In this document: one piece after another, positions 1-38,761 of the stretch
How the letters are laid out: each line of letters opens with the position of its first letter
Numbering within the stretch: the stretch's first letter is position 1
Origin: an uncultured Flavobacteriales bacterium
GTDB lineage: Bacteria; Bacteroidota; Bacteroidia; CAIKAF01
DNA length: 38,761 nt
Assembly (NCBI GenBank): GCA_903837495.1
Contig: CAILUT010000003.1
Location: forward strand, 1 to 38,761
Direction: 5' to 3'
Translations under genes and position numbers: made by a program
The notes under the pieces: model-generated
Database searches by the model: none
What the model was told of the DNA's origin: nothing
The model's input: the letters and a program-made list of their open reading frames with translations, nothing else

Positions 1-82
1 AAAGAGCGACGCGAGGAGCTCCTTTTGGGCCTTGCCCGCCCCGCCTTGCCCCGCGGATTAGCCCGGAAAGCCCGGCTGCCGC
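1..82 (-). repeat. Structured ~140-bp intergenic repeat, copy 1 (cut by window edge)
   Basis: This is the 5' part, read on the minus strand, of the repeat also found at 2489-2627, 29646-29786 and 33449-33588. Read on the minus strand it starts with GCGGCAG (82 to 76), continues with the shared CGGGCTTTC block, and reaches the apical loop motif GCTCCTCGCGTCGC at 19 to 6. The other half lies outside the window. It is GC-rich and non-coding. Confidence 0.7.
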
Positions 83-132
83 CCACCAAAACCAGAAAAG
101 CCAACTCGTATGCATAAGTAAACCGCTTTGCC

Positions 133-140
133 TACCTTTG
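133..140 (+). promoter_or_regulatory. Bacteroidota -7 promoter element before the sensor kinase
   Basis: TACCTTTG matches the Bacteroidota primary-sigma -7 consensus TAnnTTTG. It lies 43 bases before the kinase start codon. I see no clean -33 TTTG at the usual spacing. Confidence 0.5.
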
Positions 141-182
141 TTTGCTCAAGGGCCAAATTGGGCTGCCGGGGAATCCTAATTC

Positions 183-1742
183 ATGCCGATGACATCAAGG
201 TTAGTCCGCATTATTGTACTGTTTATGTTCTTCGCCATGACAGGCCTGGTGGGGATTCAAATTATTTGGATTCAGCGTGCCGTGGAGCAGCGTGAAGAGC
301 AGTTTGACCAAGGCGTTTTTGAGGCTTTGGCGCAGACAACGGTTGCCTATCAGGAGTCGAGCTGGCAGCGTGATTTTGACCAATCGTTTAATTGGAAGGC
401 CTTTGAATTGCTGGTTCAAAACCACATGGATTCCTTGAGTGGACTGGCATTGGGACAAGATACAGGCCGTAGGATTTCGCGGAACAATCGAAGCCAGCTC
501 CGCGGCAGGCAAGAACGCCTGCAGTTTTCGATTAGTCCGTTTGGCGGGGCCGAAATGACCGTGAGCAGCCCTGAAACCGACTCCTCTCGGGCCGCTATTC
601 AACAGGAAATGCATCAAACCTTTTTGATGCTGAACCAAAGTAGAACCCTAATTGGACAATTGTTTCGGCAAATGGTGGCCGATTTTTCTATGGATTTACC
701 CACCGATATTGATACGGCATTGCTGCGGCATATTTTAGAAGCAGAATTCAAGGAACACAGCATTAAAACCGGCTGGACTTACGGATTGATCATGCCTGGA
801 GAATCGAAATTTCGTTTTCATCAAATCCAATACACCCAGCAGCTGTTGCGTTCAGAATACCGCAGTCCTTTGATGGTGAATCCTTCTGTGGCCAGCCCCG
901 AACTGGTGGTGTACTTTCCGCATAAAACCAGCTTTTTGTTGCGCAATTTGTACTTTTTACTTGCCGCCTCGGCCGTATTGATTCTCATAATTATTGCCGC
1001 GTTTTCGTCCACCATTTTCATCATTGTTCGGCAAAAAAAGGTGCAGGAAATCAAAAACGATTTGATAAACAACATAACCCACGAACTTAAAACGCCCATC
1101 AGCACTATTTCGCTGGCTTGCCAGGCCATTGCCGACCCCGACTTAGGGAGCCTGCCTGCCACCCGCGACAAATACTTGGGGATGATTGCCGAAGAAAACA
1201 AACGTTTAGGTACGCTGGTAGAGAACGTGCTGCAAGCCGCCGTGTTTGAACGGGGCGAAGGCCAACTCAAGATCCGAAAGGTGGATATGCACCAAAAGAT
1301 TAACAGCGTGCTGCGCAGCTTAGACATTCAAATGGGCAACCGCGGCATTTCGGTGGTAAAAAACCTGGATGCCCATGACTTTGTTGTTGAGGCTGACGAG
1401 GTTATGCTAACCAATCTGATTTTTAATTTGGCCGACAACGCCATCAAATACAGCCGAAAAACAGAAGGCAATATCACGGTTTCGACCTGGAACGATGCAA
1501 CGCATTTTTTCATGGAAGTGGCCGATAATGGCATCGGCATTTCAAAAGAAAACATAAAGCGTATATTTGATAAATTGTACCGCGTGCACACCGGAAACAT
1601 TCACGATGTGAAAGGCTACGGGTTGGGCCTGAGTTACGTTAAAAAAATTGTAGAAGCACACCAAGGTGAAATCCAAGTCAAAAGCCAGCTTCAGGAGGGA
1701 AGCCGCTTTCTTGTACGCCTGCCAATAAAACAAGAAATCTAA
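183..1742 (+). CDS. Membrane sensor histidine kinase (RprX-like)
   Basis: A 519-residue inner-membrane two-component sensor that should autophosphorylate on histidine and pass phosphate to the regulator encoded next. A first membrane helix (about residues 9-30) and a second (about 255-282) enclose a roughly 225-residue periplasmic sensor region with no recognisable domain. The HisKA motif ITHELKTP places the phospho-accepting histidine at residue 300. The ATPase domain has an N box with Asn415 and Asn419, a G1 box DNGIGI (448-453) and a G2 box GYGLGLS (478-484), so it looks catalytically complete. The regulator gene begins only 5 bases after the stop. Layout and length resemble RprX of Bacteroides, but the stimulus cannot be read from the sequence. 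Confidence 0.93.
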   Translation: MPMTSRLVRIIVLFMFFAMTGLVGIQIIWIQRAVEQREEQFDQGVFEALAQTTVAYQESSWQRDFDQSFNWKAFELLVQNHMDSLSGLALGQDTGRRISRNNRSQLRGRQERLQFSISPFGGAEMTVSSPETDSSRAAIQQEMHQTFLMLNQSRTLIGQLFRQMVADFSMDLPTDIDTALLRHILEAEFKEHSIKTGWTYGLIMPGESKFRFHQIQYTQQLLRSEYRSPLMVNPSVASPELVVYFPHKTSFLLRNLYFLLAASAVLILIIIAAFSSTIFIIVRQKKVQEIKNDLINNITHELKTPISTISLACQAIADPDLGSLPATRDKYLGMIAEENKRLGTLVENVLQAAVFERGEGQLKIRKVDMHQKINSVLRSLDIQMGNRGISVVKNLDAHDFVVEADEVMLTNLIFNLADNAIKYSRKTEGNITVSTWNDATHFFMEVADNGIGISKENIKRIFDKLYRVHTGNIHDVKGYGLGLSYVKKIVEAHQGEIQVKSQLQEGSRFLVRLPIKQEI

Positions 1743-1747
1743 GCCAC

Positions 1748-2452
1748 ATGGAAGACATAAAGCCAAAAATTTTACTGGTTGAAGACGAAACCAATTTGGG
1801 TAACCTTTTGAAGGATTACCTTGCTGCCAAAGGATTTGATGCCAGTTTGGCCACCGATGGGCAAGAGGGTTTCGATGTGTTTTCACGGCAGCGTTTCGAC
1901 ATTTGCATTTTAGACATCATGCTTCCGGTGAAAGACGGGTACACCCTGGCCAAAGAAATTAGGCAGGCCAACCCCAACATGCCTATAATCTTTTTGACCG
2001 CAAAAAGCCTGCCCGACGATCGAATTGAAGGTTTTAAAAGCGGAGCCGACGATTATTTGACCAAGCCTTTTAACATGGAGGAGTTGCTGCTGCGCATTCA
2101 AGCTGTACTAAAAAGGTCGGCCGCAATACCTTCTATGCACACAAACGACACGTTTTTCACCCTGAGCCGCTACACTTTCGACACGCAAAAGCAGTGGCTT
2201 AGCTTAGACGGGGGCGAGCCTCAAAAACTCACATCGAAGGAATCGGACCTGCTGCGCTTGCTGTCTTTAAACCTGAATAAAACGCTAGACAGGGCCTTTG
2301 CACTCAAAACAATATGGGGCGACGACAGCTATTTCAATGCAAGAAGCATGGATGTGTACATAACGAAGCTGCGGAAGTATTTAAAAGAGGACACAAAAAT
2401 CGAGATTTTGAACGTACACGGCAAGGGGTTTAAAATGCTGATTTCGGAGTAA
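1748..2452 (+). CDS. OmpR-family response regulator (RprY-like)
   Basis: A 234-residue cytoplasmic transcription regulator and presumed partner of the kinase just upstream (5-base gap, same operon). The receiver domain covers about residues 7-120, with acidic pocket Glu12/Asp13, phospho-acceptor Asp56 in LDIMLP, Thr84 and Lys106. A winged-helix DNA-binding domain of the OmpR/PhoB type fills about 140-232, including the conserved LTSKESDLLRLL segment and the recognition region around NARSMDVYITKLRKYL. All residues needed for phosphotransfer are present. Target genes are unknown. The next gene is convergent and a structured repeat lies between them. Confidence 0.95.
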   Translation: MEDIKPKILLVEDETNLGNLLKDYLAAKGFDASLATDGQEGFDVFSRQRFDICILDIMLPVKDGYTLAKEIRQANPNMPIIFLTAKSLPDDRIEGFKSGADDYLTKPFNMEELLLRIQAVLKRSAAIPSMHTNDTFFTLSRYTFDTQKQWLSLDGGEPQKLTSKESDLLRLLSLNLNKTLDRAFALKTIWGDDSYFNARSMDVYITKLRKYLKEDTKIEILNVHGKGFKMLISE

Positions 2453-2488
2453 TTCGGGCTTTTCGTGATTTGAATGAGGTTTTTTTGT

Positions 2489-2627
2489 GCGGCAGCCGGG
2501 CTTTCTCCGGTAGTCCTCGGTTGCCGGTGGCTGGCCCAGCGGGTTTGCGGGGGCTCCTAACGTCGCCTCCGCACCACGCGGGCCAGGCACCGCCACCCTG
2601 TGGGCTACCCGGTTCAATCCCTGCCGC
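2489..2627 (+). repeat. Structured ~140-bp intergenic repeat, copy 2
   Basis: A complete copy bounded by the terminal inverted repeat GCGGCAG (2489-2495) and CTGCCGC (2621-2627). Inside, CCGGTAGTCC (2507-2516) can pair with GGGCTACCCGG (2602-2612), CTGGCCC with GGGCCAG, and TGCGG (2546-2550) with CCGCA (2569-2573). The apical loop holds the family motif GCTCCTAACGTCGC (2553-2566). The copy sits between two convergent genes, 36 bases past one stop codon and 17 past the other. Confidence 0.8.
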
Positions 2628-2644
2628 CAAACGAAAAGCCGCAT

Positions 2645-3988
2645 CTAAACAGATGATTTGCCTTCCTTTAATTCCCGGGCCAATTCAAGGTGGCTTCGGT
2701 ACAATTCGGCCCATGGTCGGGCCTCAGATTCACGGCTAAAAGAACGGTCGTGCCAAACACTGATGAACCGCCCTCCATATTTATGCACCCTACGCATCAG
2801 GAGCTCAATTTTGGCAAAGGCCTGTTCGGACGTTTCATGGCTGTAATACCGAAATGCGGTTTCCATGGCGGCAAACGGATGAACCGTTAAAGGAAGCTGC
2901 CGGTTTTGCAGCAGGTCGAAAAATGGATAGGAAACAGAAATTCCAGCCCTAAATCCGGGAACATCCGAATACCCCATCGAATGTTCGTGCCGGAACCCAA
3001 TTTCGTAGGCTTGGCGAAAGCTGTCGGGCATGTTTAAACGTAAAAAATGTCGACGTAAATGCAGCATTTTATCGCCTTTCAGCTGGGCCTGTAGCCCTTT
3101 TTTTTCGGCAATAAGCTGGGCCGGATTGTGCAGGCAATTGTAAGAGGGGTGCAAGCCCACCCGGCCAATTTTCTTGAGTTTTTGAATCAGCTCAGCATAA
3201 TCTGCATGCTGTGGCTCTACTGCGTGGTCGTATTTCCCCTTTTGGCAATGCATAACAAAAATACGGACGTCCACTTTGTTTCGTTTGGCTTGACGTCGAA
3301 TCCATCGGTAGTTGTCGTAGGGGTCTGCTTTCTGCATAAACAACATTCGAAACCGGTATTGAATCGCAGACCCTCGGAACTTAAGGCCATCAAGAAAAAG
3401 CCCAGCGATGTTTCTCCACAGCGGTTTTCCCCGGTATTTGAAACCATTGTCAATGTCGATGGTGCTTAAAAAGTCAAACTTTTTTTGCTGTTTTGGTAGG
3501 GCAGGAAATTTTTTCCGCAGTGCACTGTACAGTTGGTTGACCCAAAGGTGAACAATGGGCCAATCTAAAAATTGATGCCGGGCTGCGAGGGATTCGGCAG
3601 ATTGGAAACGCCCATGCGCATCGGTTGAAGCGCAGTGGTATTCTTCGTAGCGGCTTGCCAAATAAAAAACCGCTGCGGGCAGATCAAAATTCAGGTCGGC
3701 ATCGGAATCTTCCGGAAAAAGAATGCTGTTTTCGCCCTGTCCTTTGACCTGGGGCATAAACGGCCTGAATGAGGTTTCGTGCAAAAATCCGCTGTTGGGA
3801 ATCAAAAGGGCCGCTGTTGCTCCGGAGCGACCATAGGAAATTTTGGGACCATTTTGAGCCAAAAACCCTTTCCAGCGGCGCGTAAAATGAAGGTTAAACG
3901 TGGAGGGAAGAACGCAATCAAAAATCAGTTTAAAGGCGTAAACGGTGCGGGGACTTTTTTGGGGTACGAAGACGTACAGGTCCTGCAT
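2645..3988 (-). CDS. Polysaccharide deacetylase-like protein
   Basis: A 447-residue protein resembling the Bacteroidota branch of polysaccharide deacetylases (NodB fold, carbohydrate esterase family 4-like). The first metal-site motif appears as STIDIDNGF (about residue 175). A second motif is seen in the segment VGLHPSYN (about residue 288), and the downstream segment RRHFLRL...GFRHEHSMGYSDVPGFR is typical of the family. The N-terminal 160 residues form an unassigned leading domain. No signal peptide is apparent. The gene follows the S41 protease with an 8-base gap and is probably co-transcribed with it. The substrate is unknown; a role in cell-surface glycan editing is inferred. Confidence 0.78.
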   Translation of the reverse strand: MQDLYVFVPQKSPRTVYAFKLIFDCVLPSTFNLHFTRRWKGFLAQNGPKISYGRSGATAALLIPNSGFLHETSFRPFMPQVKGQGENSILFPEDSDADLNFDLPAAVFYLASRYEEYHCASTDAHGRFQSAESLAARHQFLDWPIVHLWVNQLYSALRKKFPALPKQQKKFDFLSTIDIDNGFKYRGKPLWRNIAGLFLDGLKFRGSAIQYRFRMLFMQKADPYDNYRWIRRQAKRNKVDVRIFVMHCQKGKYDHAVEPQHADYAELIQKLKKIGRVGLHPSYNCLHNPAQLIAEKKGLQAQLKGDKMLHLRRHFLRLNMPDSFRQAYEIGFRHEHSMGYSDVPGFRAGISVSYPFFDLLQNRQLPLTVHPFAAMETAFRYYSHETSEQAFAKIELLMRRVHKYGGRFISVWHDRSFSRESEARPWAELYRSHLELARELKEGKSSV

Positions 3989-3996
3989 GGCTGTGG

Positions 3997-5736
3997 TTAT
4001 TCGATTTCAGGCAACAAGTCCTCGTCTGTGGTGCCCTCGTCAACCTCCAATGCGTCGGGAATTGTAAATTGGGGCGAAAGGATGCTTTGGTATCGCTTCT
4101 CGTCTTGCAGTACAAGCAAAGCCTGAACCACCATTGGGTCATCAAAAAGGGAAGACCGAATGCGTGCCCTGCGGTACCCGTATCGGCTCACAATTTCCAT
4201 CCTCAGATAGCGCGAAATTTCGCTTTGGAACATAGATAAATCCTTCCGTTTTACGGATTTTTTCTTGGTAAGAAGCTGCTCATACTCCGCACTGATTCGA
4301 TCGAAGTACCGTTCCCGAACGGCCGTTTCTTTGAAGGCATTCAGGGCCTTTTCGCTTTCGGTTTCGTACCCGTAGTCTTTGTCCTTTAAAAAATCTATAA
4401 ATTGACCGTAAATATTGGCATCGACATCAAAGGCAGCGGTATCAACCAACCGGGGGTTTTGTCGGAAATATTGGTTGGCGAATTCAAAAATCAAGTCTTT
4501 TTGCACCAAAGCCACCAAGATTTTCGACATTTTAGGGCTGGGCAAAGGCAGGTCAGGCTGAACACCGGCCCCGTCTTTGACTAGGCGTCCAATTTTGGTT
4601 TTAAAGGATTTGCGTAAGGAATCGGGAATGGTTTTTACCTTTCCTGTTGCGTCCCGATTGGAATAATCCAGGGCTTGAATGCAGCGTCCACTGGGAATGT
4701 AGTATTTAGATGTAGTTACCTTAAGTTGGGTGTTGTACACCAGCATACGGGTAGATTGCACCAATCCTTTTCCAAAGGTTCGTTGACCAATAACCACGCC
4801 TCGGTCTAGGTCTTGAATGGTGCCAGAAACAATTTCAGAGGCCGATGCAGAACGGCGGTCCACCAACACCGCCAATCTAATTTCGGTGTCAAGGGGTTCA
4901 CCCAAGGTTCGGTAGGCTTTGTTCCATTCGGTTACTTTTCCTTTGGTGGTTACCACCAATTCGCCCCGGGCTGCGAAGTTGTTTACCACCGAGATGGCTT
5001 CCCGAAGCAGGCCACCCGGATTGCCTCTTAAGTCTAAAACCAAAGACTCTATATTCGGGTTGGCCTTTTTAAGGTCTTGCATGGCGTTTCGAACGTCAAG
5101 CCCTGCATTGGGAGTAAACCCGCCCAATTTGATGAATCCCGTTTTGGAATTCAACATGCCGTAGTAGGATACGTTTTTCATCCGGATTTCTTGCCGTACC
5201 ACGTTAACCAAAATGGGTTTTTCTTCGCCTGGACGAATCAATTCAAGTTGAACAGCAGTTCCAGGGGCACCTCGAAGCAGTTTCACCACATCATCTGTAT
5301 TTAGGTCAACAACCGACTTCCCATTCACCTTTGCCATTTTGTCGCCAGGCTGAAGTCCTGCCGTTTGTGCGGGGGTGTCTTCGTAAGGTTCAACAATGGT
5401 AACATAGCGTCCGAACTTGCGCACCACAGCTCCAAGCCCACCGTATTGACCGGTGGTGGTCATTCGGTGGTTTTCGATTTCTGATTCAGGGATGAAAGAG
5501 GTGTACGGATCCAGCGATTCCAACATAGAACCAATGGCCGATTCGGTCAAGGTGCCCGGGCTAATGGGGTCCACATAATAGGTGTCAAGCTCCCGCATCA
5601 GCGTCGAAAAAATCTCTAAGTTTTTAGATATTTCAAAGGATTGGCCAAAGCCAAAGGCCAGCAAGGAAAGGATTCCGCCGGTTAGAGCCGAAACCCATGG
5701 GTTTTTTAAATGGGAAAACGGATTGGATGCCTTCAT
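3997..5736 (-). CDS. S41 C-terminal processing peptidase (CtpA/Prc type)
   Basis: A 579-residue periplasmic serine protease using a Ser/Lys dyad. I place the start at 5736, because a membrane or signal segment (about residues 15-33) follows directly; an upstream in-frame extension adds 12 residues with no sign of use. Next come a PDZ domain (about 100-180, including PAQTAGLQPGDKM) and the S41 catalytic domain. Ser298 lies in RSASASE and Lys323 in TFGKG, exactly 25 residues apart as in E. coli Prc. A long helical C-terminal extension (about 390-579) follows. A possible -7 element TACTTTTA lies at 5742-5749 on the minus strand, almost touching the start codon. The deacetylase-like gene follows in the same operon. 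Confidence 0.93.
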   Translation of the reverse strand: MKASNPFSHLKNPWVSALTGGILSLLAFGFGQSFEISKNLEIFSTLMRELDTYYVDPISPGTLTESAIGSMLESLDPYTSFIPESEIENHRMTTTGQYGGLGAVVRKFGRYVTIVEPYEDTPAQTAGLQPGDKMAKVNGKSVVDLNTDDVVKLLRGAPGTAVQLELIRPGEEKPILVNVVRQEIRMKNVSYYGMLNSKTGFIKLGGFTPNAGLDVRNAMQDLKKANPNIESLVLDLRGNPGGLLREAISVVNNFAARGELVVTTKGKVTEWNKAYRTLGEPLDTEIRLAVLVDRRSASASEIVSGTIQDLDRGVVIGQRTFGKGLVQSTRMLVYNTQLKVTTSKYYIPSGRCIQALDYSNRDATGKVKTIPDSLRKSFKTKIGRLVKDGAGVQPDLPLPSPKMSKILVALVQKDLIFEFANQYFRQNPRLVDTAAFDVDANIYGQFIDFLKDKDYGYETESEKALNAFKETAVRERYFDRISAEYEQLLTKKKSVKRKDLSMFQSEISRYLRMEIVSRYGYRRARIRSSLFDDPMVVQALLVLQDEKRYQSILSPQFTIPDALEVDEGTTDEDLLPEIE

Positions 5737-5845
5737 TTCGGTAAAAGTACAAGAGATTTTTGTAAGGTACACAAGAAACGCAGGGACGCGGGTTTTGGTA
5801 TGCTGTTCTGGGGAAGGCTTGGGCTTTAATTCCTACTTTTACTGC

Positions 5846-6382
5846 ATGTTCTGGTTGCACCGTACTCTTTTTATCTTGCTTGGAATGGCAATGAGTCAGC
5901 TTGTTTTGGGCCAAGCGGCCGAATTGTCTTTCCCTAAACGGCAAAAAGTAGCCCTAATGGGTTTGTCTATGCAGGGCTGGTTAGAACCGGGCGACAGCCT
6001 GGATTTAATGCTCGATGAAACCTTCTCAATGCCCTTAAAATTGGGCGATTTTGCCATCGTTGCCAAAGGGGGAAACCCCAAAATACCTCTGCTGAAAAAG
6101 GTGGTGGGATTGCCTGGCGATTCCATCGGATTTGCAGGCGAAGACTCCTCTGTTGTTGCCATAAATGGCCTTCCTGTGGTGGGGGCAGACGGGCAGGCAT
6201 TGCGCTTGCCTAGGAAACGCAAGTACATGGTTTTGTTGATATTGCAAAGAATAAAGGGTCGAATTCCAGCTGCCTTTTATTGGGTCAGCGGAAGCCGGCC
6301 CGGCACCCACGATAGCACCCTGTTTGGACCGGTTTCGCGAAAGCAAATTTTGGGTACTGCTGCCCCTTCCTCGGTGCCTTAA
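5846..6382 (+). CDS. Small S26-type peptidase (signal peptidase I / TraF-like)
   Basis: A 178-residue protein with an N-terminal hydrophobic segment (about residues 4-22) and the two boxes of the S26 Ser/Lys proteases: GLSMQGWLEPGD with candidate nucleophile Ser41, and LLKKVVGLPGDS with candidate base Lys84. The later segment SRPGTHDSTLFGPV matches the family's GDNR..SxDSRxFGPV region, and VVAINGLPV matches the VNG turn. The protein is short for a housekeeping signal peptidase, and the first segment could be a cleavable signal rather than an anchor. The start at 5846 is chosen because -7-like TACTTTTA sits at 5834-5841. It is divergent from the S41 protease. The substrate is unknown. Confidence 0.72.
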   Translation: MFWLHRTLFILLGMAMSQLVLGQAAELSFPKRQKVALMGLSMQGWLEPGDSLDLMLDETFSMPLKLGDFAIVAKGGNPKIPLLKKVVGLPGDSIGFAGEDSSVVAINGLPVVGADGQALRLPRKRKYMVLLILQRIKGRIPAAFYWVSGSRPGTHDSTLFGPVSRKQILGTAAPSSVP

Positions 6383-6549
6383 CCCAATGAGGATTAACTT
6401 CATTTAACAAATTCCGACTATCTTTGGTGGAACCAAGTGTAAGGAATTGAACATGCATGCCAAGGTCTTTTTTAATTCAAATTCAGAAGGATTTCATGCC
6501 TTGAAATTGGAATCCGTTTGTTTCCATTGTCTTCAGCATCAACCCCGTT

Positions 6550-6888
6550 ATGCGGTCCATTAGCTTGCCTGAAATTGTTGAACTTGCTCAGCAAAGTTTA
6601 GATAAGCCAGATCCCACAAACTGGCTAAAAGAGAAGTTGGAAGGGGCCAATCCGGTGAATTCGGTGGCAAAGGGTGTCCTTGAATTTTTAATTGAGCATC
6701 AATTTGATGCATGGTTGTTGCTGTCTAGTTTGCAGCAAACCCCCTCAAATATAAGCCATCCTACCGACGCGTTTTTAGGCATACCCAAAAGGCGGCAGGG
6801 CTTTGGCCGTCGATTTATTCTTGCTATTGGATTTTTGGGCTTGTTGTCGTCGGTGTTTTTGTATTTGAAGTTTACACAGGGAAATTAG
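6550..6888 (+). CDS. Hypothetical small protein with one C-terminal membrane helix
   Basis: A 112-residue protein I do not recognise. The first 90 residues are soluble and mildly acidic, and a basic stretch GIPKRRQGFGRR precedes a single hydrophobic helix (about residues 89-107) near the C-terminus. That makes it a likely tail-anchored inner-membrane protein with its N-terminus in the cytoplasm. It stands alone: the previous gene ends 167 bases upstream and the next begins 126 bases downstream. No conserved catalytic motif is visible. Codon use looks like that of its neighbours. Confidence 0.6.
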   Translation: MRSISLPEIVELAQQSLDKPDPTNWLKEKLEGANPVNSVAKGVLEFLIEHQFDAWLLLSSLQQTPSNISHPTDAFLGIPKRRQGFGRRFILAIGFLGLLSSVFLYLKFTQGN

Positions 6889-7014
6889 GAGGCACAAGCA
6901 AGGAAGGATTGGCCTAAGTTGCGTAGGCATTAACGCAAGGGTGTTAATAACCTTGTGGGTTGTACTGGGCTAGGGGGAGATTAGATGGTAATTTTGAGGT
7001 CATAAAGTACCTAT

Positions 7015-7965
7015 ATGCGCATCAACTCTCTTTTCTTTGTTCTTTTCTTAGGATTTATGGGCTGCGTTTCTTCTCGTCAATTCAAAGAATTAGAAAGTCA
7101 GAAGTCTTCATTGCAGCGCATGTCTGATAGTTTGCTGGCCTTGTCGGCCAATCAATCGGGTGAATTGGGGAATCTTCGGGTAAGCCATACTCAGTTGTCC
7201 GATGAAGTTGCGGGATTGAGGTTGGACACGTCTGAAACGGGGAGCCAGTTTAGACGGCTTCAGCATGCTTTTCAAGAGGCATCGAATCAAAACGTGATGT
7301 TGGAGGAAAATTATAAAAAGCTGTTGAAGGGCCGGGAATCTGAAGCGACCGAAATGATGAATCAGCTTCGAGAAGCGCGTGCCCAGTTGCTGCAACGGGA
7401 GGATTCGGTCTTGGCACTGGAAAAGGCCCTGAAGGCCAAAATAGCTCGGCTGAATGAATTGGAAGAGATTTTGGCGCGTCGAGACCGAGAAATGCAGGCC
7501 TTGCGGTCCACGGTATCCAAAGCATTAAAATCGTACGAGGGGGCAGGATTAACGGTGCAATTGCGCAACGGAAAGGTGTATGTTTCGCTGTCAGAAAAAC
7601 TCTTGTTTGCCTCAGGCTCTACCTCCGTAGCCGAAAACGGAAAAAAAGCCTTAACCCAACTTGGACAAGCTCTGAATGCCGACACCACCTTGCAAATTTT
7701 AGTGGAAGGCCACACCGACGATGTGCCAATGAAACCAGCCCCGAATTTGCAGGACAATTGGGATTTGTCGGTATTGAGGGCCACTTCTATTGTTCGCATT
7801 TTGGTAAAAGAGGGGGGAGTCAACCGAAGCCGCATTACGGCCAGCGGCAAGGGTGAATTTAGCCCTGTAGTTCCCAACGATACGCCCGAAAACAAAGCCC
7901 GAAACCGGAGAACAGAGATTGTTCTGTCTCCCAAGCTCGATGCCCTCTACGACTTGGTCAACTAA
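7015..7965 (+). CDS. OmpA-family lipoprotein with coiled coil
   Basis: A 316-residue outer-membrane-associated lipoprotein. The signal peptide ends in the lipobox FMGC, giving a lipidated Cys17. Residues about 20-175 are strongly heptad-like with many Glu, Arg, Leu and Gln residues and are predicted coiled coil. The C-terminal OmpA-like domain (about 190-312) carries FASGSTSV, the peptidoglycan-binding segment VEGHTDD, NWDLSVLRA and the closing NRRTEIVL. The expected role is to tie the outer membrane to peptidoglycan, with the coiled coil as spacer. Family assignment is secure; any special function is not visible. It is transcribed alone. Confidence 0.93.
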   Translation: MRINSLFFVLFLGFMGCVSSRQFKELESQKSSLQRMSDSLLALSANQSGELGNLRVSHTQLSDEVAGLRLDTSETGSQFRRLQHAFQEASNQNVMLEENYKKLLKGRESEATEMMNQLREARAQLLQREDSVLALEKALKAKIARLNELEEILARRDREMQALRSTVSKALKSYEGAGLTVQLRNGKVYVSLSEKLLFASGSTSVAENGKKALTQLGQALNADTTLQILVEGHTDDVPMKPAPNLQDNWDLSVLRATSIVRILVKEGGVNRSRITASGKGEFSPVVPNDTPENKARNRRTEIVLSPKLDALYDLVN

Positions 7966-8067
7966 TTCGTTTTTAAGGCAAAAGCGGCAAGTGCAGCCTT
8001 GGGCGGCCTCTCGTTCTTGAATGCTGCGAATTGCATAAAATTAGCTGTTCCAAACCGCCTTGATTCG

Positions 8068-8075
8068 TACCTTTG
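8068..8075 (+). promoter_or_regulatory. -7 promoter element almost touching the start codon
   Basis: TACCTTTG is an exact match to TAnnTTTG and ends 4 bases before the ATG at 8080. If used, transcription would start at or within a base or two of the start codon, giving a leaderless or near-leaderless mRNA. Confidence 0.5.
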
Positions 8076-8079
8076 TTCT

Positions 8080-8439
8080 ATGAGTGAGCCCGTAAATTAC
8101 CTAAGTCAGGTTCAGGATGCCTTTTCGTATTTTTTGCCCATAATCGAGGAGTCCCTGGGTTTGGTGATTAAAAAAGACATCAGTAAGTATCCCATATATG
8201 TTTTTTCTAGCCGCACTTTTAGTATTGGAACGTTGTTGTCGGAGTCATCAGAAGACAGCCATGGATTTAGCCTGTATGTAACAACCACAGAGGAGTTTAT
8301 TCGAATAGGGGTAATACCGATTGAGAAGGCCAAATCTTTTGTTGCTTCGTATAAACCGATTGCAACGCATTGCTGTTTATTTGTTGTACCGGAAGATGTA
8401 GAAGAATCTCGCTTTATATTTTATCCACGTTCATCGTAA
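8080..8439 (+). CDS. Hypothetical protein, 119 residues
   Basis: A 119-residue protein with no family I recognise. It has no signal peptide or membrane helix, and its alternating hydrophobic stretches suggest a small alpha/beta fold. I prefer the start at 8080 (MSEPVNYL) to an upstream in-frame start at 7999, because a perfect TAnnTTTG element lies at 8068-8075, inside the longer version. The next gene, encoding a membrane protein, starts 4 bases after the stop, so the two probably form an operon. The function is unknown. Confidence 0.65.
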   Translation: MSEPVNYLSQVQDAFSYFLPIIEESLGLVIKKDISKYPIYVFSSRTFSIGTLLSESSEDSHGFSLYVTTTEEFIRIGVIPIEKAKSFVASYKPIATHCCLFVVPEDVEESRFIFYPRSS

Positions 8440-8443
8440 AGGC

Positions 8444-8857
8444 ATGGCAACAAAACAACTGGCATTGGGTTTTTTGATCAGCTATGTCTTTTTGGCAGTG
8501 GTCTATGGTTTGTTCTCTGGATTGGTTGGGGGCATTGACTTAATGGGGCCGAATGTAGCTCTCTTTATGCTTTTTCACTTGGTGTTGATGTTGGTTTCTA
8601 CGGTACTTGCCACGTATTTTTGGTACAAAATCCCCCTTCCGTTGAAAACGGCTAAGGGCTTAGCGGTATGGACAACGCTTCCGGTTGCCCTGCTTAGCAT
8701 TCAGCACAAAGAAATGGGCTGGACGGCCCTGGAATTTTGGGCATCGTCTTGGCAAAACCATCAGTTTTTGGTGCTGTTCAATTTGGTTGTTGCCTACATT
8801 TGGAGCCGCATAGGGCCCTGGTTTTCACGCCGCTTTTTTTATCCGGAACTGCCTTAA
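8444..8857 (+). CDS. Hypothetical polytopic membrane protein
   Basis: A 137-residue protein with about four membrane helices (roughly residues 7-29, 37-62, 72-85 and 107-123). Charged residues are few. It starts 4 bases after the preceding hypothetical gene and is probably co-expressed with it. It converges on queG, and the two stop codons overlap by 4 bases (8854-8857). I recognise no family motif, and transport or enzymatic function cannot be inferred. Confidence 0.7.
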   Translation: MATKQLALGFLISYVFLAVVYGLFSGLVGGIDLMGPNVALFMLFHLVLMLVSTVLATYFWYKIPLPLKTAKGLAVWTTLPVALLSIQHKEMGWTALEFWASSWQNHQFLVLFNLVVAYIWSRIGPWFSRRFFYPELP

Positions 8858-9816
8858 GATTCTTGGCGGGGTTCGTTTTTTTCCGAATCTAAAAATTGGA
8901 TGTTGCGCATAAGCCCTGAATACCCTGTCCGTTTAACGGCCGAGGCAGAAAAAACCTTTTGAAAGGCATCTTGGCTCAAGCTCTTCCAATCATCACGGCT
9001 CATGTGCAACAGTTCCATCTTTGGCATGAAGGCGGGTTCTTGGTGCAGCTCAGAAAAGCGGTTCCAGGGGCAGACCTCTTGGCAAATGTCGCATCCAAAC
9101 ATCCAGTCTTTGAATTCCGAGGGTTCTACCCCTCGAATGGCTTCTTTCAATTCAATGGTAAAATACGAAATGCACTTGCTGCCATTTACCGAATAGGGTT
9201 CAATGGCTCCGGTAGGGCAGGCATCGATGCAGCGGGTGCAATCTCCGCAGTAATCTGGAATCGGATTGTCGGGAGCCATTTCCATGTCAACCAACCATTC
9301 GGCCAGAAAAAAATAACTGCCTTTTTTGGGCGAAATGAGGTTGGTGTTTTTTCCAATCCAACCCAATCCAGCTTTGGCCGCCCATGCTTTTTCAAGGATG
9401 GGAGCAGAGTCCACAAATACCCTTCCCGAGCAAGGGCCAAGTACATTCTGAACTGCGGCAGTCCATTCCCTCATTTTTCGTTTAACCACAAAGTGGTAGT
9501 CTTCACCTAGGGCATACCGTGCAATATTGGGGGCCTCGGCCGCGGTTGTTTTTTGGTGCCCAGGAAAATAATTGTAGAGCAGAGAAACAATGGTTTTGGT
9601 ACCGGGCTCTAGTTTTCGAGGGTCCAGCCGAAGGTCAAAATGATTCGCCATGTAGGCCATTTTTCCTTGGTTGTTTTTATTAAGCCAGTCTTCCAGCCGG
9701 GGTGCTTCCGATTCCAGAAAACCAGCAACGGAAATGCCGCAGCCATAAAATCCCAATTCAAGTGCCAGTTTTTTTACTACCGAAGCGCGGTAGGCCAACA
9801 TTTCAGAGCGGTTCAT
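8854..9816 (-). CDS. queG: Epoxyqueuosine reductase QueG
   Basis: Catalyses the last step of queuosine synthesis in tRNA, a cobalamin-dependent reduction of epoxyqueuosine. The 320-residue form starting at 9816 fits the family; a longer in-frame version starting at 9894 adds 26 atypical residues. The candidate catalytic Asp136 lies in [20 protein letters not shown]. Two 4Fe-4S clusters are bound by [12 protein letters not shown] (Cys190, 193, 196 and 200) and by [11 protein letters not shown] (Cys242, 245 and 249). The start overlaps the end of ruvB by 14 bases, so the gene is translationally coupled and last in the operon subunit III - ruvB - queG. Confidence 0.95.
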
Positions 9817-10849
9817 GGCTGTCGAACAGGCCGGGGAGCCCTCCCCCAGCTTGGTATGGGAATCCCAAATGCAGGTATGCTTTTTCCATAACAATGCGCC
9901 CTCGGGGTGTTCGCGCTAGAAATCCTTCTTGAATCAGGTAGGGCTCATAGACTTCTTCAATTGTTCCAGAATCTTCTCCTACAGCAGTGGCGATGGTCGT
10001 TAGGCCAATGGGTCCACCTTTGAATTTGGTAATCATAGAACTTAAGATGCGGTTGTCCATTTCGTCTAGACCATATGCATCCACATTTAAGGCCGATAAT
10101 GCGATGCGGGCAATGTCGTGGGTAATGCTTCCATCGCCTTTGATTTGAGCAAAATCGCGCACCCGCCGCAATAAGGCATTTGCAATTCTAGGGGTTCCAC
10201 GGCTTCTGCGGGCTATTTCTGTGGCAGCATCGTCAAAAATACTTAGCCCTAAAATGCCGGCCGACCGTTTAACAATCCCGGCTAAAATGCCGGCTGAATA
10301 GTATTGAAGGCGAGCGTTGATGCCAAATCGTGCCCGCAAGGGTGCGGTCAACAATCCGCTGCGGGTGGTGGCACCAACCAGGGTGAAGGGGTGCAGCGCA
10401 ATTTGCACAGAACGTGCACTGGGGCCAGAATCGATTAAAATGTCGATGCGAAAATCCTCCATGGCAGAGTACAAATATTCTTCAACAGTGGCATTCAACC
10501 GATGTATTTCGTCAATGAACAGCACGTCTTTAGGGGAAAGATTTGTAAGCAAGCCAGCCAAGTCGCCGGGTTTTTCTAAAACAGGCCCTGAGGTGATTTT
10601 AATTCCAACCCCCAAATCGTTGGCAATGATGTTGGCTAATGTGGTTTTTCCTAATCCTGGGGGGCCATGAAGCAAAACATGGTCTAAGGCTTCTTCCCGT
10701 TGCCGGGCTGCCTGGGCAAAAATCTGAAGGTTGGCTACAACGTTGACTTGCCCCGAAAAATCTTGAAATGCCGAGGGGCGAAGCGTTTGCTCTAGTTCTT
10801 TTTCTTGGGGATTCAGCCGGTCTAAATTGGGGTCGATGTGTTCATTCAT
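9803..10849 (-). CDS. ruvB: Holliday junction branch migration ATPase RuvB
   Basis: A hexameric AAA+ motor that drives RuvA-bound Holliday junctions during recombination repair. The 348-residue form beginning MNEHIDPNL at 10849 matches the family length; upstream in-frame codons to 10921 overlap the previous gene and are unlikely to be used. Walker A GPPGLGKT is at residues 62-69, Walker B with DEIH at 113-116, and the sensor segment GATTRSG follows. The C-terminal winged helix ends with the conserved [18 protein letters not shown]. It lies 11 bases after the oxidase subunit gene and overlaps queG by 14 bases. ruvA and ruvC are not in the window. Confidence 0.97.
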
Positions 10850-10860
10850 AATCCTGCAAA

Positions 10861-11493
10861 TTAGAAGGTCAGCAGAAAATAAACGAATAAAATTAACCAC
10901 ACTGCGTCCGTAAAATGCCAATACAGGGAAACCAAGTCTGTTTTGGTTTTTTCAAAAGGATTGGTAAAAAAAATCAATTCTTTAATCGGGTCTCCAAATA
11001 CCTTTGTGTGTTGGTAAATCAAATGGCCTAAAGCCGAAAGCCCGCCAATCACGTGAACAAAATGCAGACCGCTTATTACATAGACGTATGAGCTGGCTAC
11101 GTTTACTGTTGGAAATCCAAATCCCAAGGAGAAAAATTCCATCCAACCCCAGGCTTGACAAAACAGGAAGGCGATGCCGGCAAAAAAGGCGGCAGTGGAA
11201 AAGGCCACCGACCGTTTTAATTTTTCTTTCTTAAATGCCTGCTTGCTGTAGTTTAGCAACACCGACGAACCAATCATGAATAGGGTACTTAAAACAAAAA
11301 ACTTGGGCAGTTCAATGTCTAATTTAGCGTTTGCCCCTTGAAAGCGTTGGGCAGTGTACATAGAAAGCATCACCAAAAAAAGCAAGCCGCTGGCAGCCAT
11401 ACAGAAAAACAGCAACGTTTTTAATGGATGCAATTGAAAGCGTTCGGCAGAGCGTTCAATGCTGTCGGTCGATTTTAGTTCTTTTTTTATCAT
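10861..11493 (-). CDS. Cytochrome c oxidase subunit III (heme-copper oxidase)
   Basis: A 210-residue integral membrane protein of the heme-copper oxidase subunit III family, in the short form with about five helices (roughly residues 23-45, 64-82, 97-115, 135-156 and 190-209). Diagnostic segments are [14 protein letters not shown] and [20 protein letters not shown] near the C-terminus. Subunit III does not bind redox metals but stabilises the proton-pumping core. Subunits I and II are not nearby, so this gene is split from the main oxidase operon or is an extra copy. It is first in an operon with ruvB and queG. Confidence 0.9.
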
Positions 11494-11611
11494 GGCTATC
11501 CAATCAACAAAAATAGCAAAACCGATGTTCAGTTTAAGGTTAAAATAAATAGTTTAAATGGATTTCTGCAGTTAATATTGCAGCATTGCTACAAAAGACA
11601 CACCCCATTTT

Positions 11612-12280
11612 ATGAAAAAGGCATTCGATGCGGTTCGACCTCGGTTAAATGAATTGTTTCAAAACAAGGATTATTTGGGCCTTATTGATGTTTTAAAAGA
11701 CGTTCAAGAGGACGATTCCGATTGGTTTTTGTTTCGGGGAATGAGTTTGAGTCGGTTGCATCGACAAGATGAATCGCTGGCCATTTTAAGCCGCGGATTG
11801 GATGTGTTTCCAGACAATCCAGATTTGTTGGCTGAGCGGGCCGTAGTTTATTTGCATTTGGGGAATAAGTCGCTCTGCATTTTAGACTTAGATAAAGCTG
11901 TGGACATCGAGAGCCACAATCCATACCGCTATGCTTCTAGGGGGTTTGTTCGGGAAAAGCTGGGCGACATAGAAGGAGCTGCCGCCGATTATGAAAAAGC
12001 GCTAGAGTTAGATCCTTTGGACGCGATTACCCACAACAATTTGGGGATGATTTTTGAAAAAAAGGGCCGAGCACAACAAGCGAAACCCCATTTTGAAATG
12101 GCCGATGCGCTACAGGGGCTGAAAGGGGCCGAAATGTGGAACCGCCCAAGTCCCGATTCAAGCAACGCCGAAGCAGAAATGCCGACGGAAAAACCATTGC
12201 AGTGGTGGAAAGAAATGTGGAGGCCCTTCGTAGATTTAGAACAAAGAAAAGCGTTTTGGCGATGGCTTAAAAGGGGCTAA
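11612..12280 (+). CDS. Tetratricopeptide repeat protein
   Basis: A 222-residue cytoplasmic protein with no signal peptide. TPR-like helix pairs run from about residue 18 to 165. The clearest repeats are around NPYRYASRGFVREKLGDIEG and the following DAITHNNLGMIFEKKG, with the usual small and aromatic positions. The last 50 residues are rich in Trp, Arg and Lys (PLQWWKEMWRPF, FWRWLKRG) and unlike TPR, perhaps a membrane-surface or partner-binding tail. TPRs mediate protein binding, and the partner is unknown. The gene is convergent with the barrel protein gene downstream. Confidence 0.85.
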   Translation: MKKAFDAVRPRLNELFQNKDYLGLIDVLKDVQEDDSDWFLFRGMSLSRLHRQDESLAILSRGLDVFPDNPDLLAERAVVYLHLGNKSLCILDLDKAVDIESHNPYRYASRGFVREKLGDIEGAAADYEKALELDPLDAITHNNLGMIFEKKGRAQQAKPHFEMADALQGLKGAEMWNRPSPDSSNAEAEMPTEKPLQWWKEMWRPFVDLEQRKAFWRWLKRG

Positions 12281-12296
12281 TCTCCTTTTTATTTAC

Positions 12297-12992
12297 TTAT
12301 TCTTTGGCGTTCTGAAACGCCCCACCCCCAAGAACGACGCTCAAGGACAGCATTTGAGGAGAAGCCGATGGAGCACTGCTCAGATTGTTCCCCGACATGG
12401 TCCAGTTCTTGTCTGGCCAGCCCGCCAAATATTGAAGCCGAACCCCCAGCATCCAACCACCCGAACTGCTTTCCTTCGAACGGTTCAATGCATAATCTAA
12501 ACCCAAAGTTACCGAGGCAACATAATTGGTTTGTTGAAACTGAATTTCTTGTAGGGCATAATTGGCAGTTAGGCCCGATAAATCAGGTTGGGTTGCAGGA
12601 ATGTGCCGCAGGCGTAGATTGTTTTGCATCAAACCCAAACCCAACAAGGGGTATATTTTTAGGCGTGGTTGGTTCACGATGGCATAGCCGCCTTGAAGTT
12701 GAAATGTGCCAAAGGAGCGGCCCATTCCCAACGTGTCCATCCTGCTTTCTGCTGCCATGCCCCCATTCCCTTCCAATCCAACCATCCACTTGCGGAAAAG
12801 AAAATATCCGCTTCCGCCTACGCTTAGGTGGTTTTCGGACAGAGTAGGTGCACCCGCCGGCAAAAAGGAAGCGGAAGGGATTCCTGAAATGAGGGCTCCG
12901 CCCAGATGAAAAAATCCGGCTCCCCCGCCTTGGGCCACAAGCACGGAGCCGGTCAATAAAAATCCGATTGCAATGTTAAAAAAGCGTTTCAT
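12297..12992 (-). CDS. Outer membrane beta-barrel-like protein
   Basis: A 231-residue exported protein with a clear signal peptide (about residues 1-20, ending SVLVAQ). The rest is Gly/Ser-rich with alternating aromatic and polar residues, and segments such as GGSGYFLFRKWMVGLEG and LKIYPLLGLGLMQNN are typical of 8- to 10-stranded porin-like barrels. The chain ends close to a strand-like VVLGGGAF. No enzyme motif is present. It may be a small OmpW/opacity-type barrel, but I recognise no named family. It is monocistronic and converges with the TPR gene. Confidence 0.7.
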   Translation of the reverse strand: MKRFFNIAIGFLLTGSVLVAQGGGAGFFHLGGALISGIPSASFLPAGAPTLSENHLSVGGSGYFLFRKWMVGLEGNGGMAAESRMDTLGMGRSFGTFQLQGGYAIVNQPRLKIYPLLGLGLMQNNLRLRHIPATQPDLSGLTANYALQEIQFQQTNYVASVTLGLDYALNRSKESSSGGWMLGVRLQYLAGWPDKNWTMSGNNLSSAPSASPQMLSLSVVLGGGAFQNAKE

Positions 12993-13061
12993 AGGACAAA
13001 TTTTAAGGAGTATGCTGTTGCTGTGGGTAAAGGTAAAAGGAAACCATCGAAATGGAAGGCA

Positions 13062-13580
13062 TTATCCATTCCCCACAACGAAAGGTACATTCAAATTAGG
13101 AAACGTTTGCATTAAGGCTTCAAAGTACGCTTGAACCTCGGCGGGCTTTTGAGTGCCAATCAGCAACTCCCGGCCCGACTTAAACTTCAGTTGAATGCCT
13201 TCGTTTCCTGACATGTTCCAGGCATTGCCTTTTTTGCCGCCCCAGCTCCGGTAGCCCCAACCACCGAATTCTGAAATGGGTTTGTATTTCCGAACTTGAA
13301 TTGATTCCAGTTCTGTCCACTTATAGTGCTTGAATCTCAAATGAATCGGAAACAACCGGGCCGAAATGCCCGAGGGGTCAATGTGGGTTTCAAGATGAAT
13401 GCCCAGAAATGCCAAAGCCAAAACGAGAAACAGGAAAAAAACACCGAGGATATCGGAAGAAACCCCCGAGGCGGCATTCGGGTTAAGGCCATAAGCGATG
13501 CCCGTAAAAACAGGGGCCAATACCAAAATGAGCCAAATCCACCACTGAGTAAAGCGTTGCTTTTCTTTGAACGGCTGCAT
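13062..13580 (-). CDS. Membrane protein with PH-like soluble domain
   Basis: A 172-residue protein with two membrane helices near the N-terminus (about residues 12-31 and 44-61), followed by a soluble domain of about 110 residues. That domain has the pattern of bacterial PH-like membrane proteins: the stretch FKHYKWTELESIQVRKYKP, a glycine/tryptophan-rich turn GGWGYRSWGG, then GIQLKFKSGRELLIGTQKP. The function of this family is unknown. It is monocistronic. I am confident in topology but not in role. Confidence 0.65.
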   Translation of the reverse strand: MQPFKEKQRFTQWWIWLILVLAPVFTGIAYGLNPNAASGVSSDILGVFFLFLVLALAFLGIHLETHIDPSGISARLFPIHLRFKHYKWTELESIQVRKYKPISEFGGWGYRSWGGKKGNAWNMSGNEGIQLKFKSGRELLIGTQKPAEVQAYFEALMQTFPNLNVPFVVGNG

Positions 13581-13688
13581 AATGTAAAGATTAAGCTAAA
13601 TTTTTACATTTTTTAATTTAAGCCTTTGGTTGGTATTGTTTTTTTTCTTTCCTTTGACGCCATTAACAAACCATTAACAAATTTCATC

Positions 13689-13883
13689 ATGAAAAAAGTC
13701 CTAATGTCTATGGCCGTTGTAGCTTTCTTGGCTGCTTGCGGCGGCGGTGCTGCTGAAGAAGCTCCTGCTACTGATTCACTTGCTGTTGATTCAACCACCA
13801 TCGTTGAAGAGACTCCAGTGGTTGACACCAATTCTATCGACACTACTGCTGTTGTAGAAGGTACTACTGAGGCTGGAGTTTAA
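13689..13883 (+). CDS. Tiny acidic lipoprotein
   Basis: A 64-residue product starting at the ATG at 13689, just before a clear lipoprotein signal (MKKVLMSMAVVAFLAAC) that gives lipidated Cys17. The mature part is only about 48 residues, very acidic, and built almost wholly from Ala, Glu, Thr, Val, Asp and Ser with irregular VDST/VDT-like repeats and no Lys or Arg. A longer in-frame start at 13626 would put residues before the signal and is rejected. A strong intrinsic terminator follows 22 bases after the stop, so the gene makes its own short transcript. It is probably an abundant surface or periplasmic peptide of unknown role. Confidence 0.75.
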   Translation: MKKVLMSMAVVAFLAACGGGAAEEAPATDSLAVDSTTIVEETPVVDTNSIDTTAVVEGTTEAGV

Positions 13884-13905
13884 TACTTCAGTTCAAAATT
13901 CAAAG

Positions 13906-13932
13906 GCCGACCTCTGTGTCGGCTTTTTTTTT
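13906..13932 (+). terminator. Intrinsic terminator of the small lipoprotein gene
   Basis: GCCGAC (13906-13911) and GTCGGC (13918-13923) form a perfect 6-bp stem with a 6-base loop, followed by nine T residues (13924-13932). Confidence 0.9.
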
Positions 13933-14027
13933 GCTTGATTTTCAAGGGCAGATGCGTTTTTTAAACCTGCCTCCATATTTAATCCAGTTTGTTTTGTGGT
14001 AAGCCTTCTGATTCTGGAAAATTTTCT

Positions 14028-14035
14028 TACCTTTG
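14028..14035 (+). promoter_or_regulatory. -7 promoter element of the RNA helicase gene
   Basis: TACCTTTG is an exact TAnnTTTG match 106 bases before the helicase start. It implies a leader of about 100 bases, long compared with the other promoters in this window. Confidence 0.5.
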
Positions 14036-14049
14036 TGGCTTAAATCAGT

Positions 14050-14126
14050 TTTCTGCCGCCTGTTTTTCTTTTCTTTCGACGTTTAGCGTTTAAGTTTGAA
14101 GCAGAGTCGATCAATTCCGGCAGAAA
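14050..14126 (+). promoter_or_regulatory. Long-range helix in the helicase leader
   Basis: TTTCTGCCG (14050-14058) and CGGCAGAAA (14118-14126) are perfect 9-base complements enclosing about 59 bases and ending 15 bases before the ATG. A leader structure controlling the helicase, perhaps temperature-responsive, is inferred; no known riboswitch is recognised. Confidence 0.4.
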
Positions 14127-14141
14127 TAAAAACAGACACAC

Positions 14142-15500
14142 ATGGTAGAAAAAAGATATTCTTCGGGAAAGTCCGGGGGATCATTTGCAAAGGGGCGTGG
14201 CAATGCTGGCTCCCAAAATCGTAAAAAGAAGTTTGACGGCCGAGAAAACATTTCCATCGAAATGTTAACTAAAAGTGCTGTAACTGCTGAAGAGCGTCCG
14301 GTGGTTGAAACCCGGAGCTTTGAAGAGACAGGCCTGCATCATCTTCTGTTGCGCAATCTGCAAAAGCAGAACATCCACCGCATGACGGATATCCAAGAAA
14401 ACACTTGGGATCCAGTTTCGGCAGGTGAAAATGTCATCGGTTTGGCTCAGACTGGGTCTGGAAAAACCATTGCATTTTTACTTCCGTTGTTGCAGCGGAA
14501 AATTACCAGCGAACCTCAAATTCGAGTGATGATTATCTCACCGACGCGGGAATTGGCCAATCAAATTGGAACGAATGCCGCCGCCTTAATCAGCGGCACC
14601 TCCATTAAAACGGCTTGTTTTACTGGCGGAACGGCGATCATGAACGATTTGCGTCAATTGCACCGCAAACCTGAAATTGTCATTGGCACCCCGGGTCGCC
14701 TTATGGACCTTTTGGAGCGCGGCTATTTGGATTTGCGCGGATTCAACACTCTAATTTTAGACGAATTCGACCGCATGCTCGATATGGGCTTTGTGGAAGA
14801 CGTTCATTTGATTACCGATGCCATGCCTGAACGGGCTCAAACCTTGTTGTTCAGTGCTACCATTCAGGGGAAAATCGAACCGGAAATACGCCGCATTCAA
14901 CCCGGAAACGCGGTTCGGGTTCAGGTGAATTCCGGCAGTTCGCCTTGCGAACAGGTTGAACAATCTGTAATTTATGTGGATGAAAACCTAGGGCGCCACG
15001 GTACCCTAATACGTTTGCTGAATGAACAAGCAGGCGACAAGGTTTTGTTGTTTTCTGAAACCAAACGGGGGGTTAGCCGCATCATGCAACGCTTGAAAGA
15101 GGCGGGTATTCGTTCCGATGAGATTCATGGAGATAAAAGCCAAGCTTACCGCAACCGGGCCTTGGAAAGTTTTCGGAAAGGCAGAATTCGGGTTTTGGTG
15201 GCTACCGATGTAGCTGCCCGCGGCCTTGACATTCCCTTGGTTACCGATGTTATTAATTTTGAAGTTCCACGCACCTACGACAGCTATATTCACCGAATTG
15301 GCCGTACCGGCCGTGCGGGAAATTCAGGCCGTGCGTTTACATTGACCGATAAACCCCGGGAACGTACACCGCATGTAGATCGGAACGACAGGCCTACCAA
15401 GGCCCAAATGGTAACGGAATTGATGAGCGAGCCTTTGCCTTTGCGTAAAAAGAAAAAGAAATTCCCTTTTTCTGGGAAGGAACCAGTAGGGGCGTCTTAA
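14142..15500 (+). CDS. DEAD-box-family ATP-dependent RNA helicase with DEFD motif
   Basis: A 452-residue RNA helicase of the RhlE-like class, expected to unwind short RNA duplexes during ribosome assembly or decay. A basic disordered N-terminus (1-40) leads to Q-motif Gln85, Walker A AQTGSGKT (102-109), PTRELA, TGG and TPGR. Motif II reads DEFD (207-210) instead of DEAD, followed by RMLDMGF, and SAT is at 238-240. The second RecA domain carries the ARGLD and HRIGRTGR motifs. The tail is Lys-rich. The Ala-to-Phe change in motif II leaves the two acidic catalytic residues intact, so activity is likely. The leader is long and structured, and a terminator follows. Confidence 0.93.
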   Translation: MVEKRYSSGKSGGSFAKGRGNAGSQNRKKKFDGRENISIEMLTKSAVTAEERPVVETRSFEETGLHHLLLRNLQKQNIHRMTDIQENTWDPVSAGENVIGLAQTGSGKTIAFLLPLLQRKITSEPQIRVMIISPTRELANQIGTNAAALISGTSIKTACFTGGTAIMNDLRQLHRKPEIVIGTPGRLMDLLERGYLDLRGFNTLILDEFDRMLDMGFVEDVHLITDAMPERAQTLLFSATIQGKIEPEIRRIQPGNAVRVQVNSGSSPCEQVEQSVIYVDENLGRHGTLIRLLNEQAGDKVLLFSETKRGVSRIMQRLKEAGIRSDEIHGDKSQAYRNRALESFRKGRIRVLVATDVAARGLDIPLVTDVINFEVPRTYDSYIHRIGRTGRAGNSGRAFTLTDKPRERTPHVDRNDRPTKAQMVTELMSEPLPLRKKKKKFPFSGKEPVGAS

Positions 15501-15527
15501 CCGACTTTGCTCATTTTTGTTTTTTTT

Positions 15528-15556
15528 ATGCCGGCAACATGCCGGCATTTTTTTTT
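15528..15556 (+). terminator. Intrinsic terminator after the RNA helicase gene
   Basis: ATGCCGGC (15528-15535) pairs with GCCGGCAT (15541-15548) around a 5-base loop, followed by a T tract to 15556. The T tract overlaps the last bases of the convergent polymerase gene. Confidence 0.88.
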
Positions 15557-18476
15557 ACTGAGTTTCCCACCCGGATTTCTCCATGTACGTGATTTCCAGT
15601 TGTGGTACTGAAAAGTCTTCGGTGATTCGCCCCTGAAGAAGATAGATTCCCGCCCCTCGGAAGGGATACCGCGCCGCCACCGGCGGAAAATGAACCGTAT
15701 CGATTGCCCCGCCAAGCCGGTCAACAAAGGTGCCAAAATACATGTGGTCGCCCTTTGTTGTGCGGGTGGGCTTTACGGCAACCAGATAGCCTTCGGTTCG
15801 GATTTCATGACCTAGATAGGCAGCAAACCGATGCGCGGGCAGGGGGGAGTAGGGTGGGGAAGGAGCCAGGGCAAACAGCGAATCGACCGTAAATCCAAAC
15901 AGTTCCATGTCTTGAAGTGCTCGGTCTTTGGGGCCGTAATGCAAATCGGGCATGGCATCGGGCGGTCCTGGTGGTTCAAACAACAGGGGCTGACCACCTT
16001 TGTTTTTGCATGGCAGTGCGACCGATTGCCACAGCAAGGCTTTCCAGCCGGTGTTCCAATGTCGAAGCGTGTCGGCCCGAATCAATAAATCCAGTTGGTC
16101 GGCATTCAATCCTGTGCGTGCTTGCAGGTTGCCTAGGTTTTGATAGTGTCCTCCGCTGTTCCGCTCTTTAATCAATCGGTATATGGCTTGTTCTTCTATG
16201 CCTTTGATGTGAATAAAACCCAACCAAATGGTTGTTCCAATCAGTTGAGTTAACCACTGGCTGTGTTTTATGCAAGGCCGTTCAATCTGGCCTCCAGCCA
16301 TTCTGGCCTCATGCAGGTAAATTTCAGTGCGGTAAAATCCGCCGAAATTATTGATAACGGCAACAATAAATTCAAGGGGGTAGTGGGCTTTCAAATAAAG
16401 GCTTTGAATGCTTTCGGCGGCGTACGACGCCGAGTGGGCTTTTGAAAATGAATATCCGGCAAAACTCTCCATTTGCGTCCACACGGTTTGGGCGATTTCG
16501 GGAGCATGTCCTTTTTGAACACAGCATTCAAAGAAGCGGTCGCGGATGCGGGCAAACTCTTCTCGGCTTCGAAATTTCCCAGACATCCCCCGCCGCAGCA
16601 CATCGGATTCTGCCAGGCTTAGTCCTGCAAAATAATGGGCCACCTTTATGACGTCTTCTTGGTACACCATAATCCCGAAGGTTTCTTTTAGCAGCGTTTC
16701 CATCAAGGGGTGGATGTATTCTACAGAATCGGGCTGGTGAAAGCGTTCGATGTAGGCCCTCATCATTCCGGAACGGGCCACACCCGGCCGGATTATGGAG
16801 CTTGCTGCAACGAGGTCGGTATATGTTTTGGCCTTCAGTTTTTGCAGCAGCATACGCATAGCGGGCGATTCCACGTAAAAGCAACCTAGGGTATTTCCTG
16901 TTTCAATAAGGGCTTGCACCTTTGGGTCGGCTTTTAGCTGCTCCAAGTTGCGAATGGGTACGGGGATGTTTAGGTGAGTCTCGACCATTTCAATGGCATC
17001 GCGGATGTGGCCTAAACCCCGTTGGCTCAACACGTCAAATTTGTATAGTCCTAGGTCTTCGGCTTCTAGCATGCTGAATTGCACCATTGGAAATCCTTTG
17101 GTAGGGTGTTGCAATGCGGAGTAGTTGTTTAGGGGTTTTTCTGAGATTAAAACTCCACCGGCATGAATGCTCAGGTGTGCGGGCATGTTTTTAAGCCGGG
17201 CAGCAAAATGCCTTATAGCCCGGTGAATGGGGTCTTGCTGCTCTGGCTTTGCTGCACCTTCCCATTCCGATTCGGGCAGCCCAAACACCTTGGCCAGTTC
17301 GCGCAGGGCTCTACGCTCCTGAAAGGTCTGGTAGGTGGCTATCAATGCCGTATGCCCCGGCGGATATTTTTGAAACAGATAGCCAAGAACGGTGTCGCGG
17401 TCCTTCCAAGAAAAATCCAGATCAAAGTCGGGGGGATTGGCTCTGTATGGGTTTATAAAGCGCTCAAAATACAAGTCCAGTTCAATGGGGTCAACATCGG
17501 TAATGCCTAAGCAATAGGCAGCCAGGCTGTTGGCTCCGCTGCCTCGGCCTACATGGAAAAACCCCTGTTTCTTCGCAAAGCGAATCATGTCCCAGGCAAT
17601 CAGGAAGTAGCAGGTGAAGCCTAGGTCTTCAATCATGTGGAGTTCTTTTTCCAGCCGTTCTACGGTGTTTTTGTTTGGCGGGTTGTAGCGTTCGTGCAGG
17701 CCCGCATAGCTTTCGCTATATAAGAGGCGAAAATCCTCTCGGGCGTTCTTGCCAAAGCGTTTTCGGTTTTTGTTCTTCCCGAATTCCAAGTCCACCTGGC
17801 AGTTTTCAAGGAGTTCGCGGGTGTTTAAAATTAGCTCAGGATAATGCCGAAAGGCATGGCAGAGCTCCGTCTGCGACCGAAGGCTCTCCTCCGGATCCGC
17901 AAGGCAATCGGCCGGAAGTCGGCTGTGCAATTCGTTGGCGTCAATTGCTCGAAGCAAACGATGCAGGTGATGGTCTTCGCGGCAATGAAAATCGCCTCCA
18001 GCAAGAATGACCAATTTGGGGCACCCTTTCCATGCCGAATGGGGCAGCAATGCCAAGTCTTTTTCCCGTATGCCTATCCATTCGTTTTCGGCTAGAGCTA
18101 TCCACTCCGGCATTTCCCGAAAAGGATATACAACGTGAGCCAGGTCTAAGCTGGTGGGGCGTTTCGGTATGGCTTGCCCAGAGCAAAGGTGTTCGCTGAG
18201 CAAGGCGTTGATTTGCGCCAATCCTTCGTTGTTTTTTGCCAGAGCTACAAAACGTTGCTTTCGATAGGGGCCCTTGATTTCTCGAAAATCAATCCCCACG
18301 GCGGCCCGAATGCCCAATTTGGGGGCCTGCCGCAACCATTCGGCCATGCCAGAACTGTTGTTGATGTCGGTTAGTGCGGCTTGTGCCATGCCTTTCTCTG
18401 CGAGGCGTTGAAGCAACACCTCGGGGCTATGAACCCCGTACAGCAGGCTAAAATGGGAATGTAGGTTTATGAGCAC
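15555..18476 (-). CDS. DNA polymerase III alpha subunit, short alternative (ImuC/DnaE2-like) type
   Basis: A 973-residue C-family DNA polymerase, clearly shorter than replicative DnaE (about 1,160 residues) and close to the error-prone ImuC/DnaE2 class. The PHP domain starts at once (HSH at residues 6-8). The polymerase core has GRGSGANS (310-317) and the active-site acids Asp352 and Asp354 in PPDFDLDF, plus Asp481 in YKFDVLSQRGL. SIHAGGVLIS is also typical. A C-terminal OB-like region follows, with no extended tau-binding tail. The start codon is GTG at 18476, because upstream in-frame codons reach a stop quickly. A perfect palindrome lies directly upstream. No imuA or imuB is adjacent. Translesion synthesis is inferred from class, not shown. 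Confidence 0.88.
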   Translation of the reverse strand: MLINLHSHFSLLYGVHSPEVLLQRLAEKGMAQAALTDINNSSGMAEWLRQAPKLGIRAAVGIDFREIKGPYRKQRFVALAKNNEGLAQINALLSEHLCSGQAIPKRPTSLDLAHVVYPFREMPEWIALAENEWIGIREKDLALLPHSAWKGCPKLVILAGGDFHCREDHHLHRLLRAIDANELHSRLPADCLADPEESLRSQTELCHAFRHYPELILNTRELLENCQVDLEFGKNKNRKRFGKNAREDFRLLYSESYAGLHERYNPPNKNTVERLEKELHMIEDLGFTCYFLIAWDMIRFAKKQGFFHVGRGSGANSLAAYCLGITDVDPIELDLYFERFINPYRANPPDFDLDFSWKDRDTVLGYLFQKYPPGHTALIATYQTFQERRALRELAKVFGLPESEWEGAAKPEQQDPIHRAIRHFAARLKNMPAHLSIHAGGVLISEKPLNNYSALQHPTKGFPMVQFSMLEAEDLGLYKFDVLSQRGLGHIRDAIEMVETHLNIPVPIRNLEQLKADPKVQALIETGNTLGCFYVESPAMRMLLQKLKAKTYTDLVAASSIIRPGVARSGMMRAYIERFHQPDSVEYIHPLMETLLKETFGIMVYQEDVIKVAHYFAGLSLAESDVLRRGMSGKFRSREEFARIRDRFFECCVQKGHAPEIAQTVWTQMESFAGYSFSKAHSASYAAESIQSLYLKAHYPLEFIVAVINNFGGFYRTEIYLHEARMAGGQIERPCIKHSQWLTQLIGTTIWLGFIHIKGIEEQAIYRLIKERNSGGHYQNLGNLQARTGLNADQLDLLIRADTLRHWNTGWKALLWQSVALPCKNKGGQPLLFEPPGPPDAMPDLHYGPKDRALQDMELFGFTVDSLFALAPSPPYSPLPAHRFAAYLGHEIRTEGYLVAVKPTRTTKGDHMYFGTFVDRLGGAIDTVHFPPVAARYPFRGAGIYLLQGRITEDFSVPQLEITYMEKSGWETQ

Positions 18477-18484
18477 AAGAACGG

Positions 18485-18518
18485 CAAATTAAATGGCAAA
18501 AACGAGCCATTTAATTTG
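18485..18518. promoter_or_regulatory. Perfect 13-bp inverted repeat at the alternative polymerase start
   Basis: CAAATTAAATGGC (18485-18497) and GCCATTTAATTTG (18506-18518) are perfect complements separated by 8 bases. The near end is 8 bases before the GTG start of the polymerase gene. There is no T tract, so an operator is likelier than a terminator. The arm also contains a TAATTTG string close to a -7 element. Confidence 0.5.
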
Positions 18519-18564
18519 TCTATTGTTTCTGATTAAACCAAAGTTTTCTTGAAAAAAAATGGCT

Positions 18565-19593
18565 TTATTTTGCGCAAACTCGAAGCAGAACGGGTTCGTG
18601 GTCTGAGAAGGCAAAGCTCTGATTTAGGCCTTTCACTTCTACCGCCTTAAGGTTGGGCGAGAGCAGGAAAAAATCAATGGTCAGTTCTCGGGTAATTCCA
18701 GGTTGGTACCCGGTTATTAGGTCTCTGTTGGTGGATGTTTCCGCGGCTGCCCAGTTCCATCCGGCATCCGGAAAGGGAACCGGAACCGAAATGCCCAGGC
18801 CTTGGCCCGGAGATCCAGGAGCCAGCTGATTCCAATCTCCTCCAGCCACAATCCGATTCCCAAGCGCATATTCGGCTCGAAGATAGGCCTCCAAACTGTC
18901 CATTTGTTCTTTTTTTACATGGCCATCGTCGTAGGCCGACAAGTGCAGGTTAAGTAAAATCAAATCTGTGCCGTCAGAAAAATAAGCGGGGTAACGCCAG
19001 CTAATAAAACAACGGTCCAACATAAACAGCCCTACCGGCCAATCGGCATCGGGGGCTAAGGCATGCCGAATCGCTTGGGCTGGCGCCACTCGGCCTAAGG
19101 TCATTAACCCTGCCATGCATTTTCCATAGGGTTCGTCTAGCGGTTCTGGAACAAACAACGTTTTGTAGTTGTAGGCGAAAGAGGATGCGTATCCGGGCAG
19201 GGCCTTTAAAATTTCGGCTTCTTGGTCGGTGTAATAACTCCGCCGGGAATCCTTGTCCACCTCTTGCAGCATCAGCACATCAACACCCCTTTGAGAGGCC
19301 AAAAAGCCCAAAATGCCATTCAAGTAGTAGGCCGACATGTTGGCGTTGGGCCGAACGTCGAGGCCCCCATCAAAAAAGAAATCTTGTTCAGCTCCAAGTC
19401 CCCCGTAGCCCATATTCCAAGTGAGTATTGACAGCGTATCGGAGTAAGATTTGGTCGAGGCATTGCCTTTCAATTCGATTTCTTCCTGTGCATCAGGTCG
19501 GTAATCCAACAAGGTGAAACCGAGCAAGAACAACCCAAAAGCCAGAACAGGGGCCAGGAGTATGCCCAATAGAATTCGGAGAAATTGTTTCAT
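18565..19593 (-). CDS. Membrane-anchored endonuclease/exonuclease/phosphatase family protein
   Basis: A 342-residue protein with an N-terminal hydrophobic segment (about residues 5-30) that anchors or exports it, followed by an EEP (DNase I-like) metal-dependent phosphoesterase domain. The expected motifs appear in order: TWNMGYGG, LQEVD, NLHLSAYDDGH, AGGDWNQ, TIDFFLL and the terminal FSDHEPV, so the active site looks complete. Substrates in this family range from DNA to phospholipids and sugar phosphates and cannot be told here. It lies upstream of the alternative polymerase gene on the same strand but is separated by the palindrome. Confidence 0.88.
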   Translation of the reverse strand: MKQFLRILLGILLAPVLAFGLFLLGFTLLDYRPDAQEEIELKGNASTKSYSDTLSILTWNMGYGGLGAEQDFFFDGGLDVRPNANMSAYYLNGILGFLASQRGVDVLMLQEVDKDSRRSYYTDQEAEILKALPGYASSFAYNYKTLFVPEPLDEPYGKCMAGLMTLGRVAPAQAIRHALAPDADWPVGLFMLDRCFISWRYPAYFSDGTDLILLNLHLSAYDDGHVKKEQMDSLEAYLRAEYALGNRIVAGGDWNQLAPGSPGQGLGISVPVPFPDAGWNWAAAETSTNRDLITGYQPGITRELTIDFFLLSPNLKAVEVKGLNQSFAFSDHEPVLLRVCAK

Positions 19594-19693
19594 GCATTAA
19601 AAATACAGAGATTTTCTGTAGAGCTTGCATTGTCTTTTGATAAAGAACCCTGAACGGCCGCCCAGGCAACAAAAGTTCCAAGGCAAAAACAGC

Positions 19694-19701
19694 TAACTTT
19701 G
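19694..19701 (+). promoter_or_regulatory. -7 promoter element of the dehydrogenase gene
   Basis: TAACTTTG matches TAnnTTTG, 17 bases before the GTG start. It supports the GTG at 19719 as the real start. Confidence 0.5.
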
Positions 19702-19718
19702 AATCCAAATCCCAGAAT

Positions 19719-20561
19719 GTGAATCAATCCAATCAATACGCTTTAGTCTCAGGTGCCACAGCGGGAATTGGCCGTGAAATTACGGTGGGCCTAATTCAGA
19801 ATGGGTTTCATGTGTTGGCTGTGGGTCGAAGGGCCGAGGCCTTAGAAGAATTGAAGCAAGAGTTTCCGGATCAACTGCAGACCTTTCAAGCCGACTTTAG
19901 CGACCTGAATCAAGTCAGGCGCTTGGCCCTTGAATTCCCATTCGATGCTCTGGATGTTTTGGTGCACAATGCCGGCGGAGCCAATGGGGCCCGGCAGCTT
20001 GGAGCACAAGGCTATGAACTTACTTGGGTTGTAAATTACCTAAGTCCGTTTTTATTAACCCAATTGTTGGAGTCAAAGCTCCGTAAAAGCAGTTCTGCGC
20101 GTGTTATTCACCTGGCAAGTACTGCGCATTACCACGGCAAAATCGATTGGAAAGACCTGCAAGCCGAACGGGGATATTTTATTTTAAAAGCCTATGCTCA
20201 GTCAAAGCTGGCTCAAATTATGCATGCCCGACACCTAAGTACCCTTTGGAATCAACCTGAAGACCCAAAGGTGTACGCCGTTCATCCGGGGGTTGTTAAA
20301 ACACAGATAGGCAGCAAGAACAGTGCCGGATGGATAGGCGCTATTTGGCACCTTATTACACGCATTAAAGGAGTTTCCGTGCAGAAAGGCGCCGACAATT
20401 CATTGTGGTTGGCAACCCTAAAGCCTGGGGAATTGCCTACTTCTGGAAGTTATTTTCATAAACGAAAAGCGGCTCGTCCTTCTGCGCAGGCTAAACATGC
20501 AGCCGATGCAGAGCGCCTTTTCCTTGAAACAGCCAAGGACTTGGCTGCATTTTTAAGCTAA
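19719..20561 (+). CDS. Short-chain dehydrogenase/reductase
   Basis: A 280-residue NAD(P)-dependent oxidoreductase of the classical SDR type. The cofactor motif SGATAGIG is at residues 11-18, HNAGG at about 83-87, and the catalytic triad is Ser134, Tyr159 and Lys163 (YAQSK). The start is GTG at 19719: the nearby ATG at 19717 runs straight into TGA, and a -7 element sits just upstream. The sequence after Lys163 resembles retinol-dehydrogenase-like SDRs (VHPGVVKTQIG). The C-terminus has an unusual basic stretch (FHKRKAARPSAQAKH). The physiological substrate is unknown. It stands alone and converges with the aminotransferase gene. Confidence 0.9.
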   Translation: MNQSNQYALVSGATAGIGREITVGLIQNGFHVLAVGRRAEALEELKQEFPDQLQTFQADFSDLNQVRRLALEFPFDALDVLVHNAGGANGARQLGAQGYELTWVVNYLSPFLLTQLLESKLRKSSSARVIHLASTAHYHGKIDWKDLQAERGYFILKAYAQSKLAQIMHARHLSTLWNQPEDPKVYAVHPGVVKTQIGSKNSAGWIGAIWHLITRIKGVSVQKGADNSLWLATLKPGELPTSGSYFHKRKAARPSAQAKHAADAERLFLETAKDLAAFLS

Positions 20562-20608
20562 GTAGATACAGATTTGCAATTTTGCCCTCAATCTGGCTCT
20601 TGACTGTT

Positions 20609-21679
20609 TTACAGATTCCAGTTCCAGCCAAATTCATCGGGGTTTTCGCCCATTTTAATCGAGTACAACTCGGCCGCGAGCTGGGCCCCTTTAGATTCGA
20701 TGCCCAAATCAGAAAGCGAATAATCGGTCCCGTTAATCCCAATGCATTCTATAAACGCAATGGTGGCGGCAGTTCCTGTTCCAAACACCTCGGTAATGGT
20801 TCCATCGGCCAGTCCCGAGGCTAGGAAGTCAACCGAAATGGTTTCTTCTTTGGTTTCCCATCCACGCCGACGCGACAAGGCAAGTATGGAGTCGCGGGTT
20901 ACCCCGGCCAAAATGGTGTTGCTGTCTAATGGGGGAGTCATTAGGGTTCCGTTGTGCACGATAAAAAGATTCATTGTGCCAGATTCTTCAATCTGCGTAT
21001 GGGTAGCCGAATCGGTCCAAATCAATTGCCTGTACCCTTCTTTTTGACCCAACAGGGCCGGATATAAAGAGGCTGCGTAGTTCCCCGCCGCCTTTGCGGT
21101 TCCTGTTCCACCTGCCGAAGCCCGGGAATATTCTTGTTCTACACGCACTCGAATTCGCCCTTCATAGTAAGCCCCTACCGGCGAGGCAATAATCATAAAC
21201 CGATAGGAATCCGAAGGTTTAATTCCCAAATACGTTTCTGTTGCAAACAAGAAGGGCCTTAAGTACAAGGAATAGCCCGGTTCTCCATGCACCCAATCTG
21301 AATCGACCTTCAGCAAGGCTCTGAGGCCCTCTAAAAAAACCGATTCAGGCAGCTCAGCCATGCACATCCTGCGTGCTGAAGCGTTCAGGCGCTTGGCATT
21401 CATTTCGGGCCTGAAAATCCGTACCCGATTATCTACACCCCGAAAGGCTTTCAATCCTTCAAATATACTCTGCCCATAGTGCAAAGCCGATAAAGAAGGT
21501 TCAATAGAAATGTTCCCATAGGGCTCAATTCGAAAATCGGTCCATTGCCCATCTATAAAGTCAGCACAAAACATGTGATCTGTAAAGGTGCGGCCAAACA
21601 TCAGTTGGGCCCAGTTTACAGTACTCAGTTTAGAGCTGGGTCGCTGGCGTATGGCAATGTCGGAAGCAGTAAAAACCAT
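20609..21679 (-). CDS. ilvE: Branched-chain amino acid aminotransferase
   Basis: A 356-residue PLP enzyme of fold type IV that interconverts leucine, isoleucine and valine with their 2-keto acids using glutamate. Length and motifs fit the BCAT-II form: HYGQSIFEGLKAFR near residues 67-80, the PLP-binding Lys196 in GTGTAKAAGNYAAS, the conserved glutamate region around 231 (EESGTMNLF), and GVTRDSIL. It is complete and monocistronic, with a well-placed promoter (-33 TTG and -7 TATATTTG) upstream. No other branched-chain amino acid genes are in the window. Confidence 0.95.
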   Translation of the reverse strand: MVFTASDIAIRQRPSSKLSTVNWAQLMFGRTFTDHMFCADFIDGQWTDFRIEPYGNISIEPSLSALHYGQSIFEGLKAFRGVDNRVRIFRPEMNAKRLNASARRMCMAELPESVFLEGLRALLKVDSDWVHGEPGYSLYLRPFLFATETYLGIKPSDSYRFMIIASPVGAYYEGRIRVRVEQEYSRASAGGTGTAKAAGNYAASLYPALLGQKEGYRQLIWTDSATHTQIEESGTMNLFIVHNGTLMTPPLDSNTILAGVTRDSILALSRRRGWETKEETISVDFLASGLADGTITEVFGTGTAATIAFIECIGINGTDYSLSDLGIESKGAQLAAELYSIKMGENPDEFGWNWNL

Positions 21680-21706
21680 GTTAGAAAAAGCGTTTTATTG
21701 GGTGCC

Positions 21707-21734
21707 CAAATATAGGGCATTATTGTTGGGACAA
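21707..21734 (-). promoter_or_regulatory. Promoter of the aminotransferase gene
   Basis: On the minus strand, TTG (21734-21732) and TATATTTG (21714-21707) are separated by 17 bases, fitting the Bacteroidota -33/-7 pattern. The ATG is 28 bases further on. Confidence 0.6.
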
Positions 21735-21833
21735 CCAAGAATCTGAACGCAATTTGCTTGGTTTAACCCATTTTATGGGCTTACTATTGGATTCTAAGCG
21801 GCTTGCGAATTGCAAGTACAGGTAAAAACCGAC

Positions 21834-22844
21834 TTATTTAACCCTAAGTTGTTGCCCTTCCCGAATGAAATCGGCATTTCGGAGCCGATTTAACTTTTTT
21901 AATTTGGTTATGCTGCTGCGGTATTTTCGAGCAATCGAAGAAAGGGTTTCGCCCGAACGTACCCGGTGCGTCTTAGATTTAACAACATGGGGCGCATGAT
22001 GGCTTTCTCCCCCCTTTTCTTTTGACAACAGCGATTTGTCCATCTCTAGGACCTTGGTTTTAGCCACAGGTCCTTCATCTGTCCAGTCCATCAATAGAGC
22101 CGGATCTAGGGCGAACCCCCCGTAACGCACTTCAAAATGAAGGTGGGGGCCAGAGCTTTTTCCTGTGCTGCCGCCCAAACCTAAGGCTTCGCCGGCCGAC
22201 ACCACATCGCCTTGTTGTACGTCTATGCGGTCTAAATGACCATACAAGGTTTCCAAACCGTTAAAATGCCTTACCATCACGCAGTTCCCATAACCGCTGT
22301 GGTTGAATTTGGCATACCGAACCACCCCATTCATAAGGCTTACTACGGTGTCGCCCGCCTCCAAATGCGTATCCCAGCCCTTGTGCATGTGTCCGTTTCT
22401 TGGACCATATCCATAGGTCAATTCTTCACCATGCCAGGGATAAATCAGTTGCTCGCCCTCCTCCAAAAGCACAAATTGAAGCCGTTGTGGCATGGTGTCT
22501 AGGCGGGTAGAATCAGGGAATAGTTCTTTGTCGTCCCAATGCTCAAACCAATCGGGCTGCCAATCCTGCAGCTGCATGTATAATTTTCGGCGTGCATTGG
22601 GTTGCAATTCCGGAATTAAGGCCGACAGCCGGCGCCGAAGTGCAGATGCCGATAAGTTCGACATGCCTTCAAAATCAATCGGTTCTGGCTCCCAACTGCT
22701 TTCCTCGGTCCAGGCCGCTTCTGCCCTGGCTTCTTCCGATTCCTGATTCTGGGCCAAAATACTTGGAAAGCTCACGCAGCACAGGGAAATCCAGATTAAC
22801 AACAAAAAAATAAGGCGACTTTTAAGGAGGATTTGAAATACCAT
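21834..22844 (-). CDS. M23 family metallopeptidase with C-terminal LysM
   Basis: A 336-residue exported peptidoglycan hydrolase. A signal peptide (about residues 8-31) is followed by a charged linker, then an M23 (LytM-like) domain. Its zinc ligands are visible as His154 and Asp158 in HMHKGWD and His236 in GPHLHFEV (His234 is the catalytic partner). A LysM domain ends the protein (THRVRSGETLSS to QQLRV) and should bind the glycan. The start is ATG at 22844: an in-frame TTG at 22871 would extend the protein but is itself part of the -7 promoter element. Roles in cell-wall remodelling or daughter-cell separation are likely. Confidence 0.93.
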   Translation of the reverse strand: MVFQILLKSRLIFLLLIWISLCCVSFPSILAQNQESEEARAEAAWTEESSWEPEPIDFEGMSNLSASALRRRLSALIPELQPNARRKLYMQLQDWQPDWFEHWDDKELFPDSTRLDTMPQRLQFVLLEEGEQLIYPWHGEELTYGYGPRNGHMHKGWDTHLEAGDTVVSLMNGVVRYAKFNHSGYGNCVMVRHFNGLETLYGHLDRIDVQQGDVVSAGEALGLGGSTGKSSGPHLHFEVRYGGFALDPALLMDWTDEGPVAKTKVLEMDKSLLSKEKGGESHHAPHVVKSKTHRVRSGETLSSIARKYRSSITKLKKLNRLRNADFIREGQQLRVK

Positions 22845-22868
22845 GTTTAAATGTAGAAATTTGTTTCT

Positions 22869-22876
22869 CAAAAATA
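22869..22876 (-). promoter_or_regulatory. -7 promoter element of the M23 peptidase gene
   Basis: TATTTTTG on the minus strand matches TAnnTTTG and lies 24 bases before the ATG at 22844. Confidence 0.5.
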
Positions 22877-22922
22877 CAAGAACGAAGCTTTCTTCCTTTT
22901 TCGTATTCCTAAAGTTATAAAC

Positions 22923-23891
22923 ATGCCAATTGGAATTGCTTTAACGGGTGCTACTGGACATTTGGGTTGCGTTTTGATTCCCCTTTTGTTAAAAAAAGGA
23001 TACCGAGTGCGGGCGCTTGTACGGAAACACCAAGCCGGGTTTCCGCCCCAAGTAGAACAAATCGTAGGAGACCTGCACGACGCCTTGGCCTTGCAGAAAT
23101 TGACAGAGGGGATGGATGCCGTTGTTCACTCGGCAGCGTTGATTTCCGTTTCGGGCGATCCTTTGGGATTGGTTCACAAGACCAATGTGGTAGGAACCAA
23201 GAATGTACTTTTGGCCTCGAAGCAAGCGGGCCTTCGCCGCTTTATTTACATAGGTTCTGTACACGCCTATCAAAACCGCCCACACCTGCTGCCCTTAAAC
23301 GAGCAGCGCCCTATGGTGGTTGAGGGAGGCGCTTACGATAAAAGCAAATCCCTGGCCCAGCAATGGGTTCTGGAGCAGAACAGCGCCCAATTCCAAACCT
23401 TGGCACTGTGCCCCACTTCCATGATTGGCCCGCCCGACTTGCGGCCATCCTTGTTGGGGCAAGCCATTCTTGATATAGCTAAAGGCAAAATACCTGCCGT
23501 ATTTCCGGGAGGGTTTGATTTTTGCGATGTGCGCGATGTTGCGGTGGCTGTAGTGGATGCCATACATTTGGGCCAGGGTGGGCAGGCCTATTTGCTGGGG
23601 GGAAAGTGGTACAGCATGCGGGAATTTGGCCAATGCATTGGAGAGGTCAGCGGAAAATCCATTCGGTTGGCCGAGATTCCGTTCTTTTTAGGAAAAGCTT
23701 TGATTCCGGTAAGCCGAATTTGGGCCAAGGTTTCGGGTCAAAAAACAGAATTTACCGCCGAGGCCTTAGATATTTTAAGGTATGGTCCTCGACAGGTATG
23801 CAGCCACAAAGCCCAAACCGAGCTAAACTACACCTGCCGAGAATTGAAAGAGAGCTTAAAGGACACCTTGGATTTTTTTGGGGGTTTATAA
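22923..23891 (+). CDS. NAD-dependent epimerase/dehydratase (extended SDR)
   Basis: A 322-residue extended short-chain dehydrogenase. The dinucleotide motif GATGHLG is at residues 9-15 and the catalytic YDKSK (Tyr138, Lys142) follows. The segment VHSAALISVSGDP and the later FDFCDVRDVA match the dihydroflavonol-4-reductase/3-beta-HSD-like branch rather than the sugar epimerases. It acts in the cytoplasm, and the substrate could be a ketone, aldehyde or sterol-like compound. It is divergent from the M23 peptidase gene. The next gene starts 128 bases downstream under its own promoter. Confidence 0.85.
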   Translation: MPIGIALTGATGHLGCVLIPLLLKKGYRVRALVRKHQAGFPPQVEQIVGDLHDALALQKLTEGMDAVVHSAALISVSGDPLGLVHKTNVVGTKNVLLASKQAGLRRFIYIGSVHAYQNRPHLLPLNEQRPMVVEGGAYDKSKSLAQQWVLEQNSAQFQTLALCPTSMIGPPDLRPSLLGQAILDIAKGKIPAVFPGGFDFCDVRDVAVAVVDAIHLGQGGQAYLLGGKWYSMREFGQCIGEVSGKSIRLAEIPFFLGKALIPVSRIWAKVSGQKTEFTAEALDILRYGPRQVCSHKAQTELNYTCRELKESLKDTLDFFGGL

Positions 23892-24007
23892 GGCGTTCCC
23901 AACAAGCAGCATGCGCGGTTTTTCCGGCAGCAAACCCTCCAAAGGGCTTTTGCCATAATCCTACCACACCCAATTCCGAACATCCCGCACCCCGCCGCAT
24001 TTTTTCC

Positions 24008-24015
24008 TACCTTTC
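24008..24015 (+). promoter_or_regulatory. -7-like element 4 bases before a start codon
   Basis: TACCTTTC differs from TAnnTTTG at the last base and ends 4 bases before the ATG at 24020. The spacing is the same as at 8068-8080. Confidence 0.4.
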
Positions 24016-24019
24016 GGCC

Positions 24020-25684
24020 ATGAAACCGGGACTGTTTCGATATGCCGCCTATTTTGGCCTCATCTTACCATTCCTTCCCTTTTTGATTTGGCAGCAAGAC
24101 GCCTATGTTCGCCTTCACGACACCCTTGAAGGCGAATTGGTTTGGCTCGAAGTCTTGCGCCAAAGTGGCCTTGCTTTTGATTATTCTGCCGATGCCACTT
24201 TGCCCAATATCCTTGGTGGATTGGCCCGAAACACCTACCCGCCTGGGCATAGCTTGCCTTATTTGTTTGTGCATGTTTTCGGCATGTTCTGGGGCTACGT
24301 TTTTATGTCGTTCTGCCTTTCTCTAATCGGCTTCTTGGGCATGCGCAGCTGGGTAAAACAAACCTATCCACATGCTGCTCCCGAATTTGCCTGGGCCGCC
24401 GCTCTTCTTTTCGCATGGATTCCTTTTTTCCCCACCTTCGGCGCCGCAGTCATGGGCTTGCCCTGGCTTTGGCTTTCTTTTAGGCGCTTGCATCGGGGGC
24501 GGGCGAAACTTCCAGATCTGGCAATCTGGTTTCTTTTCCCCTTTACGGCCTCCTTTATTTGGACGGCCATTCTGCTGTCTTTGGCCTGGGGATTCTTGCT
24601 GCTGTCTCATCTTCGGAAACCGTTAAAATTCCAAGCTCTGCTTTGGGGTTCCGCTTTCGCTTGGGGCTTGGGCGTACTCTTGGCCCATTATCCTTCGTTT
24701 GCTTTGATGTTTAGCGGATTTGAATCGCACCGGCAAGAGTATCTTCCCTATCCAGACGGGGCACCCGCGCTTGTTTCACAGCTTCAATCCTTTGTTCAAA
24801 TGGCTTTATTTAGCCATTACCACGTGGGCACCTTGGTTACCCTGCCTATTTTGCTGCTGCTTTTTCTGGCTTGGCCACATGTTCCTAAACGCAGCAAGTA
24901 CACAGCCCTAATCTTGCTTCTGGTTCTGCTCTTCCAAGCTTTTTACCCCAGCCTTGAGTATTTGTTTTTTCAACACATTGAGGTCATTCGAAGCATGCGG
25001 CTCGACAGGCTTTCTACCCTGTTTCCCTTTCTGTGGCTTATTTTGTTGGTTGACAGCAGCATAGCCATTTGGAATCAGATTGCCTACCGACGCGTAGCCT
25101 TAGTGGTTTGGGCCTGCGTGTTGCTGCTTGCAAGCTTAGGGAACGACCAAAACCTTCAAAACCTGCGTAAAGCTTTGCACAAAGACATTATGCCCAGCTA
25201 TCGAAGCTACCTGGCGGCCGATCAAATGAAAAAAATCCAATGGTTTATTGGCAAGCCTGTTTCTTCTTACCGGGTGGCCTCTTTGGGTTTGTCGCCCAGC
25301 ATTGCTCAATACAATGGTTTTTATACGGTGGACGGACTCCAATCTCAATATCCGCTCAAGCAAAAACACCGCCTGGGCAAGATCATGCAGGCCGAATTGG
25401 AAAAGGCGGGGGACTGCCAACGCTATTTTCAAAATTGGGGCAATCGAGCCTACCTGTTCAGTGCCGAATTGGGCTGCGGATTTCAAGCCATTCACCAAGG
25501 AAAAGGAAAGCGAGGTCAAATTCAAAACTTGGAATTGAACCCTGCGGCCATGCACGAAGCCGGATTAAAGTACCTGCTGTCTGCGGTACTTTTACCCCCC
25601 TCTAATACCTACCGGCATCTGCGGAGTTTTCACAACGGCGATTCCTGGTGGACCATTCACCTGTACGAAATTCAACCTTTATGA
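24020..25684 (+). CDS. Large polytopic membrane protein (DUF6044/glycosyltransferase-like)
   Basis: A 554-residue protein with about ten membrane helices over the first 390 residues, then a soluble C-terminal domain of about 160 residues. Near the N-terminus HDTLEGELVWLEVL and GGLARNTYPPGHSLPYL occupy the first extracytoplasmic loop. Acidic residues there, and the overall layout, resemble lipid-carrier-dependent GT-C glycosyltransferases and the YfhO/DUF6044 proteins. I place the start at 24020 (MKPGLFRY) rather than far upstream in frame, because the longer version would run through the preceding epimerase gene. The stop overlaps the next small gene (ATGA). A role in surface polysaccharide modification is inferred. 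Confidence 0.75.
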   Translation: MKPGLFRYAAYFGLILPFLPFLIWQQDAYVRLHDTLEGELVWLEVLRQSGLAFDYSADATLPNILGGLARNTYPPGHSLPYLFVHVFGMFWGYVFMSFCLSLIGFLGMRSWVKQTYPHAAPEFAWAAALLFAWIPFFPTFGAAVMGLPWLWLSFRRLHRGRAKLPDLAIWFLFPFTASFIWTAILLSLAWGFLLLSHLRKPLKFQALLWGSAFAWGLGVLLAHYPSFALMFSGFESHRQEYLPYPDGAPALVSQLQSFVQMALFSHYHVGTLVTLPILLLLFLAWPHVPKRSKYTALILLLVLLFQAFYPSLEYLFFQHIEVIRSMRLDRLSTLFPFLWLILLVDSSIAIWNQIAYRRVALVVWACVLLLASLGNDQNLQNLRKALHKDIMPSYRSYLAADQMKKIQWFIGKPVSSYRVASLGLSPSIAQYNGFYTVDGLQSQYPLKQKHRLGKIMQAELEKAGDCQRYFQNWGNRAYLFSAELGCGFQAIHQGKGKRGQIQNLELNPAAMHEAGLKYLLSAVLLPPSNTYRHLRSFHNGDSWWTIHLYEIQPL

Positions 25685-25881
25685 AGCGTTGGAAATGGAT
25701 GTGTTGCTTGTTGTTCCCCCCGCTGTTTTTGGGCTGGAATCGCTTGTCTGAAAAAAACTGGAACAGGGTTGGCTTGATCCTTTTTGCGGGCCTTTTAACC
25801 GGCACCGGTCTTTTGGCCATGCTGGTGTTTTGGCACGGTGGACGTTGGCTTCCGGTGCTTTCTGGATTTTATGGGGGATAA
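25681..25881 (+). CDS. Tiny membrane protein coupled to the polytopic protein
   Basis: A 66-residue protein whose ATG overlaps the stop of the preceding gene (ATGA at 25681-25684), so it is translationally coupled. Two hydrophobic helices are visible: about residues 6-19 (with LFPPLFLGW) and 31-51. A basic turn lies between them. I do not recognise the family. The coupling suggests a small accessory subunit of the polytopic membrane protein. Confidence 0.6.
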   Translation: MKRWKWMCCLLFPPLFLGWNRLSEKNWNRVGLILFAGLLTGTGLLAMLVFWHGGRWLPVLSGFYGG

Positions 25882-26114
25882 GGCAATTGCGCCCTGAAGC
25901 TTAAAATTCTTTTATGCCAATTCAAGACACCATTGGCCTTCATTGGTTTGATTGGGAGCAAAGGATTTATTTTCAAAAGGCCATATTTTTTATCTTGGCA
26001 TTCCGTTTTCAATGTGAACCACTTCGAATAAAGCAAAATGGAGTCCAGAAACCATTTAAAAAACGGGTACAACTCATTTAGCCGAATAAATAGGCTGTTA
26101 AATCACAAAACGAT

Positions 26115-26291
26115 ATGAAAGCTGCTGTTTTTGTTTTAGGTACCTTTTCTTTTTCAACCATAGGGCTTGGTAGTTTATTCAAGATCTTACATTGGCCTGG
26201 GGCCAATATTTTACTGGTTCTTGGGCTTAGTGTATTCTCCGTACTGTTTGTTCCTAGTCTGGCCAAATACCTGTACGACAAAAGCGAATAA
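26115..26291 (+). CDS. Tiny membrane protein with GldL-like helix motif
   Basis: A 58-residue ORF starting at the ATG at 26115. It has two membrane helices (about residues 4-23 and 30-50) joined by FKILHWPGANILL. This closely resembles the helix-turn signature of GldL and of small Bacteroidota membrane proteins (FKIMHWPGA..L). Full GldL is about 220 residues and pairs with GldM, which is absent here, so this is a short stand-alone relative and not the motility/type IX secretion motor itself. It is isolated between opposing genes. Coding status rests on this motif and on the intact frame. Confidence 0.6.
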   Translation: MKAAVFVLGTFSFSTIGLGSLFKILHWPGANILLVLGLSVFSVLFVPSLAKYLYDKSE

Positions 26292-26327
26292 AAGAAACAG
26301 CCCTACAAGCCTGAATAGGCCGTGCGC

Positions 26328-27185
26328 TTAGCGCACCGTCAAGGTCTCGCTGGTCAACGATGCATTGGCTTCGCCGTGCAGTTCGCGGAGCAATTGCTGA
26401 ACCTCATCCGAGCTAAAGTTGCAAAACCAACGGTCGGCGCGTTCCTGTATGCTGGGCAGCCCCTTTCCACGAACCGTATCGGCAATAATGGCCGTAGGTT
26501 TTCCTGTGGCTAAGGGAATGGTTGAGAATGCCTGTTCAAGGGCATTGAAATCATGCCCATTTACCCGTTTCACTTCAAATCCAAAGGCCCGGAATTTGTC
26601 GTCCAAAGGTTCAAGTGGAATGAGTTCTTCGGTGCGTATGTTGGCTTGGAATTGGTTTCGGTCCACCAAAAACACCAAATTATCTAGTTTGTAAGCCTGT
26701 GCCACCAGGGCCGCCTCCCAACAGGTTCCTTCGTTCAATTCTCCATCGCCGGTTACCACGACCACCCGGTTGCTGCCGCCCCGCAGTTTTATGTCCATGG
26801 CAATGCCCACTCCTACACTTGGCAAATGCCCCAAGGAACCGCTGTGAAATTCGATTCCAGGAACATTCCGGTTCGGATGCCAATAGATGTGGTCGTTGCT
26901 TTTTAAGTGGTTTTTCAGGCGTTCGGCCGGCATCCAACCCAATTCCACCATGGTGCCATAAAGGGCGGGCACATCGTGGCCTTTTGACAGCAATAAATAA
27001 TCGCGGTTGGGGTCAGATAGCCGCTCGGGATGCACATTCAGCCATTCGTTGTACAGGTACACGAACAAATCGGCACACGAAAGCGAGGCTCCAATAAAGC
27101 AGCCCCCATCGGTTGACATGCGTACAATATGCGCTCTGACCTTCAAGGCCATGGCTTCCAATTCCTGTTGACGTTCAAGATTCAT
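26328..27185 (-). CDS. Transketolase N-terminal half (TPP-binding subunit)
   Basis: A 285-residue protein matching only the N-terminal, thiamine-diphosphate-pyrophosphate-binding half of transketolase. Visible are SKGHDVPALY (His70), SGSLGH (His120), and the TPP/Mg motif GDGELNEGTCWEA (146-158), with RNQ further on. Split transketolases need a separate C-terminal subunit, normally the next gene, but downstream on this strand no such gene is present: 26115-26291 carries a small gene on the other strand. It is last in the operon with a cytidylyltransferase, so it may act in making an unusual surface sugar rather than in the pentose phosphate pathway. It could be inactive if the partner is lost. 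Confidence 0.9.
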   Translation of the reverse strand: MNLERQQELEAMALKVRAHIVRMSTDGGCFIGASLSCADLFVYLYNEWLNVHPERLSDPNRDYLLLSKGHDVPALYGTMVELGWMPAERLKNHLKSNDHIYWHPNRNVPGIEFHSGSLGHLPSVGVGIAMDIKLRGGSNRVVVVTGDGELNEGTCWEAALVAQAYKLDNLVFLVDRNQFQANIRTEELIPLEPLDDKFRAFGFEVKRVNGHDFNALEQAFSTIPLATGKPTAIIADTVRGKGLPSIQERADRWFCNFSSDEVQQLLRELHGEANASLTSETLTVR

Positions 27186-27345
27186 GGGTGATTTTTTTTG
27201 TTTGCTGAACCGAAATGGTTTTTAATTCATTCAAATGATTGCGGTACCAATTTACTCCAGCGTAGTGCTGGTTTATCTGGAATATTTCCGGGTTACGTTG
27301 AAGCAGATGCAATATGTCTTGCAGTCCAAAGGTCGGGTTTTGCGG
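27175..27345 (-). pseudogene. Orphaned C-terminal tail of the SpsF-like cytidylyltransferase
   Basis: Directly after the TAG at 27348-27346 the same reading frame stays open for 56 codons, to TGA at 27177-27175. It encodes a tail with PQNPTFGLQDILHLL, NPEI and HYAGVNWYRNHL followed by ELKTI. From family knowledge, this is the usual C-terminus of SpsF-like cytidylyltransferases. The restored frame would overlap the transketolase start by 11 bases, like the other coupled junctions of this operon. So the TAG at codon 214 most likely cuts a once continuous 270-residue gene. Confidence 0.75.
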
Positions 27346-27987
27346 CTACAATGCCTCATACACTGCTTTAATAAAAGCATAGTCTTCGGGGTAATCGATG
27401 GTAAATCGATGCGACATGCTGTAGTCTAAGCCCAAAGGCCAAACCACATTTTTCAGCACAAACCGCTCTGGCCGTTCCCAAATAAATGGAGTGGTGTGTT
27501 CCCGTTCCATGGGCAGACGGGCTTCCGTCCAGGCCGCATGCAGCACATCCATAGGCATCACTTCCACGTCGTTTCCGTCGGGCCAGGTTCCGGGGTGAAG
27601 GTTGCTGATGTAGTCCCATTTTTCTGTTTGATTTAGTGCTTGTTCCAGCACCAGGTCAACAACGGCAGGGTCAATCAGGGGCACGTCCGAAGGGATTTTT
27701 ACCACCAAATCTGCTCCATATGCCAAAGCTGCCTGGTAATGTCGGTCCAGCAGGTCGGTCGGATGCCCCCGAAAGCAGTTCCAACCGCGTTGTTCGCAAA
27801 TGGATTGAATCAAGTTGTCTTGCGGGTCGGTGGTGGTAGCCACCACCACGGTTCCCACGTGTTTGGCCATCAATACGCGTTCCACCATGCGTTCCAGCAA
27901 GGTACTGCCGCACAGATCCATGCATACTTTATCGGGCAAGCGGCTAGACCCCCGCCGAGCTTGAACCACGGTTGTAAGTTGGCTCAT
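27346..27987 (-). CDS. SpsF-like cytidylyltransferase, truncated by in-frame TAG
   Basis: A 213-residue protein of the SpsF/NeuA/KdsB-like nucleotidyltransferase fold, expected to activate a sugar acid or polyol phosphate with CTP. The N-terminal nucleotide-binding motif is VVQARRGSSRLPDK. VVKIPSDVPLIDP and the later DGNDVEV and SMSHRFTIDYPEDY are typical. Translation stops at TAG (27348-27346) after YEAL, yet the frame continues with family-like sequence to 27175, so the natural protein was probably 270 residues. The catalytic core lies before the stop, and the lost tail may affect dimerisation or stability. The start overlaps the upstream gene by 4 bases (ATGA). Confidence 0.85.
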   Translation of the reverse strand: MSQLTTVVQARRGSSRLPDKVCMDLCGSTLLERMVERVLMAKHVGTVVVATTTDPQDNLIQSICEQRGWNCFRGHPTDLLDRHYQAALAYGADLVVKIPSDVPLIDPAVVDLVLEQALNQTEKWDYISNLHPGTWPDGNDVEVMPMDVLHAAWTEARLPMEREHTTPFIWERPERFVLKNVVWPLGLDYSMSHRFTIDYPEDYAFIKAVYEAL

Positions 27988-29021
27988 GTACTGGCGACCG
28001 AACGGGCTTGGTATTGACGCAAGAATTCGGGGCCACTGCCTTTAAAATCGGCAAATTGCCGAGCCAATTCGGCGATGTGTGCAGCAGATTTCCCTCCATT
28101 TTGAATGGGTTGCAGGCGTTTCAGTTCATCTACATCAAAATACGAATGAACGGGTTTGCCCAATGCCAATCCTACATACACCACTGTTGAATATTGGGTA
28201 ATAAGTTCAGTGCAGTTCGCAATCATGTGGTTGGTGTCGCCCGATTGAAAAACCAAGGTGTTTTCGGGGCAAAGTGCCACAATTTCTTTGTAGGCACGGT
28301 CCCAGATTTCGTTGGGGTGCAGTTTAAAAATGATGGGGCGCCCCGCTGCAATTTTCACACTTTGCCTAATGAATTCTGGGCGGTTTTCGCGCCGGAACGT
28401 TTCCCGCATGTCTGTTGTACACACCAAAACATAATCGCGGTACGGAAAGGAGTTGTTTAAAAACGATTGGCAATGGTCAAAGTTGGGTATTCCGGTTACA
28501 ATAATCTTATCGGCCTGGGTTCCCAATGAAGAAAAGTGCTGTTTGTAGCCTTCGCTGGCTACGCAGTAAACATCTGGACCGTTCCTGCTGCCATTCAAGC
28601 TGGTGGTTCCTGTAAAATAGGCCGGCAAGCCCATTTTATTTACCCATTTGCTCCAAGTATCGAGCGGGTCAACCATGCCTTCTTGAACAAAAATAGACTT
28701 GGAACGGCGGGCCACCTCCGGATAAATCGCATCGGTACACATAAATACCAGGTCGTATTTCCCCATGTTTTCGAACCCGCCATAATCGTAATTTAGGTTG
28801 TGTTCGCGTACAAAATCCTCGGATTTTTTTCGAAACCGCCCATCAATGATGGTGTTTTCGAGCAAACCAATGTGCACGGCAAATTTTTCTAAGCGGGAAT
28901 GCGGAAAAAACTGGGTAAAATACCCATCAAAATCGCCTTTTAGTTCCTGATAAATCTGGAACATTTGCGAAGTTTGGTTGGGCGAACCCAAAATAAACAA
29001 AGCCTTTTTGCGCGGTGTCAT
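27984..29021 (-). CDS. CDP-glycerol glycerophosphotransferase / UDP-GlcNAc 2-epimerase-like enzyme
   Basis: A 345-residue cytoplasmic protein with the look of the GT-B-like fold shared by CDP-glycerol glycerophosphotransferases and UDP-GlcNAc 2-epimerases. Visible landmarks are FVQEGMVDP, the inter-domain segment IVTGIPNFDH, the KLHPNE motif (HP..E) and TQYSTVVYVGLALGKPVHSYFDVDE near the C-terminus. These match nucleotide-binding positions of the class, but I cannot choose between transferase and epimerase. The ATG overlaps the stop of the DUF2147 gene (ATGA), and its own stop overlaps the cytidylyltransferase start in the same way. A role in surface glycan assembly is inferred. Confidence 0.72.
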   Translation of the reverse strand: MTPRKKALFILGSPNQTSQMFQIYQELKGDFDGYFTQFFPHSRLEKFAVHIGLLENTIIDGRFRKKSEDFVREHNLNYDYGGFENMGKYDLVFMCTDAIYPEVARRSKSIFVQEGMVDPLDTWSKWVNKMGLPAYFTGTTSLNGSRNGPDVYCVASEGYKQHFSSLGTQADKIIVTGIPNFDHCQSFLNNSFPYRDYVLVCTTDMRETFRRENRPEFIRQSVKIAAGRPIIFKLHPNEIWDRAYKEIVALCPENTLVFQSGDTNHMIANCTELITQYSTVVYVGLALGKPVHSYFDVDELKRLQPIQNGGKSAAHIAELARQFADFKGSGPEFLRQYQARSVAST

Positions 29022-29497
29022 GGTTCAACGCGATTAAAAAAAAGGGATTTCCCAATCCATGGAAAACCAATGTAGGCGCGTACTTCCACCCGATTCCGGT
29101 TCAGGAGGGTAATTCGGCAATCGTAGGTTTTTCCGCTTTCTGGATCGTAAATCTTCCCGTCGTTCCAGCTGTCTTCTCCATCGTATTTCAGGCCCAAAAC
29201 CACCGGAATTCCAATGTAGGGGCGGCTTCTGAGTTTTGGATTTGGATTTAAATGGTCTTTTTTCTGACTTCCATCGGCCCAATGGTTGCGTTCCATCCAA
29301 ATTATTTTGCCAAAAAACCGCTCCGCTCGCTGGTCAATGCGCACCTTAAACGCGTTGTCTTCTTTAAGCCAAGTGCCTGCCAATGCGGATTGCCCGTATT
29401 TCTCAGCCTCCATCGCAATTGGATGGCCCGGAGCAAAGCCCGACAAGCAAAGCCAAGCACAAAGCGGCAAAATCCATGTTTGAATGGGAATTTTCAT
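29018..29497 (-). CDS. DUF2147 secreted protein
   Basis: A 159-residue exported protein of the DUF2147 family. A signal peptide (about residues 4-22) is followed by the family hallmarks GTWLKEDN, FGKIIWM, DHLNPNPKLRSRPYIG, WNDGKIYDPESGKTYDC and VEVRAYIG. The start is set at 29497, as a promoter with -7 TATTTTTG and -33 TTG lies just before it; an upstream in-frame start at 29554 would include the promoter. The family is an extracytoplasmic small beta fold of unknown function. It is first in the operon with the sugar-nucleotide genes, coupled by ATGA. Confidence 0.9.
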   Translation of the reverse strand: MKIPIQTWILPLCAWLCLSGFAPGHPIAMEAEKYGQSALAGTWLKEDNAFKVRIDQRAERFFGKIIWMERNHWADGSQKKDHLNPNPKLRSRPYIGIPVVLGLKYDGEDSWNDGKIYDPESGKTYDCRITLLNRNRVEVRAYIGFPWIGKSLFFNRVEP

Positions 29498-29507
29498 AAT
29501 TCGGATA

Positions 29508-29538
29508 CAAAAATACGGCTTTGAAACAGCAGGCACAA
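29508..29538 (-). promoter_or_regulatory. Promoter of the DUF2147-sugar operon
   Basis: On the minus strand, TTG (29538-29536) and TATTTTTG (29515-29508) are separated by 20 bases, a good Bacteroidota -33/-7 pair. The ATG is 10 bases past the -7 element. Confidence 0.65.
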
Positions 29539-29645
29539 GGAAAAAGTTCAACAAAACCCCAAAGAATTGTTAAGTTCTCTATGTTAATAACTGATTTCGG
29601 GTTTAAAGAACTTGAATTTACTGGGATTTGTTTTGATTTTTAGGG

Positions 29646-29786
29646 GCGGCAAACGGGCTTTCAGGCTTAGTCCGCGGGGGCTGCCGGGCAGGCTAAGTAC
29701 CCAAAGTAGCTCCTAAAGTCGCTCTTTGGGTCCATACCCTGCTGCCGGAAGCCCCCTTGCGGGCTAAGCACTTCAATCCCTGCCGC
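29646..29786 (+). repeat. Structured ~140-bp intergenic repeat, copy 3
   Basis: A complete copy bounded by GCGGCA (29646-29651) and TGCCGC (29781-29786). GCTTAGTCCGC (29665-29675) pairs with GCGGGCTAAGC (29759-29769) apart from one G-T pair, GGGGGCT pairs with AGCCCCC, and CCCAAAG (29700-29706) pairs with CTTTGGG (29724-29730). The apical loop is GCTCCTAAAGTCGC (29709-29722). It lies 30 bases past the stop of the DUF4384-like gene. Confidence 0.85.
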
Positions 29787-29816
29787 GGCCGCATCAAAGC
29801 CTGGAGCCCTTAAAAT

Positions 29817-30713
29817 TTATTTTCGGCTGTCTAAAATGATTGGAAAGTTGAACACCTGCCGTTCTGAAGGTTCTATTCCGTCCAACCAACGCTGCAAATC
29901 CTGCCTTAAATTTACCGGCGGAGTTGGCATAGGCTTTTTAAAGAACATCAGCATAACTGATTTTACTGCCTTGGGTTGGGTGTTCTCTACAACATATTCG
30001 CGCTGCGATTTATGGCTGGGAAACAGATGTTCGGCATCCGATTCCAGCAGGTCCTGCCGTTCTGCCTCGTTCGGATAAAAACAAAAAGCGGAGTCGCCCT
30101 CTAAATAATAGGCCAACATATAGCTTCCGGGCGATTGCACTCGAAACGACAGGGAAGTTTGGTATGGATAGGCGGGCAAAATGCCCTTAACATCGTGGGT
30201 GAAGGCCGGGTCGGGATCGGTTTTGTATTGAACAACGCTGGCCCGTATGCAGCGTTCAATTTCCATGATTTTAAATTCGTTTATTTTGCTTTTGGGTTCT
30301 TCGAGGTCCTGCACCTCGGTAATTCCGCCCTTGTATCGGGTTTGTATTACTTTTGAAAAGGCCTCGGTGTATCCGTTTCCCCCTTCCGATTGCTGCATTT
30401 GGGTGCTGGAATTTACTTCTAAGGGAATGCCTGCGCGGTTTAAAGCCTCTTCCATGGCTTTTTCAAGGGCACATTGTTGGACTTCTTTTAAGGTTTGATT
30501 TGCCCCCATGGCGCAACTGCCACAGGCTTCTATCTTTTCTGATTTTTTTTGGGCCAGAATCTGAGTAAAAAAAGCCGAATTAAGAAGCAGGAAAGCGCCC
30601 AAGAACTTTAAAGTCAGGCGGGGATTCCAATTTTTGGCTGTTGTCTGTGTTTTGCCCTGTCGCCCAAATAGGGGAAGGTCCGCGGGCCGCAAATTCAAAC
30701 GAGAGAAACCCAC
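29817..30713 (-). CDS. Exported DUF4384-like protein, partner of the caspase-like protease
   Basis: A 298-residue protein with an apparent signal or anchor segment (about residues 33-54, ending ILAQ) after an unusually long 30-residue lead; the start codon is GTG at 30713. The middle part has two clustered Cys residues (EACGSCAMG) and a helical ALEKAMEEAL segment like FlgT/LPP20-type proteins. The C-terminal part (about 180-270) matches the DUF4384 pattern: LSFRVQSPGSYMLAYYLEGD, CFYPNE and HLFPS. It starts 9 bases after the caspase-like gene and is surely co-transcribed. A function in the envelope next to the protease is inferred. Confidence 0.7.
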   Translation of the reverse strand: MGFSRLNLRPADLPLFGRQGKTQTTAKNWNPRLTLKFLGAFLLLNSAFFTQILAQKKSEKIEACGSCAMGANQTLKEVQQCALEKAMEEALNRAGIPLEVNSSTQMQQSEGGNGYTEAFSKVIQTRYKGGITEVQDLEEPKSKINEFKIMEIERCIRASVVQYKTDPDPAFTHDVKGILPAYPYQTSLSFRVQSPGSYMLAYYLEGDSAFCFYPNEAERQDLLESDAEHLFPSHKSQREYVVENTQPKAVKSVMLMFFKKPMPTPPVNLRQDLQRWLDGIEPSERQVFNFPIILDSRK

Positions 30714-30722
30714 CGCAAAGAA

Positions 30723-32399
30723 TTATTGAACCGTCCAAGATTCCCAACGTCCTTCAATGTTGGGGGGGAATAAAATTTGGGGTTGCTGCATTTTGCCTTG
30801 CCGAGCCGCTTCTTTATCGACCTCGGTTTGGGCATACTTAAACAAATCTCCATAGCGGGCCGAAGTGCCTTGGTTTTGAATTCCTTTTAACAGGAAATAG
30901 GTTAAAAATCCATGTTTCTTTTCTTGAAAAACTGCACTGCTTTGGCTTCCACTGGAAGAGGTCAACACCACCATGTTTTCGGGAATGGCTCCTGCTTTTG
31001 GGCGAACTCGAATGCCTTTTTTGGCCACCAACTCTTCGTTCCTTGCCCCACCTGAAAAGCAGGCGTCGAGTACAACGGTGATTTTTTGGGCTTTGAATTT
31101 CGAGAGCTCCTCGTACACTTCTTTTAGGGCGATGCCCATTTCGGGGCGGTCGCCCGAAATGTCAACAGGAATTAGATAAGGGGTTTGGTCGGCGTCCGAT
31201 GGCAAGCCGTGTCCGCTGTAGAAAAAATACAGTTCGGATTGTTCGCCGGTGGCCCGAGCAAGGTTGGAAAGCCAGTCTAAACCGCCCCGCATTTCGCCGG
31301 AGGTGGCGTTGCGCAGCAATTTAAGGTGTCCTGCTTCTACTCCAAAGCTTTGCTCTAAATATTGAGCAAAAATCAGGGCGTCGTTTTCGGCATAATCTAC
31401 GTTCACCGCAGTGCTGAGTCCGGTGCGGCGGCTGGCGTAATCTTCGTTGCCAATGATTAAGGCTAATCGGTTGGGATTGCTTTTGGATGTTTTCGGGATG
31501 TTGCGGTCCACATCGCTTTTAAGCGAGCCTACCTCGATGTTCACCTTTTCTTGGGCCTGGGCTTCTACAACCAATTTTCGTGGCGCGGCCATTTGTTGGT
31601 TCATAGTAAAGCTCTGGGACCAAGATTCGGAATATTTTCCGTACGATTCACGAATGCCCATAGAAACGGGTACGGTAGAGGAACTGTATTTGGCGTTGAT
31701 GATCACCGAGAAATTCAAGTTGCGCGTTTCTCCGGGCAGCAGCTGTGGAATGCGTTGTATTTCCTCTCCAGACAACAGCATGACATTTTCGGGCAATTTA
31801 AAATTGGTGGAAATGTCTTTGGCTACCCCTTGTCCGGTGTTCTGAATCAAAACCTGCAAGTCAAATTGAGCCATGGGTTTTAGAATGCCATCGCCCGACA
31901 GACTAAAATCGGCCACTTTCACAAAAGGCGACTGGAAAGCCCGTGTTTCAACATCCAACGAAAATTCGGGGGGATTAAAACCGTTGGGTTCTTCAATGTC
32001 CACCTTTATCATAAGGGTTCCTTGGGCCGTATTCATGTCGGCTTGAATTGGAATTCGATACTCTGTTGTTCCAGATTTGGCTACCCTTGACAAAGGAATC
32101 CGATTTTCCATTCGGATGCCCTGCATACTTCCTGAGGTTTGGATTCTAGCAATCAAATTTAAACCATCGCCAAATCCTGTGTTTTTAAGCGAAAATTCCA
32201 AATGGCAAAGTTCACGGGCATCAATGGCTTGGTTGCCGTCGGAATCGGTAAACCGAAGCGAACCGTCAACCACCGCCAAAATAGGAGGTTCAATTTTAGG
32301 TTTAATGCTGACCGAAGCCGCAGCACTCATGGCCTTTTTTTGACCGTGCATGCAAGCTATGCTAAACAATAGAAGGAAAAAGGAAAGAAAAGGCTTCAT
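30723..32399 (-). CDS. Secreted caspase-like (C14) protease with N-terminal beta domains
   Basis: A 558-residue exported protein. The start is 32399 (MKPFLSFF), just before a signal peptide that ends near CMHGQ; an earlier in-frame start overlaps the promoter. Residues about 35-265 form two beta-rich, CARDB/NEW3-like domains, judged by NTGFGDG and NTGQGVA repeats. The caspase fold follows: RLALIIGNEDY, then catalytic His397 in FYSGHGLP and Cys447 in LDACFSGG, with TSSSGSQSS after it. Both catalytic residues are intact. It is likely Arg/Lys- or Asp-specific and periplasmic or surface-exposed. It shares a promoter region with a divergent barrel-like gene. Confidence 0.9.
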   Translation of the reverse strand: MKPFLSFFLLLFSIACMHGQKKAMSAAASVSIKPKIEPPILAVVDGSLRFTDSDGNQAIDARELCHLEFSLKNTGFGDGLNLIARIQTSGSMQGIRMENRIPLSRVAKSGTTEYRIPIQADMNTAQGTLMIKVDIEEPNGFNPPEFSLDVETRAFQSPFVKVADFSLSGDGILKPMAQFDLQVLIQNTGQGVAKDISTNFKLPENVMLLSGEEIQRIPQLLPGETRNLNFSVIINAKYSSSTVPVSMGIRESYGKYSESWSQSFTMNQQMAAPRKLVVEAQAQEKVNIEVGSLKSDVDRNIPKTSKSNPNRLALIIGNEDYASRRTGLSTAVNVDYAENDALIFAQYLEQSFGVEAGHLKLLRNATSGEMRGGLDWLSNLARATGEQSELYFFYSGHGLPSDADQTPYLIPVDISGDRPEMGIALKEVYEELSKFKAQKITVVLDACFSGGARNEELVAKKGIRVRPKAGAIPENMVVLTSSSGSQSSAVFQEKKHGFLTYFLLKGIQNQGTSARYGDLFKYAQTEVDKEAARQGKMQQPQILFPPNIEGRWESWTVQ

Positions 32400-32418
32400 A
32401 CAAATAGACTTATTCAAG

Positions 32419-32426
32419 CAAAGGTA
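32419..32426 (-). promoter_or_regulatory. -7 promoter element of the caspase-like operon
   Basis: TACCTTTG on the minus strand is an exact TAnnTTTG match, 19 bases before the ATG at 32399. Confidence 0.55.
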
Positions 32427-32488
32427 CGAACTAATTCCCAAGCTTGAAGGCTAATTTTATGTAATTTCGGCCAATAAATATAGAAAGC

Positions 32489-33394
32489 ATGAGCTACCGA
32501 TACCTTCTAACAGCGTTGATTTTGACCTGTGTTTTGCCCTCCTTCTATGCCCAAAGCGTTCGGGATGTTGAAATGAGTCAGGAAGGAAAAAACATCATTA
32601 TCGAGTACACGTTAGATGCATCAAGCCCCCAGGAGATTAAATTGTTTTTGAGCAAAGACGGGGGCCGCAGCTTTTCGGCCCCTTTGCGTAAGGTTTCGGG
32701 CGATGTAGGCCGGGGAGTTCGTTCTGGCCGAAAACGGATTGAATGGAAGGTGTTGGAAGAATACGATGAATTGGTGGGCGACCGGATTGTATTCATGGTT
32801 GAAATTGTGGATGCCGCTCCGGTTGTCAAATACGCAAAGCCTACCAAATCCTATGATTTTGATGATCTAAAACCCGAAGGAGGCAATGTGCGGATTGGCG
32901 CTCTGTTTGAAGTTATGGAATCGGAAGGGGCGCAAAGCATAGGTTATGGGTTTCGCTTTGAGTGGTTTTTGGTTCCGGCCTTGAGCGTGGACTGGCAGGT
33001 TTTGTTCGGCAACAATTATCAAGGAAATTTTTATACCCAAGTGCCTGGAACTTCAGTGGCCCTTAGTGAACAGACTGGCGACCCTTGGTTGGCTGCCGAG
33101 GTGGACGAAGGAACGTTGTCGCTGTTTTTGCTGGGCTTGATGATTCCGGAAGGCATAACCTTTCACGTTTTTCCGCATCCACGCATCGAATTGGCTCCGT
33201 CGTTGACCCTTCTTCGGGCCGATTACAACAACCTCAACAACAGCAGGACCACCTTGGGCGGAGCCTTAACCTTGCGAATGAATTACCAGCCGTTTCGAAG
33301 GTTTACTCTATCTCCTGCTTTGGGAGTACGTATGGACTATGAAACGGGCGACCCTTCGTTGCTGTACGGTTTGGGCCTGGGCCTGCGGCTGTAA
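32489..33394 (+). CDS. Exported protein with N-terminal Ig-like and C-terminal barrel-like regions
   Basis: A 301-residue protein with a signal peptide (about residues 1-21). Residues about 25-105 form a beta-sandwich of a type common in Bacteroidota surface clusters: IIEYTLDASSPQEIKLFLS, SKDGGRSF, VSGDVGRGV and RIEWKVLEE. After a linker, residues 130-301 alternate hydrophobic and polar and end in LGLGLRL, the form of an outer-membrane beta barrel. It is divergent from the caspase-like operon over 89 bases and is likely part of the same system. No enzymatic motif is present. Confidence 0.75.
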   Translation: MSYRYLLTALILTCVLPSFYAQSVRDVEMSQEGKNIIIEYTLDASSPQEIKLFLSKDGGRSFSAPLRKVSGDVGRGVRSGRKRIEWKVLEEYDELVGDRIVFMVEIVDAAPVVKYAKPTKSYDFDDLKPEGGNVRIGALFEVMESEGAQSIGYGFRFEWFLVPALSVDWQVLFGNNYQGNFYTQVPGTSVALSEQTGDPWLAAEVDEGTLSLFLLGLMIPEGITFHVFPHPRIELAPSLTLLRADYNNLNNSRTTLGGALTLRMNYQPFRRFTLSPALGVRMDYETGDPSLLYGLGLGLRL

Positions 33395-33448
33395 CGGAGT
33401 TGGTGCTTTAGATTCCTTTTGTTTGGTTTTAGTGTTTGAGGCGCCCGC

Positions 33449-33588
33449 GGGCGGGATTGAACACGGTAGCACGCACAGGTGCTAGGCCCTGCCCCGCGTG
33501 GCGCGGAGGCGACTTTAGGAGCCACCGCAAGCCCGCTGGGGCAGCGCCTAGCAACGGCGGACTACCGGTGAAAGCCCGGAACCCGCCC
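33449..33588 (-). repeat. Structured ~140-bp intergenic repeat, copy 4
   Basis: A complete copy on the minus strand, bounded by a 7-bp terminal stem (GGGCGGG 33449-33455 with CCCGCCC 33582-33588). The inner CGGTAG/CTACCG and GCTAGG/CCTAGC stems differ in sequence from the other copies but keep pairing. The apical loop, read on the minus strand, is GCTCCTAAAGTCGC (33522 to 33509). It lies between convergent genes, 7 bases past one stop codon and 54 past the other. Confidence 0.8.
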
Positions 33589-33595
33589 CAAAAAA

Positions 33596-34336
33596 TCACA
33601 AAAGAAAAGGGAAAATGGCTTTTCGCTCGCTCGGATATTCGGGGAAGCGCTGTTTATACCAGCGGTGATGCGCCAGCGCCCGGGGCAGCAGGTTGGCCAA
33701 GGTCCAAACCCAAAAACTGAGGCCTGCCAAGCTGCCGCACATGAGCGCAAAGCCGCCCCATTCTATGATTTCGCCCAGCAAATTGGGGCAAGAAATGCGG
33801 CGGAACAAAGGTCCATCTGGGATTTTATAGCCTGTTTCGCCCGGCTTGCGAAGGGCAATTAAGCGCGAATCGGCCGCATAATTCAGGGCGAAGCCCAGTA
33901 CAAAAAGCATGAAACCTAGATTGAAGTTCCAAGCGCCCAGCGTTTCTCGGTCGGCCCGCGACAAATCCCAGCCCAACACGCTGCCGTTCACCAAATTAAA
34001 CAGCATGGCCGAGCCCATAATGAGGACCGGCATGGTTTTGCCTTGGGTGCGCAAGCGAAACGGGAAAACGAAGCTTCGGTGCAGATAATGCAGCGAAAAA
34101 AGGCCGCAAAGCAGCCAAATTTGGGGCTGTTGCGGCAAGCCCAAATACCAGAACCAAGCCCAAAATACCAGCAAAACAAAGCCTTCCATGATTATCCAAC
34201 CCATGCGGTTGGGAATGGTGGGGCCCCAGCCCGGACTTTGATGCCGGCCGTAGGGTGCATTTTTTCGCAGCAAATACAGGAAGGTGATTAGGGCCAGGGC
34301 AACCCAGGCGAACAGCAGATTTTCGGTTGAAATCAT
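33596..34336 (-). CDS. Steroid 5-alpha-reductase-like (DUF1295) membrane protein
   Basis: A 246-residue membrane protein with about six helices. Its C-terminal third carries the typical segment of the 3-oxo-5-alpha-steroid 4-dehydrogenase family: NYAADSRLIALRKPGETGYK, then LFRRISCPNLLGEIIEWGGFAL, and the terminal HHRWYKQRFPEYPSERKAIFP. Enzymes of this family reduce enone double bonds with NADPH at the membrane; bacterial substrates are usually unknown. It is last in a three-gene operon with the HAD and MaoC genes (10-base gap upstream), which hints at lipid or acyl metabolism. Confidence 0.85.
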   Translation of the reverse strand: MISTENLLFAWVALALITFLYLLRKNAPYGRHQSPGWGPTIPNRMGWIIMEGFVLLVFWAWFWYLGLPQQPQIWLLCGLFSLHYLHRSFVFPFRLRTQGKTMPVLIMGSAMLFNLVNGSVLGWDLSRADRETLGAWNFNLGFMLFVLGFALNYAADSRLIALRKPGETGYKIPDGPLFRRISCPNLLGEIIEWGGFALMCGSLAGLSFWVWTLANLLPRALAHHRWYKQRFPEYPSERKAIFPFLL

Positions 34337-34346
34337 GGTTTGGAAA

Positions 34347-34805
34347 TCAGGTTGGAGTTTGGGCCGTTGGGCTTAACATGTGCAGAACCACCATGGTTAA
34401 TTCCTGAACCAAGGTTTGGTCGGTGGTGAAAAACGAAAAATACCATTCTACTTTTCCGTAGCCTTTTTCGGGCCGGGCCGAGCAGGATTGCACTTTGGCT
34501 TTGCAATGCAAAACTTGGTCGGGGCGCAGGGGCAGCAGCATGTTCCAGTTTGAAATGCCCTTGCCGGCCAAGACCGAATGGGCAAATCGGGGAATCCATT
34601 CCCGCAAGTAAATGGCGTGGAAGGGGTGTGGTCCCGAGGCGATGAGTCCGCCGAATGGGCCCTGAGCTGCGGCCTGGGCCGAGGTATGCCAGGGAATGGG
34701 GTCGTAAACCTTGGCAAATTCCATGATTTCATGGGCGGTAAACGAAAGGCTGCCAAAGTCAAATTCTTGACCTGCCTGTAGGTCGGCGAAGTGGAGTGCT
34801 TTCAT
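34347..34805 (-). CDS. MaoC-like hot-dog dehydratase
   Basis: A 152-residue cytoplasmic protein of the MaoC/R-specific enoyl-CoA hydratase type. The hydratase motif is seen as YDPIPWH, giving candidate Asp35 and His40, followed by GPFGGLIASGPHPF. Length and the single hot-dog domain match dimeric bacterial MaoC proteins. The usual reaction is hydration or dehydration of acyl-CoA or acyl-ACP thioesters. It overlaps the HAD phosphatase by 4 bases (ATGA) upstream and lies 10 bases before the steroid-reductase-like gene. Substrate is unknown. Confidence 0.9.
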   Translation of the reverse strand: MKALHFADLQAGQEFDFGSLSFTAHEIMEFAKVYDPIPWHTSAQAAAQGPFGGLIASGPHPFHAIYLREWIPRFAHSVLAGKGISNWNMLLPLRPDQVLHCKAKVQSCSARPEKGYGKVEWYFSFFTTDQTLVQELTMVVLHMLSPTAQTPT

Positions 34806-35458
34806 GGTTTGAAGGGGCGAAAGTGGGGGTGGGTAGCCAAGGCCAGCATTTCTCGGTCGCCCCGAGAATCGCCGTAGGCATAAATTTGGGAAAACGAATT
34901 CAGGTTAAAGGCCTCTTGGATGCGTCTAGCTTTTTCGGGTCCGTAGCAGTTTTGGCCTAGAAATTCACCGGTAAACACTCCGTTTTTAAATTTAAGTTGG
35001 GTGCACAAAACGGTGGAGATGTTGAGTCGGCGTCCAAATTCCTGCATCCAGATTTGAGGACTGGCAGAAACCAGGGCCAAGGTGGCTCCGGCTTTTCGGT
35101 GGGCTTCAATGGTATTTAGGGCTTGGGGGTACATTCGTGGCCAGATTCGGTCAAGCATGCGTAGGCCTTGTTCGCGGAGTTCTTTTTCAGATTTGCCTTT
35201 GTAGAATTCAGAAAGCAGGCGTTCTTTGGCTTGGCTGTTGCTTGTTTTTCCCAATTTCCATTGAAGGATGGGCATGCGGCAGGCCCAGATTGGAGCCCAG
35301 CGGCCAAGGTTTCCATGGGTTTGGGCAAAAAAATCCCAAAGCGTGTCGCCCGGCAGCAGGGTTCCGTCCACATCAAACAGGGCAAGGCCTTGGCCTTTAT
35401 CTTCGAATGCAGCGGACACGGCCGGAATATCCAGTTTTGTTTTGGTTGTTTGGCGCAT
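34802..35458 (-). CDS. HAD-IB family phosphatase (SerB-like)
   Basis: A 218-residue hydrolase of the HAD superfamily, subfamily IB. Motif I is DVDGTLL with nucleophile Asp29 and Asp31, motif II lies around LVSASP, and GPEKARRIQE followed by YGDSRGDREML supplies the conserved Lys and motif IV acids. Close relatives include phosphoserine and polyol or lipid phosphate phosphatases. The ATG at 35458 lies inside the end of the upstream surface protein gene, a 62-base out-of-frame overlap; GTG at 35419 is an alternative that shortens it to 23 bases. It is followed by the MaoC gene (ATGA). Confidence 0.87.
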   Translation of the reverse strand: MRQTTKTKLDIPAVSAAFEDKGQGLALFDVDGTLLPGDTLWDFFAQTHGNLGRWAPIWACRMPILQWKLGKTSNSQAKERLLSEFYKGKSEKELREQGLRMLDRIWPRMYPQALNTIEAHRKAGATLALVSASPQIWMQEFGRRLNISTVLCTQLKFKNGVFTGEFLGQNCYGPEKARRIQEAFNLNSFSQIYAYGDSRGDREMLALATHPHFRPFKP

Positions 35459-36542
35459 CGCAGCAAACGGATTGAAATTGATGGGTTTGGGCCAGCGATG
35501 CCGCCAATCCCCCGCCCCCTGCATATTCGTTGCTGCTCCAGTAGTCGCCCGAATTCAAGGTCATGTTGAAGGTGATTTTATTGCCATTCAGCACCAGCAG
35601 TTCGTTGAAAGAAGGAAGGTACCAATCGGAATACCCGTAGGCCACCAGGTCGCTGCATACCTTGGCGGCATAGGTTCCGTTTCCTTGGTTAGCCACAATG
35701 GCGGCGGTGTTTATGGCTCCGTCGTTGCCGCTTTGTACTCCGATAAAGGTTTGGGTATTTGCCCAGGGGCCGCTAAAGTTATCGGTGGGGTGAACGGTAA
35801 CGATTTGATTGTTGTTGTTGATGTAAGAGGGCAGGGGGGTAAAGCTAACCTGATTTCCGTAGGAGGTTCCTGCGGCGTTGGTAGCGTAGGCCCGCACGTA
35901 GTAGAGAGTTCCGGGGGTAAGACCGGTTAAGTTGGCTGAAAAGTTACCGGTGCCTGAGCCGGCGGAGGCGACGGAATTGGCCAGGGTGGGTTGCTGAACG
36001 GTGGCATAGCAGAGACCTCGGGCCGAAACGGGGCTTCCGCCGGCGTTGGTAACCGAGCCGCTGCCGGTTCGGCTGCTGCCTGAATTGGAACCCGAAATGC
36101 TAAAAACCGAATCGGTGCTTACCAAGGGGGGGCAGCCGCCCCAGGTTAGGATTCCGTTGCAGATGTTCAGGGTTTGGCCATAGGATCCGGGGGCCAGGAG
36201 TTGCCATTGGCTGCCGTCCCAGTACAAAATTTCGCCGGGGTTGTTGCCGGTGGGCAGGGCGTTGCTTTGCAGCGAGTCGCCGCAGAGTTCGAGCCAAGCC
36301 AGTCCGTTGTAAAAATTCTCGCAGTTGGTGCTGGTATTAAAAATGTGCAGGCCTTTTGCTGGGGCTTGAATGGAATCGCGTTGGGCCGTGCTAAGGCGCG
36401 GGGGCAAAAAGCCTTGTTGGGTGGCCGACAATTCCAATACGGCAGTGGCATGGGGGGGGCCTGAAGGCAAACCGATTTTGGCTTGGGAGAACAGGGCCGG
36501 TGAAAAGGCAAATAAGGTGAAAAAGATTAGCAGTCGGATCAT
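35397..36542 (-). CDS. Surface protein with fibronectin-like and DUF1566-like domains
   Basis: A 381-residue exported protein. The start at 36542 (MIRLLIFF) precedes a signal peptide ending FSQA; the upstream in-frame extension has no signal character. The first part (about 22-130) resembles Bacteroidota adhesin repeats (AVLELSATQQGFLPPRL, WLELCG, ILYWDGSQWQLL). A fibronectin-III-like domain follows (LTGLTPGTLYYVRAYATNA). The C-terminal 130 residues are DUF1566-like, with GYSDWYLPSFNELLVL, YWSSNEY and the ending VRCIRR. It is probably surface-anchored and binding rather than catalytic. I see no type IX secretion tail. Its 3' end overlaps the HAD gene. Confidence 0.8.
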   Translation of the reverse strand: MIRLLIFFTLFAFSPALFSQAKIGLPSGPPHATAVLELSATQQGFLPPRLSTAQRDSIQAPAKGLHIFNTSTNCENFYNGLAWLELCGDSLQSNALPTGNNPGEILYWDGSQWQLLAPGSYGQTLNICNGILTWGGCPPLVSTDSVFSISGSNSGSSRTGSGSVTNAGGSPVSARGLCYATVQQPTLANSVASAGSGTGNFSANLTGLTPGTLYYVRAYATNAAGTSYGNQVSFTPLPSYINNNNQIVTVHPTDNFSGPWANTQTFIGVQSGNDGAINTAAIVANQGNGTYAAKVCSDLVAYGYSDWYLPSFNELLVLNGNKITFNMTLNSGDYWSSNEYAGGGGLAASLAQTHQFQSVCCDAPNNQNKTGYSGRVRCIRR

Positions 36543-36800
36543 GCCTGTGTGGAGCTGGTTCAGGGGATAAAAGTAGGAATAATTGAGGCATGGGGAGAGG
36601 GGGGAGCAAGGGAATTTAGGGCCATTGGAAGCCTTGGGTTCATGTTGCAAGTATGCTCAAAATTAAAATACTGTGTTGAATTTGTTTGCAAGGGGTTAGC
36701 CTCCAAATTTGGTGCGGGTTAGGGTTTCTGTAATGCGGGCAATAGAGTGCAGCTGATTAAGCTACTGCGGCATAACCATCGAGGCAATGCTACTCGCATT
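36543..36800. other. Intergenic stretch with no gene seen
   Basis: Between the surface protein start and the left IS remnant I find no convincing gene. The bases before the surface protein contain TACTTTTA-like -7 sequence, as before other genes here. The rest carries decayed, stop-rich sequence that continues from the transposase remnant. Confidence 0.5.
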
Positions 36801-36915
36801 GATTTTTGGGTTTTCGTTGGATAAATATCATAAATAAAAGTACCGTTTTGGAGGGGGAAATGGGCAATAAACAGCTTGAAATTTATTGGCTATTGAAATG
36901 TTTAGATGGGGGGGG
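36801..36915 (-). mobile_element. Remnant of IS1182-type element (left copy)
   Basis: This is almost the same sequence as 38036-38150, offset exactly 1,235 bases, with about five mismatches across the core. It holds an ATG (36831) with MIFIQRKPKNQ, like the MKFIQ start of IS1182-family transposases, then stops and frame loss. The right end is a run of eight G followed by CAGTGTGGCG, comparable to CAGTCTGACG in the other copy after an 8-base gap. Confidence 0.6.
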
Positions 36916-37029
36916 CAGTGTGGCGTGTAGTCGATTTTACTTCTTATTTTGCCACGCATGTGCGGGGGCAGGGCTATGGAGCTTGCAGACTGTTGTGTCT
37001 CGTGCCAATTGCTTTTTAATTGCTAATAT

Positions 37030-37323
37030 TTATTGCATCCTTTTTTTAATTTTTCCTTGGTATAGATCATAAATTGGGAATATCAAATCATAATCGTTCC
37101 AATTCAAATTCCCATCAATTATTTTAAATTCTTTGAACTTATTTTCGTCCAAATATTTTCGAATCGATGGATGATATGATGTTTCAAGAAATGATTTAAA
37201 ATCAACTAGCCTATCAATTCCATCATTAAAAATGATTTGAATGGAATAATCACCAATATATTCAGCCGACTTGATCGCTATCAAATCTGAACAATCTCTA
37301 TTGTATTCTTCAACTATTTTCAT
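37030..37323 (-). CDS. DUF2442 protein, likely antitoxin of the DUF4160 pair
   Basis: A 97-residue small protein matching the DUF2442 pattern (AEYIGDYSIQIIFNDG followed by VDFKSFL, then FKIIDGNLNWNDYDLIFPIYDLY). Such proteins occur with DUF4160 proteins as candidate type II toxin-antitoxin or accessory pairs; which of the two is the toxin is not certain. The start codon overlaps the DUF4160 stop (ATGA at 37320-37323). The pair is AT-rich, unlike the GC-richer genes to the left, and is flanked by transposase remnants, which suggests horizontal arrival. Confidence 0.82.
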   Translation of the reverse strand: MKIVEEYNRDCSDLIAIKSAEYIGDYSIQIIFNDGIDRLVDFKSFLETSYHPSIRKYLDENKFKEFKIIDGNLNWNDYDLIFPIYDLYQGKIKKRMQ

Positions 37324-37625
37324 TTGATGCGTTTTGTGATTTTTTCAAACTCAATATTTTTATGATACACAAAATAGTCAATCCATTTTTCGACTATTTT
37401 CTCTGAAAACTTCTCAAGGAATACTTCAAAGTCTTTCAACTTACTTCCTGTTAAAGGATTTAAACCTCTTACTGGTTTGATTTTGATTTCAACAATCTTT
37501 CCTTCAACAATGTAGAACTCAGCCTTACTTTCACATCCATTATATTTTGCGTGGACATGAATTGGTTCATGCTCATTTGAATAGAAAAAGATAAGTATAC
37601 CAAGGTATTCAAAGATTTTCGGCAT
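37320..37625 (-). CDS. DUF4160 protein
   Basis: A 101-residue small protein of the DUF4160 family, recognisable by the opening MPKIFEYLGILIFFYSNEH followed by EPIHVHAKY, then EFYIVEGKI and the KDFEVFLEK segment. It is first of a two-gene unit with the DUF2442 gene (4-base overlap). A -7 element TACATTTG is at 37642-37649, 16 bases before the ATG. Base composition is AT-rich. The role as toxin or antitoxin is inferred from the pairing only. Confidence 0.85.
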   Translation of the reverse strand: MPKIFEYLGILIFFYSNEHEPIHVHAKYNGCESKAEFYIVEGKIVEIKIKPVRGLNPLTGSKLKDFEVFLEKFSEKIVEKWIDYFVYHKNIEFEKITKRIK

Positions 37626-37641
37626 TGATTCAAGATATATT

Positions 37642-37649
37642 CAAATGTA
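37642..37649 (-). promoter_or_regulatory. -7 promoter element of the DUF4160/DUF2442 unit
   Basis: TACATTTG on the minus strand is an exact TAnnTTTG match, 16 bases before the ATG at 37625. Confidence 0.5.
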
Positions 37650-37879
37650 CAAAAATTTGCGATTTGATTAAGGTCTCGTGATTGCCAAAAATAGGCATGT
37701 GGCATAACGGCAGTTCGCCTAATAACTCCATTTCAACTCATTTCTCGCTCTAAAATACCTTTTTAATCGCAACACAGCAACCCAAGTAAAAAGTCAACAA
37801 AACGGCAGGCACCAAACCGCCGCTAAACCCAGGTCCAAAAATGGCCTTAAACGGCCGCTGAAAGGGAGAAAAAAGGAAG
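37650..37879. other. Non-coding stretch between accessory modules
   Basis: I see no real gene here. The open frame across 37750-37941 on the minus strand is the tail of the transposase remnant running into unrelated sequence. Part of it (about 37800-37860) is GC-rich with short inverted repeats such as GGCCTTAAACGGCC, unlike the AT-rich genes on both sides. Confidence 0.5.
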
Positions 37880-38166
37880 CCCAATGCCTTTAGGGGCGTG
37901 TGCCGGCCGGGCATTTTCCTCGTACTGGGATTTAAGTCCAAGTTCAGAAAGGTTCAGGCTATCTACAAAGAGATCAATAAGGCGCACCTCATTGTCGGTA
38001 TCGACATGCTTATTACAGGCAATACATCTCCCACTGATTTCGGGTTTTTCTTTGGATAAATTTCATAAATAAAAGTACCGTTTTGGAGGGGGAAATGGGC
38101 AATAAACAGCTTGCAATTTATTGGCAATTGAAATGTTTAGACGGGGGGGGTTATTAGACAGTCTGA
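37880..38166 (-). mobile_element. Remnant of IS1182-family transposase with element end (right copy)
   Basis: The minus strand holds the N-terminal part of an IS1182-type transposase: ATG at 38066 with MKFIQRKTRNQ, a frame change, then IDLFVDSLNLSELG and ENARPAHAPK, both family hallmarks. It breaks off near 37880, so most of the gene is missing. Upstream is the element end (38067-38166) with an eight-G run and TTATTAGACAGTCTGACG. It cannot encode an active enzyme. The part 38036-38150 is a direct repeat of 36801-36915. Confidence 0.75.
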
Positions 38167-38248
38167 CGTTCAAGTGCAGGCGCTGTTGGGGGATTTTCGG
38201 ACCGCAATTTTTGCCTTACTACTTTATTTCCAAAATTAAACAAATGCC

Positions 38249-38292
38249 GCTTAACTACAAAGCCCCCAATTGCGCTTGCACGGTGTTATAGC
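38249..38292 (-). other. Integron attC-like imperfect palindrome
   Basis: Read on the minus strand: GCTATAAC (38292-38285), then CAAGC, a short centre, GCTTTG, and GTTAAGC (38255-38249). Outer and inner arms pair with one unpaired base each, as in attC sites (R'', L'', L', R'). The R' box fits GTTRRRY; the R'' box deviates. It lies 11 bases past the toxin stop, where an attC should be if the toxin-antitoxin pair were a cassette. No integrase is in the window. Confidence 0.35.
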
Positions 38293-38302
38293 CAGTGGTG
38301 TT

Positions 38303-38572
38303 TTATGGGAATACATCGTAAACATCCTTTCTATGAGCAATTATAATCAGTCTTATTGTGTTTTTAGATATTTGTTCAATACCTATTCTATAATCTCCAA
38401 GTCGGTACCTATAATACACTTTATATCCACTTAATTTTTTAATGCTTGCTAACTCAATTAATGAATTGGTTTTTTCTAGAATTGAAATTACTTTTTCAAT
38501 TTATGGATACCGAGATTTGTCCTTCAATTTGTCGAGGGACTTATCAAAAGATTTATCAAATTCGACGATCAT
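38303..38572 (-). pseudogene. RelE-family toxin gene with premature stop
   Basis: The frame from ATG at 38572 reads MIVEFDKSFDKSLDKL, typical of RelE/mRNA-interferase toxins, but meets TAA at codon 24 (38503-38501). The same frame then continues intact for 65 codons with IEKVISILEK, KKLSGYKVYYRYRLGDYRIG and IIVAHRKDVYDVFP, ending at TAA (38305-38303). A single substitution thus splits an otherwise complete 89-residue toxin. Its ATG overlaps the antitoxin stop by one base (TAATG). Confidence 0.85.
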
Positions 38573-38761
38573 TAAGATCTAAGTTTCTTTAAAATTGAAT
38601 CTTTAGAAACTGTCTTACCAGTTTTTACTTTATCCATTAAGTTACCAAGCATTAAGTCTTCAAACTGATCATCTTTCATGTCAATAACATTCCCACCAAG
38701 CCTTTTGGCAAGTTCTGAAAGAATTTTACTACTTTGTTTGTCGGTTTTTATAAGGATAGTA
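38572..38761 (-). CDS. Antitoxin of the RelE pair (start beyond the window)
   Basis: The last 62 codons of a small protein are visible, reading TDKQSSKILSELAKRLGG near the window edge, then DDQFEDLMLGNLMDKV, and ending LKKLRS. The composition and the position immediately before a RelE-type toxin (one-base TAATG overlap) identify it as the cognate antitoxin, although I do not recognise a named DNA-binding domain in this part. The 5' end is cut by the window edge. Confidence 0.72.
   Translation of the reverse strand, partial: TILIKTDKQSSKILSELAKRLGGNVIDMKDDQFEDLMLGNLMDKVKTGKTVSKDSILKKLRS

Follow-up and report, generated by a model that had tools for sequence, protein, structure and literature searches.

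A long Flavo-1-type hairpin repeat of an uncultured Flavobacteriales bacterium resembles mobile DNA long retained at gene 3' ends

The repeat present in four copies in the window (the whole 38,761-nt stretch of DNA that was analysed) is, as judged from sequence and pairing and when read on the opposite strand, a long, GC-rich and divergent branch of Flavo-1 (RF01705). It behaves like old, carefully kept mobile DNA more than like ordinary small RNA. We favour, with moderate confidence, a non-autonomous hairpin element that was spread by an enzyme and then kept at gene 3' ends. The best reading is of an element that works like REP/BIME sequences without being one of them.

A preliminary description of the window had claimed four copies, and all four were located by R1, a covariance model made from 28 genome copies (the E-values of our home-made models R1 and R2 are rough). 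The features of the window are as follows:

1 to 86, minus strand: copy 1 (R1, 35.5 bits, E = 1.3e-4), its 3' end lost at the contig start
2480 to 2486, plus strand: T-tract directly 5' of copy 2, read from the sequence
2487 to 2627, plus strand in the R1 sense (minus in the Flavo-1 sense): hairpin unit of copy 2 (R1, 153 bits)
2497 to 2505, plus strand: CGGGCTTTC, 5' half of the foot platform of copy 2 (GAAAGCCCG in the Flavo-1 sense), near-invariant in the genus
2552 to 2567, plus strand: GGCTCCTAACGTCGCC, apical platform of copy 2 (invariant columns of alignment A2, loop variants counted)
2613 to 2621, plus strand: TTCAATCCC, 3' half of the foot platform of copy 2 (GGGATTGAA in the Flavo-1 sense)
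29644 to 29786, plus strand: hairpin unit of copy 3 (R1, 115 bits, match 29642-29792; folds)
33446 to 33589, minus strand: hairpin unit of copy 4 (R1, 152 bits, match 33441-33590)
33590 to 33595, minus strand: T-tract directly 5' of copy 4 (an A-run on the plus strand), read from the sequence

The R1 match to copy 2 covers 2485-2633 (+) and the folded unit 2487-2627. Copy 4 (33446-33589) is oriented opposite to the copies at 2487 and 29644, a point on which the preliminary description was silent. The terminal blocks that it had recognised, CGGGCTTTC and TTCAATCCC, oppose each other near the hairpin foot; its 6-7 bp terminal inverted repeat corresponds to the foot helix, and its shared apical motif to the apical block GGCTCCTAAMGTCGCC. 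The apical loop of copy 1 (1-86) was divergent on inspection of the sequence.

The window also contains an unrelated 134-bp direct repeat (36782-36915 and 38017-38150, 90% identical, 1,235 bp apart). Between the two repeats, on the minus strand (37030-37625), lie a DUF4160 and a DUF2442 gene, which may form a toxin-antitoxin cassette.

The element is a unit of 141-144 bp (approximately 143 bp) that folds into a single long rod. Both strands of the window copies fold far beyond shuffled sequence, as RNA (z from -4.8 to -7.4, with 0 of 200 shuffles as good) and as DNA (z from -4.7 to -9.4); in copy 2 the values for the two strands are -5.3 and -4.8 as RNA and -5.0 and -4.7 as DNA. Folding energies alone give no decision on strand or molecule. 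Two conserved non-Watson-Crick platforms are found on the rod, one near the foot and one at the apex. In the Flavo-1 sense, the foot platform is GGGANNGA opposite GANNGCCC, with purine-rich mismatches, and the apical platform is GGC-GA-C[NNNN]G-GA-GCC with the loops UUUA, CUUG, UUCA and GUUA (GGC-GA-C[GTTA]G-GA-GCC in copy 2). The helices between the platforms vary in sequence yet covary. Covarying stems, which the preliminary description had proposed to look for with a covariance model, were evident in the alignment of the 28 genome copies: 40 of the 48 consensus pairs show two-sided compensatory changes, pair cells are satisfied in 93.8% (77% in shuffles) and the covariation score is 0.41 (0.12 in shuffles), the copies being non-independent observations. 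The consensus structure stands out against shuffles and slid partners on every measure. G-T mismatches are twofold more frequent than A-C mismatches in the R1 sense (251 vs. 122, again in non-independent copies), and one G-T pair is conserved. As to the active strand, the G-T excess (R1 sense) and the GA platforms (Flavo-1 sense) disagree. In genome G056, the relatives (L068, L246, L250 and L080) are compact (106 nt) and have a constant frame, with an inner 15-bp stem that is unrelated from copy to copy and almost perfectly paired.

The repeat had been said to match nothing known. This holds at the level of Rfam thresholds: no family was reported for the window, relaxed thresholds gave nothing useful with window-type copies, and RF01705 had no member at its gathering threshold (42 bits) either in the window or among five same-genus genomes. 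It does not hold beyond them, as the repeat joins Flavo-1 as a divergent branch, a link reached only via distant relatives of the window copies. Distant relatives found by R1 match RF01705 below threshold (37.7, 32.3 and 27.8 bits), and a copy in the bacterium's own genome (L217:7395-7534) does so at 28.9 bits; the matches of L079 and of this own-genome copy lie on the strand opposite to R1. R2, a model of 30 copies from several lineages, trimmed to the arms and set in the Flavo-1 sense, recovered 7 of 10 loci detected by RF01705 (E from 4e-8 to 0.005); L264 reached only 0.41, and L257 and L261, with large inner insertions, were not reported. The shared arm core is GGG-A-NN-GA opposite GA-N'N'-G-CCC, in which the NN/N'N' step is UU/AA, UG/CA, UA/UA, CA/UG or CC/GG and the outer pairs switch between G-C and C-G. 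Core cells are paired in 99.3%, vs. 73% in shuffles (six lineages), and intermediate copies connect the window repeats with Flavo-1.

The window branch shares with Flavo-1 (Weinberg et al. 2010, PMC2864571) the foot core (GGGATNGAAGCGG... opposite ...GCGGANAGCCC), the covarying 2-bp step between GA mismatches, the A-rich 3' flank, the many copies per genome and the occurrence in Bacteroidia. It differs in its length (approximately 143 nt with a longer GC-rich stem, compared to the 76 positions of the Rfam model), in a second conserved platform at the apex, in its sub-threshold scores and in looking like a mobile DNA unit, whereas the Rfam type is 'Gene; sRNA'. A Flavo-1 label without function has already been published (PMC2864571), and the family is among the most abundant Rfam sRNA families, its function unassigned (PMC9029176). 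The long form shares its genomes with short, sub-threshold Flavo-1-like elements of 63-69 nt (G000:C1:23189-23257, G000:C23:11699-11761 and G005:C3:110193-110255), which precede a second GC hairpin and an A-run.

Many copies genome-wide had been predicted from the density in the window, and this was borne out: R1 gave at least 150 matches in the own genome (2.51 Mb), in which there are at least 200 distinct copy sites. The stretch-by-stretch scan covered about half of this genome and found 165 copies in 1.32 Mb, approximately one per 8 kb there. Allowing one mismatch, TCCTAAMGTCGC has 123 matches in the own genome, compared to 38 for the reversed control. Contigs C13, C24, C35, C40, C44 and C55 and the window itself start within a copy or no more than about 130 bases from one; this indicates that the repeats break the assembly and that copies are probably more numerous than counted. 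A search in related Bacteroidota, also proposed beforehand, found all five same-genus genomes examined to be copy-rich, and repeated matches in the more distant genomes G014, G055 and G056. A literature search for such repeats in Bacteroidetes found none.

Some copies are nearly identical (97-99%) in flanks that bear no relation to each other. The similarity ends at GGGCGG and CCGC, which delimits a moving unit of approximately 143 bp. The unit GGGCGG...CCGC has been copied as a block to unrelated sites, where a T-rich, C-poor tract immediately precedes it (65-70% T and 2-4% C just upstream of 190 copies). A young copy (L113:3850-4150, own contig C31) is flanked by a direct repeat of about 45 bp, GTGGGATTGCAGAGGCAGC.CATGTGCTGTCTTTACATGGGCGG, which itself includes the Flavo-1-like GGGATTGCAG.

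Placement was analysed for 256 intergenic copies in three genomes, using simple ORF calling. Convergent gaps hold 34% of the copies (14% of the gaps without copies are convergent) and divergent gaps 12.5% (25% in the background). In 65% the gene upstream has the same orientation as the element, with a median distance of 21-22 nt from its stop codon to the element. All of the close doublets (12/12) are tail-to-tail, and several are orthologues of each other. Preference for T-tracts could alone explain the position behind genes, so that we infer, rather than observe, a role at 3' ends. The intrinsic terminator was rejected as an identity, the T-tract being 5' of the hairpin and A-rich sequence 3' of it. 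Separate intrinsic terminators may precede the element (e.g. L107 and L114), which indicates that the element itself is not the usual terminator. For replication-strand bias there was a local hint in GC skew, and the whole-locus test was non-significant in every gene-context class.

Flanks served to match orthologous sites of the own genome and of G005 (approximately 80% identical). The sites were filled in 40 of 43 and 36 of 38 cases, with the same orientation in 75 of 76. Among the five 'empty' sites no clean empty site was read: two retain traces (a partial internal deletion in L228, a divergent copy in L167), L118 holds a different palindrome, and divergence made L198/L176 and L189/L223 unreadable. 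At L118 (2629-2784, own contig C46), several copies of the palindrome TAGAGACGCAAAATTTTGCGTCTC start right at the stop codon, and the G005 counterpart carries a Flavo-1-type copy. Element and orthologue had a median identity of 0.91; the 60 bp on either side reached 0.75 and 0.69, and comparison with random copies gave 0.65, indicating that each site keeps its own sequence. At 30 of 36 sites the flanks have diverged more than the element. In the window, copy 4 is 94% identical to its G005 orthologue inside the element and 66-76% in the flanks, and the site of copy 2 is occupied in both G005 and G002. A minority of sites, those at window 2487 and 29644 among them, have had a large part of the element replaced by a sequence that differs but still pairs; in copy 3, aligned with G005 and G002, the outer arms agree with the G005 orthologue and the inner half differs. 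Such swaps suggest that copies have undergone conversion with one another. Among 37 pairs of similar orthologues, stems changed on both sides five times as often as expected (60 double changes vs. 12.2), and uncompensated single changes in stems are also frequent (72). Hairpin-templated correction or inter-copy conversion could mimic part of this covariation.

These processes are central to the most serious rival, which we consider rather unlikely: purely selfish hairpin DNA that inserts into T-tracts, whose position behind genes is coincidental, and that is retained because deletion is rare and conserved by hairpin-templated correction or conversion without any host use. The discrete mobile unit with its young copies, the T-tract target and the segments exchanged at some orthologous sites all agree with it. 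Against it stand the site-specific sequence (0.91 vs. 0.65) and the slower change than in the flanks, since conversion would tend to erase site identity.

We hold it quite improbable that the repeats are a dispersed structured ncRNA family, as the Rfam label implies, whose transcribed copies act as sRNAs or cis-regulatory RNAs. Strong covariation, the non-Watson-Crick platforms and the Rfam type 'Gene; sRNA' speak for this, as does the twofold excess of G-T over A-C in the R1 sense, which is expected if one single strand is selected. However, there are 200 copies in one genome, in both orientations to genes, promoter sides are depleted, and no promoter-like conservation was seen upstream of the copies. 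Flavo-1 matches in F. psychrophilum are sense or antisense with no pattern, many of them outside transcripts (PMC9723704), which also argues against a dedicated RNA.

The preliminary description had offered either such an RNA or a REP/BIME-like element moved by a RAYT transposase. The dispersed, multi-copy, structured and intergenic character that it had claimed is confirmed by the R1 genome matches, the covariation and the placement between genes; the RAYT fails on both enzyme and tag. Y1_Tnp (PF01797), which it had proposed to look for, had no match in the own genome (G000) or in four other copy-rich genomes (G005, G014, G024 and G272). The 143-bp unit starts with GGGCGG and has no conserved GTAG/CGTC tag at its foot; an internal GTAG pairs with CTAC, and other copies have GTTG or CTAC-containing forms in its place. 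A REP-like element moved by Y1/RAYT does fit the high copy number, the intergenic hairpins and the inverted doublets, but this reading is contradicted for the own genome and is very improbable overall, although a RAYT may once have been present and since been lost. Slightly less credible still is SINE-like spread by reverse transcription, in which the A-rich, G-poor tail (Flavo-1 sense) beside the insertion point could prime on the T-tract: no reverse transcriptase (PF00078) was found in the own genome, G005, G002, G014, G012 or G056, and no target duplication was seen by eye around young copies. Nor did a recurrent neighbour gene stand out: comparing 635 adjacent ORFs all-against-all put at most 8 in any group.

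REP/BIME/REPIN sequences with their RAYTs (PMC2817692, PMC3733652, PMC3116915) resemble the element in behaviour: both occur as hundreds of hairpins between and behind genes, are enriched in convergent gaps, form inverted doublets and spread non-autonomously. REP sequences are 20-40 bp long with a GTAG/CGTC tag, whereas the window element is 143 bp, tagless and without a Y1 transposase, and its orthologous sites are almost always filled. REP/BIME hairpins are reported to protect transcript ends or block read-through.

Integron attC sites conserve structure while the stem sequence varies, and are located behind genes, as is the window element. The latter is dispersed among ordinary genes and lies in no cassette arrays. 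Identity with attC was rejected, since the RYYYAAC/GTTRRRY end boxes are absent by inspection.

Under the favoured reading of an enzyme-spread hairpin kept at gene ends, a trans-acting protein would recognise the platforms, and the same protein would have brought the element to T-tracts in the form of folded single-stranded or cruciform DNA. Once placed, copies long keep site and orientation and change less than the adjoining DNA, as observed. They would be kept for the very stable hairpin behind the stop codon, above all between convergent genes, where it may protect transcript ends or block read-through whichever strand is transcribed. The cellular effect would most likely be, by analogy with BIMEs, on gene 3' ends in both directions. 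More tentatively, and with less than even confidence, the whole of Flavo-1 may consist not of RNA genes but of hairpin DNA elements across Bacteroidia that were brought onto T-tracts behind genes by an undiscovered enzyme, one that reads hairpins and is related neither to Y1/RAYT nor to reverse transcriptases, and that were then retained as gene-end elements acting in both directions.

Entire lineages, with hundreds of copies, escape the Rfam Flavo-1 model. In the own genome, from which Y1 and reverse transcriptase were excluded, both usual suspects for moving such repeats are lacking. For a long, hitherto unrecognised branch of Flavo-1, the mobile unit is now defined and a target is known; its copies are placed consistently and have long stayed where they are.

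Follow-up and report, generated by a model that had tools for sequence, protein, structure and literature searches.

The hairpin at positions 29,644 to 29,790 raises the question of what keeps its arms paired while their sequence changes. The window (the whole stretch of 38,761 nucleotides analysed here) holds four such hairpins, and the first-pass annotation took the matched changes between their arms as selection on structure, with the shared loop as a contact site. We asked whether the changes speak for an RNA or for a repeat of the DNA itself.

A dispersed repeat with a fixed loop

All the stems and loops on which that proposal was built are found in the sequence, the stems differing with their pairing kept. 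The coordinates of the copies and of their parts are collected in Table 1, in which R1 is a covariance model trained on copies from the genome of this window alone (G000, 2.51 Mb). For the reported copy (copy 3), the R1 match shows the interval annotated earlier, 29646-29786, to be a few bases short; a T-rich run precedes the element.

Table 1. Positions of the four elements in the window, of the parts of copy 3, and of two RAYT genes elsewhere in the genome
Feature	Position	Strand	Evidence
Copy 1, truncated at 3' by the contig end	1..84	-	R1 50 bits; window base 1 is the contig end
Loop of copy 1	6..19	-	exact pattern match
Copy 2, in gap between convergent genes	2487..2631	+	R1 143 bits; gene context
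Loop of copy 2	2553..2566	+	exact pattern match
T-rich run immediately 5' of copy 3, typical of most copies	29632..29643	+	flank composition
Copy 3 (reported copy), ~146-nt long-hairpin element	29644..29790	+	R1 match 117 bits, E 3.7e-19; orthologous site occupied in G005 and G002
Copy 3, basal core motif, 5' side, GGGCTTTC	29655..29662	+	near-invariant alignment columns; common to Flavo-1-type elements elsewhere
Copy 3, inner hairpin cassette, limits approximate	29680..29758	+	wholly replaced in G005 at same site; ortholog alignment and mosaic analysis
Copy 3, invariant apical loop GCTCCTAAAGTCGC	29709..29722	+	exact pattern match; pattern counts, alignment of copies, other genomes
Copy 3, basal core motif, 3' side, TTCAATCCC	29772..29780	+	pairs with 5' core across conserved internal loops
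Copy 4, in gap between convergent genes, occupied in G005	33443..33588	-	R1 140 bits
Loop of copy 4	33509..33522	-	exact pattern match
Class-2 RAYT gene with in-frame repeat insertions	G000:C5:48350-49183 (L073 8350-9183)
Class-2 RAYT gene with in-frame repeat insertions	G000:C47 (L331 2505-3491)

The loop is indeed invariant in all four window copies, and it recurs throughout the genome. The loop pattern GCTCCTNNNGTCGC occurs 144 times in G000 (75 forward and 69 reverse; the reversed-pattern control gave 1+1), and each of these loops tips an imperfect hairpin of ~146 nt. The family in G000 comprises at least 144 dispersed copies. Aligned over this length, 56 copies share one layout: behind a T run follow GGGCGG, GGGCTTTC, a box that varies among copies, TCCGC, and an inner stem that is likewise variable, up to the loop; the arms that match them then run back, ending in TCAATCCCTGCCGC. 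The whole forms a single long imperfect rod with conserved asymmetric internal loops. In the flanks, T makes up 59-79% at positions -10 to -5 ahead of the GGGCGG foot.

The distances between core and loop are 54-56 and 48-51 nt in G000 and 53-54 and 48-49 nt (n=4) in G055, a genome from another family. The distances in G001/G004, whose loops are relaxed (e.g., GCTTCTGAGGTCGC), are mostly 54-57 and 46-49 nt (n=12), with the 3' distance read as 38-39 in 5 of the 12 copies, probably through a mis-set anchor. Relaxed loop forms (about GCTYCYNNRGTYGC) in other genomes likewise keep the same spacing from the basal motif. Because the loop is fixed genome-wide and relaxed loops elsewhere stand equally far from the basal motif, a role of the loop in contacting a protein or RNA, as first suggested, is plausible from these comparisons. 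A Shine-Dalgarno-like AGGAG in the complement of the loop was dropped as a candidate because loops with GCTTCY are frequent in other genomes.

Within the genus, the loop pattern was counted 119 times in G002, 92 times in G003, and 144 times in G005. It was absent from G001, occurred once in G004, and was found 0 to 4 times per genome outside the genus. R1, at E<=1e-3, matched 15 of 60 relatives, with 88 matches each in G001 and G004, 84 in G014, 29 in G055, and 52 in G056; part of the weaker matches may be general hairpins. A wide-family model (R2) has few base pairs and scores long copies poorly, and R1 was therefore used inside the genus. A repeat finder run within 2.5 kb did not detect the family, because that interval holds only one copy. 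The combined core and loop pattern had no match in viral contigs, and our literature search found no description of this repeat beyond Flavo-1.

Another repeat of the window, ~270 bp long (~37898-38190), has ~80% identical matches on several contigs in G005, G002, and G004. A gene near copy 3, at 30723-32441 (-), encodes a protein that has a caspase-like peptidase C14 domain and also matches CARDB.

Covariation and exchange of the inner hairpin

For copy 3 the predicted folding energy is -83.8 kcal/mol for RNA (z -6.5) and -45.1 for DNA (z -5.7), and no shuffle equals either value. RNAalifold on the 56 copies returned 36 pairs, 32 of them with changes on both sides. Standard pairs fill 92.6% of the cells, compared with 70.5% in shuffled alignments and at most 59.3% when the structure was slid, and the structure beats shuffles and slides on every measure used. 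We tested covariation with a home-made, R-scape-like procedure whose null distributes the substitutions of every column over a tree built with FastTree. In this test 22 of the 36 pairs covary at E<0.05, although the null assumes a tree and recombination or cassette exchange violates that assumption. The 12 column pairs of the alignment with the highest scores are all pairs of the structure. The expectation that covariation would exceed the phylogenetic background was thus borne out.

Among variable pairs we counted 1230 Watson-Crick, 22 G·T, and 30 A·C cells, i.e., no excess of G·U. An RNA with a long evolutionary history would be expected to tolerate G·U, and neither strand shows such tolerance. 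On the strand annotated in the first pass, some columns with conserved G·T are present; the pair statistics favour neither this strand nor the one given by Rfam.

A comparison with G005, which is syntenic with the window at ~82% identity over most of its length, shows how the inner stems change. The ortholog figures, like those on gene context below, cover stretches of G000 amounting to ~0.4 Mb. Each of the seven sites that we compared carries an element in G000 as well as in G005. At the site of copy 3 the two genomes have matching outer arms, down to a private box (AGGCTTAG/CTAAGC), whereas the inner hairpin differs completely on both arms. The inner hairpin of G005 at this site is a GCCGAAAGGCTGG cassette, which is present, nearly identical, in 14 sampled G000 copies elsewhere. 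The inner part is also replaced at C5:24950 and C5:48112, where the element is inverted between the two genomes as well, and it is partially replaced at C5:12607. The mosaic extends to the family: among 80 copies, outer and inner identity correlate at only 0.21; 56 pairs of copies have an inner identity >0.92 but an outer identity <0.80, and 45 pairs have an outer identity >0.93 and an inner identity <0.65.

Since G005 keeps the outer arms and carries a high-copy inner cassette, cassette replacement accounts for much of the change of stems with pairing kept. Paired change of this kind requires no compensatory mutations. The outer box, however, varies in a paired fashion among copies that share one inner cassette, and so exchange of cassettes alone leaves the box unexplained. 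Maintenance of the hairpin is demonstrated; because copies swap their inner hairpins, matched changes in the arms do not by themselves prove an RNA function. Of the step from compensatory change to selection on structure, the covariation above background stands; it does not establish that an RNA structure is under selection, cassette exchange being a source of covariation too. This route to covariation without compensatory point mutations matters for the assessment of further dispersed "RNA families" that were found by covariation.

No clean empty site was found, and we therefore infer movement of whole elements from their dispersal only. At three places (L071 5481, L220 11112, and window 36907) synteny between G000 and G005 is lost no more than ~200 bp from an element. 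Several contig ends fall inside elements; either recombination or an assembly effect may lie behind these breaks and ends. A ~1.4-kb segment, located at different places in G000:C5 (L072 11091-12473) and G005:C3 (L206 5091-6473), is 97% identical between genomes that share ~82% elsewhere, and looks like a recent transfer or movement. In G000 this segment begins ~100 bp from an element.

Elements lie behind genes in G000

In the sampled ~0.4 Mb of G000, elements were counted against the gaps between genes called by a simple ORF picker: 19 elements for 42 convergent gaps, 26 for 147 co-directional gaps, and 4 for 42 divergent gaps. Copies in co-directional gaps take both orientations to the genes (16 sense and 10 antisense). 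Sense copies start a median of 27 nt past the stop codon, 14 of 35 at a distance of 7-15 nt. In G000 the copies are located mostly directly behind genes, at their 3' ends. With a copy in nearly half of the sampled convergent gaps, any influence of the element on the ends of transcripts would extend across the genome. A small sample of 32 copies taken from genomes other than G000 (18 in co-directional, 10 in divergent, and 4 in convergent gaps) did not show the bias toward 3' ends and convergent gaps; the bias may therefore be specific to the genus, and we dropped convergent-gap bias as a rule for the whole family. A minority of copies form inverted pairs 45-130 bp apart (L080 5759+/5957-, G001 C14, G004 C1, and G005 C16 and C17).

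Comparison with Flavo-1

An Rfam search of the window at the gathering score had no match. The window copies (L011, L013, and L014) gave no match to Flavo-1 (RF01705) up to E 5, only chance-like matches, mostly to microRNA families. The gathering score of Flavo-1 (42 bits) was not reached in G000, where the best score, 29.3 bits, came from separate short elements. Short Flavo-1-like elements are located at C1:23189-23257, C23:11699-11761, and C18:29339-29401; a further small GC-rich hairpin immediately precedes each of them.

Of 60 relatives, 13 have Flavo-1 matches above threshold, and some of these contain tens of copies. At several loci R1 and Flavo-1 share coordinates on opposite strands: G012 C142 (40.6 bits), G029 (33.7 bits), G014 C220 and G055 C3 (32.3 and 31.2 bits, full length, alignment 1-76), and G055 C38 (28.7 bits). 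The coincidence of two independent models argues for homology of the core. From these matches we regard the element as related to Flavo-1, longer, and on the opposite strand; as the window copies lack a Flavo-1 match of their own, we do not count it as a member. Both are multi-copy, dispersed, found in Bacteroidota, and flanked by a T run and an A run, and they share the basal core, which lies on opposite strands in the two. The window copies, however, are longer: Flavo-1 has no counterpart of their inner hairpin or of their invariant apical loop.

Rfam classes Flavo-1 as an sRNA, and Weinberg et al. (PMC2864571) rated it a probable RNA that is not cis-regulatory. Since 2010 it has stood as a probable RNA, and the present data link it to a repeat that behaves as an interspersed DNA element. 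In the Flavobacterium psychrophilum transcriptome, Flavo-1 lies sense or antisense indifferently and often outside transcribed regions (PMC9723704).

Possible nature of the element

From the comparison of copies and genomes, we rate the element as a lineage-expanded long relative of Flavo-1 that behaves as a DNA repeat of the REP/BIME type with exchange of inner cassettes; an RNA function is conceivable. The reading we find somewhat probable is that of an interspersed, hairpin-forming DNA element that acts like REP/BIME sequences by placing a strong hairpin at transcript ends. Its basis is the dispersal of the copies, the fixed length of the rod, the conserved basal motif and loop, the persistence of sites between species, the replacement of cassettes, and, in G000, the position at gene 3' ends. 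A single protein or complex would recognize both conserved ends on DNA that is extruded or single-stranded. Cassettes would spread, and arms would stay matched, through ectopic recombination among copies, and the hairpin, once transcribed, could shield the upstream mRNA in either orientation. A point against this reading is the conserved G·T columns, which would suit an RNA on the strand annotated first.

As in the REPs and BIMEs of enterobacteria, G000 contains many dispersed intergenic palindromes near the 3' ends of genes; high copy number, inverted pairs, and mosaic structure are also shared. Enterobacterial REPs often lie 1-20 nt past genes, and those within 15 nt can lower translation (PMC12306157). 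In contrast to their 20-40 nt, however, the present element measures 146 nt; its foot, a T run and GGGCGG, carries no GTAG or CGTC tag, and no general RAYT partner was found. A long imperfect hairpin with conserved extrahelical bases and a variable stem is also typical of integron attC sites. Unlike in attC sites, the apical loop is conserved here, and copies are dispersed and not arranged in cassette arrays.

Doubtful, though conceivable, is a dedicated chromosomal DNA device, in which two recognition sites ~50 nt apart on a free helix would be read as a folded hairpin by a Bacteroidota factor at transcript ends, the inner helix being exchanged as a unit between loci and the outer arms staying with the locus. 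We consider it unlikely that the copies are a multigene family of structured non-coding RNAs whose loop binds a protein or RNA, i.e., the Rfam view of Flavo-1. The 22 covarying pairs, the conservation of loop and rod length across families, and the published assignments would agree with it; the copies, however, lie in both orientations to genes, have no more G·T than A·C, and change their arms by cassette exchange, and the F. psychrophilum data give neither a consistent strand nor consistent transcription. The element might also be a quasi-palindrome of no function, in which mutation (template switching or ectopic conversion between arms) and not selection keeps the pairing. The scarcity of one-sided intermediates, the replacement of whole inner cassettes, and the 33443 site, with a G·G mismatch in G000 and A·A in G005, would fit such a process. 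Correction between arms, however, would erase the asymmetric internal loops and the apical loop, both of which are retained by nearly all copies and by other families, and the rod keeps a fixed length. We regard this explanation, too, as improbable. A strong hairpin behind stop codons recalls an intrinsic transcription terminator; however, the T run precedes the hairpin instead of following it, and no terminator was called at the copy 3 site on either strand, which makes termination a very remote explanation.

Search for a mobilizing enzyme

Compatible with the REP/BIME-like reading, although itself quite unlikely, is mobilization of the elements by an HUH-type tyrosine transposase (TnpA/RAYT). 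A search of G000 with PF01797 had no match. This was a failure of sensitivity, because a class-2 profile built from G002/G055 found two RAYTs (Table 1), which score as REP_Tyr_transpos below the cut-off. Element copies lie within a few hundred bp of each of them, at C5 and C47. In G073 a Flavo-1-type element (L318 2056-2139) starts right after the stop codon of a RAYT, and atypical flanking structures have been reported for subclass 2.6 RAYTs of Bacteroidetes (PMC6006769), which we counted in favour of a RAYT as mover. Among 30 class-2 RAYT loci, 3 have an element by R2, a model that is weak on long copies; more are found with R1 inside the genus. Elements are also near all five TnpA genes in G001/G004. 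Subclass-1.2 TnpA, promising as a general partner on these five, was ruled out on 80 loci across Bacteroidota, near which we found only two elements, both >1.4 kb away.

Against an enzyme of this kind, G005, G014, G024, and G030 carry elements and have no PF01797 or class-2 match; G005 has 144 loop copies and neither enzyme type was found in it. In addition, the reading frame of the C5 RAYT holds four GTAGAGACGC palindromes. These GTAG-type REPs, located within the gene, point to being the partner of this RAYT and are its likely cognates. GTAGAGACGC occurs 17 times in the ~0.4-Mb G000 sample, where 0.8 are expected. Like the element, GTAG-tagged REPs are dispersed palindromes of the same genome, but they are short, differ in sequence, and occur inside the RAYT gene itself. 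The neighbourhood of elements and RAYT/TnpA genes may reflect shared tolerant gaps.

The RAYT gene of G073 also contains GTAG palindromes. Between L073 8061-9369 and the corresponding L211 5827-6256, the C5 RAYT gene is mostly gone in G005, and the element and the RAYT remnant are inverted.
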